NCBI RefSeq assembly: GCF_002287235.1 | Contig: NZ_LMVP01000157.1 | Span: 1 to 42,716 of the forward strand | Direction: 5' to 3' | DNA from: Methanosarcina spelaei | GTDB taxonomy: Archaea; Halobacteriota; Methanosarcinia; Methanosarcinales; Methanosarcinaceae | Length of the DNA: 42,716 nt | Shown: piece after piece, positions 1-42,716 of the stretch | How the letters are laid out: each line of letters opens with the position of its first letter | Position numbering within the stretch: position 1 is the first letter of the stretch | The notes under the pieces: generated by a model | Told to the model about the DNA's origin: nothing | The model's database searches: none | What the model saw: only the letters and a program-made list of their open reading frames with translations | Position numbers and translations under genes: made by a program

Positions 1-453
1 CCGGGGAAGTTTTCCATCCCCGCAGCAAGCTAGCGGGGTATTCGACTGAAATAAACCCGAAGTTGAGTTACTAGTTATACCCTGATATTTCCCATAGACC
101 GCTGCAATAACACGTCGAGTGCAATCCACAGAGGAATAAAGGTCATAAAATAAGCTGTCGATAATAGCTGCTAACTCTTTAGAGTGAATCGCTTGAGAGA
201 ATCCTCTCTCAATTAACTCTTCATAATCTTTATTTAACTCTGGGGCAAGTTTTTTAGCAAGCCCCATTAAAACATTGTACTTGCCAAAATGCCCATCTGC
301 TCCAAAAAGAGCTGAATCTTGGTCCCGACTAAATAGATAAGTTTGATTATGAAAATGTATAAACTTCCGAATTTGCCCCCAACGATCTGGAACAAAACTG
401 ATAACTGGTCTTAAATCAGTCAAGTCAACTTTTTTGTTCGTTTCTTCCTCCAT
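1..453 (-). CDS. Unidentified protein, N-terminal part cut by window edge
   Basis: An open frame starts at ATG 453-451 on the minus strand and stays open for 151 codons to base 1, so the C-terminus lies outside the window. The N-terminus begins MEEETNKKVDLTDLRPVISF and continues with aromatic-rich text (FIHFHNQTYLFSRDQ) and a helical stretch with paired acidic and basic residues (LNKDYEELIERGFSQAIH). There is no signal peptide or membrane segment in the visible part. I do not recognise the family; a helical HEPN-like or phage/defence-type protein is possible but unsupported. It is co-oriented with the permease upstream, yet the 166-bp gap holds no obvious shared signal, and the base composition differs from the neighbouring transporter genes. 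It occupies the place where a MacB-type ATPase would be expected. Confidence 0.6.
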   Translation of the reverse strand, partial: MEEETNKKVDLTDLRPVISFVPDRWGQIRKFIHFHNQTYLFSRDQDSALFGADGHFGKYNVLMGLAKKLAPELNKDYEELIERGFSQAIHSKELAAIIDSLFYDLYSSVDCTRRVIAAVYGKYQGITSNSTSGLFQSNTPLACCGDGKLPR

Positions 454-619
454 AAACTTACATACTGCATTACTTTATTTAGGCATACCGATTTAGCAAG
501 ACAATTGAAGTACCTAACGTTAAGAAGGAGCATGGTGGAGATTCGGGTAAATTTTTGAGTGTAATATATAGTTAAAATCAAAAAACATATCTATTATTTT
601 TTTAACTTCAATTCCCATT

Positions 620-1735
620 TCAGGCATGCTTCAAAGCCTCCATAGGGCTCATTTTAGAAGCCCTGTACGCAGGATAAAGCCCTGAGAGAGCCCCTATCAA
701 TAAGGCGAAGAGCATGGCAATTATAAGAAGCCTGGGCGTTATCAGGAAAAGCACTATCCTCGTGTTCGCAAGCCACGCATTCATAATATAGACGGCAACG
801 GAACCTACCAGAATTCCGAGGATTCCGCCGAAAAGGCCCATAAATGAAGCTTCTCCAAGCGTGAGGAGCAGAATATCCCTCGTCTCGGCCCCAATTGCTT
901 TTAAAATTCCGAACTCTCTTGTCCTTTCGGCAACGGACATGAGCATCGTATTCATCACGCAGAGCCCGCCTATGATTGCTGCAAGAAGCCCTGAACTGAT
1001 AGTGATTACGCTGAAAATCATAAAGGACTGCCTTGCCTGCACCTCAAGTTCCCCCGGAGAAAGAGTGCTTGTACCTTTAACGCTTAACTCTATGCGTTTG
1101 GAGAGCATTTCGGCATCTATTCGTTCATCAGGCACTGCAAAGATATAGGAAACCGAATTGCCCACATCGTATAGATCCTGCGCAGTTTCGAGAGGTATAA
1201 TTACCGCATTGTCAAAAATCGAGCCTGTGTAATCCAGAATTCCTGCAACGGTAAAGTACTTGTCATGGATCTCAAACTTACTTCCTATCTGAAGTTTATA
1301 TTCCCTCTGTATGTTGCTTCCGACAACAACATTATAGGAATCACCCGGATTGAGAAAACGGCCTGCTTTCAGGTTCACAGGATAAAGGGCAACGCTGGAT
1401 TTTTCCGGGGGAACGCCAAGGATCTGCTTCCCGGTCATTCCCATTTTGTCCTCATCAAAAGTAGTCATTAAAAGCCCATACGCATCTTTCACCCCTGCCA
1501 CCCGAAGGACGTCGCTTACCTTATCTTCCGTGAGTCCCCCTCCAAAAACTCCACTTTCGGAAAAGACGCGGATTTTATCGCTGGTTACACTCATGGAACG
1601 CTCAAAGGTCTGGTGGAAGTTTTCTGACATCGCACCCATAACTATAACTGCAAAGATTCCAAGTGCAATTCCACAGACTGTAAGCGCACTCCTAACTTTC
1701 CTGTTCATTATATTTCGGATGATGAGGTCAAACAT
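620..1735 (-). CDS. ABC transporter permease, FtsX/MacB type
   Basis: This 371-residue protein has the MacB/LolC layout. An N-terminal transmembrane helix follows a short basic head (MFDLIIRNIMNRKVRSALTV, then a GIALGIFAV core), a periplasmic-type MacB domain covers about residues 40-235, and three C-terminal helices make the FtsX domain (about 240-365). The FtsX hallmarks are visible: MNTMLMSVAERTREFGILKAIG between helices two and three, and the terminal YPAYRASKMSPMEALKHA. Such permeases work with a cytoplasmic ATPase in export or mechanotransmission at the membrane. The gene lies 74 bp downstream of an exported protein gene on the same strand, probably one operon. No ATPase is adjacent on either side, which is unusual. 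The substrate cannot be read from sequence. Confidence 0.9.
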   Translation of the reverse strand: MFDLIIRNIMNRKVRSALTVCGIALGIFAVIVMGAMSENFHQTFERSMSVTSDKIRVFSESGVFGGGLTEDKVSDVLRVAGVKDAYGLLMTTFDEDKMGMTGKQILGVPPEKSSVALYPVNLKAGRFLNPGDSYNVVVGSNIQREYKLQIGSKFEIHDKYFTVAGILDYTGSIFDNAVIIPLETAQDLYDVGNSVSYIFAVPDERIDAEMLSKRIELSVKGTSTLSPGELEVQARQSFMIFSVITISSGLLAAIIGGLCVMNTMLMSVAERTREFGILKAIGAETRDILLLTLGEASFMGLFGGILGILVGSVAVYIMNAWLANTRIVLFLITPRLLIIAMLFALLIGALSGLYPAYRASKMSPMEALKHA

Positions 1736-1809
1736 GGTGATCCTGCATTCGAGTATTACATAGACTTAAGCTATCAAAGCTTTAAAGGGTTCAAGACTTT
1801 CAGTCACTG

Positions 1810-2988
1810 TTATTCTCTTTTTCTTACAAACAAAGTTCCAACAAAGAGAAAAATTCCAAAGATTGTGAAAAAATCAGGAGCAGGGGATTCTTTGGTAGGA
1901 CCTGCTTCTGGTACCGGTTCAAAAACCCTGAGAACCGTTTCATAGCTGTCCAAAATTTCTCCTTTGGAATTTAGCACGTAAATCTTTACATTATAATCTC
2001 CCGTAGGGACTCCCTGCCAGATTATCCCTACCGTGTCTTCTTTTCCCGAAGTCAGGAGATCTGCGGTTTCCTCAAAAACCTGAACTTTCCCCTCTTCAGG
2101 CATCAGCACAACCCTCACAATTCCGTCAAAAGGTACCTGGGATTTTCCGACAACAGTAACACTTGCTCCGTATTCATCCACATCGATATCCCGATCAATA
2201 ATTTCCACCTTTTCTTCGGCTCTAAAATTCGAGATATAGGCTGCAGTGACATCAGGAGAGTGGGAATGGACCTTCAAAAATGCAGTGTATTTTTTATCTT
2301 TCTCGAGCAATAAAGGCCAGTAGCTTACATTATAATAAGTGCTTGTAATAGGGATATTTTTCTGCTTTTCAGAATACAAGATTTCCGTGTCCGATAGAAG
2401 TTTCAGGTCAAGGTCGATCATACCGGGCTCAGGAGCCTGTATAGTTCTTAAACTAGCAGAGCTTGTAAGACTCATTAGAATTGAAGCTTTCTCAGAATCT
2501 GCAGAAAAGTCAACAAGTTTAAGCTTTGAAAGGATGGGATTTCGGGAAGAAAACGAAAGTTCTCTCGAACTAATACTTTGGCTCCCGTTTTTCACAAGAA
2601 CCTGTGCTTTATAAGAGTCTCTATCTTTTCGAAAATTGTCCTCAATTTTCCAGAACAGGACTCTTGTAATTTCCTGCCCTTTCTTAACAGGTCCTAGAAA
2701 AAAAGTTTCAGATTTCAGCAGTTTTTTCTCTGAACTCAAAGTAAAAACAAGAGAGACATTTTCAAGAGGTTGCTCAAACCTGACTGTAGCATCCGAGAGT
2801 TCGCAGTCTGAGAAAAAATCCGTGATAACGGCATCTTCCTGTCTTTCCATCTCAAAGTCTGTCCCATTTACTGCTGCGAAAACAGGACTAAGCTCAGCAC
2901 AGAAGATGATCAGGAACAAAAGAACGAAAAAAAAGCAGAAAATAAACTCTCTATGTCTAAAAGAACTTATTTCTTCAGGCAAGCTCAA
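1810..2988 (-). CDS. Exported, C-terminally anchored surface protein
   Basis: A 392-residue protein with a hydrophobic segment at about residues 14-38 that reads as a signal peptide or anchor, ending near PVFAAVNG. About 320 residues of beta-rich extracellular sequence with several N-X-S/T sites follow. The C-terminus has a Pro-rich spacer (EPVPEAGPTKESPAPDF), a hydrophobic helix (FTIFGIFLFVGTLF) and a basic tail VRKRE. That ending resembles the archaeal PGF-CTERM/S-layer anchor layout, without a PGF triplet. The extracellular part looks like repeated Ig-like or CARDB-like strands. It is the upstream member of a likely two-gene operon with the FtsX permease, and so probably an accessory or substrate-binding partner of that transporter. 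No specific family is recognised. Confidence 0.75.
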   Translation of the reverse strand: MSLPEEISSFRHREFIFCFFFVLLFLIIFCAELSPVFAAVNGTDFEMERQEDAVITDFFSDCELSDATVRFEQPLENVSLVFTLSSEKKLLKSETFFLGPVKKGQEITRVLFWKIEDNFRKDRDSYKAQVLVKNGSQSISSRELSFSSRNPILSKLKLVDFSADSEKASILMSLTSSASLRTIQAPEPGMIDLDLKLLSDTEILYSEKQKNIPITSTYYNVSYWPLLLEKDKKYTAFLKVHSHSPDVTAAYISNFRAEEKVEIIDRDIDVDEYGASVTVVGKSQVPFDGIVRVVLMPEEGKVQVFEETADLLTSGKEDTVGIIWQGVPTGDYNVKIYVLNSKGEILDSYETVLRVFEPVPEAGPTKESPAPDFFTIFGIFLFVGTLFVRKRE

Positions 2989-3045
2989 GCCCGGCTCCTC
3001 CTCCCTTTCATAAATTTCAGGATAGAAACTTAAGGAAGCCAGCTA

Positions 3046-3098
3046 TTCAGGAGTTCTAAACTCTAAACCAACCCTTCAGGAGTTCTAAACTCTAAACC
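3046..3098. repeat. Two-copy 24-bp direct repeat
   Basis: The 24-base word at 3046-3069 (TTCAGGAGTTCTAAAC followed by TCTAAACC) is repeated exactly at 3075-3098 with a 29-bp period. It lies upstream of the exported protein gene, so it may be a short minisatellite or a doubled regulatory site. Confidence 0.8.
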
Positions 3099-3262
3099 GG
3101 CATTCCAGTCTTTTTCTATTATTGGGATATATGTTGGAACCTCTATGTTTAATTTTTCATTTTTCTGTAAAAATAAAGATTTTAAATCCAGGTTTTATTT
3201 TCCTGACCTTGTTTTACCTGGCTATTAAAACTGTCCGAGCCTTATCTCAGTTGTTTTAAGCC

Positions 3263-3964
3263 TTAGATCTTTGTCGTAATCCAGGTTCCGCAGGAAATGG
3301 GAGACTTTTTAATTGCTTCTCCATTGAGAACTTCTTCAAGCATGGCGGGGTTTCGAGCATCCATGACAAGAGCGTCGAGTTTACAGCGTTCGATAATTTT
3401 TGCGGCTACAGGGTCAACAGGAGATTTGGAGCCTGCTTTCATCTCTATTGCCATAACTATGTTTATGAGTTTCTCAGGAGAGATTTTATCGTATTTTATT
3501 GCCGAAGGGTCACAGTTAGGATCCGAGGAGTAAACTCCATCAATAGATGTTGCAATTGCCAGCAGGTCCGCCCGCAGGAACTCCGCAAGAATTGCAGCAA
3601 CGGCATCCGTGGTCTGGCCAGGAGTAACTCCTCCCATAACAACTACCTTTCCGGGACGGATAGCCTTTGAGGCCTCAAGATAATTGGCAGGAATTTCCGG
3701 ACAAGAAGCGGGTCCAAGGGCTGCAGCAAGGAGGCGTGCATTCAGGCGAGTAATTTCAATGCCTATATAATCGCAGGTTACTTCATCGGCGCCAACTGCC
3801 CTTGCAGTATCGATGTAATTCCTTGCCGCCTCTCCTCCTCCGGCTACCACAAGCAGGGTATGCTTTTTCGAGAGCTTACGGAGAACATCCGCGTATTTTA
3901 AAAAACGTTCGGGGTCAAGATTTTTTGCGAGAATTGAACCGCCTAATGAGAGTACTATGAGCAT
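3263..3964 (-). CDS. pyrH: Uridylate (UMP) kinase, archaeal type
   Basis: A 233-residue amino-acid-kinase-fold protein that phosphorylates UMP to UDP with ATP in pyrimidine nucleotide synthesis. The N-terminal phosphate-binding strand-loop MLIVLSLGGSILA is typical, followed by VVAGGGEAARNY (the second glycine-rich loop), VMGGVTPGQTTDAVAA (nucleotide/UMP-binding loop with the Thr-Asp pair) and ATSIDGVYSSDP near the ATP site. Length (about 225-235) and the lack of an insert match archaeal UMP kinases rather than the longer bacterial hexamers. The gene stands alone, divergent from the 595-residue protein gene; an AT-rich TATA-like block (CATTTAAAAATCC on the minus strand, about 3985) lies close to the start, suggesting a very short leader. 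Confidence 0.95.
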   Translation of the reverse strand: MLIVLSLGGSILAKNLDPERFLKYADVLRKLSKKHTLLVVAGGGEAARNYIDTARAVGADEVTCDYIGIEITRLNARLLAAALGPASCPEIPANYLEASKAIRPGKVVVMGGVTPGQTTDAVAAILAEFLRADLLAIATSIDGVYSSDPNCDPSAIKYDKISPEKLINIVMAIEMKAGSKSPVDPVAAKIIERCKLDALVMDARNPAMLEEVLNGEAIKKSPISCGTWITTKI

Positions 3965-4142
3965 GATGATCTCTACACATTAACAATTCGGATTTTTAAA
4001 TGTATCGCTGATATTTTTTACTCACAGTTGTTCATATTTCTTCATTCTCCAGGCTGCGACAGGGTTTCTGAACCCTCTTTGTTCTACACTTTTTCAATGT
4101 TTCCGACGAGGATTAATTCAACTTTACTTGATTTTTATTTCC

Positions 4143-4255
4143 TTTTATATAATTTTTTATTATTTCATCGTGGTCACAGTGTTAATGAATAACTATTTAC
4201 ATAATAAATTTTAAACTATTGAGAGAAAATACTCTCTATATACTTTTTGAAGGAG
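4143..4255 (+). promoter_or_regulatory. Promoter and leader of the 595-residue protein gene
   Basis: A strong archaeal TATA-like block (TTTTATATAA, 4143-4152) would place the transcript start near 4178, giving a leader of about 90 nt. Within it, a small inverted repeat GAGAG-N6-CTCTC (4221-4236) precedes an excellent ribosome binding site (GGAGG, about 4251-4255) in front of the TTG start at 4266. The transcript start is inferred by spacing only. Confidence 0.4.
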
Positions 4256-4265
4256 GCAAGATCTT

Positions 4266-6053
4266 TTGAATAACGAAGTGTATGCTGCAGTAATGGCTTC
4301 AGTCTCAGGTATCCAGAATCTTACAAACGATAGAATTGAAGCCCTGACCAAAGGCCATGGAATGACAAACATAGGCGCTATGTGTGCTGCAAACGCTATC
4401 GCTACAGAGCTTTTCCGGGGTGCGAATATCAAGCTTACCGATGAAGATAGTGGCAGCCTGGAAATTGATCATGTACTCAAAAAAGGCATTGAAGCCGCAG
4501 AAGAAGCCGGAGCAAGCCCTGCAAATGCAGCCCTTTTTGCAGCTACAATCTGCTACTTTGCAGGTTCCAATGCCCAGGCCGGAGTCCCTGCAGGGAACCG
4601 GAAGTTAGGGGCACTTGCCCGTATGATTGCAGGAGCGGACAGGACAGGGGTTATAGCTGTTCCCACTCCCAAATCCAACAATAAGGTCTCAGGCTTTGCA
4701 GCCGTGCAGGCTATTTACAGTGCTATGGCGGAAGGCAAGCTTACCAGAATTGATGGGCGAAAACTTCCCCTGGGAGTTGCAGGCGGTCCTCTGTACGGGC
4801 ACAACACCCTCGGAGAAGACATAGGCTTTCCGGAAGTAGCCATGAATGGTGCAAGGATAGGGACAGAAGCGATGATGCAGGCCTATTGGGGAGCAGGTGT
4901 TTCCGCAAGCCCCATCATTTCGGCAGCGCTCGGGGCCGCAGCAGCTCTTGAAATTGTTCATCCTGATGCTTTTGTGGGTGAGGAATACGGCGGTTTCTTC
5001 GAAGTGAACAGCGCCTACCTTGCAGGCAAAGCTGCATGCCAGGCTGCAGGCATCCCGGAAAAGCTTCATATGCGCGGCACAGACGAAGAATATGACTCTT
5101 TTCGGCTGGTAGGGGACCTTGGGGTCATCTTAAAAGACATAGGGGCTCCGACTGTTGTTGGAATGATGTCTTTTGGCGAGATGCTATGCGCTTTTAAAGA
5201 ATCTGTAGAAATAGGGGCTGGTTTTTCCGGCGGGCCTATAATGCCTCCTCTTGGGCATATGACTGCAGATTCCATAATTGCCCTCAGGGCCCTGATCAAG
5301 TTTGAAGGCAATATCGAACAGGCTGCAGATATTATTGCAGAGGTAAAAAAGAACGAATGGCTTGACCCGGAAATTGCCTCAGTTGCCCTTAATACCATTG
5401 CAAGGAAGACCGAACAGGTACGGAGAGGCCCTATTACACGTACCATGATCCTCGGGACTGATGGAGTTCGCTCAGCCGCAATTGTCAGGAGGGCAAAAAA
5501 GGCATATGAGGATATAAAAGCCGGAAAGTCCGTAGAGGATGTCGTGCGGGAACTGGACCTGGAAAGGAAGAAAACTGTTGAAACCAGGGCTGCTGCGATG
5601 CTTGGAGCCATGACAGGGCACGATATCAGGATTGAAATCAAGAAAATGGTCGGAGGTGCCCGTAGAAGCCATCCCTTCACGAATTCTTACTACGGGTTTG
5701 ATACGGATGCTGATGTTGAACTAACTGTAGACGGCAAGACTTTCGAACTTCTGGGGCTTGGGCAGAAGGTGATCCCGGACGCTATTTTCAATGACAGAAC
5801 GGAGCTTCTGGAAATTATACCCCTCGCAGCCATACCCGTCTGTGAACTTCAGCTTTCGGGGCACTCGATTATTAATATCACAGTACCTGCAGCCGTTGCA
5901 GCTGCAATGAACGTTGCCGACCCAAAAGAAGTTGCAAAGCTTGCAGAAAAAGGAGGGAAGTCCTGTTCAGCTGCAATTCCCGGAGCCCGGGAAAAAGCGC
6001 TGGATGTTGCAAAGCTAGCAGTCAGGATAATGAGATCCATGGAAGGTATCTGA
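4266..6053 (+). CDS. Unrecognised 595-residue soluble protein next to a LarC-like protein
   Basis: The start is TTG, chosen because a perfect GGAGG sits 10 bases upstream. I do not recognise the family. The N-terminal half is rich in Gly and Ala and reads like a helical enzyme core: GHGMTNIGAMCAANAIATEL, then AGVPAGNRKLGALARMI, GVAGGPLYGHNTLGEDIGFP and GAGVSASPIISAALG. A middle block (about 290-360) contains MMSFGEMLCAFKESVEIG and GGPIMPPLGHMTADS. The last third has an acidic/basic helical part followed by a beta-rich domain (DADVELTVDGKTFELLGLG). No signal peptide, membrane helix or CxxC cluster is present; six or so cysteines are scattered. A distant resemblance to the helical serine-dehydratase alpha layout came to mind but no diagnostic motif supports it. 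It lies 144 bp upstream of a LarC-domain gene on the same strand. Confidence 0.85.
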   Translation: MNNEVYAAVMASVSGIQNLTNDRIEALTKGHGMTNIGAMCAANAIATELFRGANIKLTDEDSGSLEIDHVLKKGIEAAEEAGASPANAALFAATICYFAGSNAQAGVPAGNRKLGALARMIAGADRTGVIAVPTPKSNNKVSGFAAVQAIYSAMAEGKLTRIDGRKLPLGVAGGPLYGHNTLGEDIGFPEVAMNGARIGTEAMMQAYWGAGVSASPIISAALGAAAALEIVHPDAFVGEEYGGFFEVNSAYLAGKAACQAAGIPEKLHMRGTDEEYDSFRLVGDLGVILKDIGAPTVVGMMSFGEMLCAFKESVEIGAGFSGGPIMPPLGHMTADSIIALRALIKFEGNIEQAADIIAEVKKNEWLDPEIASVALNTIARKTEQVRRGPITRTMILGTDGVRSAAIVRRAKKAYEDIKAGKSVEDVVRELDLERKKTVETRAAAMLGAMTGHDIRIEIKKMVGGARRSHPFTNSYYGFDTDADVELTVDGKTFELLGLGQKVIPDAIFNDRTELLEIIPLAAIPVCELQLSGHSIINITVPAAVAAAMNVADPKEVAKLAEKGGKSCSAAIPGAREKALDVAKLAVRIMRSMEGI

Positions 6054-6197
6054 GTACCATCCACAAGCTAAGAACCAATCAATCCACAAAAAACGGCATT
6101 GGATTCTGGACAGAGGAGAAAGGATTTAAGTTACAGGCTTTAATTCCATTTCCACCTCTGCCTTTTTCTTTTCTGGAAAACGCCGGGAGGCTTCTTT

Positions 6198-6788
6198 TTG
6201 TTGTTGATGACTAACGTTGACAATATCACCTGTGACCAGGTCCCGTACCTGATCGAAGAATTGATGAAACTTGGAGCTAAAAACGTACATGTAATGCCTG
6301 CCCTTACAAAAAAAGGCAGGCCTGAATATATTTTTCTCATTGATAGTGAGAAAGATACTCTTGATTCACTTGCCGAGTTCATGGCACTGGAGACCGGGGC
6401 TCTCGGGGTCAGGCTTTTGAAGACCGAGCATTATCCCTTTGACTACGAGCTGAGAAAGCTTTGCCTTTCTTTCAGGGATGAAAATGACCTGCCTCTCTGG
6501 GAAGGGGAAATTGATATAAAAATAGTTATAGGAAAAGAACAAAAGCCCCTTTCTGCCCGAGTGGAGTACGAAGAACTTAAGGAACTGGCAAGCAGGGTAA
6601 GAGAAGAGGGCCTGAAGCTTTCCATGTACGAAATTAAAGAATTAATTGAAGAAAGGGCTCTGAAAGGCATAAAGGACTTTACTGTTAATTTCAATGATTG
6701 TGGTCCGGGACTGGATAGTGAGTCTCTGCCCCCGGTTTCGAAAAAACTTTGCTGTAAGGATCAGACAAAAACCTGCTTCGGGAATTGA
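6198..6788 (+). CDS. Stand-alone LarC C-terminal-domain (LarC2-like) protein
   Basis: This 196-residue protein aligns by eye with the C-terminal part of the full LarC encoded at 10116-11306: NVDNITCDQVPYLIEELMKLGAKNVHV here against TNADDVSGEVLGNLFEELLA there, then MPALTKKGRPEYIFLI against LPATMKKGRPAHVIKV, and ETGALGVRLLKTEHYPF against ETGSLGVRVIPTRHRLM. In LarC this domain takes part in CTP-dependent nickel insertion into the pincer cofactor. A separate protein with only this half is unusual outside split larC1/larC2 genes. The Cys-containing tail (KLCCKDQTKTCFGN) could bind a metal. TTG at 6198 is preferred because GGAGG at 6186-6190 is correctly spaced; an in-frame ATG lies at 6207. It is probably co-transcribed with the upstream 595-residue protein. 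Confidence 0.8.
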   Translation: MLLMTNVDNITCDQVPYLIEELMKLGAKNVHVMPALTKKGRPEYIFLIDSEKDTLDSLAEFMALETGALGVRLLKTEHYPFDYELRKLCLSFRDENDLPLWEGEIDIKIVIGKEQKPLSARVEYEELKELASRVREEGLKLSMYEIKELIEERALKGIKDFTVNFNDCGPGLDSESLPPVSKKLCCKDQTKTCFGN

Positions 6789-6950
6789 AGCCCGATTTTA
6801 CTTTTTTTCGAAGTAAGGGCCCTTTTCCCAAAAGCCTTCTTTTTCTTGAAAATTTTTATCGTGAAAGATATTATTAAGTGCCCGTTATCTCATAGTTGCC
6901 AAATATCTACTACAATACTTGGCTGAGTGTTTAAAAACCGCCATAAAGTA

Positions 6951-6994
6951 TTTATAATACGTAATATTACAACATAACTGACTAATCAGTCAAT
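6951..6994 (+). promoter_or_regulatory. TATA box and overlapping operator of the TetR gene
   Basis: A TATA box (TTTATAATA, 6951-6959) is followed 20 bases later by TGACTAATCAGTCAAT (6979-6994), whose arms TGACT and AGTCA are inverted. The operator covers the expected transcript start, an arrangement that suits autorepression. The same word, TGA[C/G]T[A/G]ATCAGTCAAT, recurs upstream of the aldo/keto reductase at 7606-7621. Confidence 0.7.
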
Positions 6995-7008
6995 TATCGA
7001 GATAATAC

Positions 7009-7587
7009 ATGAAAGAACAAATCAAAGACAAAAGAAAAGCCATTATGGAAGCAGCCCTGAAGCTCTTTACTGAAAGAGGCTTCCACGGTACATCCACTGC
7101 TCAGATTTCAAAAGAAGCAGGTGTAGCCACAGGCACGCTTTTCAATTACTTTCCTACGAAAGAGGACCTTATCAATAGTCTGTATTTTGAAGTAAAGGGA
7201 GAGTTAAGCCGCAGTATGGGGAAAGAAATTGAGGTACAGGGTATCTTCAAGGATAAATTAAAAAAAATATGGTCGAACTTAGTCAGATGGGGAATCGAAA
7301 ATCAGGATGAATTCCTTTTTGTCGGACAGTTCTGCTCATCCCCTTATATCACAAAGTTTACGCGTGATGAAGTGATGAAAGAATATGTCTTCCTCCATAA
7401 GCTTGTGGATGAAGGAATAAGAGAAGGAGAGATAAGAGACTTTTCCGCAGAGCTTACCATTGCAATGTTTTATCAGAGTAGCAGGACAGTAGTGAACTTT
7501 ATCCTTGATTCGGATTCTTCACTGGACGAAAATAAGGTTTTAGAAGATGGATTTCAGATCATTTGGAGAGGTCTGGCTGATAAATAA
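7009..7587 (+). CDS. TetR/AcrR-family transcriptional regulator
   Basis: A 192-residue repressor-type protein. Residues about 9-56 form the TetR helix-turn-helix (AIMEAALKLFTERGFHGTST, AQISKEAGVATGTLFNYFPT, KEDLINSLY), with the signature Gly-Thr-Leu-Phe-Asn-Tyr-Phe. The rest is an all-helical ligand-binding/dimer domain without recognisable ligand residues. It probably represses itself and the adjacent aldo/keto reductase, because the same near-palindrome lies at its own transcript start and in the 73-bp gap before the reductase. TetR proteins are much commoner in bacteria than in methanogens, so acquisition from a bacterium together with the reductase is plausible, though codon use is not obviously foreign. 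The inducer is unknown. Confidence 0.92.
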   Translation: MKEQIKDKRKAIMEAALKLFTERGFHGTSTAQISKEAGVATGTLFNYFPTKEDLINSLYFEVKGELSRSMGKEIEVQGIFKDKLKKIWSNLVRWGIENQDEFLFVGQFCSSPYITKFTRDEVMKEYVFLHKLVDEGIREGEIRDFSAELTIAMFYQSSRTVVNFILDSDSSLDENKVLEDGFQIIWRGLADK

Positions 7588-7604
7588 TTTTTTTCATTCT
7601 ACTA

Positions 7605-7621
7605 TTGAGTGATCAGTCAAT
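7605..7621 (+). promoter_or_regulatory. Second TetR-type operator, upstream of aldo/keto reductase
   Basis: TTGAGTGATCAGTCAA (7605-7620) is a near-perfect palindrome centred on TGATCA and shares 14 of 16 positions with the operator before the TetR gene. A TATA-like TAAATAAT (7581-7588) lies about 25 bases upstream, reproducing the TATA-operator spacing seen there. Confidence 0.65.
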
Positions 7622-7660
7622 CAAAAACAAAAAAATAACTCAAAATTTAGGAGAAAAAAA

Positions 7661-8860
7661 ATGCTGTACAGAAAAGTTCCGAAGAATGGAGACGAGCTTT
7701 CGATACTTGGATTCGGATGCATGCGCCTTCCATTGAAAGAAGACGGCAGTATAGATGAAGAAAGAGCCACCAAGCAGGTACGCTATGCAATTGACCATGG
7801 AGTAAACTATATTGATACTGCATGGCCCTATCACATGGAACAGAGCGAGCCTTTTTTAGGTAGTGCTCTTGCTGATGGATATCGAAAAAAGGTCAAACTC
7901 GCAACAAAGCTCCCTTCCTGGCTTATAGAGAACCGGGAGGATATGGATAAGTTCTTGAATGTCCAACTGGAGAAACTCAAAACAGACCACGTCGACTATT
8001 ACCTTATCCACGCTCTCGTTGGTGAACTGTGGGACAATATTGAAAAGCTGGGTGTAGCTGATTTCCTTGACAAAGCCAAAGCTGATGGTCTAATAATTAA
8101 CGCAGGTTTTTCCTTCCACGGTTCAGGAGAGGATTTTAATAGGATAGTTGACGCCTATGACTGGGATTTTTGTCAGATACAGTACAACTTCCTTGATGAA
8201 AAAAACCAGGCAGGTACCAGGGGTTTGGAATATGCAGCTTCAAAAGGCCTTGGAGTAATCATTATGGAGCCTCTACGTGGGGGAAACCTCGTAAGTCCAG
8301 TGCCTCCTGCTGTAAAAGAGATATGGGATGAGGCCCCTACTAAGAGGACTCCTGCAGAATGGGCTCTTCGCTGGGTATGGAACCATCCAGAGGTCACGGT
8401 TGTCCTCTCCGGAATGAATGAGGAAACACATATTAAAGAGAACCTGAAGGTTGCAGGCGAGGCTTACCCGAATTCTCTGGCTGAAGCTGAACTGCAGCTA
8501 ATAAGGAAAGTAGAGCAGAGGTACCGTGAACTGATGAAAGTAGGCTGTACAGGCTGCAGATACTGTATGCCCTGCCCGGCAGGAGTGGACATTCCGTTAT
8601 GTTTCGAAACGTACAACAACCTGTACATGTCCAACAATGCAGGCGATGCAAATTTCATGTATGCTGCAAGGCTGGGTGGTATTCTAGGCGGAGAAACCGG
8701 ATTTGCATCCCAGTGCGCAAAATGTGGAAAATGCCTTGAGAAATGTCCCCAGCACCTTGATATCCCAACAATTCTCGAGTCCGTTGTAGAAGAACTTGAA
8801 GGATCTGATCTGGAGGAGAGAGTTGCCATGGCAAAGCAGCTGTTCAAGAAGCAAACATAA
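7661..8860 (+). CDS. Aldo/keto reductase with C-terminal [4Fe-4S] domain
   Basis: A 399-residue fusion. Residues 1-280 are an aldo/keto reductase barrel with the catalytic set Asp52 and Tyr57 (NYIDTAWPYH), Lys83 (LATKLP) and His117 (YYLIHAL). The C-terminal 110 residues are ferredoxin-like with two cysteine groups, CTGCRYCMPCP (about 294-304) and CAKCGKCLEKCP. This is the COG1453 type of predicted oxidoreductase, thought to pass electrons between NAD(P)H- or carbonyl-linked chemistry and ferredoxin; the substrate is unknown. A clear AGGAG precedes the ATG. The gene follows the TetR regulator by 73 bp and carries the shared operator, so expression is probably induced when that repressor is released. 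A long 3' hairpin follows. Confidence 0.92.
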   Translation: MLYRKVPKNGDELSILGFGCMRLPLKEDGSIDEERATKQVRYAIDHGVNYIDTAWPYHMEQSEPFLGSALADGYRKKVKLATKLPSWLIENREDMDKFLNVQLEKLKTDHVDYYLIHALVGELWDNIEKLGVADFLDKAKADGLIINAGFSFHGSGEDFNRIVDAYDWDFCQIQYNFLDEKNQAGTRGLEYAASKGLGVIIMEPLRGGNLVSPVPPAVKEIWDEAPTKRTPAEWALRWVWNHPEVTVVLSGMNEETHIKENLKVAGEAYPNSLAEAELQLIRKVEQRYRELMKVGCTGCRYCMPCPAGVDIPLCFETYNNLYMSNNAGDANFMYAARLGGILGGETGFASQCAKCGKCLEKCPQHLDIPTILESVVEELEGSDLEERVAMAKQLFKKQT

Positions 8861-8896
8861 AAGAGAAAACAATTCTAAGTGCCAGAAAAGCAAAAT

Positions 8897-8944
8897 GAAG
8901 ATATTGTTCAGGCTGACTTCATTGAAAGATTAAACAGTATCTTC
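8897..8944 (+). terminator. Hairpin after the aldo/keto reductase gene
   Basis: GAAGATATTGTT (8897-8908) pairs with AACAGTATCTTC (8933-8944), 11 of 12 positions, followed by GTTTTCC. It lies 37 bases past the stop codon and may terminate or stabilise the transcript. In the rest of the gap to larB (8945-9175) I see only AT-rich sequence with a TATA-like GGTATTTAAAC near 9120. Confidence 0.45.
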
Positions 8945-9175
8945 GTTTTCCGATGCTTATCTTTATGTTCAGTTAACTATACTCATCCAGAGTTAGAATT
9001 TTGAATTTTTACCTCAAATTGCAAAGCAATAACTCAAATAATTCAGGAAATCAAGCTTGTGTGAGTATAGCGCAAAACTCTAAAGAGCCTCCAGATGAAT
9101 AAATTGCTATCTAAAATTTGGTATTTAAACTGGTTATTGCTAAAGCACTCAATTCTTCTAGGTGAAGGTTAATAC

Positions 9176-9982
9176 ATGGATCTTACTGACATACTTAAAG
9201 CTGTCAAAGACGGAAAAATGGATGTTGAGACTGCGGAGCAGAAGGCTCGGAGCCTGGGGTTTGTTTCTTATATGGATATAGCAAAACTTGATTCTCACAG
9301 AAAAAGCAGAACCGGAGTAATCGAGGCTATTCTTGCCGATTGTAAAGACCCTGACGACGTGGTAGAAATTGCGAGAATCATGGTTGCAGAGAGCAAAAGA
9401 GCCCTTATTACACGAGTTTCGTCAGGGCATCTGGAAGCCTTAAAGCAGGCTTTTGACCAGGATAAACTTGAGTGGAGCAGCAGAGCCCGCACCGTTGTTG
9501 TCCATGATGGCACACCTGCACCCAGAACCGGTGGTGTCGTAGGGTTTGTTTCAGCAGGCACGGCAGATATCCCAGCTGCGGAAGAAGCCAGGGTTGTAGC
9601 TTCAGAAATGGGGTGTGAGACTGTTGCGGTTTATGATGTGGGGGTTGCAGGAATCCACAGACTTATCCCGGCAATGGACAAACTGAAAGCTATGAAACCC
9701 GGAGCAATCGTGGTTGCAGCCGGAAGGGAAGGAACGCTTCCAACGATAGTTTCGGGATTAGTTGACGTACCTGTAATCGGGCTTCCGGTTTCGACAGGCT
9801 ACGGAGCAGGTGGAAGAGGAGAGGCTGCCCTGCTAGCAATGCTCCAATCCTGTTCGACACTTGCAGTTGTGAATATTGATGCAGGCTTTGTTGCGGGAGC
9901 ATATGCAGCCAGAATTGCAAACATGATTGCAGCTGCCTACACACATGGCAAAGAAGACAGAACAGGCCAAGAGGGAGAGTAG
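9176..9982 (+). CDS. larB: LarB, nickel-pincer nucleotide biosynthesis carboxylase
   Basis: A 268-residue protein of the LarB family (AIR-carboxylase/PurE-like fold). LarB carboxylates the pyridine ring of nicotinic acid adenine dinucleotide and releases AMP, giving pyridinium-3,5-biscarboxylic acid mononucleotide, the first step to the Ni-pincer cofactor. The helical N-terminal part has the typical DLTDILKAVKDGKMDVETAE and FVSYMDIAKLDSHRKSRTG. The PurE-like core shows GFVSAGTADIPAAEEARVVA, VYDVGVAGIHRLIP, VVAAGREGTLPTIVSGL and PVSTGYGAGGRGEAALL. Length (about 250-270) is normal. An AGGTGAAGG ribosome site precedes the ATG. larC follows after 133 bp of minisatellite; no larE or larA is in the window. 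Confidence 0.95.
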   Translation: MDLTDILKAVKDGKMDVETAEQKARSLGFVSYMDIAKLDSHRKSRTGVIEAILADCKDPDDVVEIARIMVAESKRALITRVSSGHLEALKQAFDQDKLEWSSRARTVVVHDGTPAPRTGGVVGFVSAGTADIPAAEEARVVASEMGCETVAVYDVGVAGIHRLIPAMDKLKAMKPGAIVVAAGREGTLPTIVSGLVDVPVIGLPVSTGYGAGGRGEAALLAMLQSCSTLAVVNIDAGFVAGAYAARIANMIAAAYTHGKEDRTGQEGE

Positions 9983-9998
9983 CAAGGTAATAAAAAGG

Positions 9999-10075
9999 GA
10001 ATAGAAAGAGAATAGAAAGAGAATAGAAAGAGAATAGAAAGAGAATAGAAAGAGAACAGGAAGAGAATAGAAAGG
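9999..10075. repeat. 11-bp minisatellite between larB and larC
   Basis: Seven near-perfect tandem copies of GAATAGAAAGA fill most of the larB-larC gap; the sixth copy reads GAACAGGAAGA. The array is purine-only on the plus strand apart from single T and C positions, so the larBC transcript would carry a long unstructured purine-rich linker ending near the larC start. Confidence 0.9.
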
Positions 10076-10115
10076 AAAAGAAAATGTAAAAAATCGAAAA
10101 TCAGGAAAGAATCTT

Positions 10116-11306
10116 ATGAAGGCACTTGTATTCAACCCTTTTTCAGGGGCAGCAGGAGATATGATCCTTGGGTGCACTCTTGATCTCGGGGCTGACCGAA
10201 AAACGGTTAAAGAATTGATAGAAGCTTCTGTTGACGTATCAGTGGATATAAGAGAAGTTATGAAAAAGGGAATAAAAGCCCTTGATGTCCGAATAAACGT
10301 ACCTGAAAAAGAGCCAGTCCACACATACCCTGAACTCATAGATATAGTAAAAGCTGCAAAACTGCCCCCCAATGTGGAAGCAAGTACCCTTGATATTTTT
10401 TCAAAGCTTGCTGAGGCTGAAGCTTCGGTTCACGGGCAGCCTGATCTTGAGAAACTTCACTTCCATGAAGTGGGGCAGAGTGATGCGCTTGCCGATATAA
10501 TCGGCTCTTCGGCAGCTATCCATTCCCTTAACTGTGAATCTATTTACTGCACTCCTATAAACGTAGGCAGTGGAACAATTAAATGCGCACATGGAATTCT
10601 GCCTGTGCCAGCACCTGCAACTCTTGAGCTTCTCAGGAAAGGAAAATTCTATTTTAGGGGAGGGATTGAGCAAAAGGAACTTCTTACTCCGACAGGAGCT
10701 GCAGTTCTTGCTCACTTTACAAGACCCCTGGAAGCTTTTCCTCAGGGCAGGGTAATTTCAATAGGGTACGGAGCAGGGGATTCCGAGCTTGCAGGGCCTA
10801 ACGTGCTTCAGGGAATATTAACCGAACTTGATTCCTGCCTGATTCCGGATATAATAGAAGTTCTCGAAACGAATGCCGATGACGTGAGCGGAGAGGTCCT
10901 GGGGAACCTGTTCGAAGAACTGCTCGCTATGGGAGCAAGAGATGTTGCAATTCTCCCGGCAACAATGAAAAAAGGCCGTCCAGCTCATGTTATTAAGGTC
11001 ATTGCAAAGCCTGAAGACACTGCAAAGCTCGCCCGGAAAATCATTATCGAAACAGGATCCCTTGGAGTTAGAGTTATTCCTACCCGGCACAGGTTGATGG
11101 CTGCCAGGCGAATAGAATTGGTTAAGTTTGAGATAGAAGGGCAGACATATGAATCTGCGGTCAAGATTGCCAGGGACTCTGAGGGAATTCTGCTCAACAT
11201 CTCTGCTGAGTTCGAGGACTGCAAAAAAATCGCAAAAACAACCGGTACCCCTGTAAAAGAGATTATGAGAAAGGTAGAGGAAGCTGGAAGAAAACTATTT
11301 TTATAA
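10116..11306 (+). CDS. larC: LarC, nickel insertion protein of the pincer cofactor
   Basis: A 396-residue full-length LarC (formerly DUF111). LarC inserts nickel into the dithio-pyridinium nucleotide in a CTP-dependent reaction. The N-terminal signature NPFSGAAGDMILGCTLDLGA and the HFHEVGQSDALADIIGSSAA block with its His-rich stretch are present, as are GSGTIKCAHGILPVPAPATLELL and ELLTPTGAAVLAHF. The C-terminal LarC2 part starts near residue 245 (VLETNADDVSGEVLGNLFEE) and includes PATMKKGRPAHVIKV. Both halves are in one frame here, so no frameshift like that in Lactobacillus is needed. It follows larB and probably belongs to the same transcript. A second, stand-alone copy of the C-terminal domain lies at 6198-6788. 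Confidence 0.95.
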   Translation: MKALVFNPFSGAAGDMILGCTLDLGADRKTVKELIEASVDVSVDIREVMKKGIKALDVRINVPEKEPVHTYPELIDIVKAAKLPPNVEASTLDIFSKLAEAEASVHGQPDLEKLHFHEVGQSDALADIIGSSAAIHSLNCESIYCTPINVGSGTIKCAHGILPVPAPATLELLRKGKFYFRGGIEQKELLTPTGAAVLAHFTRPLEAFPQGRVISIGYGAGDSELAGPNVLQGILTELDSCLIPDIIEVLETNADDVSGEVLGNLFEELLAMGARDVAILPATMKKGRPAHVIKVIAKPEDTAKLARKIIIETGSLGVRVIPTRHRLMAARRIELVKFEIEGQTYESAVKIARDSEGILLNISAEFEDCKKIAKTTGTPVKEIMRKVEEAGRKLFL

Positions 11307-11473
11307 GATTTTCAAAAGGTCTGAAGTAAATAAAAAATAAAGACTAATAGATTTGAATAGATTTAAAATGAGTAACGAAGCTGAAAAATAGAGCTGAAAA
11401 GTAAAGTAGAAAGCAAAAGCCTTAAACTGTTAAGCTTTCACTTTCATTCTATTTTGCTTGTAAGCCATCCAGA

Positions 11474-12502
11474 TTAAAGTTTGCCCATAGAATGCAGGAG
11501 TTCCGCGTTCAATACGCTTGCTCCGGCTGCTCCACGAATAGTGTTATGTCCCATTGCAATGTAGCGGATTCCTTCTCTTATACGGCCTACTGAAACGCTC
11601 ATGCCTTTTCCCATATTGCGGTCAAGGCGCGGCTGAGGCCTGTCGATTTCGTCTCTTACTATTAAAGACTTTGCAGGTTCGGAAGGAAGTTCTTTCAGCC
11701 CTGGGTTAAAGTTCAGGAAAGCTTTCCTTACCTCTTCAGGCGTCGGTTTATCTCTCATTCCGGCCCAGATGGCTTCGGTATGCCCGTCTGTTACAGGAAC
11801 CCTGTGGCAGGAAGCACTGACTCTCATATCTGCAGGCACGATTTCAGAGCCATTGAACTCTCCGAGCAGTTTTAAAGTTTCAGTTTCCATCTTCTGTTCT
11901 TCGCTTCCTATGTACGGAATTATATTGTCATAAATTGCCATTGCGGCAACTCCGGAAAAACCTGCACCTGAGATCGCCTGCATTGTGGCCACCTGTATGG
12001 TTTCGAGCCCAAACTGCATAAGGGGCTTTAAGGTAACGGTCATGACAATCGTGGAGCAATTAGGATTTGTAATAATATATCCGTCCCATCCCCTTGCATC
12101 CTGCTGGACTTCAAGAAGCCCGAGATGTTCCGGATTTACTTCAGGAATCACAAGAGGTATGTCCTTTTCCATCCTGTAAGATGAGGCATTGCTTGCCACT
12201 GCAAATCCGGCTTTTGCAAATTCGGGTTCCACTGTCAGGGCAAGGTCTGCAGGAAGTGCCGAGAACACTACGTCCGCATCTACGGCTTTTGGATCCACCG
12301 GAACAACTTTAATATCTTTAACGCTTTCCGGCATTGCTGTATCTAATCTCCAGCCTGCGGCTTCTTTATATGTTTTGCCGGCGCTTCTCTCGGATGCTGC
12401 AAGGGCTGTAATCTCAAACCAGGGGTGGTTTGCAAGTGCTTCTACAAATCTCTGCCCAACAGCGCCTGTGGCGCCTAAAATACCCGCTTTAATTGCTACC
12501 AT
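11474..12502 (-). CDS. asd: Aspartate-semialdehyde dehydrogenase
   Basis: A 342-residue protein of the archaeal/fungal ASADH type. It reduces L-aspartyl-phosphate to L-aspartate 4-semialdehyde with NADPH, leading to Thr, Met and Lys, and in methanogens also to the aromatic precursor made by ADH synthase. The Rossmann loop [17 protein letters not shown] is at residues 8-24, the catalytic cysteine is in [11 protein letters not shown] (about Cys149), and the active-site His is in [16 protein letters not shown] strong GGAGG lies 9 bases before the ATG. Upstream, and so in its leader or promoter region, lies a 14-copy 13-bp minisatellite. The partner ADH synthase is encoded at 18827-19633. Confidence 0.96.
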
Positions 12503-12529
12503 TTAAAAGCTACCTCCGGAAAGATAAGA

Positions 12530-12709
12530 GTCATTGATAAGACTGATTGATAAAGCTCATTGATAAAACTGATTGATAAAGCTCATTGATAAAACTGATT
12601 GATAAAACTGATTGATAAAGCTCATTGATAAAGCTCATTGATAAAGCTCATTGATAAAGCTCATTGATAAAACTGATTGATAAAACTGATTGATAAAACT
12701 GATTGATAA
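12530..12709. repeat. 13-bp minisatellite, two interspersed variants
   Basis: Fourteen tandem copies of [A/G]CT[G/C]ATTGATAAA fill the gap between the ferredoxin gene and asd. Two variants alternate in blocks, GCTCATTGATAAA and ACTGATTGATAAA, which suggests both single-unit and multi-unit duplications. A short A/G run (AAAGAAAAAG) follows. The array lies just upstream of asd on the minus strand. Confidence 0.92.
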
Positions 12710-12772
12710 AAAAGAAAAAGAAAAAGAAAAAGAAAAATTGGAATAAGTAGGTTATTCCAATTAGTTATCGTT

Positions 12773-12955
12773 TTACTCTTCTACTTTAATTGCCTGGTTC
12801 GGGCATGCTTCCTCACATGCACCGCACTCTACGCACTCGTCATTGTCGACTACTGCGATTCCCTTCTCTTCATCAAGAGCGATTGCATCATTGGGGCATT
12901 CATCGACACAGCTTCCACATCCGGAACATTCATCTGCATTAACTATTGCTGGCAT
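12773..12955 (-). CDS. 2[4Fe-4S] ferredoxin
   Basis: A 60-residue clostridial-type ferredoxin, an electron carrier of the cytoplasm. Both cluster motifs are complete: [12 protein letters not shown] (residues 9-20) and [12 protein letters not shown] (about 41-52), with the pseudo-twofold repeat ending [11 protein letters not shown] and NQAIKVEE. The protein is acidic, as usual. GGAG lies about 10 bases before the ATG. It stands between asd and the small winged-helix protein on the same strand, each separated by gaps above 170 bp, so it is probably transcribed on its own. A close paralogue is encoded at 36634-36813. Confidence 0.95.
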
Positions 12956-13191
12956 ATTTATTCACACTCCTTTTTGATTGCTCGATATATACCTGGAAAT
13001 TAAATAGGGCGTTTTGAAACTTCCATAGGATATCGAAAAGTTTGGTCATAACGCCATTGACAAGACAAACATAAAAACTTATCGCTTTTTAGCAAAAGGA
13101 AGCTTCTAAAATCAGGATGGAGTTAACCATCCAACAACTAGAAAATCACATTGAAAGTTGCAAAATAAAGGGAAAATTGAAAAAAGCTTAT

Positions 13192-13500
13192 TTAACACAC
13201 TGAATCGTGCATGGCAATTCCAACATCAGTCAGGCGATACATTCCTTCTTCGAGTTTCAGAAAGCCTTCTTTTAACAGGAAATCCATGTGGAACTTAAAG
13301 AAGAAGTCATTTAATCCGGATTCTTCCTTTAGCTGTTTTTCAGTCTTTCCAAAGATTCCAACAATCCTCAGGAGCTTTCTTCTTGCAGGATTTATGGAAA
13401 CCTTTTCCATCATCATATGTTCCAGTTTGACAGCTTCTCCTTCGGTAGGCTCGCTTTTGTTCTCGAAATAAACATCAAGTTCATCAATTTCCTCGCTCAT
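13192..13500 (-). CDS. Small winged-helix-like protein next to CobW GTPase
   Basis: A 102-residue protein with an acidic N-terminus (MSEEIDELDVYFENKSEPTE) followed by what looks like a winged helix: RRKLLRIVGIFGKTEKQLKE, SGLNDFFFKFHMDFLLKEGF and LKLEEGMYRLTDVGIAMHDS. The last block has the wing pattern seen in archaeal ArsR/MarR-like proteins. No metal-binding cysteine pairs are present apart from a C-terminal Cys. The gene lies 231 bp downstream of the CobW-type GTPase gene on the same strand. A DNA-binding or protein-docking role is inferred; I do not recognise a named family. Confidence 0.7.
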   Translation of the reverse strand: MSEEIDELDVYFENKSEPTEGEAVKLEHMMMEKVSINPARRKLLRIVGIFGKTEKQLKEESGLNDFFFKFHMDFLLKEGFLKLEEGMYRLTDVGIAMHDSVC

Positions 13501-13611
13501 ATTAATACTCCTTTAGTTTTTTGTATTTATCGAAATCAACCTTTTTTTAAATAGTTTCAACAGGGATGAGTGTGATTACAAACCTCTAAATTGAGTAGTG
13601 GGTTCCTACCG

Positions 13612-13722
13612 TAGCTTTAAGTTCAGTTGTAAGTTTAGCTTGAAATTAACTTTGAGTTCAGCCTTAAGTTCAGATTTAAATTAACTTTGAGTTCAGATTT
13701 AAATTAGCTGTAAGTTAAGTCT
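13612..13722. repeat. Degenerate tandem repeat of TTAAGTTCAGATTTAAATTA type
   Basis: The word AACTTTGAGTTCAG(A/C) followed by TTAA occurs several times with variants (TTTAAGTTCAGTTGTAAG, CCTTAAGTTCAGATTTAAA). The array is an older, decayed minisatellite at the 3' end of the CobW GTPase gene. Confidence 0.6.
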
Positions 13723-13731
13723 GACCTATTT

Positions 13732-14832
13732 TCAATCGTCTTTCCTGTATATATTAACCTTGCATATTTGCTCATGTGCATGTTCACCATGACTCTCAGA
13801 GTGAGCATCAGTATCATGCTCATGAACTTCCTTTTTAAAGATAAAACCTGATTTCCCGAGATTTCCTTCAAGAGTGCTTTCAATTATCTCTATGAGTTTA
13901 GATTTTGGGACCTTTGTAACTGCAGAAAGCAGTCTGAGTTCTGTTTTCTTACCTTCCAAGTTAGGGAGAAATTCTACTTGAGGCACTTCTTTAGAGGAGG
14001 TTACACTACCCTTAACTGCAGACTCTGGAAGTTTCATGGAAAGCTTTACATGCCCTACAAACTCAGGGTTAATTTTCCGAATCATGTCCTGAATGGTCTG
14101 AAGGTTTTCTTCTACGAAACATGCACTTTCTTCAGGACTGAAATCCTGTGATCCAAGTGTATAGAGAACTGAGTAAGCCGAAACTTCAGAAAGCTCAATG
14201 GAATTTTTCTTTTCCCGGGAAGGCTTTTTAAATCCCGGTACATCGAGAAGTAAAAGCAACTTTTCGAATTGATCATCTTGATGTTTTGCAGAGAATTTGA
14301 GAAGCTGAGCTTCAGGGTTTATATCATAGAGCATTTTCTCAGCAGCCAGGACAGTTTCTACAGGTGTTACATCAATCTTGTTTATGCAGAGAATTTCAGC
14401 ATCTTTTATCTGCGTCTCTATAAACTTCGGGATTTCTTTTGCCTCGGTCCCGAACCGGACAGGGTCTATAAGGGTTACTATTGGGGCAAAAGATAGCTCA
14501 GAGAGTCCCATTGTTTCGATTTCGTCCCGTATCTGACCAGGAAAGGCGATTCCTGTCGGTTCGATAATGACAATGTCAGGCATAAACTCTTCCTCAAGGG
14601 TCTGAAGGGTATACTGCATGCTTATCCTGAGTGTACAGCAAATGCAGCCGCTTGTAAGCTCCTCGGTTACAATGCCAGGCCTTGAAAGAATATCCCCGTC
14701 AAGCCCGATTTCCCCTATTTCGTTTACAATAATTGCAATCTTTTTCCCTGCGTTACTTAGCTGCCTGCTGATTCTCAGTATAGTGGTTGTTTTCCCGCTT
14801 CCAAGAAAACCTCCTATGATCATGACTTTCAT
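13732..14832 (-). CDS. CobW/COG0523-family GTPase with His-rich tail
   Basis: A 366-residue G3E-family P-loop GTPase, a class of metal chaperones for zinc, cobalt or nickel. Walker A is GGFLGSGKTT (residues 7-16). The COG0523 metal motif CxCC is at residues 63-66 (TSGCICCTL), followed by IIEPTG and the guanine motif NKID. The C-terminus carries a His/Glu/Asp-rich metal-binding tail (HEHDTDAHSESHGEHAHEQ). Which metal and which target protein cannot be decided from sequence. In a methanol-using methanogen, candidates are zinc delivery to methyltransferases such as MtaB, or nickel/cobalt handling. It is followed on the same strand by the small winged-helix-like protein. Confidence 0.93.
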   Translation of the reverse strand: MKVMIIGGFLGSGKTTTILRISRQLSNAGKKIAIIVNEIGEIGLDGDILSRPGIVTEELTSGCICCTLRISMQYTLQTLEEEFMPDIVIIEPTGIAFPGQIRDEIETMGLSELSFAPIVTLIDPVRFGTEAKEIPKFIETQIKDAEILCINKIDVTPVETVLAAEKMLYDINPEAQLLKFSAKHQDDQFEKLLLLLDVPGFKKPSREKKNSIELSEVSAYSVLYTLGSQDFSPEESACFVEENLQTIQDMIRKINPEFVGHVKLSMKLPESAVKGSVTSSKEVPQVEFLPNLEGKKTELRLLSAVTKVPKSKLIEIIESTLEGNLGKSGFIFKKEVHEHDTDAHSESHGEHAHEQICKVNIYRKDD

Positions 14833-14943
14833 GTCTCTCTCCTTTTTTCAATAATGAAATTGTTTTTTAGACGGTCGAGAAGTATAATCTATTTTAAGAT
14901 ATATATAAAATTGACAGTGCCACTCGGATCAGCAGAGTAAAGT

Positions 14944-15123
14944 AAGCCTTTTAAAAAAAGGCTTGAGCGAAAACCACTACTAAATATAAAACGTCATGAC
15001 GACGTGATCATAAACCCTTTAAAAAAGGCTTGAGCGAAAACTCCAGTAACGTTTGGGTTTGAAAAACTTATCCCCAAACCCATAGCGTGATCAACCGGCG
15101 TAACGGTTGCGGGTAAACGGTTG
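14944..15123. repeat. Modular intergenic repeat, copy A
   Basis: This block shares four modules with 30244-30495. Module 1 is a hairpin AAGCCTTTT-N-AAAAGGCTT followed by GAGCGAAAA and occurs twice. Module 2 is CACTACTAAATATAAAACGT plus a palindromic CGTCATGACG ending GTGATCA. Module 3 contains AGTAACGTTT, TTTGAAAAACTTATCC and ATAGCGTGATCA. Module 4 is the hairpin CAACCGGCGTAACGGTTG plus GCGGGTAAACGGTTG. Order here is 1-2-1-3-4. No reading frame crosses it. It is a non-coding dispersed element of unknown function. Confidence 0.8.
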
Positions 15124-15574
15124 TAGCTCAATTTGTGGGTCAACAAGGTCAATTTATAGATGAAAAGCTGTTTTTCAATTACTGATGAGGATGAATTTAG
15201 AAAGTTTTAACTTTTCGCCCGGCCGCATCTGGACAACATGTGCCCTGAATCAAGAAGAGTATTCAAGGGGAAATTCAAACAAGATGATCTAAGTAAGTTG
15301 TTTCCATAACAAGGACAGTCAATATGATATCCTACATTCGGCAGCAAGCACATTCCAACATCTAAATATTCTTAATTGTTATTTTTTGTAGGTTAAGTTA
15401 AAAAACAGCATCTTGCGGATTATCTATCTAGCATGATTTGTCTTTTATCTCATATATTATAAATATATATTAATTATGTTATGGTTAACATTTAGTAATT
15501 TTTGATTTAAATTAAATATCAAAAGTTCTAAAAAAAACGATATCAATAGAAAAATTGAATGGATTTTTATGTCG
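15124..15574. other. Non-coding AT-rich stretch
   Basis: Between copy A of the modular repeat and the folded element I see no reading frame with coding character. A more GC-rich island at about 15215-15290 (around TTCGCCCGGCCGCATCTGG) could be debris of an old gene but translates to no recognisable protein. Confidence 0.4.
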
Positions 15575-15591
15575 ACCTGCCGAAAGCAGGT
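15575..15591. other. Small perfect hairpin before the folded element
   Basis: ACCTGC-CGAAA-GCAGGT is a perfect 6-bp stem with a five-base loop, 57 bases upstream of the larger folded element. It could be an independent RNA hairpin or part of a longer transcript. Confidence 0.5.
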
Positions 15592-15648
15592 GATATGTTA
15601 AGTTATTAGAAAGAAGACCAACAATATGATTTTAATATTGAAAAATAG

Positions 15649-15832
15649 ATTGCGTTCTCATCAAAGAACCTGGAAGTTCTGAACGGCTTTAAGAGATTTT
15701 GTTTATGTGGGAAGAGATACTGAGGTACTAGACTCACGGGTTGCGAGTTTTGGTTAATTCTCTTTCCGTTTTATCCCCTTACCTGTGGAGTAGATATTAA
15801 TGAATGGGGTGTTAAAGGGATGAGAACGCAAT
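15649..15832. ncRNA. Putative structured RNA (or folded mobile-element relic)
   Basis: The ends form a perfect 14-bp helix: ATTGCGTTCTCATC (15649-15662) and GATGAGAACGCAAT (15819-15832). Inside, AGAAC-CTGGAA-GTTCT makes a hairpin (15665-15680). AACGG and AAGAGATT (15682-15698) pair with AATTCTCTT and CCGTT (15756-15770), enclosing an ACTC/GAGT hairpin (15732-15748). CCCC (15775-15778) can pair with GGGG (15806-15809). This is a closed multi-branch fold of 184 nt with no coding frame. The strand is undecided because the helices are nearly symmetrical; a weak TATA-like TTTAATATT lies at 15631-15639 on plus. I do not recognise an RNA family. The alternative is a non-autonomous transposable element with 14-bp terminal inverted repeats, although flanking target duplications are not evident. 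Confidence 0.5.
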
Positions 15833-16433
15833 TCATATTATGCGCTTACAGTATATAATATTTTTAGCACAGAATGTTATGCAATTATCTTGATATTAAC
15901 ATATCATTATAATTTCAGTCCATCCTAACAAGTTTATACGACTGTTATAACATTATTTTATGCCTGTATAAGTGGGGCTTCCACACCTTATTTCATCATA
16001 CAAAACTGAGGTATGATTGATAAATCTATGTGAAAGAATGTTTTCCTGGATATATGTGAAAAAATCAGTTTGAAAGAAAAAATGAAGTATCTGTCTAACC
16101 TTAATTTTCAGATTTGAGGGGATAAATTTAAGGCAAAAATTAGGATGAGATTCCCTAGAGCAAGGGTTAAGGTAAGATCTGGAAATTTCTTCTGGTATTG
16201 AATTAGCTAAAAACAATTTAATTTATATCAACAGAATAATTTATATATTCCTTAGTAAAGATGAGAGAAAATAAAGAAGCTGCAGAACTAGATTTATCCT
16301 GGAATCACTTTTTGTCCTGGAATCACTTAGTGATCGGTCTCTTGTATTAATTTTACGGTCACTTAGTAGTCGCTTGATAATTACTTTTAAAATACCTTGT
16401 GGTCACGTTATAATCACACTCAGGAGCATTTGC

Positions 16434-17429
16434 ATGCAAAGCAAGCTAATCACGCCGGAAATAAAGGCTTTCCTTATTTCAATAGGTTCGGTTTCCGTAG
16501 ATTCCTCACTTATCCCACGGGCTCGAGGTTCGACTGCGGGTCCGGGGGCAGGTACGAGTTCGGTTTTTTTCAGGTCTGGAGAAAAACGGGTGAGACTCAG
16601 CATAAACAAAGACTCCGCACTTTCAATTTTGAAAGTTGAAGGTGAAGGAAATGTTGGAGTCTTTTACCAAGGAAAAGAGCTGGTACGGGGGAAACTTGAA
16701 CGTGCCCCTGCACACTGTCCTGATCAAGCTTTTATAACCCTTTGTGAAAGATGTGTGTTTGACTGCAAATACTGTCCTGTGCCTAAGTTGCAGGGGCATG
16801 TTAAGAGTGAGGAAGAGGTTCTTAGTATAGTTGAGGAGGTTTTGCAGGCAGGAAACCTGAAAGCTATTTCCCTTACCTCAGGCGTTGAAACCTCAATAGA
16901 AGGAGAGGTTGAGCGTGTGCTCAAACTGCTTCCTGCTCTCAAAAAGTACGATGTTCCCATTGGAGTTTCGGTGTACCCTACAGAAGGGTGTTCCAGAAAA
17001 TTCTATGAAGCAGGAGCTTCTGAAGTAAAGTACAATGTTGAAACTATGGACAGAAAAATATTCAAAAAAGTTTGTGGAGATCTGTCCCTTGATTATATTC
17101 TGGATAGACTAAGGGAAGCTGTGGATGTTTTCGGAAAAAACCGAGTTTTCAGTAATTTTATAATAGGGCTTGGGGAAAGTGACGATTCTGTAAGAGATGG
17201 AGTCGAGGCCCTTGCGCAAATGGGAGTGATTCCTATTCTGAGACCGATAAACCCACATCCTCTGAGAGCAGGAGATTGCTTTATGAAACGTCCGTCCTCT
17301 GACCGCCTTTTAAAGCTTGCAAAGCTTGAAGCCGAAATACTCAAAAAATACGGGCTCGATCCAGGGCTTGCAAAAACCATGTGCCTGAAATGTACAGGTT
17401 GTGACCTTGTTCCTTTTATTGATTTTTAA
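16434..17429 (+). CDS. Radical SAM protein, archaeal, function unknown
   Basis: From ATG 16434 (ribosome site AGGAG 7 bases upstream; an earlier in-frame ATG at 16374 adds 20 residues but lacks such a site) the protein has 331 residues. The radical SAM cluster motif is Cys107-x3-Cys111-x2-Cys114 (CVFDCKYCPVP). Downstream barrel elements include AISLTSGVETS, GVSVYPTEG, EVKYNVETMD and FIIGLGESDDSVRDGVEAL, the last resembling biotin-synthase-like and lipoate-synthase-like enzymes. A C-terminal CLKCTGCDLVPF could bind an auxiliary cluster. The first 95 residues are an unusual N-terminal extension with a Gly-rich RGSTAGPGAG turn. The product is unknown. It has no close operon partner, with gaps of over 1.3 kb on both sides. 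Confidence 0.9.
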   Translation: MQSKLITPEIKAFLISIGSVSVDSSLIPRARGSTAGPGAGTSSVFFRSGEKRVRLSINKDSALSILKVEGEGNVGVFYQGKELVRGKLERAPAHCPDQAFITLCERCVFDCKYCPVPKLQGHVKSEEEVLSIVEEVLQAGNLKAISLTSGVETSIEGEVERVLKLLPALKKYDVPIGVSVYPTEGCSRKFYEAGASEVKYNVETMDRKIFKKVCGDLSLDYILDRLREAVDVFGKNRVFSNFIIGLGESDDSVRDGVEALAQMGVIPILRPINPHPLRAGDCFMKRPSSDRLLKLAKLEAEILKKYGLDPGLAKTMCLKCTGCDLVPFIDF

Positions 17430-17636
17430 TTTCCACATTTTTATTTTTCGTTCGAAAATTTGATTTTATTCTCAAAGATCCAGTCTTAAATGAGACTTGT
17501 GCATTTGAGCAGTTAAATCAAACACAAAAACCATTTCAGTAAACCTTCATATCAGGCAACTAAAGGCTTAACGCTATTGATTTTTATTTCAACCACACAT
17601 ATTCCTGCTTTTATTCTTTAAGAGGAACCCCATTGT

Positions 17637-18696
17637 TTCCACTGGAGAATTTCACGAGTTAATTTTTTTACAACTATTAATTAGTTTACTTTTTTCTTTT
17701 TTGTTATATTTCTATATATTTTTTGAATTTGTTTCTCAAGTTTTAATATTTATGTGAAAACTGATTTATTTTATTTCTGATGCCAATTTTTAAAAGTTTT
17801 AAAGTACTTTCATGTCCAATTCTTTCTTATACAATCCATTTATAGTTCGCTTACTATGCTCAAATATTTGTTTTCTTACTCGCATTAACTCTCACCTTTT
17901 AATTTTCACTACTGATAATTCCAGTACCCCCTTATTTCCACTGGAATCTATGGATTAACGGTCGGTTTTTCCTGAAATATATATACCCGAGTTTAACTCA
18001 GGCTTTTTCAAGCAAAAGCGAAAGTATCTGAAAAAAGTTCATGCCAAGTAAAACACATTTTCTCTTACTCTGCAATTTCTCGTTTATCATCCTGTGCTTT
18101 TTCTTTTATCATTCGTTCTACATTAGCACGTGAAATGACTTTGAGGTAATTTGCTCTTAAAATAATGTTTCTGATAGTTATTTACAAGATTATAACTTAG
18201 AGTTGTAAGAACAAAAGAATAAAACTACAAATTTTAAAGATATTAATTCCAAAAAAGAAGACTGAATTTTTGGAAATATTAAAGAAACTTTAAACAGAAT
18301 TCTTAAAAATAAGACTTTAAAAGTTTAATTTTAAAAGAAGATTTAGCTGAGGTAAACTTTAAGGCAAAATCTTTAAAATTAAAAGAAGTTGTATTTAAAT
18401 ATTAGAGTAAAGTTTTGGAAATAGCAAGCTATGATTTAGGAAGTAGCAAGCTATGATTAATAAACTATGTTAATAGTAGTGGACCTAGAGTATAAATTTT
18501 AAGGTTTTTAACCCGAATTTTTTCTTTTTCAAGGATTCTCAAGTCCTATTCACAATTATTAAGTCTTATTCATACATCTAAGTCATATTCATACATCTTG
18601 AGTCATATTCACACCCTGTTATATATGGTGCGTTTATCATAATATTTGGAAGGGAGATCTGTATAAAAAATTTCAACCCGTTTATTTCCACTGGAA
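17637..18696. promoter_or_regulatory. Three dispersed copies of the palindrome TTCCACTGGAA
   Basis: TTCCACTGGAG (17637-17647), TTCCACTGGAA (17936-17946) and TTCCACTGGAA (18686-18696). The left flanks also agree: a CCC triplet followed by an A/T-rich T-rich stretch (CCCATTGT, CCCTTATT-like, CCCGTTTATT). They lie 300 and 750 bp apart in the gap between the radical SAM gene and ADH synthase. Protein-binding sites are one reading; remnants of a dispersed repeat are the other. Confidence 0.5.
18540..18616. repeat. About 19-bp imperfect tandem repeat
   Basis: Four imperfect copies of AAGTC[A/T]TATTCATACATCT (AGTCCTATTCACAATTATT, AAGTCTTATTCATACATCT, AAGTCATATTCATACATCT, GAGTCATATTCACACCCTG). It is a short decayed array upstream of the AT-rich leader-like region before 18660. 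Confidence 0.65.
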
Positions 18697-18826
18697 AGGG
18701 TGAAACTCATAAAAGTGAAACTGGACCTCCTGACCTTATTCTTTCGATTCCGACTTAAATTCCGCTTGTTCCTTCAGATTAAATTTTAGCTTTGAATTCT
18801 TACATCAAGCTTTTCAACCTTCAGGC

Positions 18827-19633
18827 TTACTTACCTAACTTCGATAGTTCTTCCGCGCTTACGCCTTCATGAACCACTTTTGCAATTCTTCGGACAAGGC
18901 CTGTAGGATCCTGTGCCTGGAAAACATTTCTTCCTATGGCAACTCCCTTTCCTCCGGCTTCGAGAGACCCTTCGATCATTTCCAGCAGTTCCTGTTCAGA
19001 ATCCATTTTTGGACCACCTGCTATGATCACGGGCACAGGGCAACCTTCAACTACTTCTTTAAAAGTATCAGGGTTTCCGGTATAGTTTGTTTTGATTATA
19101 TCGGCTCCAAGTTCGGCTCCGATTCGGGCTGCATGTTTTACGACATCCACATCATATTCAGAACGAACTTTTTTCCCACGCGGATACATCATTGCAAGGA
19201 GAGGAATTCCCCATTCGTCACACTTTCCTGCCACGTAACCTAGTCCCTGCAGCATTTCATACTCGTCTTCAGCTCCGACATTTACATGAACTGATACGGC
19301 ATCGGCTCCGACTTTTATAGCTTCTTCCACGGTTGTTACCAGAACCTTATGGTTCGGATCAGGAGAAAGAGAAGTTGAAGCTGAAAGATGTATTATAAGA
19401 CCCACATCATGCCCGTACCCACGGTGTCCGTACTTTGCAAGCCCCATGTGCCCGAGTACGGCATTTGCCCCACCTTCTGCGACCTTGTTTACAGTTTCCT
19501 GAAGATTTTTAAGCCCTTTAATTGGACCTGCACCTACTCCGTGGTCCATAGGAATAATAATTGCATTACCTGTATTTCGATTGAATATACGTTCCATCCT
19601 TACGGATTTACCTATAGTGTTCATAGGTTGCAT
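18827..19633 (-). CDS. aroA': ADH synthase / class I aldolase homologue, archaeal aromatic pathway
   Basis: A 268-residue DhnA-type class I aldolase. It matches the Methanocaldococcus MJ0400 pattern from end to end by recall: [82 protein letters not shown] (Schiff-base Lys in IIKTNYTG) and [20 protein letters not shown]0400 condenses L-aspartate semialdehyde with a deoxyketohexose phosphate to form 2-amino-3,7-dideoxy-D-threo-hept-6-ulosonate, the start of the archaeal route to dehydroquinate. Fructose-bisphosphate aldolase activity is an alternative in this family. asd, which makes one substrate, lies 6.3 kb away. The gene is isolated. Confidence 0.92.
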
Positions 19634-19894
19634 ATTTCGAATTACAGGATATAAACTTTATCAGTATATTCTCTAAGGAACTAAATATCAGAATTTCTTT
19701 TGCTCACTTTTCACGAGTTAGATTTTCGGGAACTCAAGACTGAAAAATTTAAAATCGAAAGAGGAAAATTCAAGGGCAAACTAGATAAAATAAATTAATT
19801 AAAAAGAAGACCAAAATAGATGAAAAGATTAAAATAGTTAAAACGATCAAAAAACTTAAAAATGTTAAAAAAGATCAGATGGTTAATAGATCAA

Positions 19895-20005
19895 AAAGTT
19901 AAAAAGACTAAAAGGTTAAAAAGACTAGAAGGGTTAAAAAGACTAAAAGGTTAAAAAGACTAAAAGGTTAAAAAGACTAAAAGGTTAAAAAGACTAAAAG
20001 ATTGA
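19895..20005. repeat. 17-bp minisatellite after the dUTPase gene
   Basis: Six tandem copies of GGTTAAAAAGACTAAAA, with a few substitutions (GACTAGAAGGG in the second). It lies between dut and the ADH synthase gene, in a wider A-rich region (19740-19890) of similar but decayed words such as AGATTAAAATAGTTAAAA. Confidence 0.9.
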
Positions 20006-20040
20006 AAAAGTTTAGAATAACTTATATGCTTTTTGATAAC

Positions 20041-20556
20041 TTATTTTATATTTTCGTTCTGATAAATCCCTGAATACCCATTTTCTACTTCACCGTCCAG
20101 AGTATAGAATAAAAGCTGCATAATTCTGGCATCTTTTTTCAGCCTGAAACCTGCAGTGTTGTAAACCACCAGCATCGACTCGCTGCGACCACTGTATCCT
20201 GCATCCCATACTGCGGTTTCAAGAGTAGCTCCGCAGCGGATAAGGGTTGACCGCGGTTTTGCAATCGCAGCAAGGTTCATGGGAATATTCACAATCTCAT
20301 TGAAAAGTACCTTATAAATTCCTTCGGGCAGGTGAATCCAACCATCATTCCCGAATTCAAGGTTTTTCCCATCCGGAAGCTTTCTTTCAGAGTTATCAAA
20401 ATCCACGGCCCCAGAACCTTCTATTGTTTTCACTTCTTTCAGGGTAAGTTCAAGTCCGTTAGGTTGAGTCTGGGTTTCTATATCAATGGCATTTTCAAGC
20501 AAGGGAGGCTTTGCCTGTATAAGTTTTTTCAGTTCGGTGCTGGATAGAAGAGTCAT
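20041..20556 (-). CDS. dut: dUTP diphosphatase (dCTP deaminase/dUTPase fold)
   Basis: A 171-residue trimeric-type nucleotidohydrolase that converts dUTP to dUMP and keeps uracil out of DNA. Family motifs are AIDIETQTQPNGLELTLKEV (motif 1), AKPRSTLIRCGATLETAVWD (motif 2 with the PRST phosphate-binding turn and the following Gly), AGYSGRSESMLVVYN (motif 3 region) and LKKDARIMQLLFYTL (motif 4, Ala-Arg-Ile-x-Gln). The C-terminal GYSGIYQNENIK resembles the flexible lid of the dCTP deaminase group. Length suits archaeal dUTPases of about 170 residues. A dCTP deaminase role cannot be excluded. It complements the HDG glycosylase at 36071 in protecting DNA from deaminated bases. Confidence 0.85.
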   Translation of the reverse strand: MTLLSSTELKKLIQAKPPLLENAIDIETQTQPNGLELTLKEVKTIEGSGAVDFDNSERKLPDGKNLEFGNDGWIHLPEGIYKVLFNEIVNIPMNLAAIAKPRSTLIRCGATLETAVWDAGYSGRSESMLVVYNTAGFRLKKDARIMQLLFYTLDGEVENGYSGIYQNENIK

Positions 20557-20793
20557 CGGAACTGTAATTGTAAAGATTCTTTATTACTGTTTCGGATTTC
20601 ATGTTATAATTTATCTTTTTCTAAACTCTTTCCTTTTTGAGTTTATTATTGTTTTACTAATATTATTATCTTTATTATTTTAGACAAGAACTTATGAAAA
20701 GGTTTATTCTTTTCAGGTAAATAACCACTACCTATTAAGATATTCAGACTAATGTTCAATCGGGTTTAATAAAGAGCTTACGAGAGGCTTCTA

Positions 20794-22986
20794 ATGATAA
20801 CAAAAAGATCTATTCCATGTGTAATTTTCTCTATAGTTCTTATCTTTTTATTAACAGACTGTGCCCTGGCTGCCACGAGCGGCACTTCGGGTATTTCCAC
20901 AAAAGATAATTCATGGAGTTGCTCCAAGGAAATCCTAATTACCGAGAATGCAGGTAAAGACCTGCAAGGGTACCCTGTCGCTGTTGTTTTGGACTCCTCG
21001 AATTTCAATTTTTCAGAGGCAAAAAGTGACGGCTCTGACCTTCGATTCTCCTCAGGAGATAGAACACTCAACTACTGGATTGAGACCTGGGATCCTGAAA
21101 ACGAAGATGCTCTTATCTGGGTCAGGCTTCAGTCTCTCTCTGCGAACCAAACCGTTAAAGTCCTCATGAGGTATGGGAACCCAGGGGTTGAAGCCGTAAG
21201 TAGTGGAGAAAAAACTTTTGACTTTTTTGATGATTTTGAGGGCAATAATCTTAATGAGCTGGACTGGAACGCTGAAAGTGCTGGAGGAGGTTTGGTTGAG
21301 GTTAAAAACGGGATCTGTAATGTCTCAGCTCCTAAGGTTCACGCCTATGACTCCTCTATGATATATAGCAAAAAAAGTTTTGAAATCAATTCTATGTTTG
21401 TGGTCAAAAGAATGAAAGTCACCACAGGTACGGACAATAGAGGACCTGTATTGCAGCAGGGTTTCATAGACCAGATAGACAGCAAAAAAAATGAAATCAA
21501 GCATGAGACCGAGCTTGCCAACGAAAGGCAGGTGGACCTGGAAACAATTTACAGGAAGCAAAAAAACAATCTCTATGATCTTACTGACGTCGATGTTCCT
21601 GAAGGGGAATGGTATGTCTCGGGAATTGCCTGGTATGAGGAGAATAATACTCGCAAAGTATCGTGGTTTAAAAACGGAGCTCGTGATCCGAAAATGGACT
21701 TTGCCTCAAATGATTCCGTAACCAATATCCCAATGCATGTTTACCTGTATACCGCTTCTTACAAGGACTCCTCAAAGAATACAGGCTACATGGCAGCCGA
21801 TTATGTGCTGGTTCGGAAATTTATCGGAACCGAACCGACTGTAAAGATAATTTCAGCTCAGGAAGAAGGCAAAGTTTCTTCAGAAAGCATTTATAAGAAT
21901 AATTCTGAAGACTCTATGGAAAATCATTCAGAAGGTACCTCTGAACAAAGTATTTCTGAAAATAACTCTGAAAACATCTCTGAAGATAACATTAAGTATA
22001 GTTATAAGAACAGATCTGAAAATATTTCCAAGCCTCAAAACACAGCTGAATCCGAACCAAATTCCGAAGAATCTGCTTCCGAGGGAGTTTCGCAGGCTCA
22101 GAAAAAAATGACTCTGAACGAGACCGGTACTTCGGAACGCCCATTTTCTGAATACTATATAGGAATTTCCGGAATCAGACTTTCTTCCCCGTACGAGTTC
22201 GATTTCTCTGACCTTGTAAATGAATTGAACTCCTCAGGCATAGATACGATTTTCCTTAGCGTAAACAGCGAAGACGTATGGCAGTATGAACGCTTTGTAA
22301 AGATGGCACATGAAAAAGGGATTTCCATAGATGCCGTGCTCCTGGAAGACGTAAATTGTACAAAAAAAGGAACTGATGACCTCTGTAAGAACTCTCTGGA
22401 TACAGTACTTGATTATAACGAAAAGTCCCTTGCTCCCTTTGATGGGATTGTTATCTACGTAAACTCTTCTACCTGGGAAGGCTCTAAAGAAAGCACAATA
22501 GATTACAGAACACTGTTTCAAGTAGCCAATAAAGAAGCAAAAGAAAATGTGTCCATCTCAGCTAGCCTTCCGCTAAATTATACTGCATCGCAAATCAAGG
22601 AAATCTCTCCTTTTGTTAATTCCTTCATTATCAGGGCTTATCCCAGCGAAACTAAAGAACTTAATTCCGTTTCAGGTATCGTTGACGCCATTGCCCTCGA
22701 AATGGGAGAAATAAGAGGTGCTGGCTCAAGAGGAATAATAGAAATTTCTGTGGAAGAAGGCTTTAAGGATAAATATTCAATACAGCAACTTTTTACCGGC
22801 CTAGCAGATTATTACTCGAATGATTCGGCTTTTATGGGAGTCTCGGTTTTCAACTACGATACATATAAAGGACTGCCTCAAACACAGCAAGAAGAGAAGG
22901 AGTCTGTAATTTCCGGATTTAAAACTCTTACAGTGATTCTTGCGGGGCTTGGAGCTTTTACCCTTTTAAAAGGAAAAAGAAATTAA
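20794..22986 (+). CDS. Large surface protein: DUF2341/lectin-like head plus TIM-barrel-like domain
   Basis: A 730-residue exported protein. Residues 1-27 are a signal peptide (IFSIVLIFLLTDCALAAT). Residues about 38-130 match DUF2341 (WSCSKEILITENAGKDLQGY, LRFSSGDRTLNYWIETWDPE, LIWVRLQSLSANQTVKVLMR, YGNP), which with the next 220 residues forms a concanavalin-like sandwich. Residues about 365-450 are a low-complexity Ser/Glu/Asn linker with many N-x-S sites. Residues 455-700 look like a (beta/alpha)8 barrel of the glycoside-hydrolase type (GIDTIFLSVNSEDVWQYERF, LAPFDGIVIYVNS, GAGSRGIIEISVEEG, MGVSVFNYDTYKGL). A C-terminal hydrophobic helix and basic tail (LTVILAGLGAFTLLKGKRN) anchor it. Carbohydrate binding or cleavage at the cell surface is inferred; no catalytic acid pair is certain. 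Confidence 0.85.
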   Translation: MITKRSIPCVIFSIVLIFLLTDCALAATSGTSGISTKDNSWSCSKEILITENAGKDLQGYPVAVVLDSSNFNFSEAKSDGSDLRFSSGDRTLNYWIETWDPENEDALIWVRLQSLSANQTVKVLMRYGNPGVEAVSSGEKTFDFFDDFEGNNLNELDWNAESAGGGLVEVKNGICNVSAPKVHAYDSSMIYSKKSFEINSMFVVKRMKVTTGTDNRGPVLQQGFIDQIDSKKNEIKHETELANERQVDLETIYRKQKNNLYDLTDVDVPEGEWYVSGIAWYEENNTRKVSWFKNGARDPKMDFASNDSVTNIPMHVYLYTASYKDSSKNTGYMAADYVLVRKFIGTEPTVKIISAQEEGKVSSESIYKNNSEDSMENHSEGTSEQSISENNSENISEDNIKYSYKNRSENISKPQNTAESEPNSEESASEGVSQAQKKMTLNETGTSERPFSEYYIGISGIRLSSPYEFDFSDLVNELNSSGIDTIFLSVNSEDVWQYERFVKMAHEKGISIDAVLLEDVNCTKKGTDDLCKNSLDTVLDYNEKSLAPFDGIVIYVNSSTWEGSKESTIDYRTLFQVANKEAKENVSISASLPLNYTASQIKEISPFVNSFIIRAYPSETKELNSVSGIVDAIALEMGEIRGAGSRGIIEISVEEGFKDKYSIQQLFTGLADYYSNDSAFMGVSVFNYDTYKGLPQTQQEEKESVISGFKTLTVILAGLGAFTLLKGKRN

Positions 22987-23061
22987 GCTAAAGAGAAAGT
23001 GGCTCGAAAACTAAACTCGAGCAGAAATGACAGGAAAAAACCAAATTTTTGGCTTTTTTCT

Positions 23062-23200
23062 ATTTCCTTTTAATTTATCTCGTTTTAATTTATCTCGTTT
23101 TAATTTATCTCGTTTTAATTTACTACCTTTTAATTAAGTTATTTCCTTTTAGTTTACTTCCTTTTAATTAAGTTATTTCCTTTTAGTTTAATTTGTTTAA
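23062..23200. repeat. Two adjacent T-rich minisatellites
   Basis: Three to four copies of CGTTTTAATTTATCT (15 bp) are followed by two copies of a 34-bp unit beginning CCTTTTAATTAAGTTATTTC. They lie in the gap after the large surface protein gene and could serve as a T-rich termination zone on the plus strand. Confidence 0.85.
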
Positions 23201-23440
23201 TTTTTTTCTTTGAACTTAATTTATTTAATTTATCTTCTTTTAGTTTAATTCATTCTTTTCTTATTCCACCCTTCTTTTTCTCTTTTCCGTTATCATTTTC
23301 CTGATGGATTTATGAAACGGCCTACTTTCTTCCTCTGCTGTCTTTCTATCTTCCATTGTCCTCTTTCTGTTTTCAGCCGAAATCTCAGAGAAACTTATAC
23401 ATTTAGTTCAGCAAGAGAAATCTTTTTATGGAGATTGAAC

Positions 23441-23448
23441 ATTTATAC
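23441..23448 (+). promoter_or_regulatory. TATA box of the iron-sulfur flavoprotein gene
   Basis: ATTTATACTT (23441-23450) would put the transcript start near 23466-23472. That is downstream of every ATG/TTG start that could extend the frame upstream, so the coding start should lie inside the next 40 bases. Confidence 0.45.
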
Positions 23449-23503
23449 TTTTGTTATTCTGTTGAAATTTGAATTTTTTAAACGTTCAAACGGGGGTTCT
23501 AGC

Positions 23504-24109
23504 ATCAAAATTCTTGGATTAGTTGGTAGTCCTAGTATTAATGGAAACACTGCAAAGCTTGTAAATGCAATTCTCGATGGAGCTGCCGAAAACGGTGCAG
23601 AAAAAGTAATTTACAACCTAGCTTCTCTAAACATCAAAGGTTGTGACGCCTGCTTCAGATGTCGGGAATCAGGCTGCTGTGCAATAGACGACGGCATGCA
23701 GGAACTTTACCAAGAAATCCTGGCTGCAGACACTATTGTACTCGGTTCTCCTGTTTACATGTGGCAGATGACTGCCCAGACCAAACTCTTAATTGACCGC
23801 CTGACAGCCTTCTTAAAACCTGATTTTTCAAGCAGACTTGATAATAAAAAATTAATCCTTGTTTTTTCTCAGGGAAGTTCGGATAGGGATGCCTTCAAAC
23901 CATATTTTGAATACACAGCCGGCCTTCTTTACTATCTCGGCTTTGATGTACTGGAAACCGTTATTGTAGCTGGCACTGATAATCTTGAAGTCTCATTCAG
24001 GCCCAAGTTACTTGAAAAAGCAAGAGAACTCGGAAAATTGGTCTCGGGTTCCCCTCTTTCCGGTTCTGAGTTAAGAAGAGGTGAGTCAAGCTTGATCCCG
24101 CTTCTTTGA
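23504..24109 (+). CDS. Iron-sulfur flavoprotein (Isf-like NADPH/FMN reductase family)
   Basis: A flavodoxin-fold protein of about 201 residues. The FMN phosphate loop is KILGLVGSPSINGNTAKLVN. The compact cluster motif CDACFRCRESGCC (C-x2-C-x2-C-x4-C-C) matches the Isf family, which carries one [4Fe-4S] and FMN and handles electrons from ferredoxin, for example in oxygen or peroxide reduction. VLGSPVYMWQMTAQTKLLID is the second FMN-binding segment. The start is uncertain: homologues begin at M-K-I-L-G, but the codon there is ATC (23504-23506), preceded by GGGGG at a normal distance. The nearest permitted start, TTG 23462, lies before the likely transcript start; the longest open frame begins at 23312 and adds an implausible hydrophobic leader. 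So this is an ATC start or a damaged start codon. Confidence 0.8.
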   Translation: MKILGLVGSPSINGNTAKLVNAILDGAAENGAEKVIYNLASLNIKGCDACFRCRESGCCAIDDGMQELYQEILAADTIVLGSPVYMWQMTAQTKLLIDRLTAFLKPDFSSRLDNKKLILVFSQGSSDRDAFKPYFEYTAGLLYYLGFDVLETVIVAGTDNLEVSFRPKLLEKARELGKLVSGSPLSGSELRRGESSLIPLL

Positions 24110-24248
24110 ATTTCTTACCTTATTCTCTTTTACTTCTTATTACCTTTTTAATTGATTTTGCTCATTTTAAGGCTTTCTTTCCACTCTTTTAGACTCCATA
24201 TTTTAGATGCCATATTTCTTTTTTGGATCTCAAAAACTCATCTGAATG

Positions 24249-24465
24249 TCATATAATCCCAGCTCCACCTTCAAGCACTCCTTTCTTTAATTCCAGTGCT
24301 ATAAATGCTTCAACGTGATGCACCGAAAAGATCTGTCATTCCCAGGGTATTTGCCTGCCTGAACCCTAATTTGGAATAGTATTCAGGATGCTCCAGCACT
24401 ATTCTTGACACTTTTATTTGATATTTATTGACAGTAGAGAATCTCAGCCCAGATTCTAGAAGGCT
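24249..24465 (-). pseudogene. GNAT N-acetyltransferase remnant (COG3153-like)
   Basis: On the minus strand a frame from 24465 reads SLLESGLRFSTVNKYQIKVS, RIVLEHPEYYSKLGFRQANT, LGMTDLFG. The VLxHPEYYxxxGF signature and the following helix are classic GNAT. The frame then shifts by one near 24315 and goes on as VHHVEAFIALELKKGVLEGG followed by AGII and TGA at 24251-24249, again the expected GNAT C-terminus. The N-terminal half is missing. It is therefore a truncated and frameshifted relic; no intact copy is in the window. Confidence 0.75.
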
Positions 24466-24658
24466 CTAATTAATAATATAAAATTGTTTTTATAAAAATT
24501 ATCGAACTGATTACTGAGTCATATACTTCATTCAGTAGAATTTATATGGTTGAGAAATTCATTTAAAGAAAGTTTAAGAAAATCAATTTCATCCGGATCC
24601 ATAATTCTACACTTCCTCCAGCCTTTCCCTATAAAATCTGTAAAAAGGAGTTACATTT

Positions 24659-25870
24659 ATGATCCCCCTTTTCAGTGCAGGAAAACTCGCGTTTGGAAGC
24701 ATTAAAAGTGCAAAGCTGCGTTCGACCCTAACAGTGCTTGGAATCGTCATAGGAGTTGCAGCCGTAATTGCAAATGTGTCTCTCGGAGCGAGCTTCAACC
24801 AGCATTTTACAAACGAAGTGACTAATATAGGATCGAATTTCATTTATATTCAGGGAATGCAACCCAAGATATTTTATGACAATGAATTGAAGATCGTTGA
24901 GAACACACCCGGGATTTTGGGAGTTTCGCCCTTGAAGTCACAAACTGCAGAAGTCACGTACATGTCCGAAACCAAAAACATTTTAGTTAGCGGAGTCGGC
25001 AAATCTTATGATGAAGTGGCAAACACAAAACTTCAGAAAGGAGACTTTATCACTGACAACGATGGGTACGTGGCGGTTATCGGATACAAGGTTGCAAACG
25101 AGAAATTCGACAGAAACATCTCGGCTCGGAACTCCATAAACATAACCTTCAGAGTTGGAGAAGATGAAAAAGTTACAAAGACCTTTAAAGTTAAGGCAAT
25201 AATTCAGAACCCGGAAAACACTGTTATCCAGGCATATGACGATAACGAAGCCGTTATTATCCCGATAGATGTCATGAACGAGATTCTTGGTGAAAAAGAT
25301 TATGGTGGGGTTTTTGCAATGGCTGATGACCCTGCAACGGTTAAGGGGACAGCTGATGAAGTTGACAAGCGCCTTGCCCGAAATTTCGGTATTTCCGAAA
25401 GGGAATTTGAAGATAAAGATTCGCGACCTTATTATCTCCTCAATCAGGCAGAAGTACTTGAACAGACAGATATGATGGCAGCAGCCCTAAGTTCTTTCCT
25501 GACAGCCGTTGCGCTAATCTCGCTGCTGGTTGGCTCGATAGGGATCATGAATATCATGCTCGTAAGCGTAACTGAAAGGACAAGGGAAATAGGAGTGCTC
25601 AAATCCCTTGGATTTACAGGCTTTGACATTCTTTTCCTTTTCATGATAGAATCAATTCTGCTAGGAGTTTTCGGAGGACTCCTTGGTAGTACGGTAGGAA
25701 TAGCAGGTGCGTACAGCGTTGAAACTCTCCTCAAACTGCCTGTCGTCTTTCCGTTCAGCCTCATTGCAGCCGGGTTCTTCGTGGCTGTTTTCGTAGGTTT
25801 TGTCTCAGGTGTCTACCCTGCAAGAAAAGCCGCAAAAATGAAGCCTATAGACTCACTAAGGCACGAGTAA
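24659..25870 (+). CDS. ABC transporter permease, MacB type, without adjacent ATPase
   Basis: A 403-residue MacB/FtsX permease. The N-terminal helix follows a basic head (GSIKSAKLRSTLTVLGIVIG, VAAVIANVSLG). The MacB periplasmic domain covers about residues 45-265, including ISARNSINITFRVGEDEKV. The FtsX domain has three helices with GIMNIMLVSVTERTREIGVL, KSLGF, and the terminal SGVYPARKAAKMKPIDSLRH. Unlike most such genes it has no ATPase neighbour: upstream is 550 bp with a GNAT relic and downstream a gene on the opposite strand. A GGAG site precedes the ATG. It must share an ATPase encoded elsewhere. It differs clearly from the permease at 620-1735. Confidence 0.92.
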   Translation: MIPLFSAGKLAFGSIKSAKLRSTLTVLGIVIGVAAVIANVSLGASFNQHFTNEVTNIGSNFIYIQGMQPKIFYDNELKIVENTPGILGVSPLKSQTAEVTYMSETKNILVSGVGKSYDEVANTKLQKGDFITDNDGYVAVIGYKVANEKFDRNISARNSINITFRVGEDEKVTKTFKVKAIIQNPENTVIQAYDDNEAVIIPIDVMNEILGEKDYGGVFAMADDPATVKGTADEVDKRLARNFGISEREFEDKDSRPYYLLNQAEVLEQTDMMAAALSSFLTAVALISLLVGSIGIMNIMLVSVTERTREIGVLKSLGFTGFDILFLFMIESILLGVFGGLLGSTVGIAGAYSVETLLKLPVVFPFSLIAAGFFVAVFVGFVSGVYPARKAAKMKPIDSLRHE

Positions 25871-25975
25871 AATTCAGCAAAAATTGAAATGAATAATTTA
25901 ATTTAAAAATCATTAACGAATTTTTATCCAATGATTTATTTAATTTATTTACTTGATGATTTATCTGCTTTTAAT

Positions 25976-26851
25976 TTATCTGCCTTTATTTGTGACTTTG
26001 CCGCTGCCTGAAACCTGCGTGTTGCACTCATCCGGGTCCCCTCCATAGAATACATTTCCACTTCCGCTTATATTAGTGTCAAGTTTCCGGTCCGCGTAGA
26101 CATTTGCATTTCCCGCACCCCTGATACTTACTCTGGTCATCTCGGTCCTGAGTTCAGGAGCATCAACACTTCCCGAACCTTCTATATTTATTTCATGTGA
26201 AGAGGTATTGCCTTTCAGGAGGACACCCCCAGAACCGGAAATCAGGCTCTTCAGAGAGCTGGCATTTGTCTCCAGTTTGATATTACCTGAACCTGTGATT
26301 GCGAGATCCAGGTTTTCGGAATCAATCGGCGTAGTTCCTATAATATCCCCCGAGCCACTGAGGGAAAGGCTCCGGACTTCTTCCATCCCTGCATAGATCT
26401 TAATAGTTTTCTGGGGGCGGATGCATTTTTTCGCATTGATTACCAGAACTCCGTTTTCCACGCTGGTCTCCAGGAGGGGCAGGATGTTATCTTCTGCTTC
26501 GATTCTAAGGCTGCTGTCCCCTTGCTCAATAAATACGTTTCCTGAAATACGTGAATCCAAGCTGTGAAAAGGTTCAATGCTACGGGTTATAGTTTCCACA
26601 TTTCCTGAGCCACGTTCGCAATCATAGTCCGTACATCCGCTTTCAGCCATCACCACAGCCAGCAATAGGATTCCCAGGAGAAAAACAGAAGTCCCTGCAG
26701 GCTTGGTTACGCTCACTTTTCCTTTCATTTTCCCAATCGATATTTTTTCCCATCTTACTTTTCCTGCCCTTTCAAGCCGTTTTTTCATTCCCTTCTCATT
26801 TCCGGTCATATCTCTATCTCCCTCATACCTTTGTCCCTTTTCTTTTGACAT
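25976..26851 (-). CDS. DUF2807 (GIN-domain) surface protein
   Basis: A 291-residue protein with a basic cytoplasmic head, a hydrophobic segment (GTSVFLLGILLLAVVMAESG, about residues 53-72) ending in a lipobox-like AESGC, and a 210-residue right-handed beta-helix built of repeated glycine-serine turns (LSGSGDIIG, ITGSGNIKL, ISGSGGVLL, IEGSGSVDA, IRGAGNANV, ISGSGNVFY, VSGSGKVTN). This is the GIN/DUF2807 family, of unknown role, often encoded with membrane sensors or on the cell surface. Met1 has an AAGGA site; Met15 also has a good GAGG site, and Met42 would give a standard signal peptide, so the true start is uncertain. It converges with the permease gene across 105 bp. Confidence 0.85.
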   Translation of the reverse strand: MSKEKGQRYEGDRDMTGNEKGMKKRLERAGKVRWEKISIGKMKGKVSVTKPAGTSVFLLGILLLAVVMAESGCTDYDCERGSGNVETITRSIEPFHSLDSRISGNVFIEQGDSSLRIEAEDNILPLLETSVENGVLVINAKKCIRPQKTIKIYAGMEEVRSLSLSGSGDIIGTTPIDSENLDLAITGSGNIKLETNASSLKSLISGSGGVLLKGNTSSHEINIEGSGSVDAPELRTEMTRVSIRGAGNANVYADRKLDTNISGSGNVFYGGDPDECNTQVSGSGKVTNKGR

Positions 26852-27488
26852 CGTTCCTTTTAGGCACCCTCATATCCTGATAGAAGCGAAGAGCGGAGTC
26901 ATGGAGTACATACTCATAGTATGTTTTCTTCGAGTTTTTATTCTAGCTCATTTTGAATCAGGGTTTTAAAGAGCAGCATAAGAACTGATGCCTTACCTCG
27001 GAGTTTTTAACTGAATAAGAGTAATAGGGTCCTCTTAAATTCACTACCAAACTGGAACTTATTCCTCCTTTTTTCAGACAATTAACTAAGATAGTAGTGT
27101 TTCCAAAAAAATTACCATTTCTTTTCAGGTTAAAATCCAATTAACCTTCCTAAAAACCGCAAATTTTGGTGAGGAGCATGTATAATCTCCCCTGGCTATG
27201 TATTGTGAAAGCTCCATTTATACCACTAAACGAAAATTTCAAATGAAAATTGTTATCCAAAATATTAAAAACTTTTTTAGATGAGATCTTGCAGGCAAAT
27301 ACTTACAGGGAGCTCTGTCCAAAAATACTATTCTTTAGCCGTATTTTTACTGGAAATAACTGTAAGTTACGGCATTACAGAAAGAAAGGAATTACAAGCC
27401 TTCTCTGAATGAATAAGTCAAGAAAGAGCTAAAAACTATATTTCTTAAAGGCTTTTAAGTGTATATAGCCTTAAATAGGCCAGATTAA
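26852..27488. other. Intergenic stretch without a recognised gene
   Basis: AT-rich DNA upstream of the DUF2807 gene. Short frames are present but none has coding character or a ribosome site. No repeat or hairpin of note is seen before 27489. Confidence 0.4.
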
Positions 27489-27743
27489 AGTATTGAGCTT
27501 TCAAATCGGCTTATACTGGAAAAAGAGCTTGAAGATTATGAGAACCAGAATAAAGAGCCCAAAACCTATCTTGATGAGCACTTTCCCACGCTCAATGGGC
27601 TCTTTTTTGGCTTTAACCGCTCCATAGCAGACCTGCCCCAATCCAAATTCCGGAGGGAAAACAGAACGCAGCCTGTCGCATGTGATTCTATCTGGATATT
27701 ACAAACCATGGAAAGCACGGAAGAAACACGCCTTTACTACTGA
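27489..27743 (+). pseudogene. Start-less coding remnant
   Basis: A frame of 84 codons, open from after TAA 27486-27488 to TGA 27741-27743, reads like real protein: LSNRLILEKELEDYENQNKE, PKTYLDEHFPTLNGLFFGFN, RSIADLPQSKFRREN. It has no ATG, GTG or TTG near its beginning. The last third overlaps an intergenic hairpin. It is probably the internal fragment of a decayed gene. I cannot name the family. Confidence 0.35.
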
Positions 27744-27772
27744 TTTCCGTGTCTTCCGTGCTTTCAGTGGTT
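27704..27772. repeat. Long imperfect intergenic hairpin
   Basis: AACCATGGAAAGCACGGAAG followed by AAACACG (27704-27730) pairs with CGTGTCTTCCGTGCTTTCAG followed by TGGTT (27748-27772), with about three mismatches or bulges over 25 positions. The core GAAAGCACGGAAGA is fully paired. It resembles dispersed palindromic elements of other genomes and lies 185 bp upstream of msrB. Confidence 0.7.
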
Positions 27773-27957
27773 TTCAAAAAATTCATTTCTGACATACTTT
27801 GGAATCGATGCACTAGAAAATAAAAAGGCAGAGTAAACTTTCCAGGGTTAATTTGTTTAAAAACGATAACTTCAAAGACTGCTGCAAAAAATATAAAGGA
27901 CTCAAAAAATAGTAATATCGCTGGAACAACTAAATCATATACAAAGGGGGTTCACAA

Positions 27958-28386
27958 ATGGAACAGAAAGTGGGTGAAAAATCTGAAGAAGAATGGAAAA
28001 AAGTACTTACTCCTGAACAATATCACGTCCTGCGAAAGAAAGGTACGGAAAGTCCCTTTTCCGGCAATCTGTACTATAACAAGGAAAAAGGAGTTTACAC
28101 CTGTGCTGCCTGCGGGCAAGAACTCTTTTCCTCGGGCACCAAGTTCGAATCCGGAACCGGTTGGCCAAGTTTTTACGATGTAATCTCCAGTGACAAGGTA
28201 AGGCTTAAAGAGGACACTAGCTATTTCATGAACAGGATAGAAGTAGTATGCTCCCGCTGCGGAAGTCATCTAGGTCATGTATTTGAAGACGGTCCTGCAC
28301 CAACCGGAAAACGCTACTGCATTAACTCCGTTTCTCTTAATTTCAAGAAAGAAGGGGAAGAAGGTAAGAAAACGGAAGAAAAATGA
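27958..28386 (+). CDS. msrB: Peptide-methionine (R)-S-oxide reductase
   Basis: A 142-residue MsrB that reduces methionine-R-sulfoxide in proteins and so repairs oxidative damage in the cytoplasm. The two zinc CxxC pairs are CAACG and CSRCG, the substrate platform is [14 protein letters not shown] and [20 protein letters not shown] holds the catalytic Cys in RYCINS. Homology ends near SLNFK; the last 12 residues are a charged tail. A GGGGG-containing site precedes the ATG. The small membrane protein gene follows after 86 bp and may be co-transcribed. Confidence 0.96.
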
Positions 28387-28472
28387 GAAGTTTTTTGGTC
28401 AAGTATTTTTCAAAAAGCTTGATTTCAGGATTCACAGATTTACAAGTTTGGAAGAGGAAGGTAAGGTAAAAC

Positions 28473-28667
28473 TTGAAACCAGCAAAAATACACGCCGAGA
28501 TAATTGGATTTCTTATCTTCTTAATTTCCTATATTTTATTTTTTAATGTATTTCTTTCCGTTAAGGGGTTAGGGCTTTCAATTTATGCTCCAGGCACACT
28601 CATTTTTGCCCTTGTAGGGTACTGGTTGGGGGGAATCCTGTATGATAAGTATTCAAAAAGAAAGTAA
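28473..28667 (+). CDS. Small two-helix membrane protein
   Basis: A 64-residue protein starting at TTG, with GAGGAAGG about 12 bases upstream. Two hydrophobic segments are clear (IIGFLIFLISYILFFNVFLS and TLIFALVGYWLGGILYDKYS), separated by a short GLGLSIYAPG turn and followed by a basic KRK tail. No family is recognised. It follows msrB on the same strand. Its intact frame and ribosome site argue that it is real. Confidence 0.6.
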   Translation: MKPAKIHAEIIGFLIFLISYILFFNVFLSVKGLGLSIYAPGTLIFALVGYWLGGILYDKYSKRK

Positions 28668-28754
28668 AAAAGAGATTAACCCAAAAATAATAAAGCCATC
28701 ACAGCCTAATATATATCTATATAGAGATTTTACTAAACTTCGATTTTCATAATA

Positions 28755-28779
28755 TTTATTATAGATTATAACAATCTAT
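28755..28779 (+). promoter_or_regulatory. TATA box and inverted repeat of the HAD phosphatase gene
   Basis: TTTATTATA (28755-28763) lies about 27 bases before the ATG at 28787, so the mRNA is probably leaderless. Directly overlapping and following it is a perfect inverted repeat ATAGATT-ATAAC-AATCTAT (28761-28779), placed between TATA and transcript start where a repressor would block initiation. Confidence 0.55.
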
Positions 28780-28786
28780 TGAATAG

Positions 28787-29431
28787 ATGTTAAAAGCAAT
28801 AATTTTTGATGTGGATGGAGTGCTTGTGGACTCCATGCCTTTCCAGGCCGAAGCCTGGGTTAAAACCTTTAAGGAAGTTGGTATTAACATTACCAGGGAA
28901 GATATTTATGAACTTGAAGGCTCAAACAACAAAAAATTAATTGAATTAATTTTCGAAAAGGCCGGAAAAGAGCCTGAACCCTGGCATTTAGAGCAACTGC
29001 CTGAAAAGAAGCGGGAGGCCCTGGAATTTGACCGGATAAAGCCTTATGAAGGTATTATGAATTGCCTTGAGGTATTGAAACGACACTTCAAACTTGCTCT
29101 GGTTTCAGGGTCACACAATGATACAGTAAACAAAATTGTCAATAAGTATTTTTCTAACTATTTTGATGTCATAATTACCGGGAGTGACCTTGAACGTGGA
29201 AAACCGAATCCTGACCCTTACCTCAAAGCCCTTGAGAAACTTGACCTGACAAAGAATGAGTGCATAGTAATTGAAAATGCACCTTTGGGGATAACTGCTG
29301 CCAAGAGAGCAGGGCTTTATTGTGTTGCAGTTGCGAGTATGCTTGAGCCTGAAAAGATAGAACATGCAGATCTCGTGCTAGAAGACCATGCTGCCCTTTT
29401 CAAATATCTGAAAAGCCTCATTGCAAAATGA
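28787..29431 (+). CDS. HAD-superfamily phosphatase, beta-phosphoglucomutase-like
   Basis: A 214-residue HAD hydrolase of subfamily I. Motif I is FDVDGVLVDSMPF, with nucleophile Asp8 and acid Asp10. The helical cap covers about residues 17-80. Motif II is LALVSGSHND, motif III contains the Lys of ERGKPNPDPYLKAL, and motif IV is CIVIENAPLGITAAKRAG, where Glu-Asn stands in place of the usual Glu-Asp. The nearest types are beta-phosphoglucomutase and sugar-phosphate phosphatases; the substrate is not decided. No ribosome site is present, in keeping with a leaderless transcript. Confidence 0.9.
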   Translation: MLKAIIFDVDGVLVDSMPFQAEAWVKTFKEVGINITREDIYELEGSNNKKLIELIFEKAGKEPEPWHLEQLPEKKREALEFDRIKPYEGIMNCLEVLKRHFKLALVSGSHNDTVNKIVNKYFSNYFDVIITGSDLERGKPNPDPYLKALEKLDLTKNECIVIENAPLGITAAKRAGLYCVAVASMLEPEKIEHADLVLEDHAALFKYLKSLIAK

Positions 29432-29455
29432 TTATGGTTTTTCCTGATTATTTCT

Positions 29456-29680
29456 TCACTCAGCCGGATTTGCAGAGGAATATTGCAGAAACAGGAGAGA
29501 TTTTTCACAAATTTTTCCTGTTAAATTTTTTTTCAAGCTTTTCTCTTGCAGCACGAGGTCCGTCCAATTCTCTGGCAAGTCTTCGCAATCTCTCGATTTT
29601 ATTTCTGTATCTTCCATATCTTCGATAACTTCTCGAATAAATTCGAGTAAGACCTCAGGAGATGTAGAACAACTGAACAT
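29456..29680 (-). pseudogene. Doubtful small gene, possibly frameshifted
   Basis: On the minus strand one frame gives LLEFIREVIEDMEDTEIKSR and a second, overlapping one gives RNKIERLRRLARELDGPRAA followed by REKLEKKFNRKNL, the latter with a more natural helical pattern. A single frameshift between them would make one charged helical protein of about 70 residues. No ribosome site precedes the ATG at 29680. It may be a decayed gene or coincidence. Confidence 0.25.
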
Positions 29681-29763
29681 CCGTAAAACTGATCACCTCA
29701 AGTGACTGTTCCGTATACAACCATTAGGAGTTCTTTCTTGAAAAAAAAGGTTAAAGTTCAGCA

Positions 29764-29843
29764 TTAGAAACAATTCACATTAGAAACAATTCAAAATTAG
29801 AAACAATTCAAAATTAGAAACAATTCAAAATTAGAAACTATTG
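29764..29843. repeat. 17-bp minisatellite
   Basis: Five tandem copies of TTAGAAACAATTCAAAA, with small changes at both ends. It lies in the 1.2-kb non-coding stretch between the HAD gene and mtaB. From 29850 to 30243 I see only very AT-rich DNA with no credible gene. Confidence 0.88.
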
Positions 29844-30243
29844 CGAAATTGCTGAAAAAACTTCCATCTACAAAAAACTTACTACCCTAAAACTGGATTA
29901 TTTTAAGAGTTTAAAATTAAAAGAAGAAAGAGTAACATGGGAGAGTTATTTAAACTCCTCATTGATGGCACGGTTTTTGGTCTGTTCGTATATTTTTTTG
30001 TCCCACGCTACTAACTATAGATAGTTCTCCCATATATATATGTTTTTTCTTTTTTTCTATGTAATTATTAAATTAGATATATTCTTATTCTTTATGAATG
30101 TAATTTATTCCTTAGAATTATTTTTACGATATTTAGACTTACGCTACTTAATTTATCTTACATGTTACTTTATACTGTTTTTCTTTTTAATTAATTTATC
30201 AAACATCAGAATAGTTATCCCTGAGTTCTCAAGCAATTTTTTT

Positions 30244-30495
30244 TAAAAGGCTTAACCGCAAACCTTTTGAAAAAACTGCTTGACCGCAAGCCTTTTCAAA
30301 AAAGGCTTGACCGAAAACTTAAGTAACGTTTAGATTTTGAAAAACTTATCCTCTGACCCTATAGGCGTGATCACAAGCCTTTTCAAAAAGGCTTGACCGA
30401 AAATCACTGCTAAATCTAAAACATCGCGACGGCGTGATCAACCGGCGCAACGGTTGCGGCCCAACGGTTGCGGGTAAACGGTTGCGGTATGATCA
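30244..30495. repeat. Modular intergenic repeat, copy B
   Basis: The same modules as at 14944-15123 but in another order: degenerate module 1, module 1 (AAGCCTTTTCAAAAAAGGCTT with GACCGAAAA), module 3 (AGTAACGTTTAGATTTTGAA to GGCGTGATCA), module 1, module 2 (CACTGCTAAATCTAAAACAT to GGCGTGATCA), module 4 (CAACCGGCGCAACGGTTG plus two further ACGGTTGCGG units). It lies 200 bp beyond the 3' end of mtaB. Confidence 0.8.
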
Positions 30496-30659
30496 AGTGG
30501 AGAAAGCTTGTGAGTATAAACTCTGTAAATTAAAAATGCAAGCGCTCACGTGTAAAGTTAAATTGAATTATACAGGAGCAGAAAATAGGAGGAATGAAAA
30601 ATAACATACAAAACAAATTAAAGACTACGAGAAACACTAAGATTTTGCTGATTCAGAAC

Positions 30660-30706
30660 AAATCAAAAAAAGAAAAAGAGAGTCGGAGAGTTCGGCTTAG
30701 AAGCCG
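30660..30706 (-). terminator. Terminator-like end of the mtaCB operon
   Basis: On the minus strand a perfect CGGCTT-CT-AAGCCG stem (plus-strand 30693-30706), which includes the mtaB stop codon, is followed within 30 bases by a pyrimidine tract containing TTTTTCTTTTTTT (30664-30678). T-rich tracts end transcription in archaea. Confidence 0.55.
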
Positions 30707-32082
30707 TAGTTCTCCGGCAGGAAGACTTTAACTTCACTCTTGTACTTTGTAAGACAGTCGTCCATGAACTTGTCCATGTCGTCTGGAAGAACTTCGAGAG
30801 CTGCCTTTGCGTCTGCGAGGGCTTTGGCTTCGAACCTAGAGAGCTCGAGCTTGCCAGCTGCACCTTCGTTGACAATGTTGCAACATTCGACTGCAGCGTT
30901 CTTTGCTCTGAGGTAGATGTTGTCTCCGTCCTTGACAATTGCCTGGCCGACCTTGTATGCGTTGTCGTATGCAAGCACGTAGGACTGTGGGTCTCTGTAC
31001 CTGTCGGAGAGCATGAAGAGGTCCCTGAGAACTTTTTCGTTCTTGGTTTCAAGAGCGGTATTCATGAGGGCGCAGTCGTATGCCAGAGTTTCGGACCAGC
31101 ACTGGACAGTTGTACCGCCGAATTCACCGTGGTACTCAACAGACTCGTTGGACCAGCAGTCACAGCACTGCATAATGAGGTTACCCATTACGTCAGAGTG
31201 AGCGCAGGTGGAGGTCTTACCTTCCTGGGTCATCGGCATACCTGTGATGGCTTTGATGATAACGTTTTCATATCCGCAGTCCTTACCTGGACCGACTGCA
31301 CCGCATTCGTATGCGACGAGGGACCTGGGAGCAGAAATTGCTCTTGCAAGAACTGCAAGGGTGTGGGCGAGGTTCTTGTTGAGCAGTCCGCCGCCGATGA
31401 ACATTGCGGTGTTTGCCTGGGCACAGTCTGTGTCACCTGAGGCTACAGTTCCGGTTTTCTTTGCAATTGCTGCAATATCGGACCAGATCATTTCCATATC
31501 AATGGAGCCCAGACATCCGATACCGTATAGCATACCAGCGATGTCGTTCCTGAGAACTGCATAGTCGAAAACTTCCTTACCACCCATGCTCTCTACGGCT
31601 AGAAGGTCAGCACCTGCTTTGGCACATTCTTCGAAGGCTTCGAGGAAAACAGAGTACTTGTCGCCTCTGAGCTGGAGGAAATCCCTGTTCTCACGGATGT
31701 CACCGATAGTGTGGCGGAGTGCACACTTTATGCCGTATTCATCATGGTATTCTTCCATGATGGTTTTCTGGGCGTGTGCAACTTCTGCTCCCCAGGAGGG
31801 GTTGTTGGACATCTGCTGAACGTGCTCGGTTTCAAGGATAACTGCTGGAAAACCGACCTGGACCATCCTTTCCATAATATCGGTTGTGATCCGCTGGTAT
31901 TCCTTTATGAGTTTTTCTTTGGATGACCCAGCTTCAGGTCTCGGAGCGTAGTTAATTTCAGGAATTGTGTAACCTGCACCGATCTCGAGGTCGAGACCTG
32001 CCTTTACAGGGTACTTGGATACGCCGAAAGTCATTTCGTCTGCGCTTGCGTATGCCATTGAAGTGTATCTTTTTGCTGCCAT
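30697..32082 (-). CDS. mtaB: Methanol:corrinoid methyltransferase, MtaB
   Basis: A 461-residue zinc enzyme that transfers the methyl group of methanol to the Co(I) corrinoid of MtaC, the first step of methanogenesis from methanol. The zinc ligands known from the Methanosarcina barkeri structure fall at the same numbers: Glu164 (LLAVESMGG), Cys220 (SGDTDCAQAN) and Cys269 (GPGKDCGYEN). The whole sequence has the typical family length and is intact. It lies 10 bp downstream of mtaC, so the two are one operon. A perfect GAGG-type site is at the end of mtaC. Most methanosarcinas have several mtaCB copies; which isozyme this is cannot be decided here. Confidence 0.98.
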   Translation of the reverse strand: MAAKRYTSMAYASADEMTFGVSKYPVKAGLDLEIGAGYTIPEINYAPRPEAGSSKEKLIKEYQRITTDIMERMVQVGFPAVILETEHVQQMSNNPSWGAEVAHAQKTIMEEYHDEYGIKCALRHTIGDIRENRDFLQLRGDKYSVFLEAFEECAKAGADLLAVESMGGKEVFDYAVLRNDIAGMLYGIGCLGSIDMEMIWSDIAAIAKKTGTVASGDTDCAQANTAMFIGGGLLNKNLAHTLAVLARAISAPRSLVAYECGAVGPGKDCGYENVIIKAITGMPMTQEGKTSTCAHSDVMGNLIMQCCDCWSNESVEYHGEFGGTTVQCWSETLAYDCALMNTALETKNEKVLRDLFMLSDRYRDPQSYVLAYDNAYKVGQAIVKDGDNIYLRAKNAAVECCNIVNEGAAGKLELSRFEAKALADAKAALEVLPDDMDKFMDDCLTKYKSEVKVFLPENYGF

Positions 32083-32092
32083 TTAACTCACC

Positions 32093-32869
32093 TCAGTGCT
32101 TGTGGAATTTATCTCTTAATGTTGCGACATCTGTGGTACCTGCGATGATTGCATCAGCAATCTTGGGGGCATCAGCGGCTTCTTCTCCATATACACCAAG
32201 TGCAAACTGGGATACGAAGTCCTGGTTAACTGCACCGCCACCGCATGCGAACGGAATCTTATATCCTTTCTCGAGGAGCTTGTCGTTAACTTCCTTGAAT
32301 GCATACATAGTGGTGGTCATGAGTGCAGTACCTGTAACCATGAGGGGCTTGTTTGCAATTACTGCATTGATAACTTCGTCCACAGGGACGTCCCTTCCAA
32401 GGTCAACTACATCGTAGCCGTTTGCCCTGAGGAGAGCGGTAACAATGTTCTTTCCGATGTCGTGCACGTCACCTTCTGCGACGTGGCAGACAACGGTACC
32501 CTTGGTCACAGGAGCAGTTTCGGAGTTTTCCTTACAGAATTCGATACCATCGAGCATGGCGTCAGCGGACATCATGACATTTGGAAGGAAGATTATACCT
32601 TCATCGTAGAGCCTTGTGACAACGCCCATACCGACCATGAGAGCGTCATCGATAAGAGCAATTGGGTCCTTGCCTGCATCGATTGCGGCCTGGAGACCCT
32701 CGATAACGTCATCTTCTTCTCCTTCGAAGATGGCCTTTGCGATCGGATAAATCAGTTCGTCCTTAGGATAGATTTCTTCTGCGGCTTCTTCAGGCGTCAT
32801 TGCCTTTTCCAGAGCCACATTGTATCTGGTTAAAATTTTTTTCAGACTTGCCTCTGTAAAGTCCAACAT
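32093..32869 (-). CDS. mtaC: Methanol-specific corrinoid protein, MtaC
   Basis: A 258-residue corrinoid protein, methylated by MtaB and demethylated by MtaA to make methyl-CoM. Residues 1-120 are the helical cap; residues 124-258 are the Rossmann-like B12 domain with GDVHDIGKNIV, in which His136 is the lower cobalt ligand, matching the known position in Methanosarcina. PLMVTGTALMTTTMYAFKEV and FACGGGAVNQDF line the nucleotide loop pocket. GGAGG precedes the ATG by about 9 bases. It is the first gene of the mtaCB operon and has a leader of about 300 nt. Divergent to it, 1.1 kb away, are two Msr-type regulators. Confidence 0.98.
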   Translation of the reverse strand: MLDFTEASLKKILTRYNVALEKAMTPEEAAEEIYPKDELIYPIAKAIFEGEEDDVIEGLQAAIDAGKDPIALIDDALMVGMGVVTRLYDEGIIFLPNVMMSADAMLDGIEFCKENSETAPVTKGTVVCHVAEGDVHDIGKNIVTALLRANGYDVVDLGRDVPVDEVINAVIANKPLMVTGTALMTTTMYAFKEVNDKLLEKGYKIPFACGGGAVNQDFVSQFALGVYGEEAADAPKIADAIIAGTTDVATLRDKFHKH

Positions 32870-33214
32870 ATTTTTAAACCTCCGTCTTGGTTTTTAGCAA
32901 AAAGGTCTCTACCGTTACCGGGTCTGCAGTCCCGGATATGTTCGGTGTCGTGAGGTTCCGGCTTTACCTCCGTGAAATCATTTCTTTCGAAGGTACTCAG
33001 CCCTGGAAAAATCTGCAGATAATCCATTCTATAGAATTCTATCTTCAGATTATCCTCAGGATCTACCAGCGAAAGAATTTTTTCTTTTCACCGGAACTTT
33101 TCCTTTTTGATTGATTTCGTGTCTGCTAATGCTGACACGTCTTTACAGCATTATTAGGGGAGATTATCACATATACCATAACCGATGGAAATTTTTTCCC
33201 GGTTTTTATAGTGC
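32870..33214 (-). promoter_or_regulatory. mtaCB promoter and long structured leader
   Basis: On the minus strand a TATA box (TATAAAAACC, 33201-33210) predicts a start near 33180 and a leader of about 310 nt; long leaders are known for mtaCB operons of Methanosarcina. Inside it are a perfect 8-bp hairpin TAATGCTG-N11-CAGCATTA (33127-33153, plus-strand reading), the 12-bp palindrome ATAGAATTCTAT (33031-33042) and the 10-bp palindrome ATCTGCAGAT (33011-33020). A dyad GGAAA-TTTT-TTCC lies at the start point. The leader may carry post-transcriptional control. Confidence 0.6.
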
Positions 33215-33341
33215 AATATTGGGTCTAAAATTTTGAATCAATTGTGAAGCTTTTTACCCTGAAATATTACGCTTTCATTTATCCAGAGATATTGATACTA
33301 AATTTTTGAAGTGAAATTCGATAGTACAAGGTATCTAGCCT

Positions 33342-33546
33342 TTTAGATGAGTGAGTTGTTAGAACAAGCTGTCAGAACGAGTTATTAGAATGGTATGTTA
33401 GAGCAAGTTGTTAGAATGAGGTATTAGAGTGAGACATTAGAGCAAGTTGTTAGAATGAGGTATTAGAGTGAGGCATTAGAGCAAGTTGTTAGGAGGTATT
33501 AGAGCAAGTTACTAAAATAAAATATTAGAGTCAGGTATTAGATACG
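33342..33546. repeat. 13-bp minisatellite upstream of the mtaCB promoter
   Basis: About fifteen imperfect copies of ATTAGAGCAAGTT / GTTAGAATGAGGT / ATTAGAGTGAGGC. Three variants recur in a fixed order, giving a 39-bp higher-order period for part of the array. It separates the mtaC promoter from the promoter of the regulators. TTTTATATAAATGG at about 33791-33804 is the likely TATA region of the regulators. Confidence 0.85.
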
Positions 33547-33967
33547 TGGAAGAGAAAAAATATCAAAGTTCTTTAAACAGTGTGATTATTCAGATAAAGC
33601 CTATCAAAAATTTCAATGATCATACTGTCATCTTTCAGCTTTACATAACTTGATTATTCTGCCATTTAAGATACTGGCAACTTCAAAGTGTACCTAATGC
33701 TACCGTTTTTAGGATAATCAGGAATTAGTTTAAGACTACTTGAATTATATTATTAAGACGCCTTCACGTTTAAAATTATTAATCCAAACTCTTTTATATA
33801 AATGGATATATCGAATCTCAATGTATGGCACAAACGCTTCTTCCTATTCAGGTCGTACAAAGTCAGAATGAAACTCGAATTTACATCTGTCTTTGTGTGG
33901 AGATTTTAGTGTCACATGATACGTAGATTTCATATTAATATATCAAAACGCGATAGAAGTGGTTTGA

Positions 33968-34822
33968 ATGCAACATGAGTTAATAGATGTAGTATTTCGT
34001 TCCCAGAAAAGAAGAGACCTCCTTTTACTCTTGGGAGAGAAACCAAGAACAATGGAAGAAATTAAGACCCTTCTTGATGTTTCTCCCACGGCTATCTTAC
34101 CCCAGATCAAAAGGCTTACAGACAGTGACCTTGTAATTCAAAAAAATGGCAACTACGAATTGACAGATATGGGAGACCAGGTCTTTAAAAAAGTCCAATC
34201 CCTTGTCAAGGTCCTTACTTTACTCGAACAAGACAATTACTGGATCGAACACGATCTAAGTGGAATTCCTAAGTATCTCCTCGACAGAATAGGAGACTTA
34301 AAGGACTGCAAGCTGGTTGAACCTGATCCTAGCCAGATTTTTGAGCCGAGTACGGAACTTTTGAATTTCTTCTCCTCATCACGTTATCTGATGGTATTTT
34401 CGTCTTTCTACAGGCCTGAGTTCCTTCCACTTTACACCAGGCTTGGAAGACTGGAGTCAGATGTTACCCTTATTTTCACAGAGTCAGTACTCGAAAAAAT
34501 TATGCAGAATTATCAAAAGAAAGTAAGAAAACTTGCCACAATGCAAAATACCGAACTTTTTGTCTGTAATGACGGGGTCAAGCTGGCTGAACTTATGGTC
34601 TCAGACCATGGCATGATAATTTCTCTCTTTGACAACAACGGGAGATTTTATTATGAATACATGTCCTGTTCCGAACCTGAAGCCATAAACTGGGCAAAAG
34701 AATTAATAGAGTTTTGTAAGTCTAGAGCCTGGCAAATCGAGAACGAACAATATATTGATAATTTTATTAGTACAGCCGAGAGCGAAGCTCTTCAGGAATC
34801 CATGCTGTTCAGCCTTAACTGA
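33968..34822 (+). CDS. Msr-type methanogenesis regulator (HTH plus DUF1724), first copy
   Basis: A 284-residue regulator. Residues 1-75 are an ArsR-like winged helix (VVFRSQKRRDLLLLLGEKPR, TMEEIKTLLDVSPTAILPQI, KRLTDSDLVIQKNGNYELTD). The remainder is the methanogenesis-regulator domain (DUF1724/FilR1-like) with IPKYLLDRIGDLKDCKLVEP, FSSFYRPEFLPLYTRLGRLE and TELFVCNDGVKLAELMVSDH. This is the Msr family, whose members control mtaCB operons in Methanosarcina acetivorans, sometimes as adjacent pairs acting together. It is divergent from mtaCB and followed by a paralogue. The ligand or signal is unknown. Confidence 0.88.
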   Translation: MQHELIDVVFRSQKRRDLLLLLGEKPRTMEEIKTLLDVSPTAILPQIKRLTDSDLVIQKNGNYELTDMGDQVFKKVQSLVKVLTLLEQDNYWIEHDLSGIPKYLLDRIGDLKDCKLVEPDPSQIFEPSTELLNFFSSSRYLMVFSSFYRPEFLPLYTRLGRLESDVTLIFTESVLEKIMQNYQKKVRKLATMQNTELFVCNDGVKLAELMVSDHGMIISLFDNNGRFYYEYMSCSEPEAINWAKELIEFCKSRAWQIENEQYIDNFISTAESEALQESMLFSLN

Positions 34823-34970
34823 TAAACAAAGCAACAGGTTTGCAAAGTAGTTTATAAGGCAATTTGCAAAGCAGCTTGTAAGCCAGTTGATAAGGCAATT
34901 TGTACAGACATAAGTCTTCACAATCACGCTCCAGAACCGCTTCAGACTTCCTTTTCGGAGGCTAAATTGA

Positions 34971-35762
34971 ATGAGTACAGAACTTCAGTTAATAGATACA
35001 ATTTTTTTTTCGGATAAGAGGAAAAATTTGCTTTTACTCCTGAAGGATGGGCCAAAGACAATTGAAGAAATTAAGAAAGGGCTTAAAGTCAGTTCTAGCC
35101 CAATAATGGCCCAGATCCGAATCCTGCTTAAAGAAGGGATGCTGGTGCAAAAAGGAGACAGCTATTGTCTCTCTGTAAAAGGAAAGCTTATTATCCCAAA
35201 AATGGAACCTCTTCTCGCCACTTTCCAGGTCTTTGACGAAAACCATGACTATTGGGCAAGGCAGAACTTGCGGACTCTTCCTCCTCACTTGCTGGACCGA
35301 ATCGGAGAACTTGGTAGCTGTAAGGAACTTTTACCTGAGAGAACCCATATTTTTGATTACCCTCCTGAGATTATGGACCCTCTTTACAAGTCCAGAACAG
35401 TTACGGAAATTTCTTCAATTTTCCGCCCTGGATATCCGAGCCTCTACCTGGACCTTGCAAAAAAAGGCATCGAGGTCTCGCTTGTCCTGGAAAGACAGAT
35501 ATGTGAAAGACTAATTTCTGACTACAGGGCAGATGTAAAAGAGTTCTTAAACATGGAAAATGCGCACCTTTTTGTCTGCGACCAGAAAATTGAGCTTGCT
35601 TCCAGCATTGTTACAGATCGCTTTATCTCGCTGTCCATGATCTCTAAGGAAGGAAGATACTATAACCATGAAATGATAAGTTTTGAGAAAAGCGCCCTTG
35701 TCTGGGGTCAAGAACTTATTAACTATTACAAAGACCTGTCCGAACAAATAACTCAAATTTAG
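34971..35762 (+). CDS. Msr-type methanogenesis regulator, second copy
   Basis: A 263-residue paralogue of the preceding gene with the same layout: winged helix (DTIFFSDKRKNLLLLLKDGP, TIEEIKKGLKVSSSPIMAQI, RILLKEGMLVQKGDSY) and the DUF1724 domain (LPPHLLDRIGELGSCKELLP, EISSIFRPGYPSLYLDLAKK, AHLFVCDQKIELASSIVTDR). It lacks the 20-residue C-terminal extension of the first. A GGAGG-like CGGAGG site lies close to the ATG. The 148-bp gap between the two contains two copies of AAGGCAATTTG. Two adjacent Msr proteins beside mtaCB resemble the MsrA/MsrB pair described for one mtaCB operon, and joint activation is likely. Confidence 0.88.
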   Translation: MSTELQLIDTIFFSDKRKNLLLLLKDGPKTIEEIKKGLKVSSSPIMAQIRILLKEGMLVQKGDSYCLSVKGKLIIPKMEPLLATFQVFDENHDYWARQNLRTLPPHLLDRIGELGSCKELLPERTHIFDYPPEIMDPLYKSRTVTEISSIFRPGYPSLYLDLAKKGIEVSLVLERQICERLISDYRADVKEFLNMENAHLFVCDQKIELASSIVTDRFISLSMISKEGRYYNHEMISFEKSALVWGQELINYYKDLSEQITQI

Positions 35763-36017
35763 TTTTTGATCAGTTTAGTTTTTGATCAGTTTAGTTTTTG
35801 ATCAGTTTAATTTTTGATCAGTTTAATTTTTGATCAGTTTAATTTTTGATCAGTTTAATTTTTGATCAGTTTAATTTTTGATCAGTTTAATTTTTGATCA
35901 GTTTAATTTTTGATCAGTTTAATTTTTGATCGGTTTAATTTTTGATCGGTTTAATTTTTGATCGGTTTAATTTTTGATCAGTTTAGTTTTCAGCTAATTT
36001 AGTTTTCAGCTAATTTA
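35762..36017. repeat. 16-bp minisatellite with 14 GATC sites
   Basis: Fourteen tandem copies of TTTAATTTTTGATCAG (early copies TTTAGTTTTTGATCAG, three late copies with GATCGG) followed by two diverged copies TTTAGTTTTCAGCTAA. It begins at the stop codon of the second regulator and reaches to 50 bp before the HDG gene. Eleven copies contain the palindrome TGATCA. Confidence 0.93.
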
Positions 36018-36070
36018 GTCTTTTTCGTCCCCAAAACTTAAAATAATCTAAGTTCCAGCTTATTTAAGCA

Positions 36071-36550
36071 ATGAAAAAGCAAGGTTTCCCAGCAGTCGTT
36101 GGCGAAAATACTGAAATCCTGATTTTCGGGTCTCTTCCAGGAGATGTTTCTATCAAGAAACATCAATACTACGGTCATCCGGGCAACGATTTCTGGAGGC
36201 TGCTTGGCAATATTATCGGAGAAGACCTCCAGAACATGAGTTATCAAAATCGGCTTGAAACTCTGAAGCGCAATAAAATAGGGCTCTGGGATGTTTTCAA
36301 AGCCGGAAAAAGGAAAGGAAGCGAGGATACAAAGATAAAGGACGAAGAAATAAACCAATTTTCAGTACTGAAAGACATGGCTCCGAACCTGAAACTTGTC
36401 CTTTTTAACGGGAAAAAATCCGGAGAATACGAACCGATTATAAAAGCAATGGGATATGAAACAAAAGTCCTCCCCTCGTCAAGCGGAGCAAACCGGCGAT
36501 CTTTAAATAGTAGAAAATCAGAATGGGAAGCAGCTTTCAAGCGCTGTTAG
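36071..36550 (+). CDS. Hypoxanthine-DNA glycosylase, uracil-DNA glycosylase family 6
   Basis: A 159-residue base-excision enzyme. Motif 1 is GSLPGDVSIKKHQYYGHPGN followed by DFW, with Asn39 in the position reported as important for catalysis in family-6 enzymes; motif 2 is LPSSSGANRR near the C-terminus. This family was described from Methanosarcina barkeri and removes hypoxanthine (deaminated adenine) from DNA but not uracil. VLFNGKKSGEYEPII is the connecting strand and helix. No ribosome site is seen and TTATTTAAG lies just before the ATG, so the message may have a very short leader. It stands alone. Confidence 0.9.
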   Translation: MKKQGFPAVVGENTEILIFGSLPGDVSIKKHQYYGHPGNDFWRLLGNIIGEDLQNMSYQNRLETLKRNKIGLWDVFKAGKRKGSEDTKIKDEEINQFSVLKDMAPNLKLVLFNGKKSGEYEPIIKAMGYETKVLPSSSGANRRSLNSRKSEWEAAFKRC

Positions 36551-36633
36551 ACCATTCTTACCTAACTATCTCCCACTCTTTTGAATATTTTTCGTTAATA
36601 GAGTAAACTTTGTATAATTTCAACCTTTTCAGG

Positions 36634-36813
36634 TTATTTGACTTCTATAGCCTGTATGGGGCAAACTTCCTCACAGGCTCCGCAGTCTACACATTCTTCT
36701 TCGTCTACGACCGCACAACCTTCGTCCTCATCGATAATAATTGCTTCTACAGGACACTCTTCTACACAGGTTCCACAGCCTGTACATTCTTCTTTCTTGA
36801 CTTTTGCTGGCAT
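36634..36813 (-). CDS. 2[4Fe-4S] ferredoxin, second copy
   Basis: A 59-residue ferredoxin read from ATG 36813-36811 to TAA 36636-36634, with GGAG about 9 bases upstream. Motifs are [12 protein letters not shown] (about residues 10-21) and [12 protein letters not shown] (about 41-52). It differs from the ferredoxin at 12773-12955 in a more basic N-terminus (MPAKVKKEE) and a Cys in the linker ([11 protein letters not shown]). It is an electron carrier for methanogenic or biosynthetic redox enzymes. It lies between HDG and the SWIM protein, and is not obviously in an operon. Confidence 0.95.
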
Positions 36814-37040
36814 CTTATTGCTCCTTTATTTTTCCAACCTTTTTTATACTTTTCTTATGTTATTCTATTCAGATCAGTATTTTGGATCAGTGTTTTTAAA
36901 GCATATACGAGATTTAGAGTCTAAATTAGTCTGAAGCCCAGGTTACCCTGAACCTATTTTTAATTATGTCATTTTAAATATATAAATCTGAGCATATCAT
37001 TTTCAACCATTTTCCAGGCAAAGTTTTTTCTGTTCTTTTT

Positions 37041-38972
37041 TCACTTGCCAATAATTCGAGTTTTTTCCAGCCGATCCAGAATTTCAAGCAACTTCTTCTT
37101 GAGCCTGTTGGCTTCTCGAATCTGCCTGAGATAAGCCTCCCATTCTTCAGTATTTCCAATAGATTCCAATGTCTCCTTTATTTTTCGGAGGTACATTGAT
37201 GCTTCTTCATATGAGCTTACTTTTGTTTTGGAGATCAAGTCTTCTGCAATGTTTTTCCAGATTCCGATCGCAACCTCAGGATATTTGTCCTTTACAGCAT
37301 TTGCAATTTCTTCTTCCAAGGTGAATCTTCTGGTTTTTTCAGCTTCGCCTTTGCCACTTTTAAGCTCTCCATACCAGTGAATTACCTCGTCAGCCTCATC
37401 TTCTTGAATAGCTATCTGTATCAACAGGTCAAGGATAGGAGGTTTAATCTTTTCTAACGGTTCCGCATCTAGCAGCCCTGTTTTTGGAAGAATGCCAGGA
37501 AGGATTGAAAATTCTTCTGTAGTTTTGGGCTGATTGGCTGGCAACTTTCCACGTCTCAAGTACTGGAGAGCAGCCTCTCGGATTTCCTTCCATTTCCCAA
37601 TCTTTCTAGCGGCTTTCTGCATCCGAATATAGCTGGATAGTTGTGGAAATCTGAAAAATTCTTCAGTCTCAAGAGCAGCTACAAAAGACCAGTTTTCCTC
37701 ATTCTCTTTAATTTCAATAAGGGTTTGCAAAAGTTCGTAGGCAGTGCCAGGTTTATATTCCCTCAGTTTTTTGATTCCTCTATAAATCCATTCTTCTGCT
37801 CTCTTTTTTTGCCCGAAATCGAGCAGTTCTCTGACAAGCCTTGTATAATTACCTGTCCTTTCGGCTTCGAGTTCGGAGATCGGAATAATTTCTTCAGAAA
37901 GCCCAGCTTTTCTCAGGGCATCGATAAGCCTGTCAACAACATAATCTCGTTCCCAGGATGACTCATACAGGATATCTGTTTCTGTTTCAACTTCCTGCAA
38001 TCGGGCTTTCAAGGCTTTTGCAAATAGCTTCCACTCTTCCTGAGCATAGGTTTCTCTCCAGATAGAAGGTTCATTAAGAATGCTATAATCGTCTTTTAGC
38101 TCAAGTTCAAGGGCGTAAAGCATTTTCTCATGTGCAGAAAGAGAGGACTGAGATAAAGCTCTAAATACAACATCCATGCAGCCGGAAATTTGTGTTCCTA
38201 CATCCCCTTCGTCATCATACTCCTCAATTTCTTTATACTTATCCATGAGCTCTTTTCCGATATCAAGTATCTCATCAGGATGACCTGAATCAAGGAGACT
38301 TTCCAGCCGAACCTGTACCTCTGAAAAATCAGGCACTTCTTCGCCTTCGTAACTCCAGAAATCAGAATCAGAGCTCTTCAATTCTCTCCAGAGCTCATCC
38401 AACTCGGAATAGATGCTCCCAATAACTCCTTCCGGATTTTTGGTTGCAAGGTTCTGGCGGTCTCTCAGATACCTGCCAAGCATGTTATCTTTTTTCGCAA
38501 ACGTTGTCAGTATCTCAATTAATTCCCGTTTTTCCAGTTTTTCCAGATACTCGCGGAGAATCTTTGAAGAATCTTCGGCCTCATAGGCTTCAGAAATTTC
38601 GGTTCCTGCAAATCCTCTTCTGGATCTTTTAATAAGGGTGTCTTCCTCAGAAACAACAGGTAAATCTTCTCCCTGCTCAACACGGTCAAGATACTCAAGT
38701 ACGGCTGCAACTCCGTGTTTACAGTCATGTCCGACAGGGCAGGTACAGACCGAACTTAGTTTCCCGTTTTTCAGGAAAACTTCTGTGAAATACTCTATTG
38801 TCCCCTCTACCCGAGCTACCAGACTACCTGAGGATGTGCATTTTATTTCTTTTACCCGCTCCTCTTCCTGGTATTTGATCCCCTTTGCAGTTGCTTTCCC
38901 TCCGGCCCAATCCTGGAGATCACTCCATTTAAGTTCCTTGAAGGTCCGGGCAGTTTTGCTTTCTTCTGGCAT
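37041..38972 (-). CDS. SWIM zinc-finger protein
   Basis: A 643-residue cytoplasmic protein. Residues 14-90 hold an N-terminal SWIM domain with the CxCx(n)CxH signature as Cys76, Cys78, Cys84 and His86 (VCTCPVGHDCKHGVAAVLEY). The remaining 540 residues are helical and rich in Glu, Lys and Arg, with a TPR- or HEAT-like spacing of short helix pairs. SWIM domains bind DNA or proteins and in prokaryotes often accompany SNF2-type helicases or VWA/MoxR systems. No such partner gene is next to it. The function is unknown. Confidence 0.88.
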   Translation of the reverse strand: MPEESKTARTFKELKWSDLQDWAGGKATAKGIKYQEEERVKEIKCTSSGSLVARVEGTIEYFTEVFLKNGKLSSVCTCPVGHDCKHGVAAVLEYLDRVEQGEDLPVVSEEDTLIKRSRRGFAGTEISEAYEAEDSSKILREYLEKLEKRELIEILTTFAKKDNMLGRYLRDRQNLATKNPEGVIGSIYSELDELWRELKSSDSDFWSYEGEEVPDFSEVQVRLESLLDSGHPDEILDIGKELMDKYKEIEEYDDEGDVGTQISGCMDVVFRALSQSSLSAHEKMLYALELELKDDYSILNEPSIWRETYAQEEWKLFAKALKARLQEVETETDILYESSWERDYVVDRLIDALRKAGLSEEIIPISELEAERTGNYTRLVRELLDFGQKKRAEEWIYRGIKKLREYKPGTAYELLQTLIEIKENEENWSFVAALETEEFFRFPQLSSYIRMQKAARKIGKWKEIREAALQYLRRGKLPANQPKTTEEFSILPGILPKTGLLDAEPLEKIKPPILDLLIQIAIQEDEADEVIHWYGELKSGKGEAEKTRRFTLEEEIANAVKDKYPEVAIGIWKNIAEDLISKTKVSSYEEASMYLRKIKETLESIGNTEEWEAYLRQIREANRLKKKLLEILDRLEKTRIIGK

Positions 38973-39225
38973 ATATGAGTATTTATATAAAAGGGATATA
39001 AAAATAAACGTATAGTCTCTGTGATATAATTCAGTGTTTTAGAAGTTCAATTGCAAGCCACATTGCTGAGGACGAAATCTTGTTTTCCGGATGTTAACTG
39101 CTTAGCTAGTGTAGAGTTGCTGAAATTAGACTTAAAACTGAAAAAGAGATGCCGGAAACTTATCCCTAAACTTGATTCTTTGATTTGAACTCTTTCTTTG
39201 ACCTGCATTTAATGAGATTTCAAAC

Positions 39226-39531
39226 TCACTTCACCACAATAGTAACGTAAAAGCGATCTATTATCGAATTTTCTCCTCCCCAATCACGCCATTTTCTAAT
39301 ACTAAGCCTATAAGAGCCTTTTTCCAATAACCGAAACTGTAATACTCGAACACCTCCTGTCCCCATCGCATCTCCAGCTCTCTCAAAACTGTCACCTACT
39401 ATTTCCAATCCTTCGATGGTCTCTACATCCCATCGGTAGCCTGTGCTGGGATTTTCATCAAGGCGTACAGTCACTACACTTTGAGCCTCCACTTCTATAG
39501 TACGGCCAAAATCCTGATTGTTCAGTATAAT
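39226..39531 (-). CDS. Chagasin-type inhibitor of papain-like proteases
   Basis: A protein of about 101 residues with all three inhibitor loops of the chagasin (I42) family: ENPSTGYRW, GTGGVRVLQF and RKWRDWGGENSI. The start is problematic. The first canonical start is GTG at 39492-39490, but the frame is open upstream and reads IILNNQDFGRTIEVEAQSVV, which is the expected first strand of the fold. A perfect GGAGGAG lies before ATT ATA CTG, so ATT (39531-39529) or a mutated ATG seems to be the start. There is no signal peptide. It is downstream of, and on the same strand as, the papain-like protease gene at 39749-40723, its probable target. Confidence 0.8.
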   Translation of the reverse strand: MILNNQDFGRTIEVEAQSVVTVRLDENPSTGYRWDVETIEGLEIVGDSFERAGDAMGTGGVRVLQFRLLEKGSYRLSIRKWRDWGGENSIIDRFYVTIVVK

Positions 39532-39748
39532 CGTAAACTCCTCCGGAATTTATTCAAATTTCTATTTTTAAAAAAAAATGGCACATAAGCTGCATCCAAG
39601 CTGCATCCTCAACCATCTCCGCAAAATTTACATTTTGCATTTGGCACCATACCTTCTCACCAGGCTCTATTTTTGACACGAGGCAACATATGTGTGTAGG
39701 AGGTAATCTTGATTAAAGATTTTTTAAAACTCGCTATTTGTGGAACCG

Positions 39749-40723
39749 TCAGAGTTTAAGTCCGAAGTTTCCTGTGTCAATCCAGTTCATTGAGATAAGA
39801 GACCAGAAGTCCACTGCGAACTTATTCAGGACATATTCATAGGGCAGCCAGCCATACCCCTGGTCTCCCCAGTCTGTACCCCATGAGTTGCGAATCAGGA
39901 GAGCACCAGTGGTTTCCTTGTTGCTGAGAGTGTTTTTGATTTTTATATCATCGTCATATCCGACAGCAACTACTGCATGGCCCCATATTGCCTGTTCTTT
40001 GGGACCTGGGAAAGGAATTCCACCTTTTACATCTGTATTGTTGAAAGAGGGAAAACCAAAAAAACCGAACATTGAAGGTATTCCTGCCGCAAGGTACTTC
40101 TTTACACTAAAAAGAACATCTGCAGGCAGGATATTCATACCCTGTGGATCATGGCAGAAATACTTAAGGGCTTCAAAATTATCGGCAAGCGAATATACAA
40201 AGTTTGATGGTTCTTCGTCGAAGGTTGGTTCCCCTGCCGGCCCCGGGATTTTTCTGTCAGTATAAGGGTGATATTTTTCAGGAGGAACTCCGCAAAGAAC
40301 AAGAGCTGCCATAGTATCTCGGAGCCAGGCTCCGGTATCTCCTATAACTCCCATCAGGTTTCTTGTCGTTTTGTAGACAAAAAGCCTTGACCCGTCAATA
40401 TGTTTTCCAAAGGCCCGCCTCTGGAAATATTCAATCACTCCTACGCCTGCGTGAGCAGTACAGGAACCCAGATCCATCTGGTTTTCAATTGGCGAACACC
40501 AGTTTCGAAGGTCTACCGATGCAGGCAACTCCGGAGCTTCAGATTTCGTTTTGAAAGACAGGAGCCCGAGTTTTTCTGCCATTTCAGGAATTTTAGTATC
40601 TTCTTCTGTTGTTCCTTCCGTGTAATCTCTTAAGTCCGGCAACGGAGGAAGCCAACCAGTTGAAAAAGTTTCCCCAGTTTCCGGAATCTTCACCTTTTCG
40701 AAAGCAGCTGCTATACCAATCAC
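39749..40723 (-). CDS. Papain-family (C1) cysteine peptidase, cytosolic
   Basis: A 324-residue protease of clan CA. The oxyanion Gln82 and nucleophile Cys88 are in IENQMDLGSCTAHAGVGVIE, the catalytic His249 is in AIWGHAVVAVGYDD, and Asn279 is in LLIRNSWGTDWGDQGYGWLP. There is no signal peptide and no long propeptide: PASVDLRNWCSPI starts the mature-like domain near residue 67, preceded by a 60-residue N-terminal part with FSTGWLPPLPDLRDYTE, a segment seen in other archaeal members. The only usable start is GTG 40723-40721. The downstream chagasin-type gene suggests that its activity is held in check inside the cell. Confidence 0.92.
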   Translation of the reverse strand: MIGIAAAFEKVKIPETGETFSTGWLPPLPDLRDYTEGTTEEDTKIPEMAEKLGLLSFKTKSEAPELPASVDLRNWCSPIENQMDLGSCTAHAGVGVIEYFQRRAFGKHIDGSRLFVYKTTRNLMGVIGDTGAWLRDTMAALVLCGVPPEKYHPYTDRKIPGPAGEPTFDEEPSNFVYSLADNFEALKYFCHDPQGMNILPADVLFSVKKYLAAGIPSMFGFFGFPSFNNTDVKGGIPFPGPKEQAIWGHAVVAVGYDDDIKIKNTLSNKETTGALLIRNSWGTDWGDQGYGWLPYEYVLNKFAVDFWSLISMNWIDTGNFGLKL

Positions 40724-41351
40724 TTTATTACCCCACTCATTTTAATTATTATAGATTACCAATGACTAATTTATCCAATAGTTTTGTTGTTCCATACTAC
40801 AGATTTGATCTTTATATATCCACAATTTTAATATTTTATCAACTGATATTTTTGATAATTGGTTTATGAAAAGTTCCAGTGGCTTACTTTCTAAAACTGA
40901 TATTCAACTTTAAAAATAAAGAGTCCTTTTGATATTCAATTACATAAACTCAGGTTAATTGCAGTAAAGATAAAATAAATTACTACATGTTATATTAATA
41001 GTAAAAATAATAACTATTTTGAAACATTCCTGCGTAACAGTGTTCTGAAACTCACTTTTTCCAACAATTTTTTAATTTTTAAACTTAATCTAATATTTTG
41101 TTTTTAGTAATGAAAAAATATATTTTTCTCCCTATCCGTCCTTAATATTTCCAAAACGAGAATATATCACTACTCTAAAGAAAATCCAGAGATTCACTGG
41201 TAATCCCTCCAGTACACAATTAATAACTATTATTTTCTCACAATATTTTACATTTATGAGTGATTTACATTTGAACATAATCCATGGAAAACTTTGTATA
41301 TATTGTAATGCTTTTCTATATTGTGGCTAGTTTTCCATAGGATGGTAGTAA
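40724..41351. other. AT-rich intergenic stretch
   Basis: About 630 bp upstream of the protease gene and before the next gene. I find no coding frame with a ribosome site, no tandem repeat and no strong hairpin. TATA-like words are frequent because of the base composition, including CTTTGTATATATTG at about 41291, which may be the promoter of the gene at 41352. Confidence 0.4.
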
Positions 41352-41714
41352 ATGACAATTAGTGAAACTGCAAGTACAGTGATGCACTCTTCATATATAA
41401 CATTTGAAAAGAATCAGAATATAGATGAATATACTGAAGAATATATTGTAAATTCAATAGAAGAATGTGATCTTTTATTGGAAGAAGCATTGTGTAAACT
41501 TAGCGACGTTATAGAATCTCTTTCACGAGATTCCTTCAAAGAAGAGAAAGATCGCATGTCAGTAACCGATGCTACAGCACTGCTTTCTCATCGGAATGCG
41601 TTTGTCCGTGAGTTATCAGAAGCAAGAGATTATCTCATTGCAGAACTTGTAGGACATCGAAAGTATATCAACGAGATGTCGAAAGAAGCAGATATTATGC
41701 AGGAAATATTCTGA
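41352..41714 (+). CDS. Small charged helical protein of unknown function
   Basis: A 120-residue protein with GGATGG about 9 bases before the ATG and a TATA region near 41291. Residues 25-118 are predicted to be helical with heptad-like spacing: EYTEEYIVNSIEECDLLLEE, ALCKLSDVIESLSRDSFKEE and RNAFVRELSEARDYLIAELV. It is strongly acidic. There are no membrane helices or metal motifs. No family is recognised. Its neighbourhood (tRNA fragment, possible transposon end) suggests accessory DNA, but this is inference. Confidence 0.6.
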   Translation: MTISETASTVMHSSYITFEKNQNIDEYTEEYIVNSIEECDLLLEEALCKLSDVIESLSRDSFKEEKDRMSVTDATALLSHRNAFVRELSEARDYLIAELVGHRKYINEMSKEADIMQEIF

Positions 41715-41904
41715 TGAAATAGTCAATGAAAGTCAGTAAGGCCAAGATGGGAGCATTATGACATTTCATACTATTATATATTGTGAGAAAAGTAAGCAGC
41801 TTTCTGAAGGAGGAGGCTTACCTCATAATTAACAGTTCATTTTGTAAACAGATATTTCCGTTACTTGATGGTCTACGAAAACAGATTTTGAACCAAAAAC
41901 AAAC

Positions 41905-41961
41905 AGTCGCCAGAGGGATTCGAACCCTCGGGCCTACTGATTACAATCAGCCACTACACCT
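41905..41961 (-). pseudogene. 3' fragment of a tRNA gene (tRNA-Thr-like)
   Basis: The minus strand contains a complete T arm (GAGGG-TTCGAAT-CCCTC), variable loop, anticodon arm CTGA-TTGTAA-TCAG and the end of a D arm (GGTGTAGTGG), followed by the 3' acceptor strand TGGCGAC. The matching 5' acceptor strand GTCGCCA is absent upstream, so only the 3' two thirds remain. The anticodon loop has six bases; one extra T would restore a seven-base loop with anticodon TGT (Thr). Fragments like this are typical scars of integrases that target tRNA genes. Confidence 0.7.
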
Positions 41962-42195
41962 ATAAGCAGTGAAGGTAATGCACAGAAAAACAACCAGACT
42001 CTAATAGTGATTAAGAACTTAACCAGCTCATCCTAAAAACTTAGTTTCAGATTTTGAGTCCTTAAAGTTCCTTGCCTTGACCAAACAGTTTTTGTTTTAT
42101 TGTGAGCCAATCCCAAAACTACTTCTGTTTTCAAATAATGGCAATTGGGCAGTGACATGTTAGCATAGTAGATTGCGGCATCTCATCTCAGTGAG

Positions 42196-42498
42196 ATGTT
42201 TGGAACGCATTATGCAGTCATTAGTTCGGCACTGGGCGTTTCCGAAGCGAATGGGATTGGTCAGCCCGAAGTAGGAACTCTTGAAGCTCGGCTGACTAAT
42301 GCACCGGATTCGATGAGGTTGATTCCAACCCATAGAGGTCAAAGGCTTCCAGCCTCGAAAATTGCAGATATTCCTACTCGCCCGAGTAGTATCAAAAATC
42401 CCATATACTTCGCACTAACTCCTCAAAGTTTCACCGATTTTGACTGGCTGGTTGTCCTGAATTCAACGACTTACAGTCGTGGTGGATCGTGGCTGTAA
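42196..42498 (+). mobile_element. Possible 3' end relic of an IS200/IS605-type element
   Basis: An open frame contains GVSEANGIGQPEVGTLEARL followed by TNAPDSMR, which has the flavour of the low-complexity C-terminal tail of some TnpB proteins. It ends next to a perfect hairpin ACGACT-TAC-AGTCGT (42466-42480) followed by GGTGG, similar to the hairpins at IS605 right ends. No transposase catalytic motif, zinc finger or left end is present. The call is weak. Confidence 0.3.
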
Positions 42499-42552
42499 CA
42501 ATGAGGAGCTAATCCCAAGCAGTAAAAACCTTCGATATAGAAGTTATACGGG

Positions 42553-42716
42553 CTATCTTGAGAACTCTATCTTGAGAATTATCTTGAGAACTATCTTGAG
42601 AACTATCTTGAGAACTATCTTGAGAACTATCTTGAGAACTATCTAGAGAACTATCTTGAGAACTATCTTGAGAACTATCTTGAGAACTATCTTGAGAACT
42701 ATCTTGAGAACTATCT
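42553..42716. repeat. 12-bp minisatellite running off the window
   Basis: About thirteen tandem copies of CTATCTTGAGAA with single-base variants (CTCTATC, ATTATC, TCTAGAG), continuing to the last base of the window, so the true length is unknown. Confidence 0.93.

Follow-up and report, generated by a model that had tools for sequence, protein, structure and literature searches.

What is the function of a 595-residue protein encoded next to a free-standing LarC2 domain? The question arose from a stretch of 42,716 nucleotides of Methanosarcina spelaei (contig NZ_LMVP01000157.1), called the window throughout this text. A first-pass annotation had described a TTG-started gene for a 595-residue protein of unrecognised family, located 144 bp upstream of a gene for a 196-residue protein, and had suggested that the pair could be a separate metal-insertion or cofactor-dependent system, with the 595-residue protein as enzyme. 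The description of the genes held in full. The open reading frame of the 595-residue protein, here termed P595, starts with TTG and covers positions 4266-6053 of the forward strand, the spacing to the second open reading frame is exactly 144 bp, and profile searches assigned P595 to no family (see below). The motif AAGGAGG (4250-4256, forward strand), read from the sequence as a strong Shine-Dalgarno ribosome-binding site, ends 9 nt 5' of the TTG, and near-cognate start codons recur in the Methanosarcinaceae orthologues (TTG, and GTG in one genome). Compared with an 89%-identical orthologue (locus L034), differences were counted at 49 first, 24 second and 286 third codon positions. As they fall mostly on the third position, P595 is a real protein under purifying selection. 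The reading frame is followed on the same strand by the free LarC2 domain (6198-6788), a TetR-family regulator (7009-7587, by Pfam), whose location between LarC2 and LarB is lineage-specific, an aldo/keto reductase with C-terminal 4Fe-4S domain (7661-8860, by Pfam), which locus L039 likewise has in its gene run, and LarB (9176-9982; NF033503, 235 bits, cut-off 175), responsible for the carboxylation/hydrolysis step in the synthesis of the nickel-pincer nucleotide (NPN). Full-length LarC with both LarC1 and LarC2 (10116-11306, forward strand, by Pfam and NCBIfam), responsible for nickel insertion, comes next. A CobW-type GTPase downstream of LarC (13732-14832, reverse strand, by Pfam) was also seen in several Methanosarcina-type loci. 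Three LarA homologues in tandem were found on a different contig of the source genome (C112:56499-61496, loci L031-L033); LarA and P595 therefore coexist in this organism.

P595 represents an undescribed protein family. Searches of Pfam and NCBIfam with P595 gave nothing above the curated cut-offs, the comparison with PDB sequences gave no match, and a profile built from 51 members found no credible match in the PDB. When the 51 members were themselves scanned against Pfam, one marginal match emerged, confined to a single sequence. The weak matches of P595 to VAPB_antitox, Fe-ADH_2 and GetA remained under the Pfam/NCBIfam cut-offs and were discarded, as were 7udk and 4h7l from the PDB profile search, which were short or concerned a designed protein. 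Structure prediction with AlphaFold2 gave a mediocre model from 21 archaeal sequences (pLDDT 76.5). After addition of the bacterial sequences (51 in total) the pLDDT rose to 92.9 with a pTM of 0.92, and the model is nearly all helical. Foldseek comparison of this model with 350,542 PDB chains revealed no fold relative (best E 0.12). A match of P595 to a characterised family unrelated to metals, which would have refuted the first-pass reading, was thus found neither in Pfam and NCBIfam nor by PDB sequence and Foldseek searches. The Rhizobium tropici CIAT 899 member (WP_004112731.1) is annotated as 'hypothetical protein'. The alignment of the 51 sequences, spanning Bacteria and Archaea, contains 53 invariant columns rich in D, E, H, K and R, among them H31, N111-R112-K113, K136, H179, E184-D185, H232, D284, K290-D291 and R466-R467, a pattern as would be expected of an enzyme.

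The partner gene (6198-6788) also starts with TTG and encodes 196 amino acids; an in-frame ATG at position 6207 leaves the start uncertain by three codons. The first-pass annotation had matched this protein to the C-terminal LarC2 half of a full LarC encoded downstream, and both parts of the statement proved right: the protein reached 61.3 bits with the NCBIfam LarC2 model NF052512 (cut-off 50) and 76.4 bits with Pfam Ni_insertion (PF01969), covering model positions 247-366 of 375 and thus the C-terminal half only, and the full LarC lies at 10116-11306. A search for the LarC1 domain (TIGR00299) in the 196-residue protein gave no match. With LarC and canonical LarC2 (NF052512, PDB 6bwo and 12bi) the free protein shares the LarC2 domain and the residues D8, K38-K39-x-R41, K108 and E123. 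It differs from them in the missing LarC1 half, in its tie to P595, and in invariant residues of its own (N29, D49, H78), which are unconserved in canonical LarC2. The best solved structure for the free LarC2 profile was Methanopyrus kandleri MK0293 (PDB 3c19, E 3.7e-15), likewise a short stand-alone protein, whose entry is labelled uncharacterised. The LarC or LarC2 gene adjacent to P595 was additional to another LarC gene in 16 of 18 P595 genomes checked; the exceptions were two Anaerosphaera genomes, where the split LarC2/LarC1 pair beside P595 is the only one.

Scanning the GTDB genome collection, 103 relatives of P595 were confirmed, 80 of which were kept as named loci. They occur in rhizobia, Paracoccus, beta- and gammaproteobacteria, Firmicutes, Abyssobacteria, Poribacteria, Thermoproteota, Thorarchaeota and Methanobrevibacter; methanogens, gut bacteria and root-nodule bacteria are among the hosts. 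The survey showed the two genes together in many lineages, as the first-pass reading required. A LarC-family open reading frame was found in 73 of the 80 loci, or 74 when the Poribacteria locus L113 is counted, which is a detection miss among the seven loci lacking a match; some of the seven are cut by contig ends. The distance between P595 and the LarC gene was within 300 bp at 72 loci, 71 of them with both genes on the same strand, and at 46 loci the genes overlapped or were separated by at most 20 bp. Within the Halobacteriota P595 is present in 33 of 295 genomes, and at 28 of the 29 loci fetched its direct neighbour belongs to the LarC family: Methanosarcinales-type loci have LarC2, and most of the remaining loci a full LarC. 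Four archaeal genomes (G213, G249, G252, G254) contain broken or fragmented P595 genes, which suggests loss in progress or assembly gaps. The gene order changes from P595-LarC2-LarB-LarC in Methanosarcina and LarC2-P595-LarB-LarC1 in several Firmicutes to P595-LarC2-LarC-LarE-LarB in proteobacteria (rhizobia, Paracoccus, gammaproteobacteria).

This last arrangement is a complete NPN pathway. At the locus tested (L104) LarC2, LarC, LarE and LarB all scored above their NCBIfam cut-offs, and in rhizobial P595 operons LarB is often followed by a nickel transporter of the HoxN/HupN/NixA type. Loci of the Rhizobium tropici group (L098-L100, L109, L114) show a LarE split into two open reading frames of ~134 and ~121 aa, which may be a pseudogene or a gene that functions in two pieces. 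Whole-genome searches found no LarA in any of seven proteobacteria (Paracoccus, Mesorhizobium, Rhizobium, two Sinorhizobium and two gammaproteobacteria), and each of these genomes has only one true LarB, located inside the P595 operon. Overall, LarA was absent from 12 of 24 P595 genomes tested. Among the P595-positive Halobacteriota no LarA match was obtained for 21 of 33 genomes, all 21 with matches for LarB and LarE.

The family Rhizobiaceae allowed a direct comparison of loci with and without P595. LarB is rare there (12 of 347 genomes) and P595 accompanies it in one genome. The assumption that LarB in Rhizobiaceae always implies P595 was wrong, as 11 of the 12 LarB genomes lack P595 and most of these have LarA. 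A LarA homologue with Lar_N domain was located upstream of LarC-LarE-LarB at seven of the 11 loci, five times immediately adjacent and twice ~1.8 kb away. The P595-bearing genome has P595-LarC2 at the position held by LarA elsewhere, so that in this one bacterial family P595-LarC2 takes the usual place of LarA. This slot replacement is the strongest argument for P595 as a client of the pathway. Concerning the other loci, LarB is separate from LarC at L117 and L120, and L117 encodes a LarA-like protein recognised by eye, under the Pfam threshold. Neither LarA nor P595 was found in the stretch read at L122 and L126, which may encode further orphan NPN clients. Locus L122 contains LarC and LarE alongside LarB, and an aldo/keto reductase adjoins its LarC.

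P595 might instead serve NPN biosynthesis as an accessory or maturation factor, for instance by storing, modifying or handing over the cofactor or by assisting the second LarC, and not be the end user of NPN. The tightest tie of P595 is indeed to LarC/LarC2, and P595 is sometimes found beside LarA (L093, L106, L108). Nevertheless, we consider this unlikely: in the seven proteobacterial genomes with complete operon and without LarA an accessory P595 would leave the pathway without known client, and relatives from the same family with LarA in that slot need no P595.

How similar is P595 to the enzyme whose place it takes? LarA, the lactate racemase family (PF09861/PF21113), comprises NPN-dependent 2-hydroxy-acid racemases and epimerases. 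Both proteins occupy the same slot upstream of LarC-LarE-LarB, both have several invariant histidines and lysines, and P595 is a proposed client of the LarA cofactor. The LarA-family trait of adjoining NPN biosynthesis genes was also found for P595. Neither Lar_N nor LarA_C was matched in the Pfam scan of the window P595 and the 51 family members, and alignment of the P595 and LarA profiles by hhalign gave a probability of 0.2%, hence no profile similarity. P595 lacks the cofactor loop HYFAGFSGGRK of LarA, in which the lysine carries the NPN; it has a variable glycine-rich loop and no GRK. The resemblance of AGFSGG at P595 positions 318-323 to this loop was rejected, as F320 is present in 33 of 51 sequences, the first G of the GG also varies, and hhalign showed no similarity. 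Moreover, P595 differs from LarA in its predicted almost all-helical structure, whose fold is found in no PDB chain, and in having its own LarC2. By domain, motif and profile tests P595 is no LarA, yet it probably works like one.

Taken together, we favour P595 as a client enzyme of a lar-type pathway and give this reading a probability of about two in three. In this reading LarB, LarE and LarC make NPN or a close derivative, and P595 would bind this cofactor and employ it in catalysis, either alongside LarA or instead of it. The partner dedicated to P595 would be the small LarC2 or, in Methanomicrobiales, the second full LarC. LarC was reported to carry out CTP-dependent cytidinylylation of the substrate phosphate followed by nickel insertion (PMC11796402). 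The free LarC2 retains the core residues of the domain for CTP-dependent nickel insertion and might perform both steps for P595; most likely it would supply or load the nickelated cofactor. Cofactor binding and catalysis by P595 as well as its interaction with LarC2 are what we infer from sequence and gene arrangement. The first-pass reading stood with regard to metal, as the complete lar operons with nickel transporter and the occupation of the LarA slot strengthen that link, and its roles for P595 as the enzyme and LarC2 as the metallation partner appear plausible. It did not stand with regard to separateness: P595-LarC2 belongs to the nickel-pincer pathway as one of its branches and is normally accompanied by LarB, LarE and LarC.

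The main counter-evidence to P595 as an NPN client comes from Anaerosphaera aminiphila and A. multitolerans (L052, L058), which possess P595-LarC2-LarC1 and neither LarB nor LarE in the genome. Consequently, these bacteria either import a precursor, use a different precursor or cofactor, or are incompletely sequenced. Such loci would suit an explanation in which P595 and LarC1/LarC2 make or use another metallated nucleotide or small-molecule cofactor, with LarB and LarE involved only in some lineages, and the invariant N29, D49 and H78 of the free LarC2 point the same way. Given LarB and LarE inside the proteobacterial P595 operons and LarB in all 33 P595-positive Halobacteriota genomes, we regard this explanation as distinctly improbable. 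Some genomes of Firmicutes and Methanosarcina encode LarA and P595 together. In many Methanomicrobiales LarB and LarE are present with neither LarA nor P595; P595 is therefore no answer for all orphan lar pathways. Nearly all of the 295 Halobacteriota genomes sampled contain LarB and LarE, even those missing both LarA and P595, and the lar pathway presumably has further users.

Returning to P595 as an NPN client, the gene neighbourhoods were inspected with regard to its substrate. PatB-type C-S lyases were encoded in the P595 region of rhizobia, Sporomusa, UBA6113, Blautia schinkii, a Lachnospiraceae and Pyramidobacter, and several of these regions also contained RidA and other PLP enzymes or amino-acid transporters. 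The single PatB above cut-off in the 7.1 Mb of Sinorhizobium terangae lies ~6-7 kb upstream of P595. The Abyssobacteria locus (L055) features RACo, MtrH, URO-D and corrinoid proteins as neighbours. At this locus and at the Poribacteria locus the LarC2-P595 pair has a TetR-like regulator and a corrinoid-activase-like gene in its vicinity; at L055, MtrH, URO-D and a corrinoid protein come next. Mimosine degradation was considered as a possible role of the rhizobial PatB-RidA-transporter neighbourhood and set aside, as the literature searched offered nothing decisive. The neighbours of P595 are suggestive of amino-acid, sulfur or C1 metabolism and fix no substrate. That P595 is an enzyme independent of metal which just happens to be transcribed together with lar genes, as might be imagined from wider contexts that vary by lineage (PatB/RidA/amino-acid transport versus corrinoid methyltransfer in an uncultured bacterium), is very improbable, since the link to LarC2/LarC is kept across dozens of lineages while all else changes. 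The chemistry of P595 as NPN client might tentatively be the transfer of a hydride or proton, with an amino acid, hydroxy acid or thiol as substrate. Evenly balanced, in our judgement, is the wider proposal of P595 as a second class of NPN enzymes, related to LarA neither by sequence nor by fold, with LarC2 as dedicated loader and with substrates other than hydroxy acids, such as amino acids or sulfur compounds.

About 15% of the genomes in a survey contain larB, larC and larE but no larA, and for this reason non-LarA NPN-binding proteins were predicted (mBio 2024, PMC11796402). The literature searched, subscription journals excepted, contained no paper naming such a protein, and LarA was the only enzyme family known there with NPN. 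What was known is the cofactor pathway; new is its proposed client, a protein family without fold match in the PDB. P595 is a concrete candidate for the predicted NPN proteins of genomes with larB, larC and larE and without larA. With Rhizobium tropici CIAT 899, Methanosarcina, Eubacterium and Sporomusa it has culturable hosts, in which the genetic prediction is directly testable.

Follow-up and report, generated by a model that had tools for sequence, protein, structure and literature searches.

The segment from 15649 to 15832 of the analysed sequence (referred to as the window, and comprising 42,716 nt of a Methanosarcina spelaei contig) is predicted from its sequence to be a stand-alone non-coding RNA gene on the minus strand, equipped with an archaeal promoter of its own and ended by a T-run terminator. 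The RNA would be ~183 nt long, with its 5' end near 15831 and its 3' end near 15649. Few archaeal small RNAs are understood so far. The present family is carried by every Methanosarcina genome examined, mostly in several copies and with one promoter type, and is therefore likely to be important to these methane producers. An open loop closed by an end-to-end helix is, in addition, an unusual architecture.

The predicted RNA gene and its control signals

In the window, the element lies in an intergenic stretch of 1.54 kb without long ORFs. No ORF of at least 100 aa overlaps the element in any of the 40 family copies with enough flanking sequence, and the longest small frames are unlike from copy to copy, which indicates that no coding frame is conserved. 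The same intergenic region contains a 24-nt direct repeat, TTAAAAAAAGGCTTGAGCGAAAAC, at 14951–14974 and 15018–15041 (spacing 67).

Assignment to the minus strand rests on the promoter, the terminator, the fold score and the pattern of wobble pairs (see below), all of which point the same way. The fold z-score of the window sequence is −4.75 for the minus strand and −2.20 for the plus strand. The initial annotation implied a plus-strand RNA, but for such a transcript the promoter and the U-run would fall on the wrong side.

Each of the 46 copies compiled at the outset has a TATA-like box on one side of the element only, and this side never varies; 45 of them also have a T-run after the 3' end. 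In the window (all features on the minus strand), the terminator-like T-run CTATTTTTC occupies 15640–15648, directly after the 3' end. Upstream of the gene are a conserved promoter-proximal block, CATAATATGA (15833–15842; consensus CATAGTATAA), an A-rich/TATA box, TAAAAATATTATATA (15852–15866), and an upstream promoter motif, ATAACATTCTGTGCTA (15866–15881; family consensus AATAAxATTAxxTGTTA). The consensus of 112 copies reads AATAAxATTAxxTGTTAAAAATATTATATA, followed by ~9 variable bases and CATAGTATAAxTTGCGT, and the TATA box has its final base 20 nt before TTGCG, both in this consensus and in the window. The usual spacing between TATA box and start site in archaea is well established, and it places the predicted start approximately where the closing helix begins.

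This extended promoter is almost confined to the family. Of 43 matches to it in 12 genomes, 40 precede family copies, with none for a reversed-pattern control; for the upstream motif TAACATTATGTGTTA, the corresponding figure in 30 genomes is 17 of 19, with one match for the reversed control. Two full family promoters in genome G041 stand without a recognizable family RNA, namely L287 (G041:190844–190878) and L299 (G041:3518779–3518813). One of the two is upstream of a pilin-like reading frame, and the other precedes three tandem repeats. These promoters may be left from copies that have decayed, or may belong to further members of the regulon.

Closing helix and interior loop

The ends of the element form a perfect 14-bp inverted repeat, ATTGCGTTCTCATC (15649–15662) and GATGAGAACGCAAT (15819–15832), as the initial annotation stated. 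Two matches to a 13-bp repeat (together one 14-bp repeat) were seen, where a mononucleotide-shuffled intergenic region is expected to yield 0.013, and the closing helix is real, beyond chance. In the minus-strand RNA, its 5' strand is ATTGCGTTCTCATC (15819–15832), with GCGTTCTCATC nearly invariant across the family; its 3' strand is GATGAGAACGCAAT (15649–15662), in which most of the variation is A to G, turning U-A pairs into U-G.

Over 112 distinct copies, in an alignment fitted to this helix, 97.2 % of its positions pair. Double-sided changes affect four helix pairs in five cells, and only 4–5 of 500 shuffles reach as many. Covariation is nevertheless regarded as only modest, because the helix itself was used in fitting the alignment, and the first set of 46 copies, selected by pattern, contains no double change in the closing helix. 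The remaining changes in the 112 copies are mostly of the U-A to U-G kind. As the same change would give an A-C mismatch if the plus strand were transcribed, this supports pairing in a minus-strand RNA.

The closing helix is the sole conserved structure of the RNA, and the only one retained in the RNAalifold consensus. The initial annotation described a multi-branched fold with at least three further helices. These occur only in single-sequence minimum-energy folds of the window copy, and none is found in the consensus. Across 46 copies, the mean fold z-score is −3.5 for the full element but −0.10 for the interior alone, and the best candidate for an inner hairpin is paired in at most 84 % of cells, without convincing covariation. 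Inner helices were accordingly rejected in favour of a single helix that encloses a conserved loop, most of it unpaired.

This interior comprises ~150 nt, is poor in G (12 %), and is conserved in sequence, with pyrimidine-rich motifs. In 5' to 3' order on the minus strand, these are CACCCC (15806–15811), CUACUCC (15787–15793; 40 of 46 copies), ACUCGCAACCCGUGAGUC (15731–15748; an optional small hairpin, without conservation in every paralogue group), GUACCUCA (15721–15728), CUCUUCCC (15709–15716) and CCGUUCAGAACUUCCAG (15670–15686; family consensus CCGUUCGGAACUUCCAG), the last showing the strongest conservation in the interior. Counts in the 46 copies are 46 for ACCUC, 43 for CUACUC, 38 for CUCUUCC, 34 for UUCGGAAC and 32 for AACUUCCAG. 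The motifs ACUCC, AUUCC, ACUUCC and UCUUCC, a set chosen post hoc, together occur 2.9 times per RNA, compared with 0.95 times in shuffled sequences. Such conserved loop motifs could serve directly as bait in a search for partners.

Distribution and inheritance of the family

By DNA similarity, two additional copies were detected in this genome, and 23 of 39 related genomes, every one of them from the same genus, also carried copies. With a covariance model built from the closing helix plus sequence, the family was detected in all 30 Methanosarcina genomes, with one to eight matches per genome and 129 in total, including one weak antisense match. A sister genus from the same taxonomic family gave matches in four genomes, and the 25 further genera of the order that were searched gave none. 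By this count M. spelaei has four copies: that in the window (contig C157), a tandem pair on C553 and a single copy on C12. When 84,980 species genomes were scanned for an exact pattern, the only hits were to records titled Methanosarcina and to Euryarchaeota metagenome-assembled genomes.

The Rfam 15 scan proposed in the initial annotation matched no family, with no match at gathering score anywhere in the window and nothing up to E=5 for 15500–15950. Searches of the literature with sequence strings and sRNA terms found no description of the family, although single members may stand unrecognized in lists of M. mazei sRNAs. The suggestion of an undescribed structured RNA of Methanosarcina is thus borne out as regards a genus-wide family, absent from Rfam, in which changes to the helix mainly preserve pairing; the multi-branched fold and the strand are the parts that had to be given up.

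A tree of 113 copies contains several well-supported paralogue groups, which follow species. At the window locus, the neighbouring genes encode a semialdehyde dehydrogenase, a 102-aa ORF, a CobW-like protein, a radical SAM protein and a DeoC-like aldolase. Judged on gene size and order, they are kept in three other genomes (G014, G013 and G007); Pfam models confirmed the CobW-like and radical SAM genes in G007, and the other neighbours in the window only. The species-following groups, together with this synteny, indicate vertical inheritance and not transposition. At 16293–16328 in the window, an 18-nt unit, TTTATCCTGGAATCACTT, is present twice in tandem immediately before the radical SAM gene.

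The initial annotation also offered a non-autonomous transposable element, a reading to which the perfect terminal inverted repeat and the several copies per genome would lend themselves. It is now considered extremely unlikely. The paralogue groups are old, divergent and vertically inherited, near-identical mobile copies at unrelated sites are lacking, and the window locus is syntenic between species. Each copy has a conserved promoter of the same type outside the repeats, and the repeats themselves change almost only in one strand, in the U-A to U-G manner. Furthermore, the plasmid collection contained no match to the element, and none of four pattern matches in IMG/VR fits the covariance model, which leaves no viral copies. 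That the element is a cis-acting leader or riboswitch serving an adjacent gene is very improbable as well. The CobW-like gene does lie ~0.8 kb downstream on the same strand in the window, but a terminator-like T-run directly follows the helix and the downstream gene is not constant among copies. In 25 of 40 copies, there is no same-strand ORF of at least 100 aa downstream in the fetched locus, and in the others it is 133–1150 nt away.

Several loci show further local features. G010 and G044 (L119–L130) have lineage-specific expansions of scattered, divergent copies, with eight and five matches, respectively. In L062 (5868–9323), from a probable M. mazei genome, the tandem family copies have as neighbours a nucleotidyltransferase/HepT-like toxin–antitoxin pair and a type I restriction gene that is truncated. 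In L004, a unit of ~72 nt containing CTCGGGAGGACGGGGCCCTTTTCGCTCACTTCGTTCGCTC is repeated in about three tandem copies (1801–2030).

Possible function and comparison with known RNAs

Pairing of the ends should protect both of them, and would hold the G-poor, mostly unpaired and conserved ~150 nt in a circle-like loop. The RNA may act in trans through the redundant pyrimidine-rich motifs CUACUCC, CCUCUUCC and UUCGGAACUUCCAG. These could bind a protein, with the RNA serving as a scaffold, or as a sponge dosed by several copies under one promoter type. Taken as a whole, the explanation as a minus-strand RNA gene, acting in trans through redundant loop motifs and with a slight preference for protein binding, is given about an even chance on the sequence evidence. 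A bolder form of it is proposed only tentatively, and is rather doubtful: a genus-wide, multi-gene, dose-controlled hub, in which the helix-closed, open-loop RNA would sequester or assemble a putative archaeal RNA-binding protein, as an in-principle counterpart of the CsrB sponge. Family members could be deleted in the genetically tractable species M. acetivorans and M. mazei.

The main alternative is a base-pairing sRNA, the open pyrimidine-rich loop of which would block the translation of several mRNAs by pairing with their purine-rich ribosome binding sites. This is a serious possibility, if short of an even one. The loop is open and G-poor, with CCUC and CUUCC motifs, and GGAAGAGGU is mildly enriched before ATG in the 30 genomes (292 occurrences versus 186 in a reversed control). 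The characterized trans-acting sRNAs of Methanosarcina, namely sRNA162, sRNA154 and sRNA41 of M. mazei, are reported to work through base pairing. Known sRNAs of the genus mask ribosome binding sites (PMC3510493, PMC5867862). LhrC of Listeria is likewise multicopy, each copy having three redundant CU-rich sites (PMC4132741). Against this, the complement of CUACUCC is depleted before ATG (65 versus 149), and the start regions of an M. acetivorans-like genome do not pair consistently better with the RNA than with dinucleotide-shuffled versions of it: one paralogue ranked 2/40 and another 37/40, in a comparison that covered only 72 start regions, those with strong Shine–Dalgarno sequences.

The most conserved motif also lacks an extended complement outside the family. 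In the 30 genomes, the UUCGGAACUUCCAG motif has 50 exact 14-nt complements and, compared by eye, every one of these is inside a family copy, an argument against any extended target in mRNA for that motif; the search covers extended matches, seeds of 6–8 nt being below its reach. Pairing of the segment ACCUCA...CCUCUUCCC was rejected, as matches outside the family are merely scattered, and so was pairing with rRNA, for which the longest matches (10–11 nt) are the same as for shuffled sequences. These tests of rRNA, complements and start regions, with the repetition of motifs, lead to a slight preference for a protein-binding hub over mRNA pairing, and confidence in this choice is low.

Among known RNAs, Y RNAs have an end-to-end stem and a pyrimidine-rich internal loop. 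The family RNA resembles them in outline, with paired 5' and 3' ends and a large internal loop, but the sequences are unrelated. A Y-RNA-like particle bound by Ro60/TROVE has a practically negligible probability, because a Pfam model found TROVE proteins in none of the 30 Methanosarcina genomes. CsrB/RsmZ RNAs share repeated short unpaired motifs and the existence of paralogues, which recalls the protein-sponge idea. They carry GGA in hairpin loops and have CsrA as a partner, whereas the family RNA has pyrimidine motifs in one open loop, and no homology is claimed.

The mRNA-pairing sRNA162 of M. mazei has three probed stem–loops (PMC3510493). Like the family RNA, sRNA162 and sRNA171 are intergenic, restricted to Methanosarcina and of similar length (191 nt), and comprise two homologous copies with a single-stranded target-binding region. 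Compared by description only, they differ in having three stem–loops and a 39-nt linker, where the family RNA is without conserved inner stem–loops. An ArsR regulator and MM2442-like genes flank them; at the M. mazei-like family copies, no ArsR was found among the neighbouring ORFs tested.

The closest analogue in logic is LhrC. LhrC1–5 are again several homologous copies of a G-poor RNA with redundant CU-rich sites and shared promoter control. LhrC differs in having stem–loops and its own terminator hairpin, and in pairing with ribosome binding sites. In the family RNA, for which start-site pairing is unsupported and homology with LhrC is not claimed, one end-to-end helix closes the whole molecule.
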